From assembly GCA_030680855.1 (NCBI GenBank), contig JAUXUN010000004.1, positions 1 to 43,011 on the forward strand: a DNA stretch of 43,011 bases, in the 5' to 3' direction. The notes under the pieces are model-generated. The model worked only from the letters and a program-made list of their open reading frames with translations, was not told where the DNA came from and did no database searches. A program made the translations under genes and the position numbers. Shown here in pieces: positions 1 to 43,011 of this stretch. Position 1 is the first letter of the stretch. Each line of letters starts with the position of its first letter. The stretch is from Aestuariivirga sp. GTDB taxonomy: Bacteria > Pseudomonadota > Alphaproteobacteria > Rhizobiales > Aestuariivirgaceae.

Positions 1-28
1 AGAAGGTGGCCGAAGGCCGGATGAGGGC
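1..28. repeat. Half of a palindromic intergenic repeat (family A), cut by the window edge
   Basis: The first 28 bases match, with about three differences, the right arm of the complete palindromic element at 29927-30078 (30051-30078). The shared core is a small hairpin (tggccgaaggcc) followed by ggatgagggc. The rest of the element, if present, lies outside the window. Such palindromes resemble the RIME-type intergenic elements described in rhizobia; that family name is an inference from resemblance. Confidence 0.6.
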
Positions 29-36
29 ATCTTTGG

Positions 37-633
37 CTAAAGCAATTCAAGCTCGACAAGCATTTTCCGCAAGCCTTCCGGCGAGGTGAAATGATGCGCC
101 TTCATGCCGATCGCCTCGGCGCCTTTCACGTTTTTCAGACTGTCATCGATGAACAGGCAGTCAGCGGCCTCAAGCCCGTTGCGCCCCAGCAGCAACTGGT
201 AAATTGCGGGATCGGGCTTGAGCAGTCTTTCATCGCCTGACACCACGATGTCCCTGAACTCATAGAGAAATGGAAAGCGCTGCTTTGCCTCGCGGAACTT
301 GTCGCCATTCCAGTTGGTGATTGCATAGACGGGCGCGTCACGATCCACCAGCTCCTTGAAAATGGCAACCGTTCCGTCAATGGCATGGGGGATCATTTGA
401 TGCCACTGTGCGTCATAGGCGGCTATGGCTTCCGCATGGTCGGGATGCTGCGCAATTGCCAGCTTCACCGCCTCGGCAAAGCTCCGGCCCCGGTCCTGCT
501 CCAGGTTCCAGTCATGATTGCACACATGGGCGAGGAACCACTCCATCTCCGCTTCGTCCTTAAAATACCGGGTGTAGAGAAAGCGCGGATCCCAGCGCAA
601 GAGGACATTTCCGATATCGAAGACAATGTTCAT
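37..633 (-). CDS. HAD-superfamily hydrolase (YihX-like)
   Basis: A 198-aa haloacid dehalogenase-like phosphohydrolase of unknown substrate, presumably cytosolic. Motif I is FDIGNV with nucleophile Asp6; the usual second Asp is Gly, as in YihX and other 'DIGNV' members. Motif II lies in ITNWNG (about 105-110), motif III is Lys139 in LKPDP, and motif IV is FIDDS (Asp163/Asp164). The alpha-helical cap between residues 15 and 90 fits subfamily I. I place the start at the ATG at 633; an upstream in-frame extension to 681 would overlap smc and adds residues unlike the family. It is the last gene of the smc-direction cluster, 13 bp after the smc stop. The fold is certain; the substrate is not. Confidence 0.85.
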   Translation of the reverse strand: MNIVFDIGNVLLRWDPRFLYTRYFKDEAEMEWFLAHVCNHDWNLEQDRGRSFAEAVKLAIAQHPDHAEAIAAYDAQWHQMIPHAIDGTVAIFKELVDRDAPVYAITNWNGDKFREAKQRFPFLYEFRDIVVSGDERLLKPDPAIYQLLLGRNGLEAADCLFIDDSLKNVKGAEAIGMKAHHFTSPEGLRKMLVELELL

Positions 634-646
634 CGCGGCACGCAAT

Positions 647-3600
647 TCAGCTGGCCTCCGCCATCGCTTCGGCTTCCTCAAGGTTCACCGACACGAGCTG
701 CGATACGCCGCGTTCCATCATGGTCACGCCGAACAGCCGGTGCATGCGCGACATGGTCAGTTCGTGGTGGGTGATGATGAGGAAGCGCGTTTCGGTGCGC
801 TCCAGCATGGCGTCAAGCAGGTTGCAGAAGCGCTCCACATTGTGGTCGTCCAGCGGCGCATCGACTTCGTCGAGCACGCAGATGGGCGAGGGGTTGGTGA
901 GGAACACGGCGAAAATCAGGGCCAGCGCCGTCAGGGTCTGTTCGCCGCCCGATAGCAGCGAAAGCACCGTTGGTTTTTTGCCCGGCGGATTGGCCATGAT
1001 CTCGAGCCCGGCTTCCAGCGGGTCATCGGACTCGATCAGTTGCAGTTCCGCCTTGCCGCCGCCAAACAGCGTGGTGAACAGCTCGCCGAACTTTTCGTTC
1101 ACCGTGCCAAAAGCGTCGAGCAGGCGCTGGCGGCCCTCACGGTTCAGGCTGGAAATGCCGCCGCGCAGCTTGTTGATGGCCTGTACCAGGTCGTCGCGCT
1201 CCCGGATGAGCGTTGCAAGCTGGGCTGCAACTGTTTCGGCTTCTTCTTCGGCGCGCAGATTCACTCCGCCCAGGCGCTCGCGGTCCTCGCGGAGGCTGAG
1301 CAGCCGGCGCTCGATATGCTCCGTGTCTTCTATCTTGTCGGGGTCAAGCCCCGCATTGGCGACAATCTCGGATGGCACGCATTGCAGGGTCTCGGCTATG
1401 CGCCGCTCGCTGTCCTCATGGCGCTGCTTTGAAGCCTCGAGCCGGGCCTCGAAGCGCGCATGGTCCTCGCGCGATGTGGAGGCCAGTTCCTGGGCCTCGC
1501 GCAAAATCTGATCCGCGGCACGGACCGCGTTTTCGCCCTCGGCCAGCGCGTCGGCCGCGGCCTTGCGTTCGGTTTCCGCTTCCTGCAGCAGGTTCATCAG
1601 CGTGCGGCGCTTGTCCGCCAGAATCTGCGGCATCCCCGCAAGCTCGGCGATGGCTTCGCGGGTTTCCTGCGCCCGCGTCGTCAAATGCTCAATCTGCTCG
1701 GTGGCGCGTTTTGCCCGCTCGCCCCATTGCGTACGCTCGGCCTCAAGCGCTGTGAGCCGTTCCGCCCGGGCCTTTGCCTCGCGCTCCAGCCCGTCATGCT
1801 TGGCGCGCGCCTCCGCGTAAGCCGCGCGCTCGCGATTGACATTGTCGCGCAAGGCAGCAACTTCCTGCGCCAGTCCTTCCAAGATTGGAATGGCCTGGAA
1901 CTCGGCCTGCGCCGCTTCAAAACTGTTGCGAACTTCGTCAAGTGACTGTGCAATGCGGCGGATGCCTTCATCCAGCGCGCTGGTCTGCGCCAAACGCTCG
2001 GCAATCTGCCGCTCATGCTTGGCCAGCGCCTGCCGTGATACTTCAACCGACGCTGTTGCGGCGCGCATGGCATCGCGTTTCTCGCGCTCGGCGCGGGCGC
2101 CCGCTTCAACTGCTTGTTTGGCCGACTCGAATTTCTGGCTCGCTTCAGCCGCAACCGCCGCCGCATCCCGCATCTCGATTTCAAGAAGCGAAAGCCGGTT
2201 GCGTTCGGCCAGGCGTTTTGCCGCCGCATTGGGCGCATCCGCCGCCGAGGTATACCCGTCCCAGCGCCAGACATCGCCTTCACGCGACACCAGCCGCTGG
2301 CCCGGGCGCAACTGCGCCTGGAGCGCCTGGCCCAGGGATCTCGAAACTACACCAATGTGTGAAAGCCTCCGCGCAAGTGCTTGTGGCGCCTGCACAAAAT
2401 TGGAAAGCGGTTGCGCCTCGCCGGGCAGGGAACCCCCGTCTTCCAAAGGCGGAAGCCCGCGCCAATGGGTGGGCGCCCCTTCATCCGATGACGCATCGAT
2501 ATCGTCGCCAAGGGCTGCACCAAGTGCTGCCTCATAGCCCCGCTCCACCTTGAGCTGGTCAACCAGCGCCGGCCACAGGTTGTTGTCGGCGGCCTTCAGC
2601 AAATTCGTCAGTGTGCGGACTTCCGTCTGCAGGCCCTCGGCCTTGCGCCGCGCCTCGTCATGCGCCTGCCTTGTATCGGCCTCAACCTGGCGCGCCGCGC
2701 GCAGCGCCGCTTCCGCCTGGTTGGCCGCCGTTTCGTTTGAAGCCAGAACCGCAACCGCCGCTTCCACGGCGGAGGCAAGTGTGGGCCCGTCGCCGGTGCC
2801 GCCCATCTGGTCGAGCAAAGCCTGGCGCTTTGCAGAGGTTTCGCTCGCATCCCGTTCAAGCCTGGCAATGCGCTGCCGCTGTTCTTCAATCGAGCGGGTA
2901 ATCGCCCCGCGCCGCGCCGTCAGTTCCGAAAGCCGGGCGCCAGCCTGGTCAGCCACGTCCTGGGCCGTGGCCAGCGCGCTGGCAACACTCTGCAAGGCCA
3001 GCGCTGCTTCGGCACGCAAGTCTCCGTCGTTGTTTTGTGAGGCCTTGAGCCCGCTGTCTTCCTCGACAAGGCGGGCAATCACGCCCTCCGTGTCGCGAAG
3101 CGTTTCATGCTCGCGCGTAAGATCGGAAACGGCTTGCACCAGCCGCTGGTCCAGTTCCTTGCGGCGGCCTTCAACCCGGCGCTCTTCCTCATCAAGGCTG
3201 TTGCGCTCAACCGCCATGCGCTGCAGCACCGCGGCGCGGATGGTTTCCTGCTCGCGCAATGCCGGCAATTTCTCGCCCAATTCATCGCGCGCCCGCAGTT
3301 TTTCGGAAGCCGCCCGCGTATTCTCCGCCAGCACCCGCGTCGACTCATCGAGCGCTGTCGCGTCTTTCGCGGCACTTTCCACCGCTTCTTTCCAGGCTAC
3401 ATAAAGCCCGGCGGCCTCAAGCTTCCTGATCTCAGCGGAAATCAATTTGTATTTCTGCGCCTGCCGCGCCTGGCGTTTCAGGCTGTTTAGCTGGCTTTCA
3501 AGCTGCGAGGTGACATCCTCAAGCCGCGTGAGGTTGACTTCCGCCGCCTTCAATTTCAGCTCCGCCTCGTGGCGGCGCGTATGCAGGCCGGTAATGCCCG

Positions 3601-4102
3601 CCGCTTCTTCGAGGATCAAACGCCGCGCCTGCGGCTTGGCATTGATGATCTCGGCGATCTGCCCTTGCCGCACCAGCGCCGGCGAACGCGCCCCCGTTGA
3701 CACATCTGCAAACAGCAATTGCACATCGCGCGCCCGCACATCCTTGCCGTTGATCCGGTAGGCCGAGCCCGCCTCGCGCTCGATGCGCCGCGAAATTTCA
3801 ATCACTTCGCTGTCATTGTGCTGCGGCGGCGCCGAACGGTCGTCATTCGACATCGTCACCATGACTTCCGCCATGTTGCGCGACGGGCGCTGCGTCGTGC
3901 CGGAGAAGATCACATCGTCCATGCCGGAAGCCCGCATGGATTTATACGAGCTTTCGCCCATCACCCAGCGCAGCGCTTCAAGCAGGTTGGATTTTCCGCA
4001 GCCATTAGGACCGACCACGCCGGTCAGGCCCGGTTCAATCAACAGGTCGGTGGGCTCAACAAACGATTTGAACCCCGAAAGCCGCAGCCGTGTAAACTTC
4101 AT
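647..4102 (-). CDS. smc: Chromosome segregation ATPase SMC
   Basis: A full-length 1151-aa SMC protein, the ATPase core of the SMC-ScpAB condensin that organises and segregates the chromosome. The N-terminal head carries Walker A GPNGCGKSNL at residues 31-40. Long coiled-coil arms rich in Ala, Glu, Arg and Leu flank a hinge at roughly 500-615. The C-terminal head has the ABC signature LSGGEQ from residue 1050 and Walker B ICVLDEVDAP at about 1074. The ATG at 4102 gives the conserved SMC N-terminus (MKFTRLRLSGFKSF). Upstream on the same strand are the DsbA-like gene and the DUF721 gene, a grouping common in Hyphomicrobiales. scpA and scpB are not in the window. There is no sign of truncation or frameshift. 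Confidence 0.97.
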   Translation of the reverse strand: MKFTRLRLSGFKSFVEPTDLLIEPGLTGVVGPNGCGKSNLLEALRWVMGESSYKSMRASGMDDVIFSGTTQRPSRNMAEVMVTMSNDDRSAPPQHNDSEVIEISRRIEREAGSAYRINGKDVRARDVQLLFADVSTGARSPALVRQGQIAEIINAKPQARRLILEEAAGITGLHTRRHEAELKLKAAEVNLTRLEDVTSQLESQLNSLKRQARQAQKYKLISAEIRKLEAAGLYVAWKEAVESAAKDATALDESTRVLAENTRAASEKLRARDELGEKLPALREQETIRAAVLQRMAVERNSLDEEERRVEGRRKELDQRLVQAVSDLTREHETLRDTEGVIARLVEEDSGLKASQNNDGDLRAEAALALQSVASALATAQDVADQAGARLSELTARRGAITRSIEEQRQRIARLERDASETSAKRQALLDQMGGTGDGPTLASAVEAAVAVLASNETAANQAEAALRAARQVEADTRQAHDEARRKAEGLQTEVRTLTNLLKAADNNLWPALVDQLKVERGYEAALGAALGDDIDASSDEGAPTHWRGLPPLEDGGSLPGEAQPLSNFVQAPQALARRLSHIGVVSRSLGQALQAQLRPGQRLVSREGDVWRWDGYTSAADAPNAAAKRLAERNRLSLLEIEMRDAAAVAAEASQKFESAKQAVEAGARAEREKRDAMRAATASVEVSRQALAKHERQIAERLAQTSALDEGIRRIAQSLDEVRNSFEAAQAEFQAIPILEGLAQEVAALRDNVNRERAAYAEARAKHDGLEREAKARAERLTALEAERTQWGERAKRATEQIEHLTTRAQETREAIAELAGMPQILADKRRTLMNLLQEAETERKAAADALAEGENAVRAADQILREAQELASTSREDHARFEARLEASKQRHEDSERRIAETLQCVPSEIVANAGLDPDKIEDTEHIERRLLSLREDRERLGGVNLRAEEEAETVAAQLATLIRERDDLVQAINKLRGGISSLNREGRQRLLDAFGTVNEKFGELFTTLFGGGKAELQLIESDDPLEAGLEIMANPPGKKPTVLSLLSGGEQTLTALALIFAVFLTNPSPICVLDEVDAPLDDHNVERFCNLLDAMLERTETRFLIITHHELTMSRMHRLFGVTMMERGVSQLVSVNLEEAEAMAEAS

Positions 4103-4132
4103 TATGCCTCAAGCCCCAGTCCTGGCCGCTCC

Positions 4133-4753
4133 TCAGGTGAGAAGCGGGTCAATCTTCGCACGGAAGGCTTCGATCGTCGTCTCGCCTTCATATCTTTCGC
4201 CGTTCACAAAGAATGTCGGAATGCCGGTCACGCCAAAGCCCTCGGCCTTGCTGCGCACCGCCAGAATGTCCCTGGCCACCGTTTCGTTCTTCATGCAGGC
4301 GTCAAAACTTTCCTGCGTGAAGCCCGCCTGCTGCGCAATCTTGTTAAGGCCCGCCAAAGGATTCTGCGTCCACTCCGGCTGGGTGGCGAAGAACACGTCG
4401 ATCAGCGGGAAGTATTTTTCCTTGGGCGCGCAGCGCGCCAGCATGAAGGCCGCAAGGGCCGCGTCCTGGTGCGGGAACTCGCGGAACACGAAGTGGATCT
4501 TGCCCGTGTCGATATATTCTTTCTTCAGCGCCTCAAATGTCCCGTTATGGAATGCCGCGCAGTGCGGGCAGGTGGCCGAGGCGTATTCGATCACCCTCAC
4601 CTTGGCGGTGTCGGGGCCAAGCGTCATCTCGCCAAAGGCCGGCGGATCATTAAGGCCGGCCAGGTCCTGGGCAAATGACGATGCAGCGCCAAGGGCCAGG
4701 CCCGCCAATGCGGCCGAACCAAAAATGACATGACGTTTGTTGAGCTTGATCAT
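4133..4753 (-). CDS. DsbA-family thioredoxin-like periplasmic protein
   Basis: A 206-aa secreted thiol-disulphide oxidoreductase of the DsbA / thioredoxin_4 group. Residues 1-28 form a Sec-type signal peptide with a hydrophobic core and probable cleavage after SSFA. The active-site motif CPHC is at 62-65, and a cis-proline loop (GIPTFFVNG) lies near residue 175. The helical insertion between them is that of DsbA. It probably acts in the periplasm on disulphide formation or reduction; the partner (DsbB- or DsbD-like) is not in the window. It lies 30 bp upstream of smc and 38 bp downstream of the DUF721 gene, so co-transcription is likely although the function is unrelated. A GANTC site (gaatc, 4755-4759) sits just before the ATG. 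Confidence 0.92.
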   Translation of the reverse strand: MIKLNKRHVIFGSAALAGLALGAASSFAQDLAGLNDPPAFGEMTLGPDTAKVRVIEYASATCPHCAAFHNGTFEALKKEYIDTGKIHFVFREFPHQDAALAAFMLARCAPKEKYFPLIDVFFATQPEWTQNPLAGLNKIAQQAGFTQESFDACMKNETVARDILAVRSKAEGFGVTGIPTFFVNGERYEGETTIEAFRAKIDPLLT

Positions 4754-4791
4754 GGAATCTACCTACTAGAAGTTGGGGGTTGGAACCAATA

Positions 4792-5277
4792 TTATTTGTC
4801 GTGTGGAGAACGTGGCCGCTTTGCCAGGGCCCCGGCGCCAAGCCGGTGCAGGGCCTCTCTGAGCTTTTCGTCGGCGATCGATTCAAGGCGCGTTTGAAGC
4901 GCCTTCTCGGTTTTTGAATCCAATGGATTATCCTTGTTTTTCAGCGTCTTACTACTTGCTATGTGCCCCTGCATAACCTTCACCGAAGTGACCGCCCCGT
5001 AGCCGTAGAATTGATTGATCCGCTCGATGATCTGGTGGCTCTGGTATTGCAGGTCAAGGCCGCGCCCGGGTTCGGCCCGGATGACCAGGGTGCCGCCCAG
5101 CTTTTGCGCAGTTTCTCCCGCCCCCCGGGGCCATTTGATTCGCTCCGGTTCGCAATGCCGGGCCAGCGTTTCACCCACAATCTCCGGCCAGCGCCCCATG
5201 AGCTCGCCATAGGCAAAGCCATAGCGGGCAAAGCTTGCCTTGGTGAGTTTCTCAAAATGCTTGTCGAGCCGTTCCAT
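4792..5277 (-). CDS. DUF721 (DciA-like) protein
   Basis: A 161-aa protein with a DUF721 domain. Members of this family studied in other bacteria (DciA) help load the replicative helicase DnaB; whether this one does is inference. The core has the typical WPEIVGETLARHCEPERIKW stretch, then a segment of small and hydrophobic residues ending in a KH-like fold (IIERINQFYGY). The C-terminal tail is charged. I chose the ATG at 5277 (MERLDKHFEK); the upstream in-frame ATG at 5331 would overlap the divergent mutY start and adds a non-conserved stretch. Divergent from mutY with about 50 bp between starts, and first gene of the DUF721-dsbA-smc-HAD run. Confidence 0.85.
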   Translation of the reverse strand: MERLDKHFEKLTKASFARYGFAYGELMGRWPEIVGETLARHCEPERIKWPRGAGETAQKLGGTLVIRAEPGRGLDLQYQSHQIIERINQFYGYGAVTSVKVMQGHIASSKTLKNKDNPLDSKTEKALQTRLESIADEKLREALHRLGAGALAKRPRSPHDK

Positions 5278-5287
5278 GTCGCGTCTA

Positions 5288-5293
5288 TATAAT
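5288..5293 (+). promoter_or_regulatory. Possible -10 box for mutY
   Basis: A perfect TATAAT lies 36 bp before the mutY ATG in the short divergent gap. No good -35 hexamer is seen at the usual distance (ttgtcg at 5261-5266 would leave a 21-bp spacer), so this is tentative. Confidence 0.3.
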
Positions 5294-5329
5294 GCAGTTT
5301 TAACCTGATGCGAGTGTTGATCGAAGACC

Positions 5330-6382
5330 ATGGCGGAACAAGGGCTTCACGAAGATGTGTCGGCAAAGCTGCTCGCCTGGTATGACGCCCATGCCCGCAA
5401 CCTGCCATGGCGGGCAAAGCGCGGCATTGCGCCTGATCCCTATCATGTCTGGCTTTCCGAAATCATGCTGCAGCAGACAACCGTTGCGGCGGTCAGGGAT
5501 TACTACATTAAATTTCTGTCACGCTGGCCCACGGTTTCCGATCTGGCCAAGGCCAGCCAGGAAGATGTGCTGCGCGCCTGGGCGGGGCTCGGCTATTATG
5601 CCCGGGCCCGCAATCTCCATGCCTGTGCCACCAGGGTTGTGAGCGACTGGAAGGGAAAATTCCCCGATACGGAGGAGGCGCTTCGCACCCTTCCCGGCGT
5701 CGGTCCCTATACCGCGGCAGCCATTGCTGCAATCGCCTTTGACCGGCCTCACGCCGCCGTGGATGGCAATGTGGAGCGCGTCATGGCGCGAGTCTATGCC
5801 ATCGAAACGCCGCTGCCTGCGTCAAAGCCCCTGATCAAACTGAAGGCACAAGCATTGGTGCCAAGAGAACGTGCAGGGGATTTTGCCCAGGCCATGATGG
5901 ATCTGGGCGCCACCATCTGCACCCCGCGCATCGCCAATTGCGCAATATGTCCGTGGACTGACGATTGCGAAGGGAGCAGCCGTGGCATTGCCGAAAGCCT
6001 GCCGCGCAAAGCGCCCAAGGCAAAAATCCCCACCCGCCGCGGCATTGCCTTTTGGGTCGAGCGCGATGATGGCCATATTCTTTTGCGCCAACGGCCGCAG
6101 AAGGGCCTGCTCGGCGGCATGATGGAAATCCCTTCAACTCCGTGGGAAGCAAAACTGCCGTGCGACATTGTTGCCCCTGTTGAATCAGCATGGAGCAAGT
6201 TGAAGGCTCCCGTGGAGCACACCTTCACTCATTTCCATTTGCAGTTAAGCGTGTGGAAAACCGCAACGGCGGAGAAGTCGCTGCCCGACGGCGGCGGCTA
6301 TCGCTGGGTGCACAAGGATGAACTCAATCACGAAGCCCTGCCATCCCTCATGCGCAAGGTTGCAGCGGTCGCTCTGAAGTGA
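5330..6382 (+). CDS. mutY: Adenine DNA glycosylase MutY
   Basis: A 350-aa A/G-specific adenine glycosylase that removes adenine mispaired with 8-oxoguanine. The HhH-GPD domain carries catalytic Glu44 (WLSEIMLQQTT), the helix-hairpin-helix LPGVGPYTAAAI and catalytic Asp145 (AVDGNVERV). The [4Fe-4S] cluster motif is complete: Cys197-x6-Cys204-x2-Cys207-x5-Cys213. The C-terminal Nudix-like domain (about 225-345) recognises 8-oxoG. The length is normal. ATG at 5330. Divergent from the DUF721 gene, and convergent with the GST gene across a hairpin at 6389-6418. Confidence 0.97.
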   Translation: MAEQGLHEDVSAKLLAWYDAHARNLPWRAKRGIAPDPYHVWLSEIMLQQTTVAAVRDYYIKFLSRWPTVSDLAKASQEDVLRAWAGLGYYARARNLHACATRVVSDWKGKFPDTEEALRTLPGVGPYTAAAIAAIAFDRPHAAVDGNVERVMARVYAIETPLPASKPLIKLKAQALVPRERAGDFAQAMMDLGATICTPRIANCAICPWTDDCEGSSRGIAESLPRKAPKAKIPTRRGIAFWVERDDGHILLRQRPQKGLLGGMMEIPSTPWEAKLPCDIVAPVESAWSKLKAPVEHTFTHFHLQLSVWKTATAEKSLPDGGGYRWVHKDELNHEALPSLMRKVAAVALK

Positions 6383-6388
6383 AAAGTT

Positions 6389-6418
6389 ACCTCGCCCCCA
6401 TGAATATGGGGGAGAGGT
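6389..6418. repeat. Palindromic hairpin between convergent mutY and GST
   Basis: Two 13-base arms, 6389-6401 and 6406-6418, form a near-perfect inverted repeat (one mismatch) with a 4-base gaat loop. It is not followed by a T-run, so it is not a classical intrinsic terminator, but it may end both convergent transcripts. Its run of C's facing a run of G's recalls the palindromes at the ends of the DUF559 cassette at 27291 and 27649. Confidence 0.6.
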
Positions 6419-6465
6419 AAAGTTGGGGGTTAAACTTTCTTCGCCATGCACAGGCGACGATCAAC

Positions 6466-7104
6466 CTAACTCCGCGGCTCCATCACGCCATGGGCCTCCA
6501 GTGCAGCCTTGAGTTTTGGCCGCGCCCGCACGGCCTGCGCCAGCTTTGCGATGGCTGGAAATTCCGCATGCAAAGCTATTTCCTTCGGCCTGCTCCAGCA
6601 AAACAGCATGAAGGCGTAGATATCAAGCGCCGAAAAATTCTCGCCCATCAGCCATGGCCCTTCCGTCTCGAGGCGCTTGGCAAGGATGGACCAGAGCTGG
6701 TTGCTTTTTTCAATCGACTTTTCCACAAGGAAAGCTTCTTCCACCGCATTGCGGGCATAGAAATTGGCTGCGTCTCCAATGTTGTACGCCACATAGAGAT
6801 TGGCGCTCATGAAATGCAGCCATGAGAGGAACTCGCCATATTCGTTTGATCCCGGCTGCGGCGCCATCCCCTTGTCGGGATGCGCCGTCACCAGAAACGA
6901 GACGATGGCCGCCGATTCAAACAGGGTGCTGCCGTCATCCAGGCCAAGGGCCGGAATATAACCGAGGGGGCTGAGCTCGCGGAATTCCGGTGCCGCCACC
7001 TGTTCCGGCGTCATCCAGATATTGGTGTAGGGAACATTCATTTCCTCCAGCAGGAAATGCACCCCCATCGAGCCCCAGGCCTTGACGTTGTAGAGCTTGT
7101 ACAT
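6466..7104 (-). CDS. Glutathione S-transferase family protein
   Basis: A 212-aa cytosolic GST. The N-terminal thioredoxin-like domain (about 1-80) has the start MYKLYNVKAWGS, the cis-Pro region YIPALGLDDG and the glutathione gamma-Glu contact motif LFESAAI. The C-terminal all-helical domain holds the family N-cap region (FSALDIYAFML). It probably conjugates or reduces small electrophiles; the substrate cannot be told. Start chosen at the ATG at 7104 because the family begins with this beta-strand; the upstream in-frame extension to 7125 adds seven residues only. Downstream of the HAD phosphatase on the same strand (63 bp gap). Confidence 0.87.
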   Translation of the reverse strand: MYKLYNVKAWGSMGVHFLLEEMNVPYTNIWMTPEQVAAPEFRELSPLGYIPALGLDDGSTLFESAAIVSFLVTAHPDKGMAPQPGSNEYGEFLSWLHFMSANLYVAYNIGDAANFYARNAVEEAFLVEKSIEKSNQLWSILAKRLETEGPWLMGENFSALDIYAFMLFCWSRPKEIALHAEFPAIAKLAQAVRARPKLKAALEAHGVMEPRS

Positions 7105-7167
7105 CGTGACGTCCTCCGCATGCATGAATGTTTAGGCGGCGTGTTATGGCAAAGCTGTGACGATTGC

Positions 7168-7848
7168 TTATCGCCTGCCGCCCACTTCGTCGATGTGGGC
7201 CAGCATATCGGCGGGATCTTCAAACACCCGGTATGCGCCTGATCTCTGAAGCTCGTCCGTGCCGTAGCCGCCCGAGAGAAAACCGATCCCAAGAGCCCGG
7301 GACCGTTGCGCCGCCAGCATGTCCCAGATGCTGTCGCCCACCACGCAGGCCGTTTCGATCTCGATGCCCAGCTTTTCCGCCGCCGCCAGAAACAGGTCGG
7401 GATCGGGCTTGGCATAGGCCACGAGGTCGCGCGTGACCACCGGAACCTTGTCCGGATCGACGCCGAGAATTTTGAGAACGGGGCCTGCCGTCAGCATCCG
7501 CCCCGAGGTGGCGATGGCCCAGGGGATTTTTGTGTCGGTGAGATATTTCAAAAGTTCGCGCGCCCCGGGCAGGGGCCGTGTATTGGCCGAGTGGGCGCCA
7601 TAATGCTTGGCATGAAGCGCCCGCAGCCGCGTCAGCGTGGCGTCATCAAACTCAATGCCGGTTTCCCGGGCGAGCGCCCGGGTAAACAATCCGCCCGACA
7701 TGCCGATGCGGCGGTGAATGCGCCAGATCGAAACGTCAATGCCTTCCTCATGCAGGGCGGCACTCCACGCCAGCACATGGTCATAGACGCTGTCGACCAG
7801 CGTGCCGTCGAGATCGAAAAGGAATGATGTGGGTTGGCGGGCTTTCAT
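7168..7848 (-). CDS. HAD-IA phosphatase (phosphoglycolate phosphatase-like)
   Basis: A 226-aa HAD hydrolase. Motif I is FLFDLDGTLVDS with both catalytic aspartates. Motif II is AIATSGR, motif III a Lys in YAKPDPDLF, and motif IV VVGDSIWD. A small alpha cap (about 20-90) fits the Gph/PGMB group. It probably dephosphorylates a small phosphorylated metabolite; phosphoglycolate or a sugar phosphate are the usual guesses for this branch. ATG at 7848. It follows ccrM on the same strand with a 75-bp gap. Confidence 0.87.
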   Translation of the reverse strand: MKARQPTSFLFDLDGTLVDSVYDHVLAWSAALHEEGIDVSIWRIHRRIGMSGGLFTRALARETGIEFDDATLTRLRALHAKHYGAHSANTRPLPGARELLKYLTDTKIPWAIATSGRMLTAGPVLKILGVDPDKVPVVTRDLVAYAKPDPDLFLAAAEKLGIEIETACVVGDSIWDMLAAQRSRALGIGFLSGGYGTDELQRSGAYRVFEDPADMLAHIDEVGGRR

Positions 7849-7923
7849 GGATTTCAGGCTCCGATTGTCAGCCGGACCTACTGCGTCGGCCAGCCCGAGG
7901 CAAGCGGTAATCCTGCCAAACTG

Positions 7924-9123
<1,200 letters not shown>

Positions 9124-9750
9124 TTAACGTGGCCGCAGTTTTGCGATGGGCGCGAAGCTTCTGCGGTGGTGAATGCAGGGGCCAAGCTCAAGCAGGGCCG
9201 CGTGATGGAACGCCGTGCCATAGCCCTTATGGCGGGCAAAACCGTAACCCGGAAATTCCTCATGGAGCGCCACCATGATCCGGTCGCGTGTGACCTTTGC
9301 AATGATCGACGCTGCGGCGATGGAAAGAGAGCGCGCATCGCCGGAGACAATGGTTTGCACCGGGCATGAAAGCTTGGGTGCGCGGTTTCCGTCCACCAAC
9401 GCGTAGTGTGGCGCGGCGCTGAGATCGTGAACCGCTTCCGCCATGGCCCATAAGGTGGCGGCGAGAATATTGTCACTATCGATACGCGCCTCGTTAGCAA
9501 TGCCGACACCAACCTTCGAAGACGCCATGATCTCCGCGAAAAGTTCTTCGCGCTGGGCCTCCTTGAGTTTTTTTGAATCATCGAGTCCCAAAGGAGTATT
9601 TCCGGGATCAAGAACAACGGCGGCGGCAACAACCGGCCCCGCCCACGGTCCCCGTCCGGCCTCGTCAATGCCGCAAATGAAGGAATGCCCCTGCTTTTGC
9701 GCCGCAAGCTCATAACTGAAATCAGGTGCGCTGGAATCGCTCCGTGCCAT
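9124..9750 (-). CDS. rnhB: Ribonuclease HII
   Basis: A 208-aa RNase HII that cuts RNA in RNA-DNA hybrids and removes misincorporated ribonucleotides. The active site is visible: [14 protein letters not shown] with Asp29/Glu30, then LDDSKKL, and the aspartate in ALVDGN. The conserved blocks [14 protein letters not shown] and ARHKGYGT follow. The ATG at 9750 ([10 protein letters not shown]) is chosen; a much longer in-frame upstream extension overlaps the radical SAM gene and is low-complexity antisense sequence. Located 93 bp upstream of ccrM and 20 bp downstream of the radical SAM gene, all on the minus strand. Confidence 0.95.
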
Positions 9751-9770
9751 GGCCCCTATGGGCCATAACC

Positions 9771-10907
9771 CTAAATCAGCGTCAACTGTTCTCCGGCCTG
9801 CGGCGGCTTCCTGAACAAGTCGGTGGCAAGCGTCGTCCGTTTTGCGTTGATCCCGAGGCGTTCGGCCGCCAGTTGAAAGCGCCTCCCGATGGTCCAGGCA
9901 TAGGGCCCGTTGCCGCTCATGCGCCTGCCGAACGTCGCGTCGTTTTCCTTGCCGCCCCGCGTGGATTTTACCAGCGTCATGACCTTGGAGGCCCGGTCCG
10001 GCATTTCCGTCATCAGCCATTCCTTGAAAATGTCTTTCACTTCGAGCGGCAGCCGCAGCATCGTGTAGCCCGCCTCTTTCACGCCCGCCACCGCGGCGGA
10101 CTTCAGGATGGCCTCGATCTCCATGTCGTTCACCGCCGGAATCACCGGCCCGATCATCGCCACGGTTGGAATGCCCGCCGCCGAAAGCACACGAAGAGTC
10201 TCGAGCCGTTTGGCAGGGGTCGAGGCCCGAGGCTCCATCGCGCGCGCCAACTTTCCGTCAAGCGTCGTTACTGAAATCGCCACCTTCACCAGCCCGCGCT
10301 TAGCCATGGACGTCAAGATATCCAGGTCGCGCAACACCAGCGCTGACTTGGTGACAATGCCCACCGGATGATTGAACTCCGACAGCACCTCAAGGATCTG
10401 CCGCGTAATCCGGTAGGTGCGTTCGATTGGTTGGTAGGGATCAGTGTTGGAGCCCAGCGCCATGGTGCGCGGGGCGTAATTGGGCGCGGTTAATTCCTCC
10501 CGGAGAAGCGCCGCCGCGTTCGGCTTTATGAAAAGCTTGCTCTCGAAATCCAGCCCCGGCGAAAGCCCCATATAGGCGTGGCTGGGCCGCGCATAACAAT
10601 AAACGCAGCCATGCTCGCAGCCCCGGTAAGGATTGATCGAACGGTCAAAGGAAATGTCCGGCGACTGGTTGCGCGCAATGATGGTTTTGGGCTGCTCTTC
10701 AAAGATCGTGGTTTTGAGCGGCGGCAAATCAGCCAGCGTCTCCCAGCCGTCATCAAAAAACGAAATCCCGTTTTTCTCGTAGCGCCCCTTCTCATTGTTG
10801 CGCGCCCCACGCCCCCGCATCTGCTGCGGCAAGGCCGTGAGCCGCCCGGCACCCGTAACGGCGGGATCGAAGGAAATGGAGGGTCGGTTATCAAGTAAAG
10901 TGGGCAT
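9771..10907 (-). CDS. PA0069-family radical SAM protein
   Basis: A 378-aa radical SAM enzyme. The cluster-binding motif is C-x3-C-x2-C at Cys97, Cys101 and Cys104 ([14 protein letters not shown]). The following barrel contains [12 protein letters not shown] and the SAM-domain strands GIVTKSAL and VAISVTTLD. The family resembles spore photoproduct lyase-like proteins and is often called 'PA0069 family'; its reaction is not established, and DNA repair is a guess from its fold and from rnhB next to it. The ATG at 10907 is chosen ([10 protein letters not shown]); upstream extension to 11090 would overlap the divergent exporter gene. Divergent from the EamA gene. Confidence 0.88.
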
Positions 10908-10974
10908 GGCTGATATGTAGCGCAGAACGAGGAACATAACAAGAACAAACTTGTGGAAACAGGAAAATAACTCC

Positions 10975-11853
10975 ATGGCTGTCCAGATGAACCCCAAAAC
11001 CTTGTTGCTTGCCCTCGTTCCCCCATTTTGCTGGGGAACCGGATTGGCCATCGCCAAGCCCGCCGTCACCCATTTCCCGCCCATGTTCATGATGCTTATG
11101 GTCTACTCCGCCATCGCCGTGATCATGCTCATCACCGTGCGCGGGAGAATAAATACCCCGTGGCGTTCCCTGCTGCTGATTTCAGCCTTTTCCGTCACCA
11201 TCCAAGGTGCCTTCGTGTTCTGGGGCCTGCGCGGCGTCGAGGCGACCACCGCCAATCTGGTGCTGCAGACGCAAGTCCCCATGGCGGTCTTTCTCGGCTG
11301 GCTCATTGCCGGCGAGGACCTGAACCTGCGCAAAATCCTGGGAACAGCCATAGCGCTCATCGGCGTGGCGATTGTCATTGGCCTGCCGGAACAGCGTCCT
11401 GCCCTGCTGCCTGTCACGCTTGTCATTCTGGGCGGATTCTTCTGGGCCTTTGGACAAACCCTGGCCCGCAAACTGAGCCAGGACAGCGGCATCATGCTGC
11501 TCAAGGCCAATGCGCTCATGGGCATTCCACAGCTCATCCTGGCCACCGCCATTTTCGAAACAGGCCAGTGGCATTCCATCACCTCGGCGGGGACAATCGA
11601 ATGGGCAACCCTCGCTTTTGTCGGTTTCGTTGGTTTCTACCTCGCCTATATCGCCTGGTTTTCGCTGCTCCGCCGCTGCCGCATGGATGAGGCCGCACCC
11701 TTCGTGCTGCTGATGACGCCGATCGGCCTTCTCACCGCGGTCATCGTCCTGGGCGAGAGAATGTCCGGCGCGCAACTGCTGGGGGCTGCGGTCCTCTTGC
11801 TCGGCTTGGCAATCGTAAATGGCTTTCTTATGCCGAAGCAGAAACTTGCCTAA
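10975..11853 (+). CDS. EamA/DMT-family transporter
   Basis: A 292-aa inner-membrane protein with about ten predicted transmembrane helices arranged as two EamA repeats (roughly 10-135 and 145-285). The first repeat opens with LLLALVPPFCWGTGLAIAK. The substrate is unknown; members export amino acids or other metabolites. ATG at 10975 preceded by aggaaa at about 10961-10966; the ATG at 10987 is a close alternative. Its 3' end overlaps the 3' end of the convergent lacI-type gene by four bases. Confidence 0.87.
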   Translation: MAVQMNPKTLLLALVPPFCWGTGLAIAKPAVTHFPPMFMMLMVYSAIAVIMLITVRGRINTPWRSLLLISAFSVTIQGAFVFWGLRGVEATTANLVLQTQVPMAVFLGWLIAGEDLNLRKILGTAIALIGVAIVIGLPEQRPALLPVTLVILGGFFWAFGQTLARKLSQDSGIMLLKANALMGIPQLILATAIFETGQWHSITSAGTIEWATLAFVGFVGFYLAYIAWFSLLRRCRMDEAAPFVLLMTPIGLLTAVIVLGERMSGAQLLGAAVLLLGLAIVNGFLMPKQKLA

Positions 11854-12902
11854 CCCTTCGACGGCGGCGCGGTTGAAGAACGCACAATAAGCCTTGGCAG
11901 CAGCAGTTCGCGCCGGATCGGGCCGGCGTCGAAGATGATGCGGGCGGCCATCCGGCCTTTCTCCGCAGCCTTGCCATCCACGGTCGTGAGCGAGGGAGTG
12001 GATTTTGCCGCTTCCGGAATTTCATTGAAGCCCACTACCGAGAGATCGCGCGGCACGGAATGCCCGCGCCGGCGCGCTTCATCGAGCACGGCAATTCCTT
12101 GCATCACTGCCATCGACAATATGGCCGTTGCCTCGGGTGCCATATCCAGCATCATCCTGGCGGCATCGCGATCCCAAGGTTGCGCCTGAACAATTGGGAC
12201 GTCGGCGATATCAAGACCTGCCTCCGACAGTGCTTCGGCGTAGCCGCGGAGCTTTTCCTGATCTGTTTCCATGCCTGCGGCTTCGGGTCCGCGGGGAACT
12301 CCCGGCGGATGATACCGGGTTGGCCCAAATCCGCGAAGGAACGACATGATGCCGAACTTGCGGTGTCCCAATTCTACGAGATGGCGCGCCGCCAGATAGC
12401 CACCCATCCGAGCATCAACTCGCACGGAACTGATGTCTGGCCCTGCATCCGCGTCCATCACGACAAACGGCAGCCGGCGCAGCCGCGCAGGCTCTGTATC
12501 TCTCAGGTGTTCGATCCGGCCAAAGATGAAACCGTCTACCAAAGCGGTGCCCACACCTCCATTGGTTATTCTGTCTGGGATAATCACAAGATTGGCGCCC
12601 ACTTCGTCGCAAACCTCCGCTACACCCGAGAGAAACTGGTGGTAGACAGGATTTTTCAGGGAATCGGCAACGCCCCACTCACCTGGGGGCACGATGCCGA
12701 TAGCGTTGACCTTGCCGTGCCGCAGAAGCTTGGCTTTGGGATCAGGACCCAGATATCCCAACTCTAAAGCCGCCTTTGCTACTTTTTCCCGGACTTCAGC
12801 GCGGACAACGTCCGGACGGGAGAAGGCATTGGAAGCGGTACTGCGCGAAACTCCCGCCTTTCTGGCGACATCAAGCAAAGTGGGCATCGGAGAATGATTC
12901 AT
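11850..12902 (-). CDS. LacI-family transcriptional regulator
   Basis: A 350-aa repressor. The N-terminal helix-turn-helix (about 6-27) reads PTLLDVARKAGVSRSTASNA, followed by the hinge helix region (AKLLRHGKVNAIGIV). The rest is a periplasmic-binding-protein-like sensor domain; it contains GYLAARHLVELGHRKFG and DLSVVGFNEIP, both typical of the family. The effector is probably a sugar or related small carbohydrate, unidentified. It faces the two-cupin operon, and both palindromic operators lie in the 110-bp gap, so it probably controls that operon and itself. No Shine-Dalgarno precedes the ATG at 12902; a second ATG at 12887 is possible. Confidence 0.92.
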   Translation of the reverse strand: MNHSPMPTLLDVARKAGVSRSTASNAFSRPDVVRAEVREKVAKAALELGYLGPDPKAKLLRHGKVNAIGIVPPGEWGVADSLKNPVYHQFLSGVAEVCDEVGANLVIIPDRITNGGVGTALVDGFIFGRIEHLRDTEPARLRRLPFVVMDADAGPDISSVRVDARMGGYLAARHLVELGHRKFGIMSFLRGFGPTRYHPPGVPRGPEAAGMETDQEKLRGYAEALSEAGLDIADVPIVQAQPWDRDAARMMLDMAPEATAILSMAVMQGIAVLDEARRRGHSVPRDLSVVGFNEIPEAAKSTPSLTTVDGKAAEKGRMAARIIFDAGPIRRELLLPRLIVRSSTAPPSKG

Positions 12903-12907
12903 GGGTG

Positions 12908-12936
12908 CTTATAACAAAAATTTTGGATCGATCCAA
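12908..12936 (-). promoter_or_regulatory. Possible lacI-type promoter, perhaps leaderless
   Basis: On the minus strand TTGGAT (12936-12931) and TATAAG (12913-12908) are 17 bp apart. Transcription would begin at about the A of the ATG at 12902, giving an mRNA with no leader. The -35 box would lie inside operator O1. This rests on box matching only. Confidence 0.35.
12923..12936. promoter_or_regulatory. Operator O1 for the LacI-type regulator
   Basis: A perfect 14-bp palindrome, TTGGATCGATCCAA, with the central CG typical of LacI-family operators. It lies 21 bp upstream of the regulator's ATG and 20-odd bp upstream of the -35 box of the cupin operon. The same 14-mer forms the core of O2. Confidence 0.8.
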
Positions 12937-12943
12937 TATTTTC

Positions 12944-12970
12944 TTGACACATGTCAGAAATATATGTTAT
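12944..12970 (+). promoter_or_regulatory. Probable promoter of the two-cupin operon
   Basis: A perfect TTGACA (12944-12949) is followed by the -10-like TGTTAT (12965-12970) with a short 15-bp spacer. Operator O2 starts three bases downstream and would cover the transcription start, which fits repression. Confidence 0.5.
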
Positions 12971-12973
12971 CGA

Positions 12974-12995
12974 CAACTTGGATCGATCCAAGTTG
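12974..12995. promoter_or_regulatory. Operator O2 for the LacI-type regulator
   Basis: A 22-bp perfect palindrome whose central 14 bases (12978-12991) are identical to O1. Its centre is 55 bp from the centre of O1, about five helical turns, which would permit looping by a tetrameric regulator. It lies between the -10 box and the ribosome-binding site of the cupin operon. Confidence 0.85.
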
Positions 12996-13012
12996 GATGA
13001 TAGGAGGTACTG

Positions 13013-13399
13013 ATGACGCAAACTCATGAGAACTCGAATCCAGCGACATGGGATCCAGCCCTGGATGCCGTCGTTGCGGCACCAAAGCACCACAGGGTCA
13101 TCTTCGAGAACGAACGATTGCGTGTCCTTGAAGTCACGTTGGAGCACGAGGATGAAGAACCGGTTCATCACCATCGCTGGCCGTCGGTCTTTGTTTTCGA
13201 CCAAGTCCAGGGCCCAGTGCATGATATGGCACCGGACGGCACGCAGTTGCCGCCAAACCGGGATGTCATGAAGGCGATTCAGTCTTGGGATGGACGGGGA
13301 TGCCTGGTGGTGAACATGTCGCCCCAGCCTGCCGGGCGTGTGCTCAACGCTTCCGGAAAGACGATCCACGGCATCAGGGTCGAGATGAAGAACGTTTGA
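13013..13399 (+). CDS. Cupin-like small protein 1
   Basis: A 128-aa cytosolic protein with a cupin-like beta-barrel. The His cluster in EEPVHHHRWPSVFVFD corresponds to metal-binding cupin motif 1 but departs from the strict consensus. The second motif is poorly conserved (GKTIHGIRVEMKN holds a single His). The N-terminal part (AAPKHHRVIFENERLRVLEV) is shared by a family of uncharacterised small cupins. A strong ribosome-binding site, aggagg at 13002-13007, precedes the ATG at 13013. First gene of an operon controlled by two LacI-type operators. It may act on, or bind, a sugar-related metabolite; function unknown. Confidence 0.8.
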   Translation: MTQTHENSNPATWDPALDAVVAAPKHHRVIFENERLRVLEVTLEHEDEEPVHHHRWPSVFVFDQVQGPVHDMAPDGTQLPPNRDVMKAIQSWDGRGCLVVNMSPQPAGRVLNASGKTIHGIRVEMKNV

Positions 13400-13506
13400 A
13401 GCGTCTCCGGGGGGCCAATTGCAGGTGCAGACCGGCAAAGCCGCAGCTGCGTAAAGAAACCAGACTGTAGTTTTCAACCATGACTTTTCAGAGAGAGGAA
13501 TACCTC

Positions 13507-13905
13507 ATGAGCAGATATTTCAGAATGGCCGCGGACCATCCAACGGGAGATGAGGACCGGGCTGCCCTTCGCTGGGTGTGCCATCCCGCTTCAACAGGTG
13601 CGAAGCAGCTCACGGTGATTGATGCCACCCTTGCACATGGCCAGGGCCACAGTTTTCACAGTCATCCCAATCAGGAGGAAGTTCTGTTTGTGATTGCCGG
13701 TAAAGTCGAACAGTGGGTGGACCGCGAGAAACGTATTCTCAACTTTGGCGATGCCGCTTTCATACCAGCAGGCATGGTTCACGCATCGTTCAACGCAGGC
13801 GAAGGCGATGTCAGGTTGCTAGCGATCCTCGGCCCCTCGGTGGGCGATGGCTTCGAGATGATCGATATGTCCAATGAGGCTCCTTGGAAGTCGCTTAGGG
13901 CTTAA
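13507..13905 (+). CDS. Cupin-domain protein 2
   Basis: A 132-aa classic single-domain cupin. Motif 1 is HSHPNQEEVLFVIAG with His51, His53 and Glu57/Glu58; motif 2 is GDAAFIPAGMVHASFN with Gly81, Pro87, His92 and Asn96. All metal-binding residues are present, so a mononuclear metal site is expected. Isomerase, dioxygenase and sensing roles are all possible. The ATG at 13507 follows gagagaggaa at 13490-13499; an upstream ATG at 13480 is less well placed. It lies 107 bp after cupin 1 on the same strand and presumably shares its LacI-controlled promoter. No sugar transporter or dehydrogenase accompanies the pair, which is unusual for a LacI regulon. Confidence 0.87.
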   Translation: MSRYFRMAADHPTGDEDRAALRWVCHPASTGAKQLTVIDATLAHGQGHSFHSHPNQEEVLFVIAGKVEQWVDREKRILNFGDAAFIPAGMVHASFNAGEGDVRLLAILGPSVGDGFEMIDMSNEAPWKSLRA

Positions 13906-13915
13906 AGAACTCTAC

Positions 13916-14455
13916 CTAGCCCTTCTTGCGCTTCTGGTGCTCTTCCAGGCGCGGCATGATTTCCACGAAGTTGCAGGGCGGGTGCCGGTAATCCAGTTGG
14001 TACTTCAGGATTTCGTCCCATGCGTCTTTGCAGGCTCCTGGCGAACCCGGCAGGCAGAAAATATACTTGCCCTTCACAACGCCGGCCGTGGCGCGCGATT
14101 GCACCGTCGAGGTTCCGATCTTGGGAAACGAGACCATGTGGAACAGGGTGCTGAAGCCGTCGATTTCTTTTTCAAACAGCGGCCGCATCGCTTCAATGGT
14201 CACATCCCGCCCCGTAAGGCCCGTGCCGCCGGTTGAAATGACAACATCAACGTCTTTGCGCTTCACCCACGCTTTCACAATGCGGCGGATTTTTACGACA
14301 TCGTCCTTGGTGATCTGCCGGTCGGCAACGCTGTGGCCCGCCGCCGCTATTCTCTCATGCAGGGTCTGCCCCGATTTGTCGTCCGCCAGGGTGCGCGTGT
14401 CTGACACCGTCAGGATTGCAATATTAAGCGGGAGAAATTCGCGGGGTTCTGCCAT
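13916..14455 (-). CDS. moaB: Molybdenum cofactor biosynthesis protein MoaB
   Basis: A 179-aa MoaB/Mog-type protein that takes part in molybdopterin adenylylation during molybdenum cofactor synthesis. It opens with LNIAILTVSDTRTLADDKSG and contains the nucleotide-binding STGGTGLTGRDVT and the later block FCLPGSPGACKDAWDEIL. Length and domain extent are normal for the family. Its start directly abuts the stop of the LysE gene upstream (14456), so the moaB/lysE/UDG genes are probably one transcript. It is convergent with the cupin operon, with 10 bp between stops. Confidence 0.93.
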   Translation of the reverse strand: MAEPREFLPLNIAILTVSDTRTLADDKSGQTLHERIAAAGHSVADRQITKDDVVKIRRIVKAWVKRKDVDVVISTGGTGLTGRDVTIEAMRPLFEKEIDGFSTLFHMVSFPKIGTSTVQSRATAGVVKGKYIFCLPGSPGACKDAWDEILKYQLDYRHPPCNFVEIMPRLEEHQKRKKG

Positions 14456-15082
14456 TTATTTTCTCTCAAACACCAGCCGCGCCGCCAGCAATAGAAACAG
14501 GCCAGCCGAAATCCTTGAAAACCAGCGGCGGAATTTCAGGCTTGTTGAAAGCGCCGCGCCAATTTTTCCCGCAAACACCGCCACCACGCAATTGATGATC
14601 GTTCCACCCACATTGAAGAGCATCCCCAAAATAAATAGCTGCAAAAGCGGCGAGCCATTTTCAGGCCGTATGAACGGCGGCAGGAAAGCAAACATGAAAA
14701 CAATGATCTTCGGGTTGAGAAGGTTGACCAGAACCCCATCGCGGAACGCCGCAAATGTGCTGCGCTCCGTTTCGTCCCGGTTGAGCGCAGTCAATGGCGA
14801 GGTGAGAGTGGTGTAGGCGATCCAGACAAGATAGGCCGCTCCCGCATAACGGATGAGATCGAACAGAAACGGGTTCTGCGCCAGGATGACGGCAACGCCA
14901 AGCGCCACGAATCCGAGATGGATAAGCGAGCCGCCCGCAATGCCAAGGCTCGCCGAAATGCCATTGCGCGGCCCGCCCTTCAGCGATTGTCCCAGCACAT
15001 ACATCATGTCATTGCCGGGCGTAAGGTTGAGGCTCAGCCCTGCCATCAGGAAAATCAGCAGGTCCGTGGAGCTAACGGGCAT
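14456..15082 (-). CDS. LysE/RhtB-family exporter
   Basis: A 208-aa inner-membrane protein with about six transmembrane helices. The signature LSLNLTPGNDMMYVLGQSL near the N-terminus and the conserved DGVLVNLLNPKIIVFMFAFL in the middle are typical of the LysE/RhtB group, which exports amino acids such as homoserine, threonine or lysine. The particular substrate is unknown. ATG at 15082; a TTG one codon upstream is an alternative. It overlaps the end of the UDG gene by 11 bases, so the two are probably translationally coupled. Confidence 0.9.
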   Translation of the reverse strand: MPVSSTDLLIFLMAGLSLNLTPGNDMMYVLGQSLKGGPRNGISASLGIAGGSLIHLGFVALGVAVILAQNPFLFDLIRYAGAAYLVWIAYTTLTSPLTALNRDETERSTFAAFRDGVLVNLLNPKIIVFMFAFLPPFIRPENGSPLLQLFILGMLFNVGGTIINCVVAVFAGKIGAALSTSLKFRRWFSRISAGLFLLLAARLVFERK

Positions 15083-15830
15083 CAAGGGATTCCTTGAACG
15101 AGAGAAGATCGCGCCAGGCCAGCCGCTTCTGCCCCGGCTGCTTCAGCAGGTAGCTTGGATGGAAACTGGGCAATACCGGAATTTTCGTTAGCCCGATTGC
15201 AAGGTCAAACCATTTGCCGCGCAGCGAAAGCAGCCCGTCGCTCTTGCCGGAAAGGCGCTGCGCCGGATGGCCGCCAAGGCAAAGAATGAACTTGGGCCGG
15301 CAAAGTTCAATGGCCCGCATCATGAAAGGTTGGCATAGCTGCATTTCACCGTCGGTCGGCGTACGGTTTCCCGGCGGCCGCCACGGAATGAAATTGAATG
15401 AACTGGTGGAAGCAACCGACAAGCCGATCGCCCCCAGCATCTTTTCCAGCAGCACAAGGTTTTGCCCGGCGAAGACTTTGCCCTCGATATCTTCATCGCG
15501 CCCCGGCACATCGCCAATGATCATTACTTGCGCCGTGGGATCACCACCGGCAAAGCACAAATTGCTCGCGGTCTTCTTCAGCGGGAATTCTTCAAGCCGC
15601 AGCAGCGCCGCTTGAAGCTCGTCCAGCGAATTGCAGGCCTCCGCCGATGAAGGAACGGCAACAGCCGGGGCAGCCTTGCTGACGGCTGCGGCAACCACAG
15701 GCGGGGCAGCCACCGCCGCAAAACGGTTGACCGGAACCTCGCCCACGATCTCATCGGCGCCCATTTCGATAAGCCAGGCAAGTGCTGCCTGGGCATCGCC
15801 GCGGCTCATGTCGTTTTGCTTTGTTTGCAT
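15072..15830 (-). CDS. Family-4-like uracil-DNA glycosylase
   Basis: A 252-aa UDG-superfamily protein. Motif A is GDVPGRDEDIEGKVFAG (106-122; usual form GEAPG..ED) and motif B is LPSFHPSYLL; the block WRPPGNRTPTDGEM is family 4. The N-terminal 60 residues are an Ala/Pro/Val-rich linker after a short helix. Classical family 4 enzymes bind a [4Fe-4S] cluster through four cysteines. Here only Cys166 (QLCQPF) matches a ligand position; Trp150 replaces the Cys before RPPGNR and the N-terminal Cys pair is missing. It is therefore probably a cluster-less variant, as in some other Alphaproteobacteria. Removal of uracil from DNA is likely but not certain. Confidence 0.85.
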   Translation of the reverse strand: MQTKQNDMSRGDAQAALAWLIEMGADEIVGEVPVNRFAAVAAPPVVAAAVSKAAPAVAVPSSAEACNSLDELQAALLRLEEFPLKKTASNLCFAGGDPTAQVMIIGDVPGRDEDIEGKVFAGQNLVLLEKMLGAIGLSVASTSSFNFIPWRPPGNRTPTDGEMQLCQPFMMRAIELCRPKFILCLGGHPAQRLSGKSDGLLSLRGKWFDLAIGLTKIPVLPSFHPSYLLKQPGQKRLAWRDLLSFKESLDAR

Positions 15831-15915
15831 GTCCGAATTGGTTATCTTGCCTGCCGGGTCAGGCCACTATAACAGGCGCTATCCGAAAACGCATGCCCTT
15901 TGAGGAGAATTGTCT

Positions 15916-17565
15916 GTGGAGCAAGTTCAGCGTGAAATGATGGAATATGATGTCGTCATCGTGGGGGCCGGCCCCGCAGGCCTCGCCGCCGCCATCCGCC
16001 TGAAACAGCTGTCCGCCGATACCTCCGTTTGTGTGCTGGAAAAGGGCTCGGAGGTCGGCGCTCATATCCTGTCCGGTGCCGTGGTGGACCCAATCGCCCT
16101 CAATGAACTGATTCCCGATTGGAAAGAAAGAGGAGCGCCCCTCAACACGCCCGTGACCGATGACCGCTTCTATGTGCTCGGCCCCAAGGGCGCACTGCGC
16201 ATGCCGAATTTTCTCATGCCGCCGCTCATGAACAATCATGGCAATTATGCCGTCTCCCTTGGCAATGTCTGCCGCTGGCTGGCAACCCAGGCCGAAGCCC
16301 TGGGCGTTGAAATCTATCCCGGCTTTGCCTGCTCGGAAGTTCTTTACCGGGAAGATGGCTCGGTGCGTGGCGTCGTGGCGGGCGTCATGGGCATTGCCAA
16401 GGATGGCAGCCACAAGCCGGACTACCAGCCGGGCATGGAACTCATCGGCAAATATGTTTTCATCGCTGAAGGCGTGCGCGGTTCCTTGGCGAAGGAAATT
16501 ATCGCCAAATTCAAATTGTCGGATGGCCGCGAGCCGCAGAAGTTCGGCCTCGGCATGAAAGAGCTGTGGGAAGTGAAGCCTGAAAATCACAAGCAGGGCC
16601 AGGTCACCCACACCATGGGCTGGCCCCTGGGCGGGAAGGCCGGCGGCGGCAGCTTCATGTACCACCTCGAAGACAATCTCGTTTCCATTGGCTTCGTGGT
16701 CCACCTCAACTACCAGAATCCCTACCTCCACCCCTACATGGAGTTCCAGAGCTTCAAGCACCACCCGCTGATCTCGCAAGTCCTCGAAGGCGGCAGGCGC
16801 GTGGCCTATGGCGCAAGGGCCATCACCGAGGGCGGCTTCCAGTCCGTGCCGAAACTCTATTTCCCTGGCGGCGTCCTCATCGGCTGCTCCGCCGGATTCG
16901 TGAACGTGCCGCGCATCAAGGGCTCGCACAACGCCATGAAGACCGGCATGATGGCCGCCGAAGCCGCCTTCGCCGCCCTGAATGAAGGCCGTGCCGGCGA
17001 TGAACTTGCCGATTATGAAACGGCCTACGAAAACTCCTGGGTCTATGAGGACCTGAAGCGGGTGAAGAACGTGAAGCCCATGTGGTCAAGGCTCGGCCTC
17101 GTTGGCGGCGTCGTTCTCGGTGCCGTTGATATGTGGCTCAACACCCTGTTTGGTTTTGGCTTCGGCACCTGGAAGCATGGCAAGCCGGACAGTGCAACCC
17201 TGAAGCCCGCCGCCGATTCAAAAATTATTAACTATCCCAAGCCCGATGGCGTGCTGTCTTTTGACCGCCTCACCAACCTGGCCTTCTCGGCCACCAATCA
17301 CGAGGAAGATGAGCCCGTCCATCTCAAGTTGAAGGACCCGAGCATTCCGATTGCGGTAAACCTGCCCATGTGGGCCGAACCGGCCCAGCGCTATTGTCCG
17401 GCAGGGGTTTATGAAGTGATCATGGAAGACGGCAAGCCGCCCCGCTTCCAGATCAACCACCAGAATTGCGTCCATTGCAAAACTTGCGACATAAAAGATC
17501 CTTCACAAAACATTAATTGGGTCGTGCCGCAGGGCGGCGAGGGGCCAAACTATCCAAACATGTAA
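15916..17565 (+). CDS. Electron transfer flavoprotein-ubiquinone oxidoreductase
   Basis: A 549-aa ETF:QO that passes electrons from electron-transferring flavoprotein to ubiquinone, linking acyl-CoA and amino-acid oxidation to respiration. The N-terminal FAD motif is DVVIVGAGPAGLAAAIRLK. The central membrane-associated quinone region includes GFVVHLNYQNPYLHPYMEFQ, and the C-terminal [4Fe-4S] domain has Cys in RYCPAG and the cluster NCVHCKTCDIKDP. The start is taken as GTG at 15916, with gaggag at 15902-15907 at good distance; a TTG at 15910 would lie too close to it. ETF alpha and beta are not in the window. Divergent from the UDG gene. Confidence 0.95.
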   Translation: MEQVQREMMEYDVVIVGAGPAGLAAAIRLKQLSADTSVCVLEKGSEVGAHILSGAVVDPIALNELIPDWKERGAPLNTPVTDDRFYVLGPKGALRMPNFLMPPLMNNHGNYAVSLGNVCRWLATQAEALGVEIYPGFACSEVLYREDGSVRGVVAGVMGIAKDGSHKPDYQPGMELIGKYVFIAEGVRGSLAKEIIAKFKLSDGREPQKFGLGMKELWEVKPENHKQGQVTHTMGWPLGGKAGGGSFMYHLEDNLVSIGFVVHLNYQNPYLHPYMEFQSFKHHPLISQVLEGGRRVAYGARAITEGGFQSVPKLYFPGGVLIGCSAGFVNVPRIKGSHNAMKTGMMAAEAAFAALNEGRAGDELADYETAYENSWVYEDLKRVKNVKPMWSRLGLVGGVVLGAVDMWLNTLFGFGFGTWKHGKPDSATLKPAADSKIINYPKPDGVLSFDRLTNLAFSATNHEEDEPVHLKLKDPSIPIAVNLPMWAEPAQRYCPAGVYEVIMEDGKPPRFQINHQNCVHCKTCDIKDPSQNINWVVPQGGEGPNYPNM

Positions 17566-17728
17566 CAGGCGGTTCTGATTTGCGTGGACCCGTTAAGCAG
17601 GGATTAGCCTTGGATGAGTTTCTTTTGAAATTCTACAAAGTGTCTAAAATGCAACCTTTCCCCGCAACATGTCTTTCACCGGCATGGAATAAGCCTCTCC
17701 CATGTCAATTCCTCAGGGAGAGGCCGCA

Positions 17729-19480
17729 ATGCGCAGTTCAATTAATGCTTTCATGGGTTCAACAAGCCGGAAACTGAAGGCGTTTCGCACCAATTGTCTG
17801 GGGTCCGTGACCCAGATTACCGCAGTCGCGGCTCTTCCCATGATGCTGGCGGCGGGCGCCGCCATTGATACGGTCCGCATCAACCGCGAGCAGGTTGCTT
17901 TTAGTGCCGCGGTGGATTCCGCTGCCTTGGCCGTGGCCGCCGATGACCGCGCCAGCCTTGCCGGCCTGAATGACGCTCAAGTGACCGCCCGCCTCGCCGA
18001 GCTTGAGGAATTTGCCAAGAAGTACATGGCCGAAAATTACACGCCGCAGTATGGCAGCGACCAGGAAATGGATGTGAATGTCGAAATCACCGGTCAATAC
18101 ATTGAACTGTCGGCCGCCCACGATTTCCCCACGACGATTATGAGCCTCACGGGAATAGACAAGATCAACCTGGCTGCCAAATCTCAGATCATGAAGGCCA
18201 TGCGGCCAATCGAATTGGTCTTGGTCATGGATACCACCGGGTCCATGTCAAGCAGCGGCAAGCTCGATGGCGCCAAGACCGCAGCCAGGAATTTGCTGAA
18301 TACGGTCTATGGCGGATCTGCCGCGACGGTTCCGGAAAGCGAATACTTGCGCGTGGCCCTCGTGCCCTTCGCGGCCGGTGTCAGGCTCAACAAGAATGCC
18401 TATGATTTCGACCTGGACTGGATTGATACAACGGGTGCAAATCCCCTGTCAAAGCTCCATTTCAATGACACGAGCTGGAACAACTACACCACGTGGGGCA
18501 AGCTGAAATCCAACAGCACCACCTACATGAGCTGGAATGGCTGCGTCGAGGCCCGCATGCGCGGCGATGAGGCCGCCAACACCGACTACAATGTGAATGA
18601 CGTGGCGCCAACCTCGGGCGTGACACGGTTCCCGGCCTACTTTGCTCCGGATGCCCCTTCATTCGCCAACCTAAGCGTTTACGGTTCATATCAGAACTAC
18701 TCATTTAACGGAACCTATATTCCTGAAAGCGGTACGCCGAGTGAAATCGCCGGACTTTCCACAGCTCAAAAGAACGATACGAGCGCTGCCGGTATTCTGT
18801 ACCGCCAGCAAAACCAAGCCAAGTATCTCAACCGGGTCATTACGGTCGAATCCACTACCTCTTCCAACGTGGGTCCATGGAGAGGCTGTGCCAAGACTCC
18901 AATCGTGCCGCTGACCTACAAGCGGGCGAACGTTGAAGCGGGCATCACGGCCATGGTTGCGGCAGGCAATACGCTGATTGCCGAAGGCGTGGCCTGGGGC
19001 TGGCGCGTACTTTCGCCAACCGAGCCCTTCAGCAAGGTTGAAGCCTCGACCTCGTTTCCGGCTGACACGATTTCCACCTATAACCATCCGCGCTGGTTGA
19101 AGATCATGGTCATCATGACCGACGGCGACAACGACATCAGCGCGGGCCTGGATACCCTGAATGGAACAACCTACACGGCCTATGGACGTGGCAAGGAACC
19201 CCTCGCCAATAACCGCTTCGGAACGACGTCGAACTCAAACATTATGCCGGCACTTGACGACGCCATGTCCGCAGCCTGCACCCAGGCCAAGGCCGAAGGC
19301 ATCGAACTCTATGTCACTTCGTTCGGTTCCGGCGTGTCCAGCGCCACAAGGGCCAAGTTGCAGGCTTGCGCCACCGACGCGGACAACTACCAGCACGCCT
19401 CGTCCAGCGCCGATCTTGCCGCTTTCTTCAACCACATCGGCCAGGACGTGCTCAACAAGATGATTTACGTCAGCAAATAA
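17729..19480 (+). CDS. TadG-like pilus-assembly protein with VWA domain
   Basis: A 583-aa protein. The N-terminus has a TadE/TadG-type membrane anchor (GSVTQITAVAALPMMLAAGA, about 27-46) after a short basic stretch. A von Willebrand A domain begins near residue 160 with the metal site DTTGSMSS (Asp168; second position Thr instead of Ser). It continues to the C-terminus (MVIMTDGDND; ELYVTSFGSG), with a long Asn/Tyr/Ser/Thr-rich insertion around 215-385. TadG proteins belong to Flp/Tad pilus machines, but no other tad gene is near, so this is a stand-alone copy. ATG at 17729 after agggagagg (17714-17722). It ends at a strong intrinsic terminator. Function: envelope or pilus-associated adhesion, inferred. 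Confidence 0.83.
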   Translation: MRSSINAFMGSTSRKLKAFRTNCLGSVTQITAVAALPMMLAAGAAIDTVRINREQVAFSAAVDSAALAVAADDRASLAGLNDAQVTARLAELEEFAKKYMAENYTPQYGSDQEMDVNVEITGQYIELSAAHDFPTTIMSLTGIDKINLAAKSQIMKAMRPIELVLVMDTTGSMSSSGKLDGAKTAARNLLNTVYGGSAATVPESEYLRVALVPFAAGVRLNKNAYDFDLDWIDTTGANPLSKLHFNDTSWNNYTTWGKLKSNSTTYMSWNGCVEARMRGDEAANTDYNVNDVAPTSGVTRFPAYFAPDAPSFANLSVYGSYQNYSFNGTYIPESGTPSEIAGLSTAQKNDTSAAGILYRQQNQAKYLNRVITVESTTSSNVGPWRGCAKTPIVPLTYKRANVEAGITAMVAAGNTLIAEGVAWGWRVLSPTEPFSKVEASTSFPADTISTYNHPRWLKIMVIMTDGDNDISAGLDTLNGTTYTAYGRGKEPLANNRFGTTSNSNIMPALDDAMSAACTQAKAEGIELYVTSFGSGVSSATRAKLQACATDADNYQHASSSADLAAFFNHIGQDVLNKMIYVSK

Positions 19481-19502
19481 GCTGATTTTGCACGAAACGG
19501 GC

Positions 19503-19525
19503 GGCGGGCCATGGCCCGCCGTTTT
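19503..19525 (+). terminator. Intrinsic terminator after the TadG-like gene
   Basis: An 18-bp perfect palindrome, ggcgggccatggcccgcc (19503-19520), is followed by gtttt. It is 22 bases past the stop codon and isolates the TadG-like gene from the TPR gene. Confidence 0.8.
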
Positions 19526-19615
19526 GCTATTGCGGCAATCCCGAAAAAACCCCATTTTATAGCCATGAATCACCCAAGTAGCGGAAGTGGCCGCTTTTTC
19601 CCGGGACGGATGCCA

Positions 19616-21340
19616 ATGGTCAGAATAGCCTTACCCCTCGCCAGCGCGGCTGCCTTCATGATGCTTGTCGCCGCGGGCCCCTCGCATGCCGAGTTTTCCA
19701 TTGACGAAGTCACCAGCCTGTCGGGCAACTATCTCGCCGGACGCTCTGCCGGCAAGGAGCGCGACAACGAGATTGCCGCCGATTATCTCGCCAAGGCCCT
19801 GATCAAGGATCCTGACAATCCGCTTCTTATTGAAAAGCTGTTTCTGCTTGAAGTTTCTTCCGGCAACATGCCCGATGCGGAAGAGCTGGCCACCAAGGTG
19901 CTGTCGTTCAACAGCCAGCACCGCATGGCCCGCATCGTTCTTGGCCTCCGTGACTTCCGCGTCCGCCACTATGCCGATGCCCGCCGGAATTTCGCTGAGG
20001 CCTCCTATACGCCCGTCGGCGAACTGACCTCGGCCCTTTTGACGGCCTGGACTTTTGCCGGCGAAGGCAGCCTGAACGATGCGCTGGCAACGCTCGGCAA
20101 GCTTGATGGCAATGATTCATTCGCCAACTTCCAGTCCTATCACAGTGCCCTGATTGCCGATTACCTTTCATCCGCCGTTCGCGCCGAGGCCTCCTACAAG
20201 AAAGCCTACGAACAGGCGGGCACCTCCCTGCGCGTGGTCCAGGCCTATGGAAACTTCCTCGAACGCCACAACCGCCGCGACGAGGCAATCAAGGTTTACC
20301 AGGCCTTCCTGGAAGGCGGGGAAGAGAACATATTGATTGGTCTCGCCCTGAAGCGCGCCCAGGATGGCAAGGCGCCATACGCGTTTATTGCAACGCCGGG
20401 TGCTGGCGCCGGTGAAGCCCTGTTCTCGCTTGCGGCCGCCATGACGGACGAGCAGAGCATCGACGTTGCCTTGCTTTATGCCCAGCTTTCCGTTGCCTTC
20501 AACGCTGACCGGCCGGTCGTGCTGACCCTGCTCGGCGATATCTATGTGGACACCAAGCAATACCAGAACGCCATCAATGCTTATGAGCAAACTCCGCTGG
20601 GCTCGCCGCTGCGCGTCAACGCCGATATGGAGATCGCGATAAATCTGCAAAGGCTGGAGCGCACCAAGGAAGCCCAGCAAAAACTTAAGGAGATTATCGC
20701 CAAGGATCCCAGGAACTATGACGCGCTGGTGACCCTCGGCAATGTCCATCGCAGCAATGAAGAGTTTAAGCCAGCGTCCGATACCTATTCCACCGCCTTG
20801 GCGCTTGTCGCCCGCCCTGAAAAGGAACATTGGCGCGTGCTTTACTATCGCGGCATCGCCTATGAGCGGCAAAAGCTGTGGGACAAGGCCGAAGCGGATT
20901 TTCGCCAGGCCCTGGCCCTGTCGCCGGATGAGCCGCTGGTGTTGAATTATCTCGGCTACTCGATGATTGAGAAGAAGATGAATCTTCATGAAGCCTTGGG
21001 CATGGTGAAGAAGGCCGTCGAGCTGAAGCCCAATGACGGCTACATTGTGGACAGTTTGGGCTGGGCCTATTTCCAGCTCGGCGACTATGAGGAAGCGGCG
21101 ACCCTGATTGAGCGCGCCGTCGATCTCAATCCGGCTGATCCCATAATCGGCGAGCACCTGGGCGATGCCTACTGGCGCGTCGGCCGCACCCTGGAAGCAC
21201 GCTTTCAATGGCAGCACGCCAAGGACAATGGTCCCCAGCCCGAGGACCTGAAGCGCATCGAGGAAAAATTGTTGAACGGCCTGCCTGATGAACCGGTCAC
21301 CATGCCTGCCGAAAACAAGACCGGCCAGACCAACGGATAA
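19616..21340 (+). CDS. Secreted tetratricopeptide-repeat protein
   Basis: A 574-aa protein with a Sec signal peptide (hydrophobic stretch after MVRIALPLASAAAF, cleavage near PSHA-EF). It is followed by TPR helices over most of its length; the clearest repeats are at the C-terminal half (ALVTLGNVHRSNEEF; YRGIAYERQKLWDKAEADF; VDSLGWAYFQLGDYEEAATL; GEHLGDAYWRVGRTLEARF). It is probably periplasmic and acts as a protein-protein scaffold; partner unknown. ATG at 19616 has a weak ggacgga before it; ATGs at 19610 and 19565 are alternatives. The ATG at 19511 lies inside the terminator hairpin and is unlikely. Followed by ispE at four bases' distance, in the same operon. Confidence 0.85.
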   Translation: MVRIALPLASAAAFMMLVAAGPSHAEFSIDEVTSLSGNYLAGRSAGKERDNEIAADYLAKALIKDPDNPLLIEKLFLLEVSSGNMPDAEELATKVLSFNSQHRMARIVLGLRDFRVRHYADARRNFAEASYTPVGELTSALLTAWTFAGEGSLNDALATLGKLDGNDSFANFQSYHSALIADYLSSAVRAEASYKKAYEQAGTSLRVVQAYGNFLERHNRRDEAIKVYQAFLEGGEENILIGLALKRAQDGKAPYAFIATPGAGAGEALFSLAAAMTDEQSIDVALLYAQLSVAFNADRPVVLTLLGDIYVDTKQYQNAINAYEQTPLGSPLRVNADMEIAINLQRLERTKEAQQKLKEIIAKDPRNYDALVTLGNVHRSNEEFKPASDTYSTALALVARPEKEHWRVLYYRGIAYERQKLWDKAEADFRQALALSPDEPLVLNYLGYSMIEKKMNLHEALGMVKKAVELKPNDGYIVDSLGWAYFQLGDYEEAATLIERAVDLNPADPIIGEHLGDAYWRVGRTLEARFQWQHAKDNGPQPEDLKRIEEKLLNGLPDEPVTMPAENKTGQTNG

Positions 21341-21344
21341 TTTC

Positions 21345-22193
21345 ATGCTCGTAAGCGAGCAGGCCCATGCCAAGATAAACTTGGCCTTGCATATCACGGG
21401 GCGGCGGGCCGATGGCTATCACGAGCTTGATTCCATTGTGGCCTTCGCCGGCGTGGCGGATGTCGTGACGATTGCCCCGGCGGAAAGTGAATCCCTGAAT
21501 ACAACCGGACCATTTGCCGGCGATTTGCCCCGTGACGGCACCAACAGTGTCCTGTCCGCCTGGCGCCTGCTTGATGGTTTTTCGAGGCAACGCGGCGCGG
21601 CCCTTACGCCGGTGAAGTTCAATCTCGAGAAAAATCTTCCCGTTGCATCCGGCGTCGGTGGCGGCTCCGCCGATGCGGCCGCAGCCCTGCGCGGATTGGT
21701 CAGGCTTTTTGACCTTTCGATTTCAGGGCAGGATTTGAACGAATTGGCACTTCAGCTCGGCGCTGACGTGCCCGTCTGCCTGCTTCAGAAATCCAGCCGC
21801 ATGACAGGCATTGGCGAAATTGTTGAGCCCATTGCGCTTGAACTTCCTGAAGGCATCGTGCTGGTAAATCCGCGCATTCCGGCGTCCACGCCAAAGGTCT
21901 TTGAATCCCTGAACCTGCAATGCGGCCAATCCCATGGGGCAGCGATTGGCAACGTCTATGATATCGAAAGCTGGCGCAATGACCTCACGGCCCCGGCCGT
22001 AGCCCTTGTTCCTGAAATTGCCGATGTCGTTGGCAGCCTGATTTTCCAGCCGGATACCGTCTGTTCGCGCATGTCTGGTTCAGGCGCCACCTGTTTTGGC
22101 CTGTTCGCAAGCCTTGAGAACGCTCAAATCGCGGCGGCTGCCATTGCAGAAAAACACCCCCATTGGTGGGTCGTGGCAACGACGCTGCTTTAG
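21345..22193 (+). CDS. ispE: 4-diphosphocytidyl-2-C-methyl-D-erythritol kinase
   Basis: A 282-aa GHMP kinase of the MEP isoprenoid pathway. It phosphorylates the 2-hydroxyl of CDP-methylerythritol. The N-terminal substrate motif AHAKINLALHITGRRADGYH and the GHMP ATP loop PVASGVGGGSADAAAA are complete; the C-terminal motif SRMSGSGATCFGLF is also present. The ATG at 21345 gives the standard N-terminus and lies four bases after the TPR gene stop. The product feeds isoprenoid synthesis, as does the convergent polyprenyl synthase gene next to it. Confidence 0.95.
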   Translation: MLVSEQAHAKINLALHITGRRADGYHELDSIVAFAGVADVVTIAPAESESLNTTGPFAGDLPRDGTNSVLSAWRLLDGFSRQRGAALTPVKFNLEKNLPVASGVGGGSADAAAALRGLVRLFDLSISGQDLNELALQLGADVPVCLLQKSSRMTGIGEIVEPIALELPEGIVLVNPRIPASTPKVFESLNLQCGQSHGAAIGNVYDIESWRNDLTAPAVALVPEIADVVGSLIFQPDTVCSRMSGSGATCFGLFASLENAQIAAAAIAEKHPHWWVVATTLL

Positions 22194-22231
22194 AGTCTTA
22201 CGGACTTTAATTGAATGCCGCTGCTTTTGCT

Positions 22232-22257
22232 CTTCCCCGTCCTGCGGACGGAGAAGG
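22232..22257. repeat. Half copy of palindromic repeat family B
   Basis: A hairpin with arms around ccgtcc-tgc-ggacgg, flanked by cttcc and gagaag. It is nearly identical to the right arm of the complete element at 35848-35996 (35971-35996). It lies between convergent ispE and the polyprenyl synthase gene and may serve as a transcription end for both. Confidence 0.65.
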
Positions 22258-22298
22258 ATAAAGTATGCAACGCGGTGCAATCAAAAAATGGCAAGGCT

Positions 22299-23318
22299 TT
22301 AATATGCCCGGATGATGCAGAAATCCACCGCCTCAAGCAGGGCTGATTTCCACGCGCTGTCCGGGAAAATGGCAAGGGCATCCCGCGCAATGTCGCCGTA
22401 ATGGTTGGCCCTATCGATGGTGTCATCAATGGCCTTGTGCCGCACCATGAGTTTTTGCGCATGGATCAGGTCATCGTCCGTCTGGTCGCCGCCTTCCAGC
22501 GTGCGCTGCCAAAATTTTCTTTCTTCCTTTGAGCCGCGCCGGAAGGAAAGCACTACGGGCAGGGTGATTTTCCGTTCACGGAAATCATCGCCGACGCTCT
22601 TGCCGAGCGAGGCCTGCTTGCCGGAATAATCCAGCGCATCATCGACAAGCTGGAAAACGATGCCGAGGTTGCGGCCATAGGATTCAAGGGCTGCCTGTTC
22701 GTCGCGTGGCCGGCCGGCGATAACCCCGCCAACTTCCGCCGCCGCAGAAAACAGCGCCGCGGTTTTTGCCCCTACCACCTGCAGGTAAGCGTCCTCCGTC
22801 GTGGAAGTGTCCTGCGAAATGGAAAGCTGCAGCACTTCCCCCTCGGCGATGACCGCCGCCGCATGCGACAAAATCCGCAGGCAATCCAATGAGCCCGTCT
22901 CCACCATCATCTTGAAGGCCTGGCCCAGCAGGTAGTCGCCCACCAGCACGCTCGCCTGGTTGCCCCAGATGACGCGCGCCGCCTGTTTGCCGCGGCGCAA
23001 ATCGCTTTCATCGACGACGTCGTCGTGCAGCAGCGTCGCCGTGTGCATGAACTCGACTGCCGTTGCCAGCTTGATGTGGTGTTCGCCGGAATAGCCGCAC
23101 ATGCGCGCCGAGGCGAGAGTCAGCATCGGGCGGATGCGTTTTCCCCCGGAATTGATCAGGTGCCCGGCAATTTCCGGAATGAGCTCCACATGGCTCTGGG
23201 CCCGCGCCAGAATGCCGTCATTGACCCGGTCCATGTCATCGGCAACCAGGCCGACCAGCGCATCGAGGCTGGGCAATGGCGCATCAGCACTTCCCCCAAA
23301 GGGAATGACCACACCCAT
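22299..23318 (-). CDS. ispB: Polyprenyl (octaprenyl/decaprenyl) diphosphate synthase
   Basis: A 339-aa trans-isoprenyl diphosphate synthase that makes the side chain of ubiquinone. The first aspartate-rich motif is LLHDDVVDESDLRRG and the second QLVDDALDYSG. The substrate-binding GGKRIRPML is present near residue 58, as is GNQASVLVGDYLLG. In Alphaproteobacteria the product is usually the C50 chain, but the length is not readable from sequence alone; the symbol follows the E. coli octaprenyl enzyme. ATG at 23318. It is divergent from the DUF2007 gene and convergent with ispE. Confidence 0.93.
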   Translation of the reverse strand: MGVVIPFGGSADAPLPSLDALVGLVADDMDRVNDGILARAQSHVELIPEIAGHLINSGGKRIRPMLTLASARMCGYSGEHHIKLATAVEFMHTATLLHDDVVDESDLRRGKQAARVIWGNQASVLVGDYLLGQAFKMMVETGSLDCLRILSHAAAVIAEGEVLQLSISQDTSTTEDAYLQVVGAKTAALFSAAAEVGGVIAGRPRDEQAALESYGRNLGIVFQLVDDALDYSGKQASLGKSVGDDFRERKITLPVVLSFRRGSKEERKFWQRTLEGGDQTDDDLIHAQKLMVRHKAIDDTIDRANHYGDIARDALAIFPDSAWKSALLEAVDFCIIRAY

Positions 23319-23425
23319 AAAGTTGCCATCCTTCTCCTGTTTTCTCGGCCAGAATAGAGGGAAAGGCCCGCGATCAGCAAGCGTGACCGGTTGCCGCGAG
23401 TTCAGGGGAGGGCTAAAGCAACTGA

Positions 23426-23653
23426 ATGGCTGGTGAAATGGTGGAATTGCTGCGGACGAATGATATTGTCTATCTCTCCTTCGTCAGGCATGTGCTAAAC
23501 GGGGAGGGAATAGATCATTTGCTCCTGGATGAGTATGTGAGCGCCGTGGAAGGGTCAATAAATGCAATTCCCCGCCGCATCCTCGTCGCCGAAAACATGC
23601 TAAAACAGGCGCAAATGCTGCTCAGTAACCATTCGCTAACCATCAATCAATAA
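23426..23653 (+). CDS. DUF2007 small protein
   Basis: A 75-aa cytosolic protein of the DUF2007 family (putative signal-transducing protein). The conserved ELLRTNDIVYLSFVRHVLNG, the glycine in EGSINAIPRRILVAE and the Leu-rich end match the family. No function is established. Start at ATG 23426; the ATG at 23438 (MVELLRTND) is equally plausible and closer to the family N-terminus. It is 12 bases from the TrmN6-like gene, with which it is probably co-transcribed. Confidence 0.85.
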   Translation: MAGEMVELLRTNDIVYLSFVRHVLNGEGIDHLLLDEYVSAVEGSINAIPRRILVAENMLKQAQMLLSNHSLTINQ

Positions 23654-23665
23654 TACTTGGCGACT

Positions 23666-24484
23666 ATGCAAATGAGTGCCCAGGTCAATCCGGCTCCTAT
23701 ACCCCCGCCCATGGCTCCATCGGCCGTGCCGCACTCGTTGACCGAGGACGCGTTTCTGGGTGGCAGGCTGCGTATTCTCCAGCCCGAGAAAGGCTACCGC
23801 GCCGGCATTGATGCGGTGTTCCTTGCAGCGTCCATTCCCTGTGCAGCCGGCGAAACCATATTCGAGGCAGGCATTGGGACAGGCGTTGCGGCCCTTTGCG
23901 CCATTGTGCGGAACCCTTCCATCCATGTCACCGGAATAGAAATTGCCTCGCGCTATGCCATGCTCTGCGAGGAAAACGCCAAGCGCAACGGCTTTGGCCA
24001 CAGTGTCCACGTCATCCACGCCGATGTGAAGGATGCGCTGCGCAAGGACCTTTCCCATCTCCCCCAGCATGGCACATTCAGCCACGCCATCGCCAATCCG
24101 CCCTATTTTGATGAGGGGAAATCAACCCCGTCGCCAAACATCCTGAAGGCCCAGGCCCATGCCTTTGGCCCGGAAGATCTGGAACTCTGGATCAAGGTCA
24201 TGCACACCATGGTGGCCCTGCGCGGCAGCGTGACCATCGTCCACCGCGCTGAAACACTCGGAAAAATCCTCAGCGCCATGGATGGCCGCTTTGGCGATAT
24301 CCGTATCGCACCCCTTTATGCCCGTGAGGGAATCGCCGCCTCGCGCGTCGTGGTGCAGGGGATCAAGGGCTCAAAGGCCCCCATGCAGCTCCTGCCGGGC
24401 CTTATCCTCCACACGGAAAATTCCCAGTTCACCCCCGATGCTGAAGCGGTCCTCCGCGACGGCTCAACCTGGCGCCTCCGCTAG
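23666..24484 (+). CDS. TrmN6/YfiC-like tRNA1(Val) adenine-N6 methyltransferase
   Basis: A 272-aa SAM-dependent methyltransferase. Family features: the N-terminal TEDAFLGGRLRILQPEKGYR, SAM-binding loop EAGIGTGVAAL, acidic residue in GIEIASRY, and the amino-methyltransferase motif NPPYFDEG. By homology to YfiC it methylates N6 of A37 in tRNA1(Val); that specificity is an inference for this branch. A Pro-rich N-terminal extension precedes the core. ATG at 23666 is preferred over the TTG at 23657; ATG 23672 is a close alternative. Confidence 0.87.
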   Translation: MQMSAQVNPAPIPPPMAPSAVPHSLTEDAFLGGRLRILQPEKGYRAGIDAVFLAASIPCAAGETIFEAGIGTGVAALCAIVRNPSIHVTGIEIASRYAMLCEENAKRNGFGHSVHVIHADVKDALRKDLSHLPQHGTFSHAIANPPYFDEGKSTPSPNILKAQAHAFGPEDLELWIKVMHTMVALRGSVTIVHRAETLGKILSAMDGRFGDIRIAPLYAREGIAASRVVVQGIKGSKAPMQLLPGLILHTENSQFTPDAEAVLRDGSTWRLR

Positions 24485-24493
24485 CGCGCTTCC

Positions 24494-24581
24494 CGGCAAG
24501 GTGGAATCACCTTGCCGAAAAGGATTCGCGCCAGACTAAAATGGAGCGAATCCTTGTCGGCGAAGTCCTGCAGCTTCGCCG
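24494..24581. repeat. Array of three hairpins carrying GANTC sites
   Basis: Three perfect stem-loops follow one another. Stem 1: 24494-24503 with 24508-24517, 10 bp, loop gaat. Stem 2: 24520-24529 with 24546-24555, 10 bp, 16-base loop. Stem 3: 24558-24565 with 24574-24581, 8 bp, 8-base loop. GANTC sites fall at 24504-24508, 24523-24527 and 24548-24552. No T-run follows any stem. It lies between the TrmN6-like gene and the S49 peptidase gene and is probably a dispersed intergenic element. Confidence 0.65.
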
Positions 24582-24638
24582 GGATTTGCTCTCCCGGTAA
24601 AGCTTGCAACCCCGGGGCTTTGTTCCTATCTCAGGGGC

Positions 24639-25481
24639 ATGGCCAGAGCTTCAGTCTTCTCCCGGTTGATCCCGGCGCGTTTTCGCAAATCCCATCCAAC
24701 TGTTAATGTTGTTCGCTTGCACGGGGCCATTGGCGTGGGCTCACCGCTGCGGCCACCCTTGACCTTCAAAGACCTCAATCCGCTGCTTGAGCGTGCCTTT
24801 ACCAAGAATATCGCAGCCGTGGCCCTCTCGGTTAATTCGCCCGGCGGTTCCGCCGTGCAATCGGCCCTCATCCACAGCCGCATTCGGGCCCTGGCCGATG
24901 AATTTAAAATCCCTGTCTATGTCTTCTGCGAGGATGTGGCCGCTTCCGGCGGCTATTGGCTGGCCTGCGCCGGCGATGAAATCTATGCCGATGAAAGCTC
25001 CATCGTCGGCTCCATTGGCGTCATTTCCGCGGGCTTTGGTTTTGTCGAGGCCCTCGGCAAGCTGGGCGTTGAGCGCCGCGTCCACACCGCTGGCGAAAAC
25101 AAATCCATCCTCGATCCCTTCCAGCCCGAGAAGCAGGAAGATGTTGACCGCCTGCTCGCCCTCCAGTCCGATGTCCATGGCGCCTTCAAGGCCCTGGTGC
25201 GCGAACGCCGCGCCGGAAAGCTCAAGGGCGATGAAACGGAAATGTTCTCCGGCGCTTTCTGGTCGGGCCGTCAGGCGCTTGATCGCGGCCTGATCGACGG
25301 ATTAGGCCACCTGCATAATGTCCTGAAAAAGAAGTTCGGCGACAAGATGATTCTGAAGAATATCGCGGCGTCGCGGGGCTGGGGCCTCAGCCGCCTTGGT
25401 TTTGGCACGATTGCCGAGTTTCCTGACTCTGCCCTTGCGGCAATTGAGGCACGTGCATTATGGTCGAAATTCGGTTTATAG
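24639..25481 (+). CDS. S49-family peptidase (SppA/SohB-like)
   Basis: A 280-aa serine protease of family S49 related to signal peptide peptidase A. The catalytic Ser is in EDVAASGGYWLAC and the general-base Lys in AGENKSILDPF; the block SSIVGSIGVISAGFGF is typical. It is a single-domain short form. No signal peptide or membrane helix is evident; the N-terminus is basic, so it may attach to the inner face of the membrane. ATG at 24639 follows a weak site (atctcagggg). Downstream, a 58-aa membrane protein gene starts 22 bp later. Confidence 0.92.
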   Translation: MARASVFSRLIPARFRKSHPTVNVVRLHGAIGVGSPLRPPLTFKDLNPLLERAFTKNIAAVALSVNSPGGSAVQSALIHSRIRALADEFKIPVYVFCEDVAASGGYWLACAGDEIYADESSIVGSIGVISAGFGFVEALGKLGVERRVHTAGENKSILDPFQPEKQEDVDRLLALQSDVHGAFKALVRERRAGKLKGDETEMFSGAFWSGRQALDRGLIDGLGHLHNVLKKKFGDKMILKNIAASRGWGLSRLGFGTIAEFPDSALAAIEARALWSKFGL

Positions 25482-25503
25482 TGGTGGGAACAAGGAGATG
25501 ACG

Positions 25504-25680
25504 ATGCTGTTTGCCAAGGTTGTGACTGTTATCATTGCCGGTGTTTTGACCGTTCTCACCGCGCGCCGTGTTATGAATGAATTGAACGCCGCCAAGGTCC
25601 GGGCGAAGCCGCGCGAGCCCAATACGGTCACCAAACTCCGTCAGGATCCAGCCACGGGCATCTACTATCCTGTTGAGTGA
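25504..25680 (+). CDS. Small single-pass membrane protein (58 aa)
   Basis: A short protein with an N-terminal hydrophobic helix (VVTVIIAGVLTVLTARRV, about 6-23) and a charged tail that ends DPATGIYYPVE. I do not recognise a characterised family. The ATG at 25504 has aaggag at 25492-25497 at ideal distance; the ATG at 25498 would touch that site. Its stop TGA overlaps the ATG of the next methyltransferase gene (TGATG at 25678-25682), a sign of real translation and coupling. Positive-inside residues after the helix suggest a cytosolic tail. Confidence 0.72.
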   Translation: MLFAKVVTVIIAGVLTVLTARRVMNELNAAKVRAKPREPNTVTKLRQDPATGIYYPVE

Positions 25681-26321
25681 TGTCAGGCCATTCCAGCGAC
25701 GCCTGGCTTGAAGGCGTCTACCACGCCAAGACCCAACATGATCTCATCGCCCTTTATGACGGCTGGGCTGATACCTACGATGCCGACATGCAGGGCATCG
25801 GCTATGTCCACCCCGCCGTGATCGCCGGCCTCGTCGGCCGCTATGTTCCAGAAAAATCCGATGCGGTTTTCGACGCGGGCGTCGGCACCGGCACCGTCGG
25901 CAAGATCCTCGCCATCCTGGGCTACAGCAACCTGATCGGCGTGGATATGTCCGAAGGCATGCTGGCCCGCGCCAAGGCCCGCAAGATTTACACCGAACTC
26001 CGCACCCGCGTGTTAGGCGAACCGTTGGATTTTGCGAGTGGCAGCATGGCAGCCATAGTCTCAACCGGCGTCTTCACCACCGGCCACGGCCCCGCCCATG
26101 CCTGGGATGAGCTCACCCGCATTACCAGGGCAGGGGGCCATCTCATCTTCACGGTGGGAACCATCGTCTGGCAGGACTCGGGCTTTGCCAAAAAATTCGA
26201 CGAGCTCTGCCGGAAGGGGCTGATCGCTCCGGTGGAGACAACCCCCATCTACCACCCCATGCCTTATTCGCCCACCGAGTCAGGCTTCACCACAAGGGCG
26301 CACGTCTACAGAAAGCTCTAA
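25680..26321 (+). CDS. Class I SAM-dependent methyltransferase
   Basis: A 213-aa Rossmann-fold methyltransferase. The SAM loop is [15 protein letters not shown] with the acidic residue in GVDMSEGML. The N-terminal part ([12 protein letters not shown]) resembles the METTL27-like group. The substrate is unknown; a small molecule is likely. Its ATG overlaps the stop of the 58-aa membrane protein gene, and glyQ starts 44 bases after its stop. It is probably in one transcript with glyQ, though unrelated in function. Confidence 0.85.
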
Positions 26322-26365
26322 AGCGCTTGACCTCATGGGGGTGCATCCCTAGTTTGCGCCCGCAA

Positions 26366-27271
26366 ATGCCGCTGAATCCGACCAAATCATTCCAGGACCT
26401 GATTCTCACCCTGCACCAGTATTGGGCAGCCAAGGGCTGCGTGATTTTGCAGCCCTATGACATGGAAGTGGGAGCAGGCACTTTTCATCCCGCAACCACA
26501 CTGCGCTCCGTCGGGCCCAAGCCCTGGGCCGCCGCTTACGTGCAGCCCTCGCGCCGCCCGAAAGACGGCCGCTATGGCGAAAACCCAAACCGCCTGCAGC
26601 ACTATTACCAGTACCAGGTCATCATCAAGCCATCGCCTCCGGACTTGCAGGAGCAATATCTTGGCTCGCTTGCGGCCATCGGCATCGATCCCAAACTGCA
26701 TGACATCCGTTTTGTCGAGGATGATTGGGAGAGCCCCACGCTCGGCGCCTGGGGCCTCGGCTGGGAAGTCTGGTGCGACGGCATGGAAGTCTCGCAGTTC
26801 ACTTATTTCCAGCAGGTGGGCGGCCTCGATTGCTTTCCCGTCTCCGGCGAATTGACCTACGGCCTCGAACGCCTCGCCATGTATGTCCAGGGCGTCGACA
26901 ATGTCTATGATCTGAATTTCAACGGCCTCGAAGGCCCAAAGAAAATTTCTTATGGCGATGTCTTCCTCCAGGCCGAACAGGAATACTCGCGCTACAATTT
27001 CGAACACGCCGACACCGCCATCCTGCAGAAACATTTCGAGGATGCCGAGAAGGAGTGCAATGCGCTCCTTGATGTGGGCCTGAAGGACGAGACGCACGAA
27101 CTGGCGCTTCCGGCTTACGACCAGTGCATCAAGGCCTCGCACATGTTCAACCTGCTCGATGCCCGCGGTGTGATTTCCGTCACCGAACGCCAGGCGTATA
27201 TTTTGCGCGTCCGCGACCTCGCCAAGGGCTGCTGCGAAGCCTGGAGCAAAACGGCAGGAGGAAGGATATGA
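26366..27271 (+). CDS. glyQ: Glycyl-tRNA synthetase alpha subunit
   Basis: A 301-aa catalytic alpha subunit of the bacterial alpha2beta2 glycyl-tRNA synthetase. It is highly conserved: [20 protein letters not shown] at the start, then [15 protein letters not shown], the active-site block [20 protein letters not shown], and [19 protein letters not shown] at 26366 chosen because it gives the standard N-terminus. Its stop overlaps the ATG of a DUF559 gene (ATGA, 27268-27271), which separates it from glyS. In most bacteria glyQ and glyS adjoin directly. Confidence 0.97.
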
Positions 27272-27726
27272 CGGGTTCTTCGCTTACTTCGCCCCTCCCC
27301 TTGAGGGGGAGGGGAGGGGGTGGGGTGACCTCTCGGCAACTCCGCAAAAGCCAAACCGACGCGGAACGAAAAATGTGGTTCATCCTGCGCGATCTCGACT
27401 GGCCTAAGGCGCATTTCCGCAGGCAAGTGAAAATTGGTCAATATTTCGCTGACTTTTTGAGTCATCATTTCAAACTGGTTATTGAAGTCGACGGTTCACA
27501 GCATTTCGAACAGGATGGCCTCGCGCGTGACGAGGTGAGAACAGCATTCCTTGGTGCGGAAGGGTTCAACGTAATTCGTTTTGGCAATAATGATGTATTG
27601 GGCAATCCGGCTGGCGTTGCAGACAAAATTATAGATGTCCTGTCCAGCCTGACCCCCACCCCTACCCCTCCCCACAAGGGGGAGGGGCAAGAGGAAACGC
27701 GCCAAGCCAAGATCGGGAAGACGTAG
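27268..27726 (+). CDS. DUF559 (Vsr-like fold) putative endonuclease inserted between glyQ and glyS
   Basis: A 152-aa protein with a DUF559 domain (about 22-127), a family related to very-short-patch repair and other PD-(D/E)XK nucleases. Probable catalytic residues are Asp62 (YFADF), Glu73 and Asp75 ([10 protein letters not shown]). The end [20 protein letters not shown] is typical. Its first and last 20-odd residues ([23 protein letters not shown]) are encoded by about 40-bp inverted repeats. The ATG overlaps the glyQ stop and its stop directly abuts the glyS ATG, so it is translated within the operon. The target is unknown. It looks like a repeat-bordered cassette that entered in register. 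Confidence 0.85.
27291..27330. repeat. Left inverted repeat of the DUF559 cassette
   Basis: Forty bases that themselves contain a palindrome (gcccctcccc with ggggaggggagg) and then g/t-rich sequence. They match the reverse complement of 27649-27688 with one single-base indel and few substitutions. The repeat lies inside the DUF559 reading frame near its 5' end. Confidence 0.75.
27649..27688. repeat. Right inverted repeat of the DUF559 cassette
   Basis: Reverse-complement partner of 27291-27330. Its own palindrome is cccctcccc with ggggaggggc around an acaa/caag centre. It codes for the Pro-rich C-terminal end of the DUF559 protein. No clear target-site duplication flanks the pair. Confidence 0.75.
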
Positions 27727-29916
27727 ATGCCTGAACTCCTGATCGAACTCTTCTCCGAGGAAATTCCCGCCCGCATGCAGGCGAAGGCGGCGGAAGATTT
27801 GCGCAGCCTCATCACCAATGGCCTCGTGGACGCGGGCCTCACCTATGAAGGTGCCCAGGCCCACGCCACGCCGCGCCGCCTCGTGCTGTCCGTCGAAGGC
27901 CTGAACGCCAAAGCCGCCGACATGCGCGAGGAGCGCAAAGGCCCCCGCACCGATGCGCCAAAGCCCGCCATTGATGGCTTCCTGAAATCCACCGGTTTGA
28001 AGCTCGATCAGCTCACGGTTCAGGACGACAGGAAGGGCAAGTTCTATATCGCCACGATCAAAAAGCCGGGGCGCGCCGCAACCGATGTGGTGGCCGAGCT
28101 CTTGCCCGATGTCATCCGGAAATTCCCCTGGCCAAAATCCATGCGCTGGGGCGCAGGCACCTTGCGCTGGGTGCGCCAGCTTCTCTCCATCGTCTGCACC
28201 TTCGATGGCGAAATCGTGCCGTTTGAAATCGAAGGCATCCCCTCGGGCAACACCACGCTGGGCCACCGCTTTCTCAGCGCGAAGAAAATCGAAGTCCGCC
28301 GCTTCGAGGACTATGCCCAGAAGCTCCACAAGGCCTACGTCATCGTCGATGCGAATGTGCGCGCGGAAACCATCCGCGCCGAAGCAAAAAATCTCGCCTT
28401 CGCCCAAGGCCTCGAAATGATCGAGGATGAAGGCCTGCTGAAGGAAGTGGCGGGCCTCGTCGAATGGCCCGTGGTGCTGATGGGCGAGTTCGACAGGAAT
28501 TTCCTGAGCGTGCCCCCTGAAGTCATCGTCACCACCATCAAGAACAACCAGAAATGCTTCGCGCTTCGCGACAAAACCGGCAAGCTCGCCAACCGCTATC
28601 TGCTGGTTTCGAACATGGTGGCCACCGACGGCGGGAAAATGATCGTCGCCGGCAACAACAAGGTCATCGCCGCAAGATTGTCCGACGCAAAATTCTTCTG
28701 GGATCAGGACCGCAAGACCAGGCTCGAAGACTTGCTGCCGAAACTGGACAGCATCACCTTCCACGCCAAACTCGGCAGCCAGGGCGAACGCGTCAAACGC
28801 ATCGAAGTGCTGGCCGGAGAAATCGCCAAAACCATCGGCGCCGATGTCGAGAAATCAAGACTCGCGGCACGCCTCGCCAAGGCTGACCTCGTCACCGGCA
28901 TGGTCGGCGAATTCCCCGAACTGCAAGGAATCATGGGCTATTACTACGCATTAGAGCAGGGTGTTGATAAGGATGTGGCTGAAGCCATCCGCGATCACTA
29001 CAAACCGCAAGGGCCGAATGACACGATTCCAGCTTCAAAGATTGGCCAAGCTGTCGCGCAGGCAGATAAGCGCGACACACTCGTAAGTTTTTGGTTGATA
29101 GATGAAAGACCAACGGGTTCAAAAGATCCATACGCTCTTAGGCGGGCAGCTCTCGGAAATGTTCGTATTAACATTGAAGGCAGCAATAAAGTTGCTAATA
29201 CACCAGTAATTATTGCGCAATCAATGAGAGTAGAAGGCGATGCAATTGCGACAGTAAAAGAGGGTCAACTCGTTTTATATACAGGTCCACGAAAAGAAAT
29301 TCCGAAGGAACTCCTTCAACGCTATAATAATCCTAAGAGCGGTTCTCCCAACGTGAGTATGGAGCTATTCAATGCTGATACAACTAAGAACGCTGATCTC
29401 CTTTCTTTCGATGCTGATCGACTCAAAGTCTATCTTAAAGATCAAGGTGCACGATTTGATTTGATTGATGCGGTATTCTCGCTCGGAGGGCAGGATGATT
29501 TTTTGATGATCGTGCGCCGCGTCGAGGCCCTTTCCAAATTCCTTGAAAGCGACGACGGGAAGAATCTTCTCGCCGGCGTCAAGCGCGCCTCCAACATTCT
29601 CAAGATCGAAGAGAAGAAAGACAATCGCTCCTTTGATGGCCTGCCCAATGCCCAGCTTCTCATTCAAGGCGAGGAGCGCGACCTGCACCGCGCCGTCTCC
29701 GCCGCCGAAGCCAACGCCCGCAAGGCCCTGGATGCGGAGGATTTCGGCGCCGCCATGACGGCCATCGCAAAACTTCGCGGCCCCGTCGATGCCTTCTTCG
29801 ACAAGGTGACGGTGAACGCCGACGACCCCTCCTTCCGCGAAAACCGCCTGAAACTTTTAAACCGCATCCGCGCGGCAACACTGGCAGTGGCGGATTTTTC
29901 GAAGATTGAAGGGTAG
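27727..29916 (+). CDS. glyS: Glycyl-tRNA synthetase beta subunit (mosaic)
   Basis: A 729-aa beta subunit of glycyl-tRNA synthetase, involved in tRNA binding. It starts with [20 protein letters not shown] and holds the conserved [28 protein letters not shown] and [20 protein letters not shown]. The segment coded by about 28945-29497 (residues about 406-590) has many AT-rich codons; a 300-base sample (29161-29460) has 40% GC against about 60-70% in samples on either side. Residues 478-557 also look longer than the matching region of other alphaproteobacterial GlyS proteins, consistent with the length being above the usual 690-700. The reading frame is intact across both edges. ATG at 27727 abuts the DUF559 stop. 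Confidence 0.94.
28945..29497 (+). other. Low-GC tract inside glyS (probable recombinant segment)
   Basis: Codon choice shifts from GC-ending to AT-rich codons (TTA, ATA, AGA, GTA, AAT) and back, over about 550 bp. It contains the family blocks [12 protein letters not shown] and [20 protein letters not shown], so it is real GlyS sequence rather than an unrelated insertion. Between them are about 80 residues where I would expect roughly 40. Edges are approximate. Confidence 0.75.
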
Positions 29917-29926
29917 GGCAGGAAGA

Positions 29927-30078
29927 GCCCTCATCCGCCCTGTCGGGCACCTTCTCCCATACTCGGGTTTAACCCGAGCACGGGCGAAGGCAATACTTTC
30001 AAGGATTATCGCCTTCTCCTGTCCTGCGTAGCAAAGCGAAGCGGGATGGGAGAACGTGGCCAACGGCCGGATGAGGGC
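29927..30078. repeat. Complete palindromic intergenic element (family A)
   Basis: About 152 bp between glyS and the MFS gene. Outer arms 29927-29960 and 30046-30078 are imperfect inverted repeats, each with its own small hairpin. Inside lie a perfect 17-base palindrome (ctcgggtttaacccgag, 29962-29978) and a further gaaggc/gccttc pair. The arm recurs at 1-28. The architecture, with arms reading 'ccctcatccg' and 'ccttctccc', resembles RIME-type repeats of rhizobia. Confidence 0.75.
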
Positions 30079-30159
30079 ACTTTCAGCCTCTCGGCATATC
30101 GGACCAGCCATGCACCACCCCATCTTGCCCAACCAACACAGCCGGTGAGATAAGGCGCC

Positions 30160-31377
30160 ATGTCAGCCGCTTCCACCCTTCAAGACAGCCCCTATTCCTG
30201 GTTCCGCCTTGCCGTGTCCCTGGCGCTCGCCACCATCGGCGGAATCGGCATCTGGTCCGGCATCGTCGTCCTGCCCTTCATCGAAGTTGAATTCGGCGTT
30301 GACCGGTCCGGCGCGTCATTCCCTTATACCATGAGCATGATCGGCTTTGCTGTCGGCGGCCTGCTCATGGGCAGGCTGGCCGACCGCTTCGGCATCATGG
30401 TGCCCATGTTCCTGGGCTCCATCATGCTGGGGCTGGGTTTTGTCGCCTCGGCCCTTGCCCCTAATTATTGGACCTATGTTGCCTGCCAGGCAGTGCTCAT
30501 CGGCTTGGGCTGCGCCACGATATTCGGCCCCCTTGTTGCCGATGTTTCGCTGTGGTTTCAAAAGCGCCGGGGCATCGCCGTTGCCGTGGCGGCTTCCGGA
30601 AACTACATCGCCGGCACCGTCTGGCCGCCCATCCTCACCTGGGGCATTCAAACCTATGGCTGGCGCTATGCCTATATTGCCCTTGGCATACTCACCGTGT
30701 CGCTCATGCTGCCCCTGTCGCTATTCCTGCGCCGCCGCGCCTCGCTGGATGAACGGCCCAGCCCCTCCGTCACTGCGCGCAGCGGTGGCAAAACCCTTGA
30801 CGGAACCCCGGTGCTCCAAGGCCTGCTTGTTCTCGCCGGGCTTGCCTGCTGCGTGGCCATGTCCATGCCCCAGGTCCATATCATCGCCTATTGCGGCGAT
30901 CTCGGTTACGGCCCGGCCCGCGGCGCTGAAATGCTCTCCATCATGCTGGGCTTCGGCGTGGTGAGCCGCCTTTCCTTTGGTTTCATCGCCGACCGTATCG
31001 GCGGCGTGAAAACCCTCATCATCGGCTCCTTCCTGCAATGCCTGGCGCTGCTGTTTTACATTCCCTTCGATGGCCTGGCCTCGCTCTACGTCGTCTCCGC
31101 CTTCTTTGGCCTGGCCCAGGGCGGCATTGTGCCGAGCTATGCGCTGATTGTGCGCGATTATTTCCTGGCCCGCGAGGCGGGCTTCCGCATCAGCCTCGTG
31201 CTGACCGCAACCGTTCTGGGAATGGCACTGGGCGGCTGGCTCTCCGGCGAAATCTTTGACCGTACCGGCTCCTACCAGGCCGCCTTCCTCCACGGCATAG
31301 GCTGGAACATGCTTAACATGGCCATAGCTTTCTGGCTGCTTATGGGACGGAAAACGGCAAAACTCCGCCCTGCCTAA
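30160..31377 (+). CDS. MFS transporter
   Basis: A 405-aa inner-membrane protein with about twelve transmembrane helices and a central charged loop (RRRASLDERPSPS). The MFS loop motif GRLADRFG between helices 2 and 3 is clear, and a related GFIADRIGG occurs in the second half. It resembles the monocarboxylate/oxalate-formate branch, but the substrate cannot be read from the sequence. ATG at 30160 follows a weak ggtgagataagg site. It stands between glyS and the PPDK-like gene, which are neighbours in many relatives, so it is probably a lineage-specific insertion. Confidence 0.88.
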   Translation: MSAASTLQDSPYSWFRLAVSLALATIGGIGIWSGIVVLPFIEVEFGVDRSGASFPYTMSMIGFAVGGLLMGRLADRFGIMVPMFLGSIMLGLGFVASALAPNYWTYVACQAVLIGLGCATIFGPLVADVSLWFQKRRGIAVAVAASGNYIAGTVWPPILTWGIQTYGWRYAYIALGILTVSLMLPLSLFLRRRASLDERPSPSVTARSGGKTLDGTPVLQGLLVLAGLACCVAMSMPQVHIIAYCGDLGYGPARGAEMLSIMLGFGVVSRLSFGFIADRIGGVKTLIIGSFLQCLALLFYIPFDGLASLYVVSAFFGLAQGGIVPSYALIVRDYFLAREAGFRISLVLTATVLGMALGGWLSGEIFDRTGSYQAAFLHGIGWNMLNMAIAFWLLMGRKTAKLRPA

Positions 31378-31427
31378 AATCTGCCCACTTGACCTCCCGC
31401 CATGCAGCGTGTTTGCTGCACTGCAAT

Positions 31428-33806
31428 ATGCCGGTGAAAACCATAGTCGCGTTGGGAAAAACCCCGCCATCGCTGGGCGCGAAGGCGGCTGGCCTCGGCG
31501 ACATGCTGGCCCTTGGCCTCGCCGTGCCATCAGGCTTCGTCATCACAGACCCTTCGGGCCTGACCGCCGCAAGCCTTGCCGCCGCGGTAAAGAAACTTGG
31601 CGTTAAGGACAAGCCGCTGCTTCTCGCCGTGCGCCCCAGCGTGTTTGGCCCTGTCAGCGGTTATATGGAAGCCGTCTTGAATGTCGGCCTGAATGATGAA
31701 ACGGTTGAAGCCTTGGCCGCGCGGTTGAACGACCGCCCCCTGGCCTATGACCTTTACCGCCAATTCATCCAGAACTATGCGGTGAATGTTCTCTCCCTGC
31801 GCCACGCCGATTTTGAAGATATCTTTTCCGCCCACAAAGGTTCTGACCTGATCGCGTATTACAAGTCATTCATCGAGAAGCAGACCGGCGCCGTCTTCCC
31901 GCAAGCTTTGCTCGAGCAATTGCAGGGCGTGGTGAAAGCCGCCAGCCGCCGCAGGAAATCCGCCGCCCTCATCGTCCAGGCCATGGTCCAAGGTGGAAGC
32001 ATTCTTGGCGTCGCCACCTCGCGCAATTTTTCAACTGGCGCCCGGGAGCCAAGCATCGCCCCGGCTTTCGTGGAAAAATTTCCAAAGCAGGCGGCCCAGC
32101 TCAAATCCGCGCTGAACAAGATTGAGCGCCGCTGCAAATCCATTCAGGAAGTAATCTTCACCGTCGAGAAGGACAAGCTCTGGCTGCTGCAAACCAAGCC
32201 CGCCAAGGTCAGCGCCCGTGTTGAACTCAAAACCCTGGTGGACATGGTGGGCGAGGGCCTGCTCACCAGGAAGGAAGCAATCCTCCGCGTCGATCCGCTG
32301 ATGCTCGACCAGTTTCTCCATCCAACCCTTGATCCAACCGAAACCCACGAAATATTTGTGTCCGGTCTTGCCGCCTCGCCCGGTGCCGTGTCGGGGCAGG
32401 TGGTGTTTGATGCAGCCGAAGCCCAGCAGCTTAAATTGCGCAACCGGCCCTGCATCCTCGTGCGCAGTGAAACCAGCCCAGAGGATATTCAGGGCATGCA
32501 CGCCGCCGAAGGCGTGCTCACGGCGCGCGGCGGCCTTCTCTCGCACGCGGCGGTCATCGCCCGCGGCATGGGCAAAACCTGCGTGGTGGGGGCCAGCGGC
32601 CTGCGCATTGACTATGAAGCCGGAACCATGACGGCGCTCGGCGTTGTCGTGAAGAAAGGCGAGACGATCACCGTCGATGGCTCAACCGGCCGCGTCTTCC
32701 GTGGCCGCATCGCCACCCAGAAGCCCGTGCTCTCCGGCGACTTTGCCACCATTCTCGAATGGGCCGATGCCTCGCGCCGCATGAAAGTGCGCGCCAATGC
32801 CGAAACGCCCAACGAAGCCCGCTCCGCCCGTTATTTCGGCGCCGAAGGCATCGGCCTCTGCCGCACCGAACACATGTTCTTCAGTGCCGAACGCATTGGC
32901 CCCATGCGCAAGATGATTCTCGCCGAAACCGTGGAAGCCCGCAGAGAAGCGCTGGATGAAATTCTCCCCATGCAGCGCCAGGACTTCATCGAGCTCTTTG
33001 AAATCATGGCGGGACTGCCGGTCACCATCCGCCTGCTCGATCCGCCGCTCCATGAATTCCTGCCGAAGTCCGAGCATGAAATTCTCGAACTCGCCAGCGA
33101 ACTTTCCATTGCCCCGGAATATCTCCGCACCCGTGTCGGCGAGTTGCAGGAATTCAACCCCATGCTTGGCCACCGCGGCGTGCGCCTTGCCGTGTCCTAT
33201 CCGGAAATCGCCGAAATGCAGGCCCGCGCCATATTCGAGGCCACCGCCGATGTCGCCCAGAAATATGGCAAGGCGCCTATTCCCGAAATCATGATTCCCC
33301 TTGTCGTCGGCAAGCTGGAATTTGATTATGTCCGCGCCCGGGTTGTTGCGGTAGCCGATGCCGTGCAGCAGGAATGCGGTCTTGAACTGCCCTATCTCGT
33401 GGGCACCATGATTGAACTGCCCCGCGCCACCCTGCGCGCCGGCGAGATTGCCGAATCAGCGGAGTTCTTTTCCTTCGGCACCAATGACCTCACGCAAACA
33501 ACTCTCGGCATCAGCCGTGATGACAGCGCCAGCTTCATTGGCGAATATACCGCCAAGGGCCTTTTGAAAGCTGATCCTTTCATCTCCATTGATATTGAGG
33601 GTGTGGGCGAACTCCTGCGAATCGCCACGACGCGCGGAAGGAAGGCCAGGCCCGACCTCAAGCTCGGAATTTGCGGCGAACATGCGGGCGATCCGGCCTC
33701 GATAAGTTTCTGCGAGGAAATCAAGCTCGATTATGTGTCCTGTTCACCCTTCCGCATCGCCATTGCGAGGCTTGCCGCAGCCCAGGCAAGTATCAGAAAT
33801 AACTAA
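31428..33806 (+). CDS. PPDK-like protein with an eroded ATP-grasp domain
   Basis: A 792-aa homologue of pyruvate phosphate dikinase (usually about 870-890 aa). The phospho-His domain is intact (GGLLSHAAVIARGMG, His373). So is the C-terminal PEP/pyruvate barrel: MKVRANAETP, VTIRLLDPPLHEF, TMIELPRATL, FFSFGTNDLTQTT and Cys749 in LGICGEHAGDP. The N-terminal ATP domain is reduced: Lys19 and Arg69 remain, but the loop SGARASMPG of true PPDK reads PSVFGPVSG, and the segment with the Glu and Gln that bind Mg-ATP (GEYLINAQGED in PPDK) is absent after SRNFSTG. The place after glyS and before sleB is that of ppdK in relatives. It may have lost ATP-dependent activity or use another phosphate donor. ATG at 31428; no strong ribosome-binding site. 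Confidence 0.85.
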   Translation: MPVKTIVALGKTPPSLGAKAAGLGDMLALGLAVPSGFVITDPSGLTAASLAAAVKKLGVKDKPLLLAVRPSVFGPVSGYMEAVLNVGLNDETVEALAARLNDRPLAYDLYRQFIQNYAVNVLSLRHADFEDIFSAHKGSDLIAYYKSFIEKQTGAVFPQALLEQLQGVVKAASRRRKSAALIVQAMVQGGSILGVATSRNFSTGAREPSIAPAFVEKFPKQAAQLKSALNKIERRCKSIQEVIFTVEKDKLWLLQTKPAKVSARVELKTLVDMVGEGLLTRKEAILRVDPLMLDQFLHPTLDPTETHEIFVSGLAASPGAVSGQVVFDAAEAQQLKLRNRPCILVRSETSPEDIQGMHAAEGVLTARGGLLSHAAVIARGMGKTCVVGASGLRIDYEAGTMTALGVVVKKGETITVDGSTGRVFRGRIATQKPVLSGDFATILEWADASRRMKVRANAETPNEARSARYFGAEGIGLCRTEHMFFSAERIGPMRKMILAETVEARREALDEILPMQRQDFIELFEIMAGLPVTIRLLDPPLHEFLPKSEHEILELASELSIAPEYLRTRVGELQEFNPMLGHRGVRLAVSYPEIAEMQARAIFEATADVAQKYGKAPIPEIMIPLVVGKLEFDYVRARVVAVADAVQQECGLELPYLVGTMIELPRATLRAGEIAESAEFFSFGTNDLTQTTLGISRDDSASFIGEYTAKGLLKADPFISIDIEGVGELLRIATTRGRKARPDLKLGICGEHAGDPASISFCEEIKLDYVSCSPFRIAIARLAAAQASIRNN

Positions 33807-33844
33807 ACTATTTCTTGCTGCCTGGCGCGGTTAACCCTCATCGG

Positions 33845-33882
33845 AATTGCCCGATAAAAAATCAGGAAATCGGGCAATTTTG
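33845..33882 (+). terminator. Intrinsic terminator after the PPDK-like gene
   Basis: Perfect 11-bp stem, aattgcccgat (33845-33855) with atcgggcaatt (33869-33879), 13-base loop, followed by tttggttt. It lies 38 bases past the stop codon. Confidence 0.75.
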
Positions 33883-33892
33883 GTTTGCTGGC

Positions 33893-33911
33893 ATGGTTAA
33901 CCTATGCTAAA
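33893..33911. promoter_or_regulatory. CtrA-box-like sequence upstream of sleB
   Basis: TTAA-cctatgc-TAAA (33897-33911) departs by one base from the alphaproteobacterial CtrA consensus TTAA-N7-TTAA. On the opposite strand TTAACCAT (33900-33893) is also a CtrA-like half site. Another GGTTAACC is at 33829-33836. It lies just before the proposed sleB start at 33924, or about 100 bases before the alternative at 34011. Short degenerate motifs occur by chance, so this is tentative. Confidence 0.3.
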
Positions 33912-33923
33912 CGCGAAGGGTAT

Positions 33924-34883
33924 ATGTTTCCGTCAGTGAAACAATATTGCGGGACTAAGCCTTTATTAGGACTAGGGGATTTGCAGGAAAAACGCCCAAC
34001 TCATAGGCCTATGGCCGACTTCCCCGTTTATCCTGAAGTGGATGAGGGCGGTGGAATTGTTCAGGAATATGCGCCGTTTGTTTTTGGTGGCGTAATGCTG
34101 ATTGCGGCCTTCGCTTTTGCCGGCAACTACATGGGCCAGAATGCCAATGCCCACAATGCGCCGCCTGACGAACTGGAATTGAACCTTGTTTCGCCGGTCA
34201 CCAACATCATCGCCAAGGGTTCGCTTCTGCCTGATGGCGAAAATTTCGATATCGTGAATCTCAATGTGCTGCGCAAGCAAACCGTGGTGAGCCTTGGCAA
34301 GGGCGATTTCGTCAACGCCAGCGGCCAGGTGTTCATTTCGCCGGCCTCCATTGATCTTTCCGGCAAGGCCGATGTTTCGGTTCCCGCGGTCAAGCGCCTG
34401 GCGCTGGCCCCGTCGCCCTCCAAAATTGAAAAATCATTCAAGCTGAAGCGCACTGAGAAGCAGGCCGTCGTGGCCCAGCGCCGCGCCCGCTTGGCCGAAG
34501 AAAACTGCATGGCCCGCGCCATTTATTTCGAGGCCCGGTCCGAATCGGAACTTGGCCAGCTTGCCGTCGCCCGCGTGATTTTGAACCGCGTCAAGGATCC
34601 GGCCTATCCAAATTCGATCTGCGGCGTGGTCTATCAGGGTTCCAACCGGCGCAATTCCTGCCAGTTCTCCTTTGCCTGTGACGGCCTTCCCGATGACGTG
34701 AAGCAGCCGGCCGCCTGGGCCAATTCCAAGCAGCTTGCGCAAAAGGCCATGAGCGACAGCAAGGGCACCAAGATCATGAGCACCGCCACCAATTACCATG
34801 CGGACTATGTGCGTCCGAAATGGGCGGGCAGCATGAAGCGCATCGTGAAGATCGGCCGTCATATCTTCTATTCGGATTCGTGA
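33924..34883 (+). CDS. SleB-type cell wall hydrolase
   Basis: A 319-aa membrane-anchored protein. One transmembrane helix (FVFGGVMLIAAFAFAGNYMG) lies near the N-terminus, followed by an Asn/Pro linker and a basic region. The C-terminal SleB/hydrolase_2 domain has the catalytic Glu in ARAIYFEARSESELGQ, then VARVILNRVKDPAYP and RNSCQFSFACDG. It probably cleaves peptidoglycan glycan strands in the periplasm. Start: ATG at 33924 (gaaggg before it); ATG 34011 (MADFPVYPEV) would also keep the helix. Gene order ppdK-sleB is common in Hyphomicrobiales. A terminator precedes and another follows it, so it is transcribed alone. Confidence 0.88.
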   Translation: MFPSVKQYCGTKPLLGLGDLQEKRPTHRPMADFPVYPEVDEGGGIVQEYAPFVFGGVMLIAAFAFAGNYMGQNANAHNAPPDELELNLVSPVTNIIAKGSLLPDGENFDIVNLNVLRKQTVVSLGKGDFVNASGQVFISPASIDLSGKADVSVPAVKRLALAPSPSKIEKSFKLKRTEKQAVVAQRRARLAEENCMARAIYFEARSESELGQLAVARVILNRVKDPAYPNSICGVVYQGSNRRNSCQFSFACDGLPDDVKQPAAWANSKQLAQKAMSDSKGTKIMSTATNYHADYVRPKWAGSMKRIVKIGRHIFYSDS

Positions 34884-34909
34884 TGGCAGTTTCCGGTTTA
34901 AATCTTGCG

Positions 34910-34937
34910 AGGCGCCCCAGTGGCGCCTTTATTGTTT
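34910..34937 (+). terminator. Intrinsic terminator after sleB
   Basis: Seven-base-pair GC stem aggcgcc / ggcgcct (34910-34916 and 34922-34928), loop ccagt, followed by ttattgttt. It lies 26 bases past the sleB stop and 30 bases before the aminotransferase start. Confidence 0.8.
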
Positions 34938-34967
34938 GCGGATGGAATGAAGGGAAGAAGACACAAC

Positions 34968-35828
34968 ATGGCCTGGAACGAAAGCAGCGGCACCGCCTGG
35001 ACCTACTTTGAAAATGCCTGGCACAAGGGCAACCCCTCGATTATGGGCGCCATGGACCATGCGCCGTGGCTGGGCTCCTGCGTGTTCGATGGCAGCCGCG
35101 CCTTTGAAGGCGTGGCCCCTGACCTCGATCTCCACTGCCAGCGCCTGATCCGTTCGGCCAGGAGTTTTGACTTGAAGATCCTCAAGAGCGCCGAGGAAAT
35201 TGAAGCCATCATCCGTGAAGGCATCGCAAAATTTCCCAAGACCGCCGAGCTCTATCTGCGCCCCATGTATTGGGCCAGTGAAGGCTTTGTTGATGTCGAC
35301 CCCGAATCCACGAGATTCTCGGTCTCGGTTTATGATTCACCGCTGCCCAAGCCCAAGTCATCCCTGTCCATTACCCTGTCGCCCTTCCGCCGTCCGTCCA
35401 ATGAATACGCGCCCACCGAGGCCAAGGCCGCCTGCCACTATCCCAATTCTGCCCGTGCCATCCGTGAAGCAAAGGCCCGGGGCTTTGACAATGCCGTGAT
35501 GCTTGATCCCCTGGGTCACGTGGCCGAACTCACCACCGCCAATATCTGGTGCGCCAAAAATGGCGAAGCCTATACCCCGGTTCCCAATGGCTGCTTCCTC
35601 AATGGCATCACCCGCCAGCGGGTCATTTCACTGCTGAAGGGAGCGGGCATCAAGGTCCATGAATGCACCCTGGACTGGAAGGACTTGCTCGACGCCGATG
35701 AGGTTTTCTCAACTGGGAACTACAGCAAGGTCATGTCGGTGACGACCATCGAACAGCGCACCCTGCAGCCCGGCCCCATTGCCGCCAAAGCCCGCGAACT
35801 CTACTGGGCCTACGCCCACGGCAGCTGA
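34968..35828 (+). CDS. Class IV aminotransferase (branched-chain type)
   Basis: A 286-aa PLP-dependent fold type IV transaminase. Landmarks: WLGSCVFDGSRAFEG near the N-terminus, the likely PLP lysine in TEAKAACHYPNS, DNAVMLDPLGHVAELTTANIW, and the phosphate-binding GITRQRVISLLK; the C-terminal ADEVFSTGNYSKVMSVT completes the pocket. It probably transfers amino groups with Leu/Ile/Val and 2-oxoglutarate; D-amino-acid transaminase or 4-amino-4-deoxychorismate lyase activity cannot be ruled out from sequence. ATG at 34968 (MAWNESSGT) with agggaag upstream. Confidence 0.87.
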   Translation: MAWNESSGTAWTYFENAWHKGNPSIMGAMDHAPWLGSCVFDGSRAFEGVAPDLDLHCQRLIRSARSFDLKILKSAEEIEAIIREGIAKFPKTAELYLRPMYWASEGFVDVDPESTRFSVSVYDSPLPKPKSSLSITLSPFRRPSNEYAPTEAKAACHYPNSARAIREAKARGFDNAVMLDPLGHVAELTTANIWCAKNGEAYTPVPNGCFLNGITRQRVISLLKGAGIKVHECTLDWKDLLDADEVFSTGNYSKVMSVTTIEQRTLQPGPIAAKARELYWAYAHGS

Positions 35829-35847
35829 AACAGATCGTCACAATCAT

Positions 35848-35996
35848 CCTTCTCCAGCCCTTGGGCTAAGGAAGGTGGCACCCCTGACCTGATCCGGGGT
35901 GACGGATGGGGCCCTTTGTTTCAAAATGGAAGAACCCCATCCGTCACGCGCGAAAGATTGCGCGCGCCACCTTCCCCGTCCTTCGGACGGAGAAGG
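35848..35996. repeat. Complete palindromic intergenic element (family B)
   Basis: About 149 bp between the aminotransferase and the phosphatase gene. Outer imperfect inverted repeats 35848-35879 and 35966-35996 each contain a hairpin; inner arms gtgacggatgggg (35899-35911) and ccccatccgtcac (35935-35947) are a perfect 13-bp inverted repeat. Between inner and outer arms is a further gcgcgcg-type palindrome. The right arm recurs at 22232-22257. It lies between convergent genes. Confidence 0.75.
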
Positions 35997-36014
35997 ACAA
36001 ATCAAGCAATACGG

Positions 36015-36518
36015 TTAAGGCCGCAGAATGAACGGCGTGCCCTCATAGGCGCTCTCGCCGCGGCCGATTCTCGCGATGGCCCGCGACATGCGGCCGTTGC
36101 GGCCCAGAAGTGCATCCGCGTAGGAAACGATCAGCCGGTTGGGCGTGGCTGAAGGCGAGGCGGCGCGCAGTTCATGTGCCAGTTCCTCTTCGTCGGCCTT
36201 GGGCCGCAGCATGCAAAGTGCCGTGTAGGCCGAAGCGGTTGAGCGGCTGATGCCCGCCCAGCAATGGATGAGCATGGGATTGGCCCGGTCCCAACTCTCA
36301 ACGAACTCGATCAGCTTTTCCGCATCTGTTGCCCGCGGCGCCGAAAAGCCGTCCATCATTTCCACCACGTCGTGAAATGTCAGCTTCAGGTGTTCCTCCG
36401 CCACGATATTCTTGAAGGTGCGGTGCGGCGTCTCGGGCCCGAGAAGGCTCACAATCCGCCCCACCGAATGTTGATCCACCAAATCCTGCACCGCATTGAG
36501 GCCGCAAACGATAATCAT
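36015..36518 (-). CDS. Cysteine-based protein tyrosine/dual-specificity phosphatase
   Basis: A 167-aa cytosolic phosphatase with the P-loop HCWAGISRST (H-C-x5-R-S/T) and an upstream general-acid loop candidate (VEMMDGFSAP). It fits the tyrosine/dual-specificity phosphatase fold; the substrate may be a protein or a small phosphate. Its ATG overlaps the stop of the HD gene (ATGA, 36515-36518), so translation is coupled. Last gene of the ygfZ-tag-HD-phosphatase run. Confidence 0.87.
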   Translation of the reverse strand: MIIVCGLNAVQDLVDQHSVGRIVSLLGPETPHRTFKNIVAEEHLKLTFHDVVEMMDGFSAPRATDAEKLIEFVESWDRANPMLIHCWAGISRSTASAYTALCMLRPKADEEELAHELRAASPSATPNRLIVSYADALLGRNGRMSRAIARIGRGESAYEGTPFILRP

Positions 36519-37117
36519 GACTGCACCAGCAATTTGAACTTCTTGAGAAACAAGGCCGCCGCATCATTGGGTGGCAAAGGCCTGAGCTGCAGGAATTTCC
36601 GCGATCCCTCGCCATTCAGCCCCTTTGGCCGGCCAAAGAATTTCTCTGCTTCGGGCACGGAAAACCCGGCAAGTTGTGTAGCTTCCAAATAAGCCGCCAT
36701 TTTGTCCGCCGTCTTGATCTCGGTTTCGCATATTGTAGGCGTATTGGGCGGCAGGCTAAAGCGCATGTGAATGGCCGAAAGCAGGCGCTTTTCAAAGGCC
36801 TTGTAATCCAGCCCCAGCGCCGCCTTGAAGGGCGAGATCATGTCGCCCACCACATATTCCGGTGCGTCATGCAGCAGCGCCATCAGCCGTGACGGCCTGT
36901 CCAGTTGCTGGTTGACATGGGCAGCGATGCCTTCGACCAGAATGCAATGCTGTGCCACGGAAAAGGCATGGTCGCCCTTGGTCTGGCCATTCCACCGCGC
37001 CACCCGCGCCAGCCCATGGGCAATGTCCTCGATTTCGATATCGAGCGGCGAGGGGTCCAGCAGGTCGAGCCTGCGTCCCGAAAGCATCCGTTGCCAGGCG
37101 CGAGGTTCCGGCGCCAT
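36515..37117 (-). CDS. HD-domain phosphohydrolase (YfbR-like)
   Basis: A 200-aa HD-superfamily hydrolase. The metal ligands are seen in GDHAFSVAQHC, LLHDAPEYVVGD (the HD pair) and the distal Asp in EIKTADKMAAYLE. This pattern matches YfbR-like 5'-deoxynucleotidases and related proteins. It probably removes phosphate from nucleotides. ATG at 37117, one base after the tag stop. Confidence 0.87.
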   Translation of the reverse strand: MAPEPRAWQRMLSGRRLDLLDPSPLDIEIEDIAHGLARVARWNGQTKGDHAFSVAQHCILVEGIAAHVNQQLDRPSRLMALLHDAPEYVVGDMISPFKAALGLDYKAFEKRLLSAIHMRFSLPPNTPTICETEIKTADKMAAYLEATQLAGFSVPEAEKFFGRPKGLNGEGSRKFLQLRPLPPNDAAALFLKKFKLLVQS

Positions 37118-37118
37118 G

Positions 37119-37706
37119 TCAGCGCGCCAGCTTCTTCACCGCCTCATGGCGGTGGCAGTCTATCATATGGTCGTTCACCAGACCGCACGCCTGCATGAAG
37201 GCATAGACAATTGTGGGGCCGACAAAACGGAAGCCGCGTTTTTTCATGTCCTTCGAAATCTTCTCCGCCAGGGGCGTCATGGCCGGCACATCCTTCATAC
37301 CGCGCAGCCTGTTTTGCAAGGGCCGGCCATCCATGAAATTCCACAGGTAGGCGGAAAAGTCCGGAATGGCCAGATAGGCCTGGGCGTTGCTGACGCTCGC
37401 TTCGATCTTCAGCCGGTTGCGCACAATGCCCGCGTCATTCATCAGGCGCTCAAGTTTTGCCTGCCGGTAGCGCGCCATTTTTTCCGGATTGAAATCATCG
37501 AAGGCTTTGCGGAAGGCCTCGCGCTTGCGCAAAATCGTGATCCACGAAAGGCCCGCCTGAAAGCCGTCGAGCTGCAATTTTTCAAAGAGCGCGCGGGAAT
37601 CATATTCCGGCACGCCCCATTCCGTGTCGTGATAGGCAACATAAACCGGATCCGTGCCGCACCACTTGCAGCGGCAAACCCCGTCTTCATGCAGAACTCC
37701 AGGCAC
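37119..37706 (-). CDS. tag: DNA-3-methyladenine glycosylase I
   Basis: A 195-aa Tag glycosylase that removes 3-methyladenine from alkylated DNA. Zinc-binding residues include CRCKWCG near the N-terminus and the C-terminal DCHRH. The HhH region and base pocket are seen in EYDSRALFEKLQLDGFQAGL and SWITILRKREAFRKAF. The start is a GTG at 37706 that overlaps the TAG stop of ygfZ (TAGTG), so it is coupled to it. No in-frame ATG lies near, and an internal start would delete the Zn-binding cysteines. Confidence 0.95.
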   Translation of the reverse strand: MPGVLHEDGVCRCKWCGTDPVYVAYHDTEWGVPEYDSRALFEKLQLDGFQAGLSWITILRKREAFRKAFDDFNPEKMARYRQAKLERLMNDAGIVRNRLKIEASVSNAQAYLAIPDFSAYLWNFMDGRPLQNRLRGMKDVPAMTPLAEKISKDMKKRGFRFVGPTIVYAFMQACGLVNDHMIDCHRHEAVKKLAR

Positions 37707-38548
37707 TAGGCGTAATCCTTTGATGGCACATCATATTTTATCCACGCCGGTTTATGCACACGAACCCTGACAGCATCTGTCAGCAATGGCTGTGTTGCCT
37801 CGGCCATGCGGTCCAATCGAAGCAGCGCAAGGGCTGCGTTTCCTGCCGACGACAAAACCGTGCCAATATTCTTGTCAGCGCTTTTGATTGCCGCGCCGCG
37901 AGGAGGTGCTGCCCCATCAAACGTCACCGGAAGAATGCGGCTGCGCCCCGTGGCGCGGTGCTCCATGCGGGAAACAACTTCCTGGCCGATGTAACAGCCC
38001 TTGCTAAAACTCACCGCCCCCAACTGATCGAGATTCGCTTCATGGGGAAACAGCTCGCCCGAACCAATGTCACCATCGCTGTCGGCCAGCCCCAAAGCGA
38101 TGCGCGCCTGATCATAGCCCGTGCCCGTTGGCAGCTTGCCATTTTCTGCAAACATGCGCCAACCCACGAGCGGCGTGCGCGGGTCAATATAGGCATTAAG
38201 TGCTTCGGGCTCTGTGGGCGAAACGCCAACTTCCAAGTCCTTGCGCTCGGTCATCGCAACCTTGGCCCGCAGCCGGTAAAACATCAGGCACTTCGTGAGC
38301 TCTTCAAGCTGCGAGGCAGCACAATCCAGCAAATAGCCTTCAGCCGCTTTCACCACAAAGAAATCAAACAGGACTTTCCCCTGCGGTGTGAGCAGGGCGG
38401 TATAACGCGCCTCGCCCTCGGCCAGCCCCAGAATATCCGCCGTCACCAGGTTATGCAGGAAATTCTCGATTTCAGCCCCTTCAAGGCTGAGGACCGCGCG
38501 CTCACGCCGCACCTGCATTAAAAAGCTAGAATTCGCCATCAGCACCAT
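37706..38548 (-). CDS. ygfZ: Folate-binding YgfZ/IBA57-type protein
   Basis: A 280-aa tetrahydrofolate-dependent protein that helps assemble or repair certain Fe-S enzymes. The signature KGCYIGQEVVSRMEHRATG is complete. The N-terminal half is the GcvT-like fold (FLHNLVTADILGLAEGEARY). Start at ATG 38548; ATG 38539 (MANSSFL) is equally possible as neither has a clear ribosome-binding site. First gene of the minus-strand run; it is divergent from pyrC. Confidence 0.92.
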   Translation of the reverse strand: MVLMANSSFLMQVRRERAVLSLEGAEIENFLHNLVTADILGLAEGEARYTALLTPQGKVLFDFFVVKAAEGYLLDCAASQLEELTKCLMFYRLRAKVAMTERKDLEVGVSPTEPEALNAYIDPRTPLVGWRMFAENGKLPTGTGYDQARIALGLADSDGDIGSGELFPHEANLDQLGAVSFSKGCYIGQEVVSRMEHRATGRSRILPVTFDGAAPPRGAAIKSADKNIGTVLSSAGNAALALLRLDRMAEATQPLLTDAVRVRVHKPAWIKYDVPSKDYA

Positions 38549-38583
38549 TTACGGTTGCTTTGTGCCACAATCAAGGAACCTGG

Positions 38584-39930
38584 ATGAAACGCAGGGCTGA
38601 TCTCATTTTATCGGGGGCAACCCTGGTTAATCATGATGGGGTGGCGGCCCGCGATCTTGCCATTCTGCAAGGCCGCATTGTGGGGGTAGGCGATGTCAGC
38701 GATTTCTCCGCCGCCGAGAGCCTGGATTGCACGGGCCTGCACATCCTGCCCGGCGTCATCGACAGCCAGGTGCATCTCCGCGAGCCCGGCCTTGAACACA
38801 AGGAAGACCTGGAATCCGGTGGCCGCGCCGCGGTCATGGGCGGTGTCACCAGCGTCTTCGAAATGCCCAATACCAAGCCGCTCACCGTCACGGCGACAGC
38901 CCTGGCCGACAAGGTCCGCCGCGCCACTGGCCGCATGTATTGCGATTTCGCCTTTTACATGGGTGGCACAAGGGAAAATGTGGTCGATCTCGCCGCCTTC
39001 GAAAAGCTGCCGGGCTGCGCCGGCATCAAGGTTTTCATGGGCTCTTCCACCGGTGAATTGCTGGTCGAGGATGATGAAGGCGTCGCCCGCATACTGGCGC
39101 AAACCAATCGCCGCGCCGCCTTCCACAGTGAAGATGAATTCCGCCTGCGACAGCGCGTGAATGAACAAATCGCCGGCAACCCCGCCAGCCATCCCGTCTG
39201 GCGCGATGCCGAAGCTGCAAGGCTCTGCACCGAACGCCTCATCCGCATTGCAAGGCGCACCGGCAAGCGCATTCATGTCCTCCATGTTTCAACCGCCGAT
39301 GAAATGCCGCTGCTCGCCGCCAACAAGGATGTGGCAACCGTTGAAGTGACGCCCCATCACCTGACCCTGTCCTCCGATGATTACGCAAGGCTCGGCACCC
39401 TGCTGCAAATGAACCCGCCCGTGCGCTCGAAAGATCATCAGCGCGCCATCTGGCAAGCCCTTCTGTCCGGCGTGGTAGATATCCTCGGCTCGGACCATGC
39501 GCCGCACACGCTGGAAGAAAAAGCCAAACCCTATCCTGCTTCACCCTCTGGCATGCCCGGCGTGCAAACCTTGGTTCCCGTCATGCTCGATCATGTGAAC
39601 AAGGGCCGCCTTTCCATCGAGCGCTTCGTTGATCTCACGTCTCATGGCCCGGCGCGCATTTTCGGCATCGCGCAAAAGGGCCGCATCGCCGAAGGCTTTG
39701 ATGCCGATCTCACCGTTGTTGATCTCAGGAAAAAGCGCGTCATCGAAAACAAATGGATTGAAAGCAAATGCGGCTGGACGCCTTATGATGGCCATGAAGT
39801 CACGGGCTGGCCGCAGGGAACCTTCGTGCGCGGCCAAAAAGTCATGTGGGAAGATCAAATTTTAGGTAAAGCCGCAGGCCAGCCCGTTAAGTTCTTGGAA
39901 GCATTGCCTGCGCTAAAGGACCCCGCATGA
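38584..39930 (+). CDS. pyrC: Dihydroorotase (PyrC, class I type)
   Basis: A 448-aa amidohydrolase that closes carbamoyl-aspartate to dihydroorotate in pyrimidine synthesis. Metal and catalytic residues: H64 and R66 in DSQVHLREPG, carbamylated Lys in AGIKVFMGSS, His in FHSEDE and LHVST, Asp in ILGSDHAPH. The first His of the normal H-x-H is Gln62, a change I have the impression is shared by related Hyphomicrobiales proteins. ATG at 38584 follows aagga (38573-38577). Its stop overlaps the start of the acuI-like gene (ATGA at 39927-39930). Allantoinase or other cyclic amidohydrolase activity is an alternative, given the altered site. Confidence 0.9.
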   Translation: MKRRADLILSGATLVNHDGVAARDLAILQGRIVGVGDVSDFSAAESLDCTGLHILPGVIDSQVHLREPGLEHKEDLESGGRAAVMGGVTSVFEMPNTKPLTVTATALADKVRRATGRMYCDFAFYMGGTRENVVDLAAFEKLPGCAGIKVFMGSSTGELLVEDDEGVARILAQTNRRAAFHSEDEFRLRQRVNEQIAGNPASHPVWRDAEAARLCTERLIRIARRTGKRIHVLHVSTADEMPLLAANKDVATVEVTPHHLTLSSDDYARLGTLLQMNPPVRSKDHQRAIWQALLSGVVDILGSDHAPHTLEEKAKPYPASPSGMPGVQTLVPVMLDHVNKGRLSIERFVDLTSHGPARIFGIAQKGRIAEGFDADLTVVDLRKKRVIENKWIESKCGWTPYDGHEVTGWPQGTFVRGQKVMWEDQILGKAAGQPVKFLEALPALKDPA

Positions 39931-40916
39931 CCGACAGTTTCCGCGCCATCCAGATTTCCAAAACCGATCAGGGCCAGCAGGTTAAGTTCTTGACATTGAC
40001 CGAAGCCGATCTCATGGAAGGCGATGTCACCGTCGCCGTCAGCCATTCCTCGGTGAATTACAAGGATGGCCTGGCGATCACCGGAAAAGCCCCCATCATC
40101 CGCAAGTTTCCGCTCATTCCCGGGGTCGATTTCGCCGGAACCGTAATAAAGTCATCCCACAAGAACTGGAAGCCTGGCGATCAGGTCATTCTCAATGGCT
40201 GGGGCGTTGGCGAACAGCACAATGGCGGTTTTTCTGAAGTGGCCCGCGTTTCCGGCGACTGGCTCGTGGCCGTGCCGAAGGGCTGGACCTGCGCCGATAC
40301 CATGGCCGTTGGCGTTGCCGGCTACACCGCCATGCTCTGCGTCATGGCCCTTGAAGAGCAGGGGGTAAAGCCTGGCGATGGTGAAATCCTGGTGACCGGT
40401 GCGGCAGGCGGGGTCGGCACTGTTTCAATCGCGCTTCTCTCCAGACTCGGCTTCAAGGTTGCAGCCTCCACCGGCCGCCCGGAAGAATCCGAATTCCTGA
40501 AAAAACTCGGTGCCTCGACAATCATTGACCGCAATGAATTCAACGTGCCCGTAAAGGCGCTGGCCAAAATGCGCTGGGCCGGCGCCATTGATTCCGTGGG
40601 CTCCACCACGCTCGCCAATGTCATCTCGCAAATCAAAAATGATGGCGCCGTTGCCGCCTGCGGCCTGGCCCAAGGCATGGACCTGCCAACCTCGGTAGCC
40701 CCCTTCATTCTGCGCGGCGTTAAACTGATCGGCATCAACTCCGTCACCACGCCGCTGCCGCGCCGCCAGCAGGCCTGGAACCGCATCGCCCGCGATCTTG
40801 ATCTCAAGGCCCTTGCCGCCCTCACCACCCATGTGAAGCTGGAAGATGTGCCGCGCGTCGCCGCTGACATTGTTGCAGGCCAGGTGCGTGGCCGCGTTGT
40901 TGTGGATATCCGTTAG
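39927..40916 (+). CDS. AcuI/YhdH-type quinone oxidoreductase (acrylyl-CoA reductase)
   Basis: A 329-aa medium-chain dehydrogenase/reductase without zinc ligands. The NADPH-binding motif is VTGAAGGVGTVSIALL, and LIPGVDFAGTV and VGVAGYTAMLCVMALEE are characteristic of the AcuI/YhdH group. These enzymes reduce acrylyl-CoA to propionyl-CoA in organisms that break down DMSP or 3-hydroxypropionate. The identity is probable but not proven. ATG overlaps the pyrC stop, so the genes are coupled; lysE-type gene starts three bases after its stop. Confidence 0.9.
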   Translation: MTDSFRAIQISKTDQGQQVKFLTLTEADLMEGDVTVAVSHSSVNYKDGLAITGKAPIIRKFPLIPGVDFAGTVIKSSHKNWKPGDQVILNGWGVGEQHNGGFSEVARVSGDWLVAVPKGWTCADTMAVGVAGYTAMLCVMALEEQGVKPGDGEILVTGAAGGVGTVSIALLSRLGFKVAASTGRPEESEFLKKLGASTIIDRNEFNVPVKALAKMRWAGAIDSVGSTTLANVISQIKNDGAVAACGLAQGMDLPTSVAPFILRGVKLIGINSVTTPLPRRQQAWNRIARDLDLKALAALTTHVKLEDVPRVAADIVAGQVRGRVVVDIR

Positions 40917-40919
40917 ATC

Positions 40920-41534
40920 ATGGATGTGTCATTGCTCATCGCTGGCCTGGGCATCGGCATTGCAATGGCGGCACCCCTGGGTCCTGTCAATCTCATCGTC
41001 ATCCGCACCGCGCTGCGCCATGATTTGAAAGTGGCTTTTCTTGCCGGTCTCGGTGCCGTGCTCGCTGACGTCTTGATAGCCGGCATCGCGGCCTACGGCA
41101 TTCAATCGATATCGCATCTCATATTGGACTACGCAAAAGTTTTAAAAATTGCCGGCGGGATTTTTTTGATCGTGCTCGGCATCCGCACGGCGCGAACCCA
41201 TTTTTCCGCGAGCGATCTTACCAATGGTGCACATTCCGCCAGGTTCGGCCTGACTTTCTCATTGTCGGTCACCAATCCCGGCCTTGTCCTGGGCTATCTC
41301 GCCATTTTCAGTTCGCTGAGCACGCATCTGGCTCTTGGCGCTTCACCCTTCCGGCCAGCCATCGTTCTCCTCGGCATTGCCTTGGGGAGTGCGTTGTGGT
41401 GGCTGGCGTTGAGTTACTTCATGGACCGGTTGAAGGCCCGGCTCGGCCCTTCGACCCTGGACCGCATCAATCGCTGGTCGGGAGTTTTGGTGGCTGCCTT
41501 CGGCTTCCTGCTGCTGTGGAAGGCCTTCGACTGA
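40920..41534 (+). CDS. LysE-family exporter
   Basis: A 204-aa inner-membrane protein with about six transmembrane helices. The conserved block GIAMAAPLGPVNLIVIRTAL and the later LTFSLSVTNPGLVLGYLAIF fit the LysE family. It exports an unknown amino acid or amine. ATG at 40920 directly follows the acuI stop, in the pyrC operon. The stop abuts the 3' end of the small conserved protein on the opposite strand. Confidence 0.88.
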   Translation: MDVSLLIAGLGIGIAMAAPLGPVNLIVIRTALRHDLKVAFLAGLGAVLADVLIAGIAAYGIQSISHLILDYAKVLKIAGGIFLIVLGIRTARTHFSASDLTNGAHSARFGLTFSLSVTNPGLVLGYLAIFSSLSTHLALGASPFRPAIVLLGIALGSALWWLALSYFMDRLKARLGPSTLDRINRWSGVLVAAFGFLLLWKAFD

Positions 41535-41795
41535 TTATTGCTTAGTCTGGGCCACGGAGAATTCGCCGCCCCGGATGCGGTCGGGCAGTTTGGCGCACAT
41601 TACCGCCACCGGCTCCTCGCCATAGCTGGCAACCATGTCCGAAAGTGCCGCGAAGATCGCCGCCGTGGCGATGCAATCCGGCTCAAGCCCCTCATAAACC
41701 GCCTCTTCCCAGGCATCAAGGATGTAGCGAAGCGCCAAATGCTTGGCCTCCGCCGGATGCGTCACGGGCACCGGTTTTGTCCGAAATTTCAACAT
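41535..41795 (-). CDS. Small conserved hypothetical protein (86 aa)
   Basis: A short soluble protein starting MLKFRTKPVPVTHPAEAKHL and rich in Ala and Glu, predicted mostly helical (RYILDAWEEAVYEGLEPDCIA). It resembles an uncharacterised Hyphomicrobiales family in length and N-terminal sequence, but I know no function. ATG at 41795. Its 3' end meets the lysE stop with no gap. Upstream, 41796-41937 holds no gene; a gttaatatgaac stretch there is AT-rich and may include promoter elements. Confidence 0.75.
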   Translation of the reverse strand: MLKFRTKPVPVTHPAEAKHLALRYILDAWEEAVYEGLEPDCIATAAIFAALSDMVASYGEEPVAVMCAKLPDRIRGGEFSVAQTKQ

Positions 41796-41937
41796 TATTG
41801 TCTTTTCAATAGAGGCATTGGTCCCCGTCCACAGCGCTTTTCCACCAGCCCCGCATTCGTTAACTCATCATAGCAAAGGCGTGGCCTTCCGCGACTTGTT
41901 CCTTAAAAAAGGGTTAATATGAACAGTGAATTTTAAG

Positions 41938-42351
41938 TCAAAACCCCAGCAGGGTCCGGGCCCGGGCAATGGCCTCCCGGACATTGGGGGCAAAATCAAG
42001 CGAATCGAGCTCCGCCGGGGCCAGCCACCGGGCGTCGAGCGCATCACTTGAGGCACGCGCCGTGCCGGACCGCCACATTCCGCCATAACAGGCAATGGCA
42101 TAGTGCAAGGCGGGCTTTTCCCGGATAATTTCATAGAGCCCGACAAATTCTGTGAGATCAGCCGTTACCCCCGATTCTTCCAGCAGTTCACGCTTTGCCG
42201 CCACCAACGCAGTTTCGCCGAACTCGACATGGCCGCCGGGCAGGCTCCACAGGCCCAAAGGCGGTTTGGCCCGTTGAACGAGCAGCACCTTTCCGTCTTT
42301 CCAGACACAGGCCGAGGCCCCAAGCTTGGGCAATTGTTGAAGGGCAGTCAT
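41938..42351 (-). CDS. Nudix hydrolase
   Basis: A 137-aa Nudix hydrolase that cleaves nucleoside diphosphate linked substrates. The Nudix box is complete: GGHVEFGETALVAAKRELLEESGV form (G-x5-E-x7-REL-x-EE-x-G, about residues 38-60). Housecleaning of oxidised nucleotides (MutT-like) or ADP-ribose hydrolysis are options. ATG at 42351. Divergent from the SRAP gene, with 17 bp between starts. Confidence 0.9.
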   Translation of the reverse strand: MTALQQLPKLGASACVWKDGKVLLVQRAKPPLGLWSLPGGHVEFGETALVAAKRELLEESGVTADLTEFVGLYEIIREKPALHYAIACYGGMWRSGTARASSDALDARWLAPAELDSLDFAPNVREAIARARTLLGF

Positions 42352-42368
42352 CGGGCTAAACTGGCTCC

Positions 42369-43011
42369 ATGTGTGGCCTCTATAGTTTCAGGAAATCGGC
42401 GGAAGAAACAAGATCGCTGCTTCATTATCTGGAGGAGCTGGAGTTTCCGCCCCGCACCTACGTGGCGCCGCAAAGCCCCATCGCCATCGTGCGCGAGGAA
42501 AACAAACAACGGCATTTCGCCCTGGTGCGCTGGGGTTTCATCCCCTCCTGGGTGAAGGAAATCAAGCCGGGAAAGCCCATGATCAATGCGCGCAGCGAAA
42601 CGCTGCTGGAAAAGCCCTCATTCCGGAATGCCGTCCGGCGCCGCCGCTGCCTCATTCCCGCCGATGGCTATTATGAATGGCTGGGTGATGTGCCGGGCAA
42701 GAAAATTCCGTACTTCTTTCACCGCCCCGATCACGGCCTCTTTGCCTTTGCCGGCCTGTGGGAGCACTGGCAGGGGGCCGATGGCTCGGAACTTGAAACC
42801 GCCGCCATCATCACCACCGAGCCCAATCCCGTCGCCGCGCAAATTCATGACCGGATGCCCGCGGTCATCCAGCCGGAGAATTTTGCCCAGTGGCTGGATG
42901 TCAGGAATGTAGACGCCGAAGCGGCGGTGCAATCCCTGAAACCTGCGCCCGATGACTATTTTGTCTTTGAACCCACCGTCATTGCCCGCAACGCCCCGCC
43001 GCCCAGGCCCA
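42369..43011 (+). CDS. SRAP-domain protein (YedK/HMCES-like), partial
   Basis: The first 214 residues of an SOS-response-associated peptidase family protein, cut by the window end. Family members form a covalent bond with abasic sites in single-stranded DNA to protect them. Cys2 (MCGLYS) is the nucleophile after removal of Met1. Asn73 (MINARSET), Glu103 (ADGYYEW) and His160 (AQIHDRMP) complete the active site. ATG at 42369. It is divergent from the Nudix gene, so both are linked to DNA damage. Confidence 0.92.
   Translation, partial: MCGLYSFRKSAEETRSLLHYLEELEFPPRTYVAPQSPIAIVREENKQRHFALVRWGFIPSWVKEIKPGKPMINARSETLLEKPSFRNAVRRRRCLIPADGYYEWLGDVPGKKIPYFFHRPDHGLFAFAGLWEHWQGADGSELETAAIITTEPNPVAAQIHDRMPAVIQPENFAQWLDVRNVDAEAAVQSLKPAPDDYFVFEPTVIARNAPPPRP

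Follow-up and report, generated by a model that had tools for sequence, protein, structure and literature searches.

A Pyruvate Phosphate Dikinase Orthologue with a Damaged ATP Side and an Intact Histidine/PEP Side in Aestuariivirga: A Possible PEP-Dependent Phosphocarrier

Introduction

Pyruvate phosphate dikinase (PPDK; EC 2.7.9.1; TIGR01828; PDB 1DIK, 1KBL, 1VBG) is a three-domain enzyme with an ATP-binding side, a catalytic His on a central, swivelling domain, and a PEP-binding side. In Flaveria PPDK, ATP is contacted by Glu324 (E323 in the numbering of C. symbiosum PPDK, which is used throughout) and Arg95 (PMC5507339), and the central domain of the C. symbiosum R219E/E271R/S262D triple mutant (2R82) lies alongside the PEP domain (PMC5371819). 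VadK (Rv1127c) of M. tuberculosis is a histidine kinase derived from PPDK, in which the ATP side has been retained (PMC13400623). No paper describing PPDKs that keep only the PEP side was found among the matches listed by searches of an open-access library; a match concerning Rickettsia felis was set aside, as PPDK had been used there only for a phylogeny.

In this study, we focus on a ppdK-like gene in a stretch of 43,011 nucleotides from Aestuariivirga sp. (contig JAUXUN010000004.1), hereafter the window. An earlier note, made from the sequence alone, had proposed that the gene encodes a PPDK homologue of 792 aa with an eroded ATP-binding domain and intact phospho-His and PEP domains. The family assignment, the altered and conserved residues, the relatives among 37 genomes of the genus (G000 being the window's own) and a survey of 219 genomes of the order Hyphomicrobiales (Rhizobiales) are presented here, together with the explanations that they allow.

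The Gene, Its Family and Its Locus

The open reading frame was confirmed as a PPDK orthologue of 792 aa (P0001), and its parts and neighbours are collected in Table 1. PPDK is the best named family in the NCBIfam search, the protein scoring 886.8 bits under TIGR01828 (cut-off 843.45), with its best stretch at residues 200–789; under the PEP synthase model TIGR01418 it reaches 150.8 bits, far below the cut-off of 739.75, and under the Enzyme I model TIGR01417 it reaches 112.5 bits, with the best stretch at residues 574–783. Pfam finds PPDK_N, PEP-utilizers and PEP-utilizers_C and no other domains; PPDK_N (PF01326) scores just 59.3 bits, in two pieces, compared with 248 bits for the PEP domain (PF02896). 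The curated model, the phospho-accepting His with the PEP/Mg site residues, and the genomic position (gene order as in canonical G031 of the same genus) all place the protein among the PPDKs, and the ATP-site residues (D321, E323, Q335, R337 and the Gly loop) do not.

Table 1. Features of the ppdK locus, in positions of the window.
Feature	Position	Strand	Evidence
glyS	27727..29916	+	tblastn, 32 loci
MFS transporter	30160..31377	+	tblastn, 32 loci
ppdK orthologue of 792 aa, its nucleotide-binding domain eroded	31428..33806	+	same length in two sister species
N-terminal (ATP-grasp-derived) domain, residues 1–262, reduced, ATP site altered	31428..32213	+	PF01326 score, gaps, omega
Junction after residue 177; 17 residues with the R219 equivalent missing	31958..31959	+	alignment
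Junction after residue 206; 32 residues with GEFLVNAQGED (E271 equivalent, by counting) missing	32045..32046	+	alignment
Former ATP-site motif EVIFTVEKDKLWLLQTK, residues 241–257; D321E, E323I, R337K	32148..32198	+	alignment
Phospho-histidine (central, swivelling) domain, residues 305–425	32340..32702	+	PF00391 80.3 bits, omega
L-S-H, residues 371–373; catalytic His373 retained, Leu in place of the regulatory Thr	32538..32546	+	alignment
PEP/pyruvate-binding domain, residues 430–790	32715..33797	+	PF02896 248 bits; seven of seven checked active-site residues kept
16-bp hairpin just past the stop codon; may be a terminator	33840..33884	+	folding
CwlJ/SleB-like cell-wall hydrolase	33885..34883	+	tblastn, 32 loci

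The window neighbours, whose names (glyS, MFS transporter, CwlJ/SleB-like hydrolase) were given by eye and are taken as such, were searched together with the C-terminal part of PPDK by tblastn on 32 loci. At 31 of the 32 loci (the exception is G196), the CwlJ gene is found no more than about 6 kb from PPDK and in the same orientation, and glyS or glyQ was found on 16/32 stretches, several of which are too short to reach glyS. Degenerate is used here for PPDKs with two or more departures in the quartet D321/E323/Q335/R337. The glyS/glyQ genes stand near degenerate PPDKs in families f6 (4/5), f43 (2/2) and f51 (2/2), and also near canonical PPDKs in G031, G040 and G049; in G084, glyS is on the opposite strand. 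The locus glyS-(MFS)-ppdK-CwlJ is therefore conserved in degenerate and canonical lineages alike, so that ppdK changed in place, and the gene of the window is a PPDK orthologue at its ancestral position.

The 'clear terminator' that had been described after the gene comes down to a 16-bp hairpin on the plus strand (z -2.27; 6/200 shuffles fold as well); a consensus terminator scan gave no plus-strand match, and its three minus-strand sites are no more than shuffled sequences give. Upstream of the ATG, at 31389–31427, the codons are open and alike in the sister species (LTSRHAACLLHCN), so that translation may start from a TTG at 31389, or a promoter element may be conserved here. Between glyQ and glyS lies a further open reading frame (27124–27726), DUF559-type endonuclease-like by eye, which is flanked by short stretches of the SPLPLRGRG / PTPPHKGEG type.

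The ATP Side Is Altered and Shortened

Residues were mapped onto C. symbiosum PPDK via a phmmer alignment to 1DIK. In the mapped parts, identity to the C. symbiosum enzyme is 59/166 before position 340 and 263/488 from position 384 on. The ATP-site quartet D321/E323/Q335/R337 reads E/I/Q/K in the 792-aa protein, position E323 being Ile here and Thr in four sister forms, and the Gly loop RSAARASMPG is replaced by RPSVFGPVSG; K22, R92 and Q335 have kept their equivalents. We take D321, Q335, R337 and the Gly loop to have ATP-site roles. Position T453, presumably the regulatory Thr of PPDK, has become Leu.

Against canonical L009 of the same genus, nine gaps are seen, every one of them before residue 207, which amount to 101 missing residues in the aligned frame, or 99 when counted from the L009 start codon. 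The largest, of 32 residues, surrounds GEFLVNAQGED, the next, of 17, precedes QAMVQGG, and seven are shorter. R219 was located from the row of the mutant 2R82 in the alignment, and E271 by counting, with equal spacing assumed; the equivalents of both, which belong to the trio of residues substituted in 2R82, are lost with the two largest segments. Together with the 2R82 geometry, this loss fits a His domain that would no longer dock on the nucleotide side, and weak nucleotide binding may nevertheless persist through K22, R92 and Q335.

The broken ATP side that had been read from the sequence alone is borne out by the alignments to 1DIK and L009, as are the length of 792 aa, the missing block GEYLINAQGED (present as GEFLVNAQGED in L009), the missing segment before QAMVQGG and the loop PSVFGPVSG. 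One point needs correction: the Mg-ATP ligands had been placed in GEYLINAQGED, whereas the documented ATP-contacting Glu is E323, which belongs to another motif (DMEFT...LQTR) and is lost as well.

The Histidine and PEP Side Is Conserved

On the other side of the protein, as had been suspected, the H455 equivalent (His373) and all seven checked residues, R561, R617, D620, E745, N768, D769 and C831, are kept in the 1DIK mapping; we take these seven to be the PEP-site residues. The same conservation is seen in the degenerate PPDKs of the tree described below, with His present in 40/40 rows and the PEP septet complete in all 38 rows that reach the C end, the two further rows being cut by contig ends. 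By the definition of the class, all 40 of these rows have at least two departures among the four ATP-quartet sites.

Sister Forms, Selection and the Predicted Fold

Among the 37 genus genomes, the eroded form recurs in G023 (92% identical), G026 (87%), G009 (94%, cut by a contig end) and G016 (75%). The genes of G000, G023 and G026 are exactly 792 aa long and begin at the same ATG. Contig C146 of G023, when reverse-complemented, is identical to record CADEEO010000146.1 (5539 bases) of MAG RBC017, which appears in PMC8555084 as GTDB Aestuariivirga sp902826365, in agreement with the genus of the window. A sequencing error is ruled out, because the sister species carry the same length and motifs, and the missing segments are genuine.

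Selection was assessed per domain by omega (Nei–Gojobori), each genome being compared with the window. For the PEP domain, the values are 0.063 (G023), 0.042 (G026), 0.067 (G016) and 0.068 (G009), and for the His domain 0.057, 0.062, 0.137 and 0.095, in the same order. The N domain gives 0.155 (G023), 0.171 (G026) and 0.291 (G016), as well as 0.405 for G009, where just 23 codons overlap. Five canonical pairs have N-domain values of 0.076–0.148 and PEP-domain values of 0.043–0.110, and four pairs among the 13 genomes with a degenerate but less reduced N domain have 0.024–0.231 and 0.030–0.095, respectively. Constraint on the PEP side thus equals that in canonical PPDKs, and it persists in the N domain, which evolves in the closer eroded pairs (0.155–0.171) only modestly faster than the canonical maximum of 0.148. 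The eroded gene is under purifying selection, its frames are open and its exact length is kept in three species, which agrees with the earlier view that it is not a dying pseudogene; its codon use, described there as normal, does resemble that of seven other window genes.

An AlphaFold2 model built from 34 sequences has a mean pLDDT of 87.9 and a pTM of 0.80, with 46/792 residues below 70, and Foldseek matches it to PPDK over the full length (TM 0.91, by query, to maize PPDK 1VBG). From this confidence and full-length match, a folded state is predicted for the reduced N domain as well.

Degenerate ATP Sites and the Regulator across the Order

Within the genus, 18 genomes were typed as degenerate, comprising the five eroded as in the window and 13 whose N domain is altered though close to full length. 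None of the 18, the window's own genome included, has a match to the PPDK regulatory protein (PF03618). Thirteen canonical genomes with full or nearly full PPDK have PF03618, and G005 is without it; G035, represented by an N fragment and assigned from its Gly loop alone, also has it. Left out of this count were G024 (a single departure with changes in other motifs, and lacking the regulator), G022 and G030 (C parts only) and G033 (PPDK not found).

In the survey of the order, PF03618 is lacking in 36/219 genomes, 20 of which were read directly and 16 deduced from the list of positives. Under a rule set post hoc (an N-domain E-value above 1e-90 combined with a C-part E-value below 1e-100), 22 of the 24 weak-N/strong-C genomes lack the regulator, the exceptions being G196, which is real, and G195, a contig fragment; the corresponding figure for the other genomes is 14/195 (Fisher p 1e-18, with kinship ignored). 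These 14 comprise nine that are canonical or near-canonical (G038, G119, G129, G147, G177, G186, G191, G211 and G229), G182 and G208, which are degenerate by the quartet, G118, a degenerate N fragment, and G099 and G138, with neither PF03618 nor PPDK. Beyond the genus, degenerate lineages are f6 (7 genomes), f51 (6), f43 (3), f48 (1) and f9 (1), with parts of f16 (G215) and f44 (G182, G208) and with G196 in f1, which is degenerate yet keeps PF03618. The substitutions at the ATP site vary from family to family. Families f44 (L158–L162) and f16 (L163–L164) hold graded series of ATP-site loss in sister genomes. Since G191, G119 and G229, within f16/f44, lack the regulator and have a canonical or near-canonical ATP site, the regulator may have been lost before the ATP site.

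A quick tree built on the His and PEP regions, with 83 rows and some long branches, was used to view these states against descent. In it, 39/40 degenerate and 3/43 canonical rows lack PF03618; the second figure is flattering, as just three of the nine regulator-less canonical-type survey genomes are in the tree and six are absent. Of the canonical rows, 20 are supplementary ones from strong-N families, typed by E-value rather than by the quartet, and 20/20 have the regulator. Omitted were L052 and L062 (short C part) and L184_G061 and L054_G008 (long branch or cut); the fragments L021, L051, L059, L061, L064 and L065, the f12 row L068 and the duplicates L179 and L182 had been dropped before alignment. 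Four state changes are needed on the tree, and a single origin of all degenerate forms is rejected (p-AU 1.4e-6, on this quick tree with its long branches). The degenerate state is therefore recurrent across the order, with more than one origin. Inside the genus there may have been one origin, as the 18 degenerate rows lie on one side of a branch, whose support is weak (82/54). Once kinship is counted, the association with the regulator is not significant, because just four independent pairs are left; averaged over pairings, the regulator goes with the ATP-site state in 2.3 of them, against it in 0, and does not differ in 1.7.

Mirror forms, which keep the ATP side and lose the PEP side, also occur in the order. 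In family f12 (G047, G095, G131, G162, G189), the N-domain query matches at E of about 1e-98 to 1e-104 and the C part at about 1e-19 to 1e-23, with the PEP-domain match nearly gone, and PF03618 is kept in 5/5 genomes (about 1e-66 to 1e-69). The gene was read in G047 alone of these five; it encodes 568 aa (L206, about 8509–10212, minus strand), stands at the same glyS/CwlJ locus, and ends after the His domain with no PEP domain. In G061 (L184/L201), from a sister genus within the family to which Aestuariivirga belongs, the DEQR quartet and the Gly loop are kept, the PEP septet reads RRDADAC, with E745, N768 and D769 replaced, and the genome has two PF03618 matches. In these cases, the regulator follows the ATP side and not the PEP side, which suggests that the PPDK regulatory protein serves the ATP side of PPDK.

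Metabolic and Phosphotransfer Context

A second complete ppdK, for which the earlier note had recommended a search, was not found in the window's genome; its sole other PPDK_N protein is a complete PEP synthase (G000:C11:13013-15364; L001, L034). Takeover by PEP synthase as a general cause is rejected, because only 4/37 genus genomes have one over the cut-off, three of them with a canonical PPDK, and none was found over the cut-off in the other four eroded sister genomes. PEPCK occurs in 30/37 genus genomes of both classes, the genomes without a match being G011, G012 and G026 (degenerate or eroded), G008, G028 and G031 (canonical) and G033 (untyped); its presence permits the loss of PPDK function without explaining it. 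Pyruvate kinase is found in 35/37 genus genomes, the window's included, and its loss is therefore rejected as a cause. With pyruvate kinase and PEPCK present, the metabolic steps are covered.

As for phosphotransfer proteins, the window's genome has one HPr, as do 15/18 degenerate genus genomes, while 8/13 canonical ones have two; an extra HPr as the partner is rejected, no surplus accompanying the degenerate state. The genome also holds a 770-aa Enzyme I-like frame, which we take to be PtsP and which would presumably be the usual PEP donor.

Discussion

The reading that we favour, with a probability of about 0.45, is that the 792-aa protein is a PEP-dependent phospho-histidine protein, an Enzyme I-like phosphocarrier that evolved from PPDK and stands outside the PPDK reaction. 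Judged from its residues, the ppdK orthologue would no longer catalyse the ATP/Pi = AMP/PPi half-reaction, and with a damaged ATP site and an intact PEP/His side, the likeliest remaining reaction would be PEP + His = phospho-His + pyruvate. PEP would thus reversibly phosphorylate His373 on the swivelling domain, with release of pyruvate, and for want of a working nucleotide site, the phosphate would be passed to a different acceptor. This is most likely a partner protein, which would be the simplest reason for keeping a phosphorylatable His. The shrunken N domain may act as a docking or control module. Against this reading count the single HPr and the Enzyme I-like frame of the window's genome, the kept K22, R92 and Q335, and the only modest acceleration of the N domain in the closer eroded pairs; as to the regulator, the small number of independent pairs, the nine canonical-type survey genomes that lack it and the degenerate G196 that keeps it also weigh against.

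Several other explanations have to be weighed against this one. The protein could be a sensor or scaffold whose PEP/His side binds PEP or pyruvate and reports to a partner without any phosphotransfer; conservation of both the N and PEP domains would agree with this, as would the apparent end of ATP-derived turnover, but His is retained in every degenerate row, and each of the 38 complete rows has the equivalents of E745, D769 and C831, which probably exceeds what binding requires, and we consider such a role unlikely, though not by a wide measure. It is less probable that the protein is still a PPDK, in which substitute residues bind ATP and the normal reaction runs, perhaps slowly. The kept K22, R92 and Q335 equivalents, the N domain that folds in the model and the NCBIfam name, which remains PPDK, speak for that possibility; it is opposed by the change of E323 to Ile or Thr and of D321 to Glu, by the missing Gly loop and R219/E271 segments, by the different substitutions of other families, and by the absence of the regulator.

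A split PPDK, in which a second protein provides the ATP side in trans, might be imagined from the ATP-side-only forms in other genomes (f12, G061); the single other PPDK_N protein of the window's genome, however, is a complete PEP synthase, and the four other eroded genomes have none over the cut-off, so that we give the idea little credence. Equally slender are the chances of a relic, a gene on its way out whose conserved part is under residual or structural constraint: the N domain has indeed lost segments and does evolve faster than the rest, but purifying selection is strong, the frames are open, and three species share exactly 792 aa. Finally, the phospho-His might be hydrolysed or passed to a small molecule, giving an ATP-independent enzyme for PEP -> pyruvate. 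The His domain may be freer without the R219/E271 segments, which would help such a reaction, but there is little need for it in genomes that have pyruvate kinase, and it seems very improbable.

A broader proposal, which extends the phosphocarrier reading to the order, is possible but more doubtful: PPDK would have been repeatedly dismantled in Hyphomicrobiales, into PEP-side protein phosphotransferases without the regulator and ATP-side forms (f12, G061) with it, so that a recurrent new class of phosphocarrier would stand at a central-metabolism locus. In practical terms, since the protein passes the TIGR01828 cut-off, pipelines that use this model would call it PPDK, and metabolic models would then assign it the ATP-driven step from pyruvate to PEP, against which the sequence argues. 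If the kept half is active, the protein would be a natural half-enzyme and a mirror of VadK, and the series of canonical, degenerate and eroded forms within one genus would make the route from enzyme to phosphocarrier testable.

Comparison with Known Systems

The window protein resembles PPDK in locus, three-domain fold, catalytic His and PEP site, and differs from it in the changed E323, D321, R337, Gly loop and regulatory Thr, in the missing R219 and E271 segments, and in the lack of a PF03618 match in the genome. PEP synthase (TIGR01418) has the same domain set, but the protein scores far under its cut-off and the genome holds a separate, full PpsA. With PTS Enzyme I/PtsP (TIGR01417) it shares the PEP-binding domain and, as its residues suggest, the logic of PEP -> His phosphotransfer; its sequence is nevertheless that of PPDK, the N-terminal HPr-binding domain of Enzyme I is absent by Pfam, and a separate Enzyme I-like frame is present. 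VadK is likewise a PPDK outside the PPDK reaction that retains a phosphorylatable His (PMC13400623); its ATP domain is present, and a truncation leaves it with no PEP domain. The window protein, with its PEP domain present and its ATP side damaged, is the reverse, and the 568-aa form of G047 is a VadK-like one in Hyphomicrobiales.
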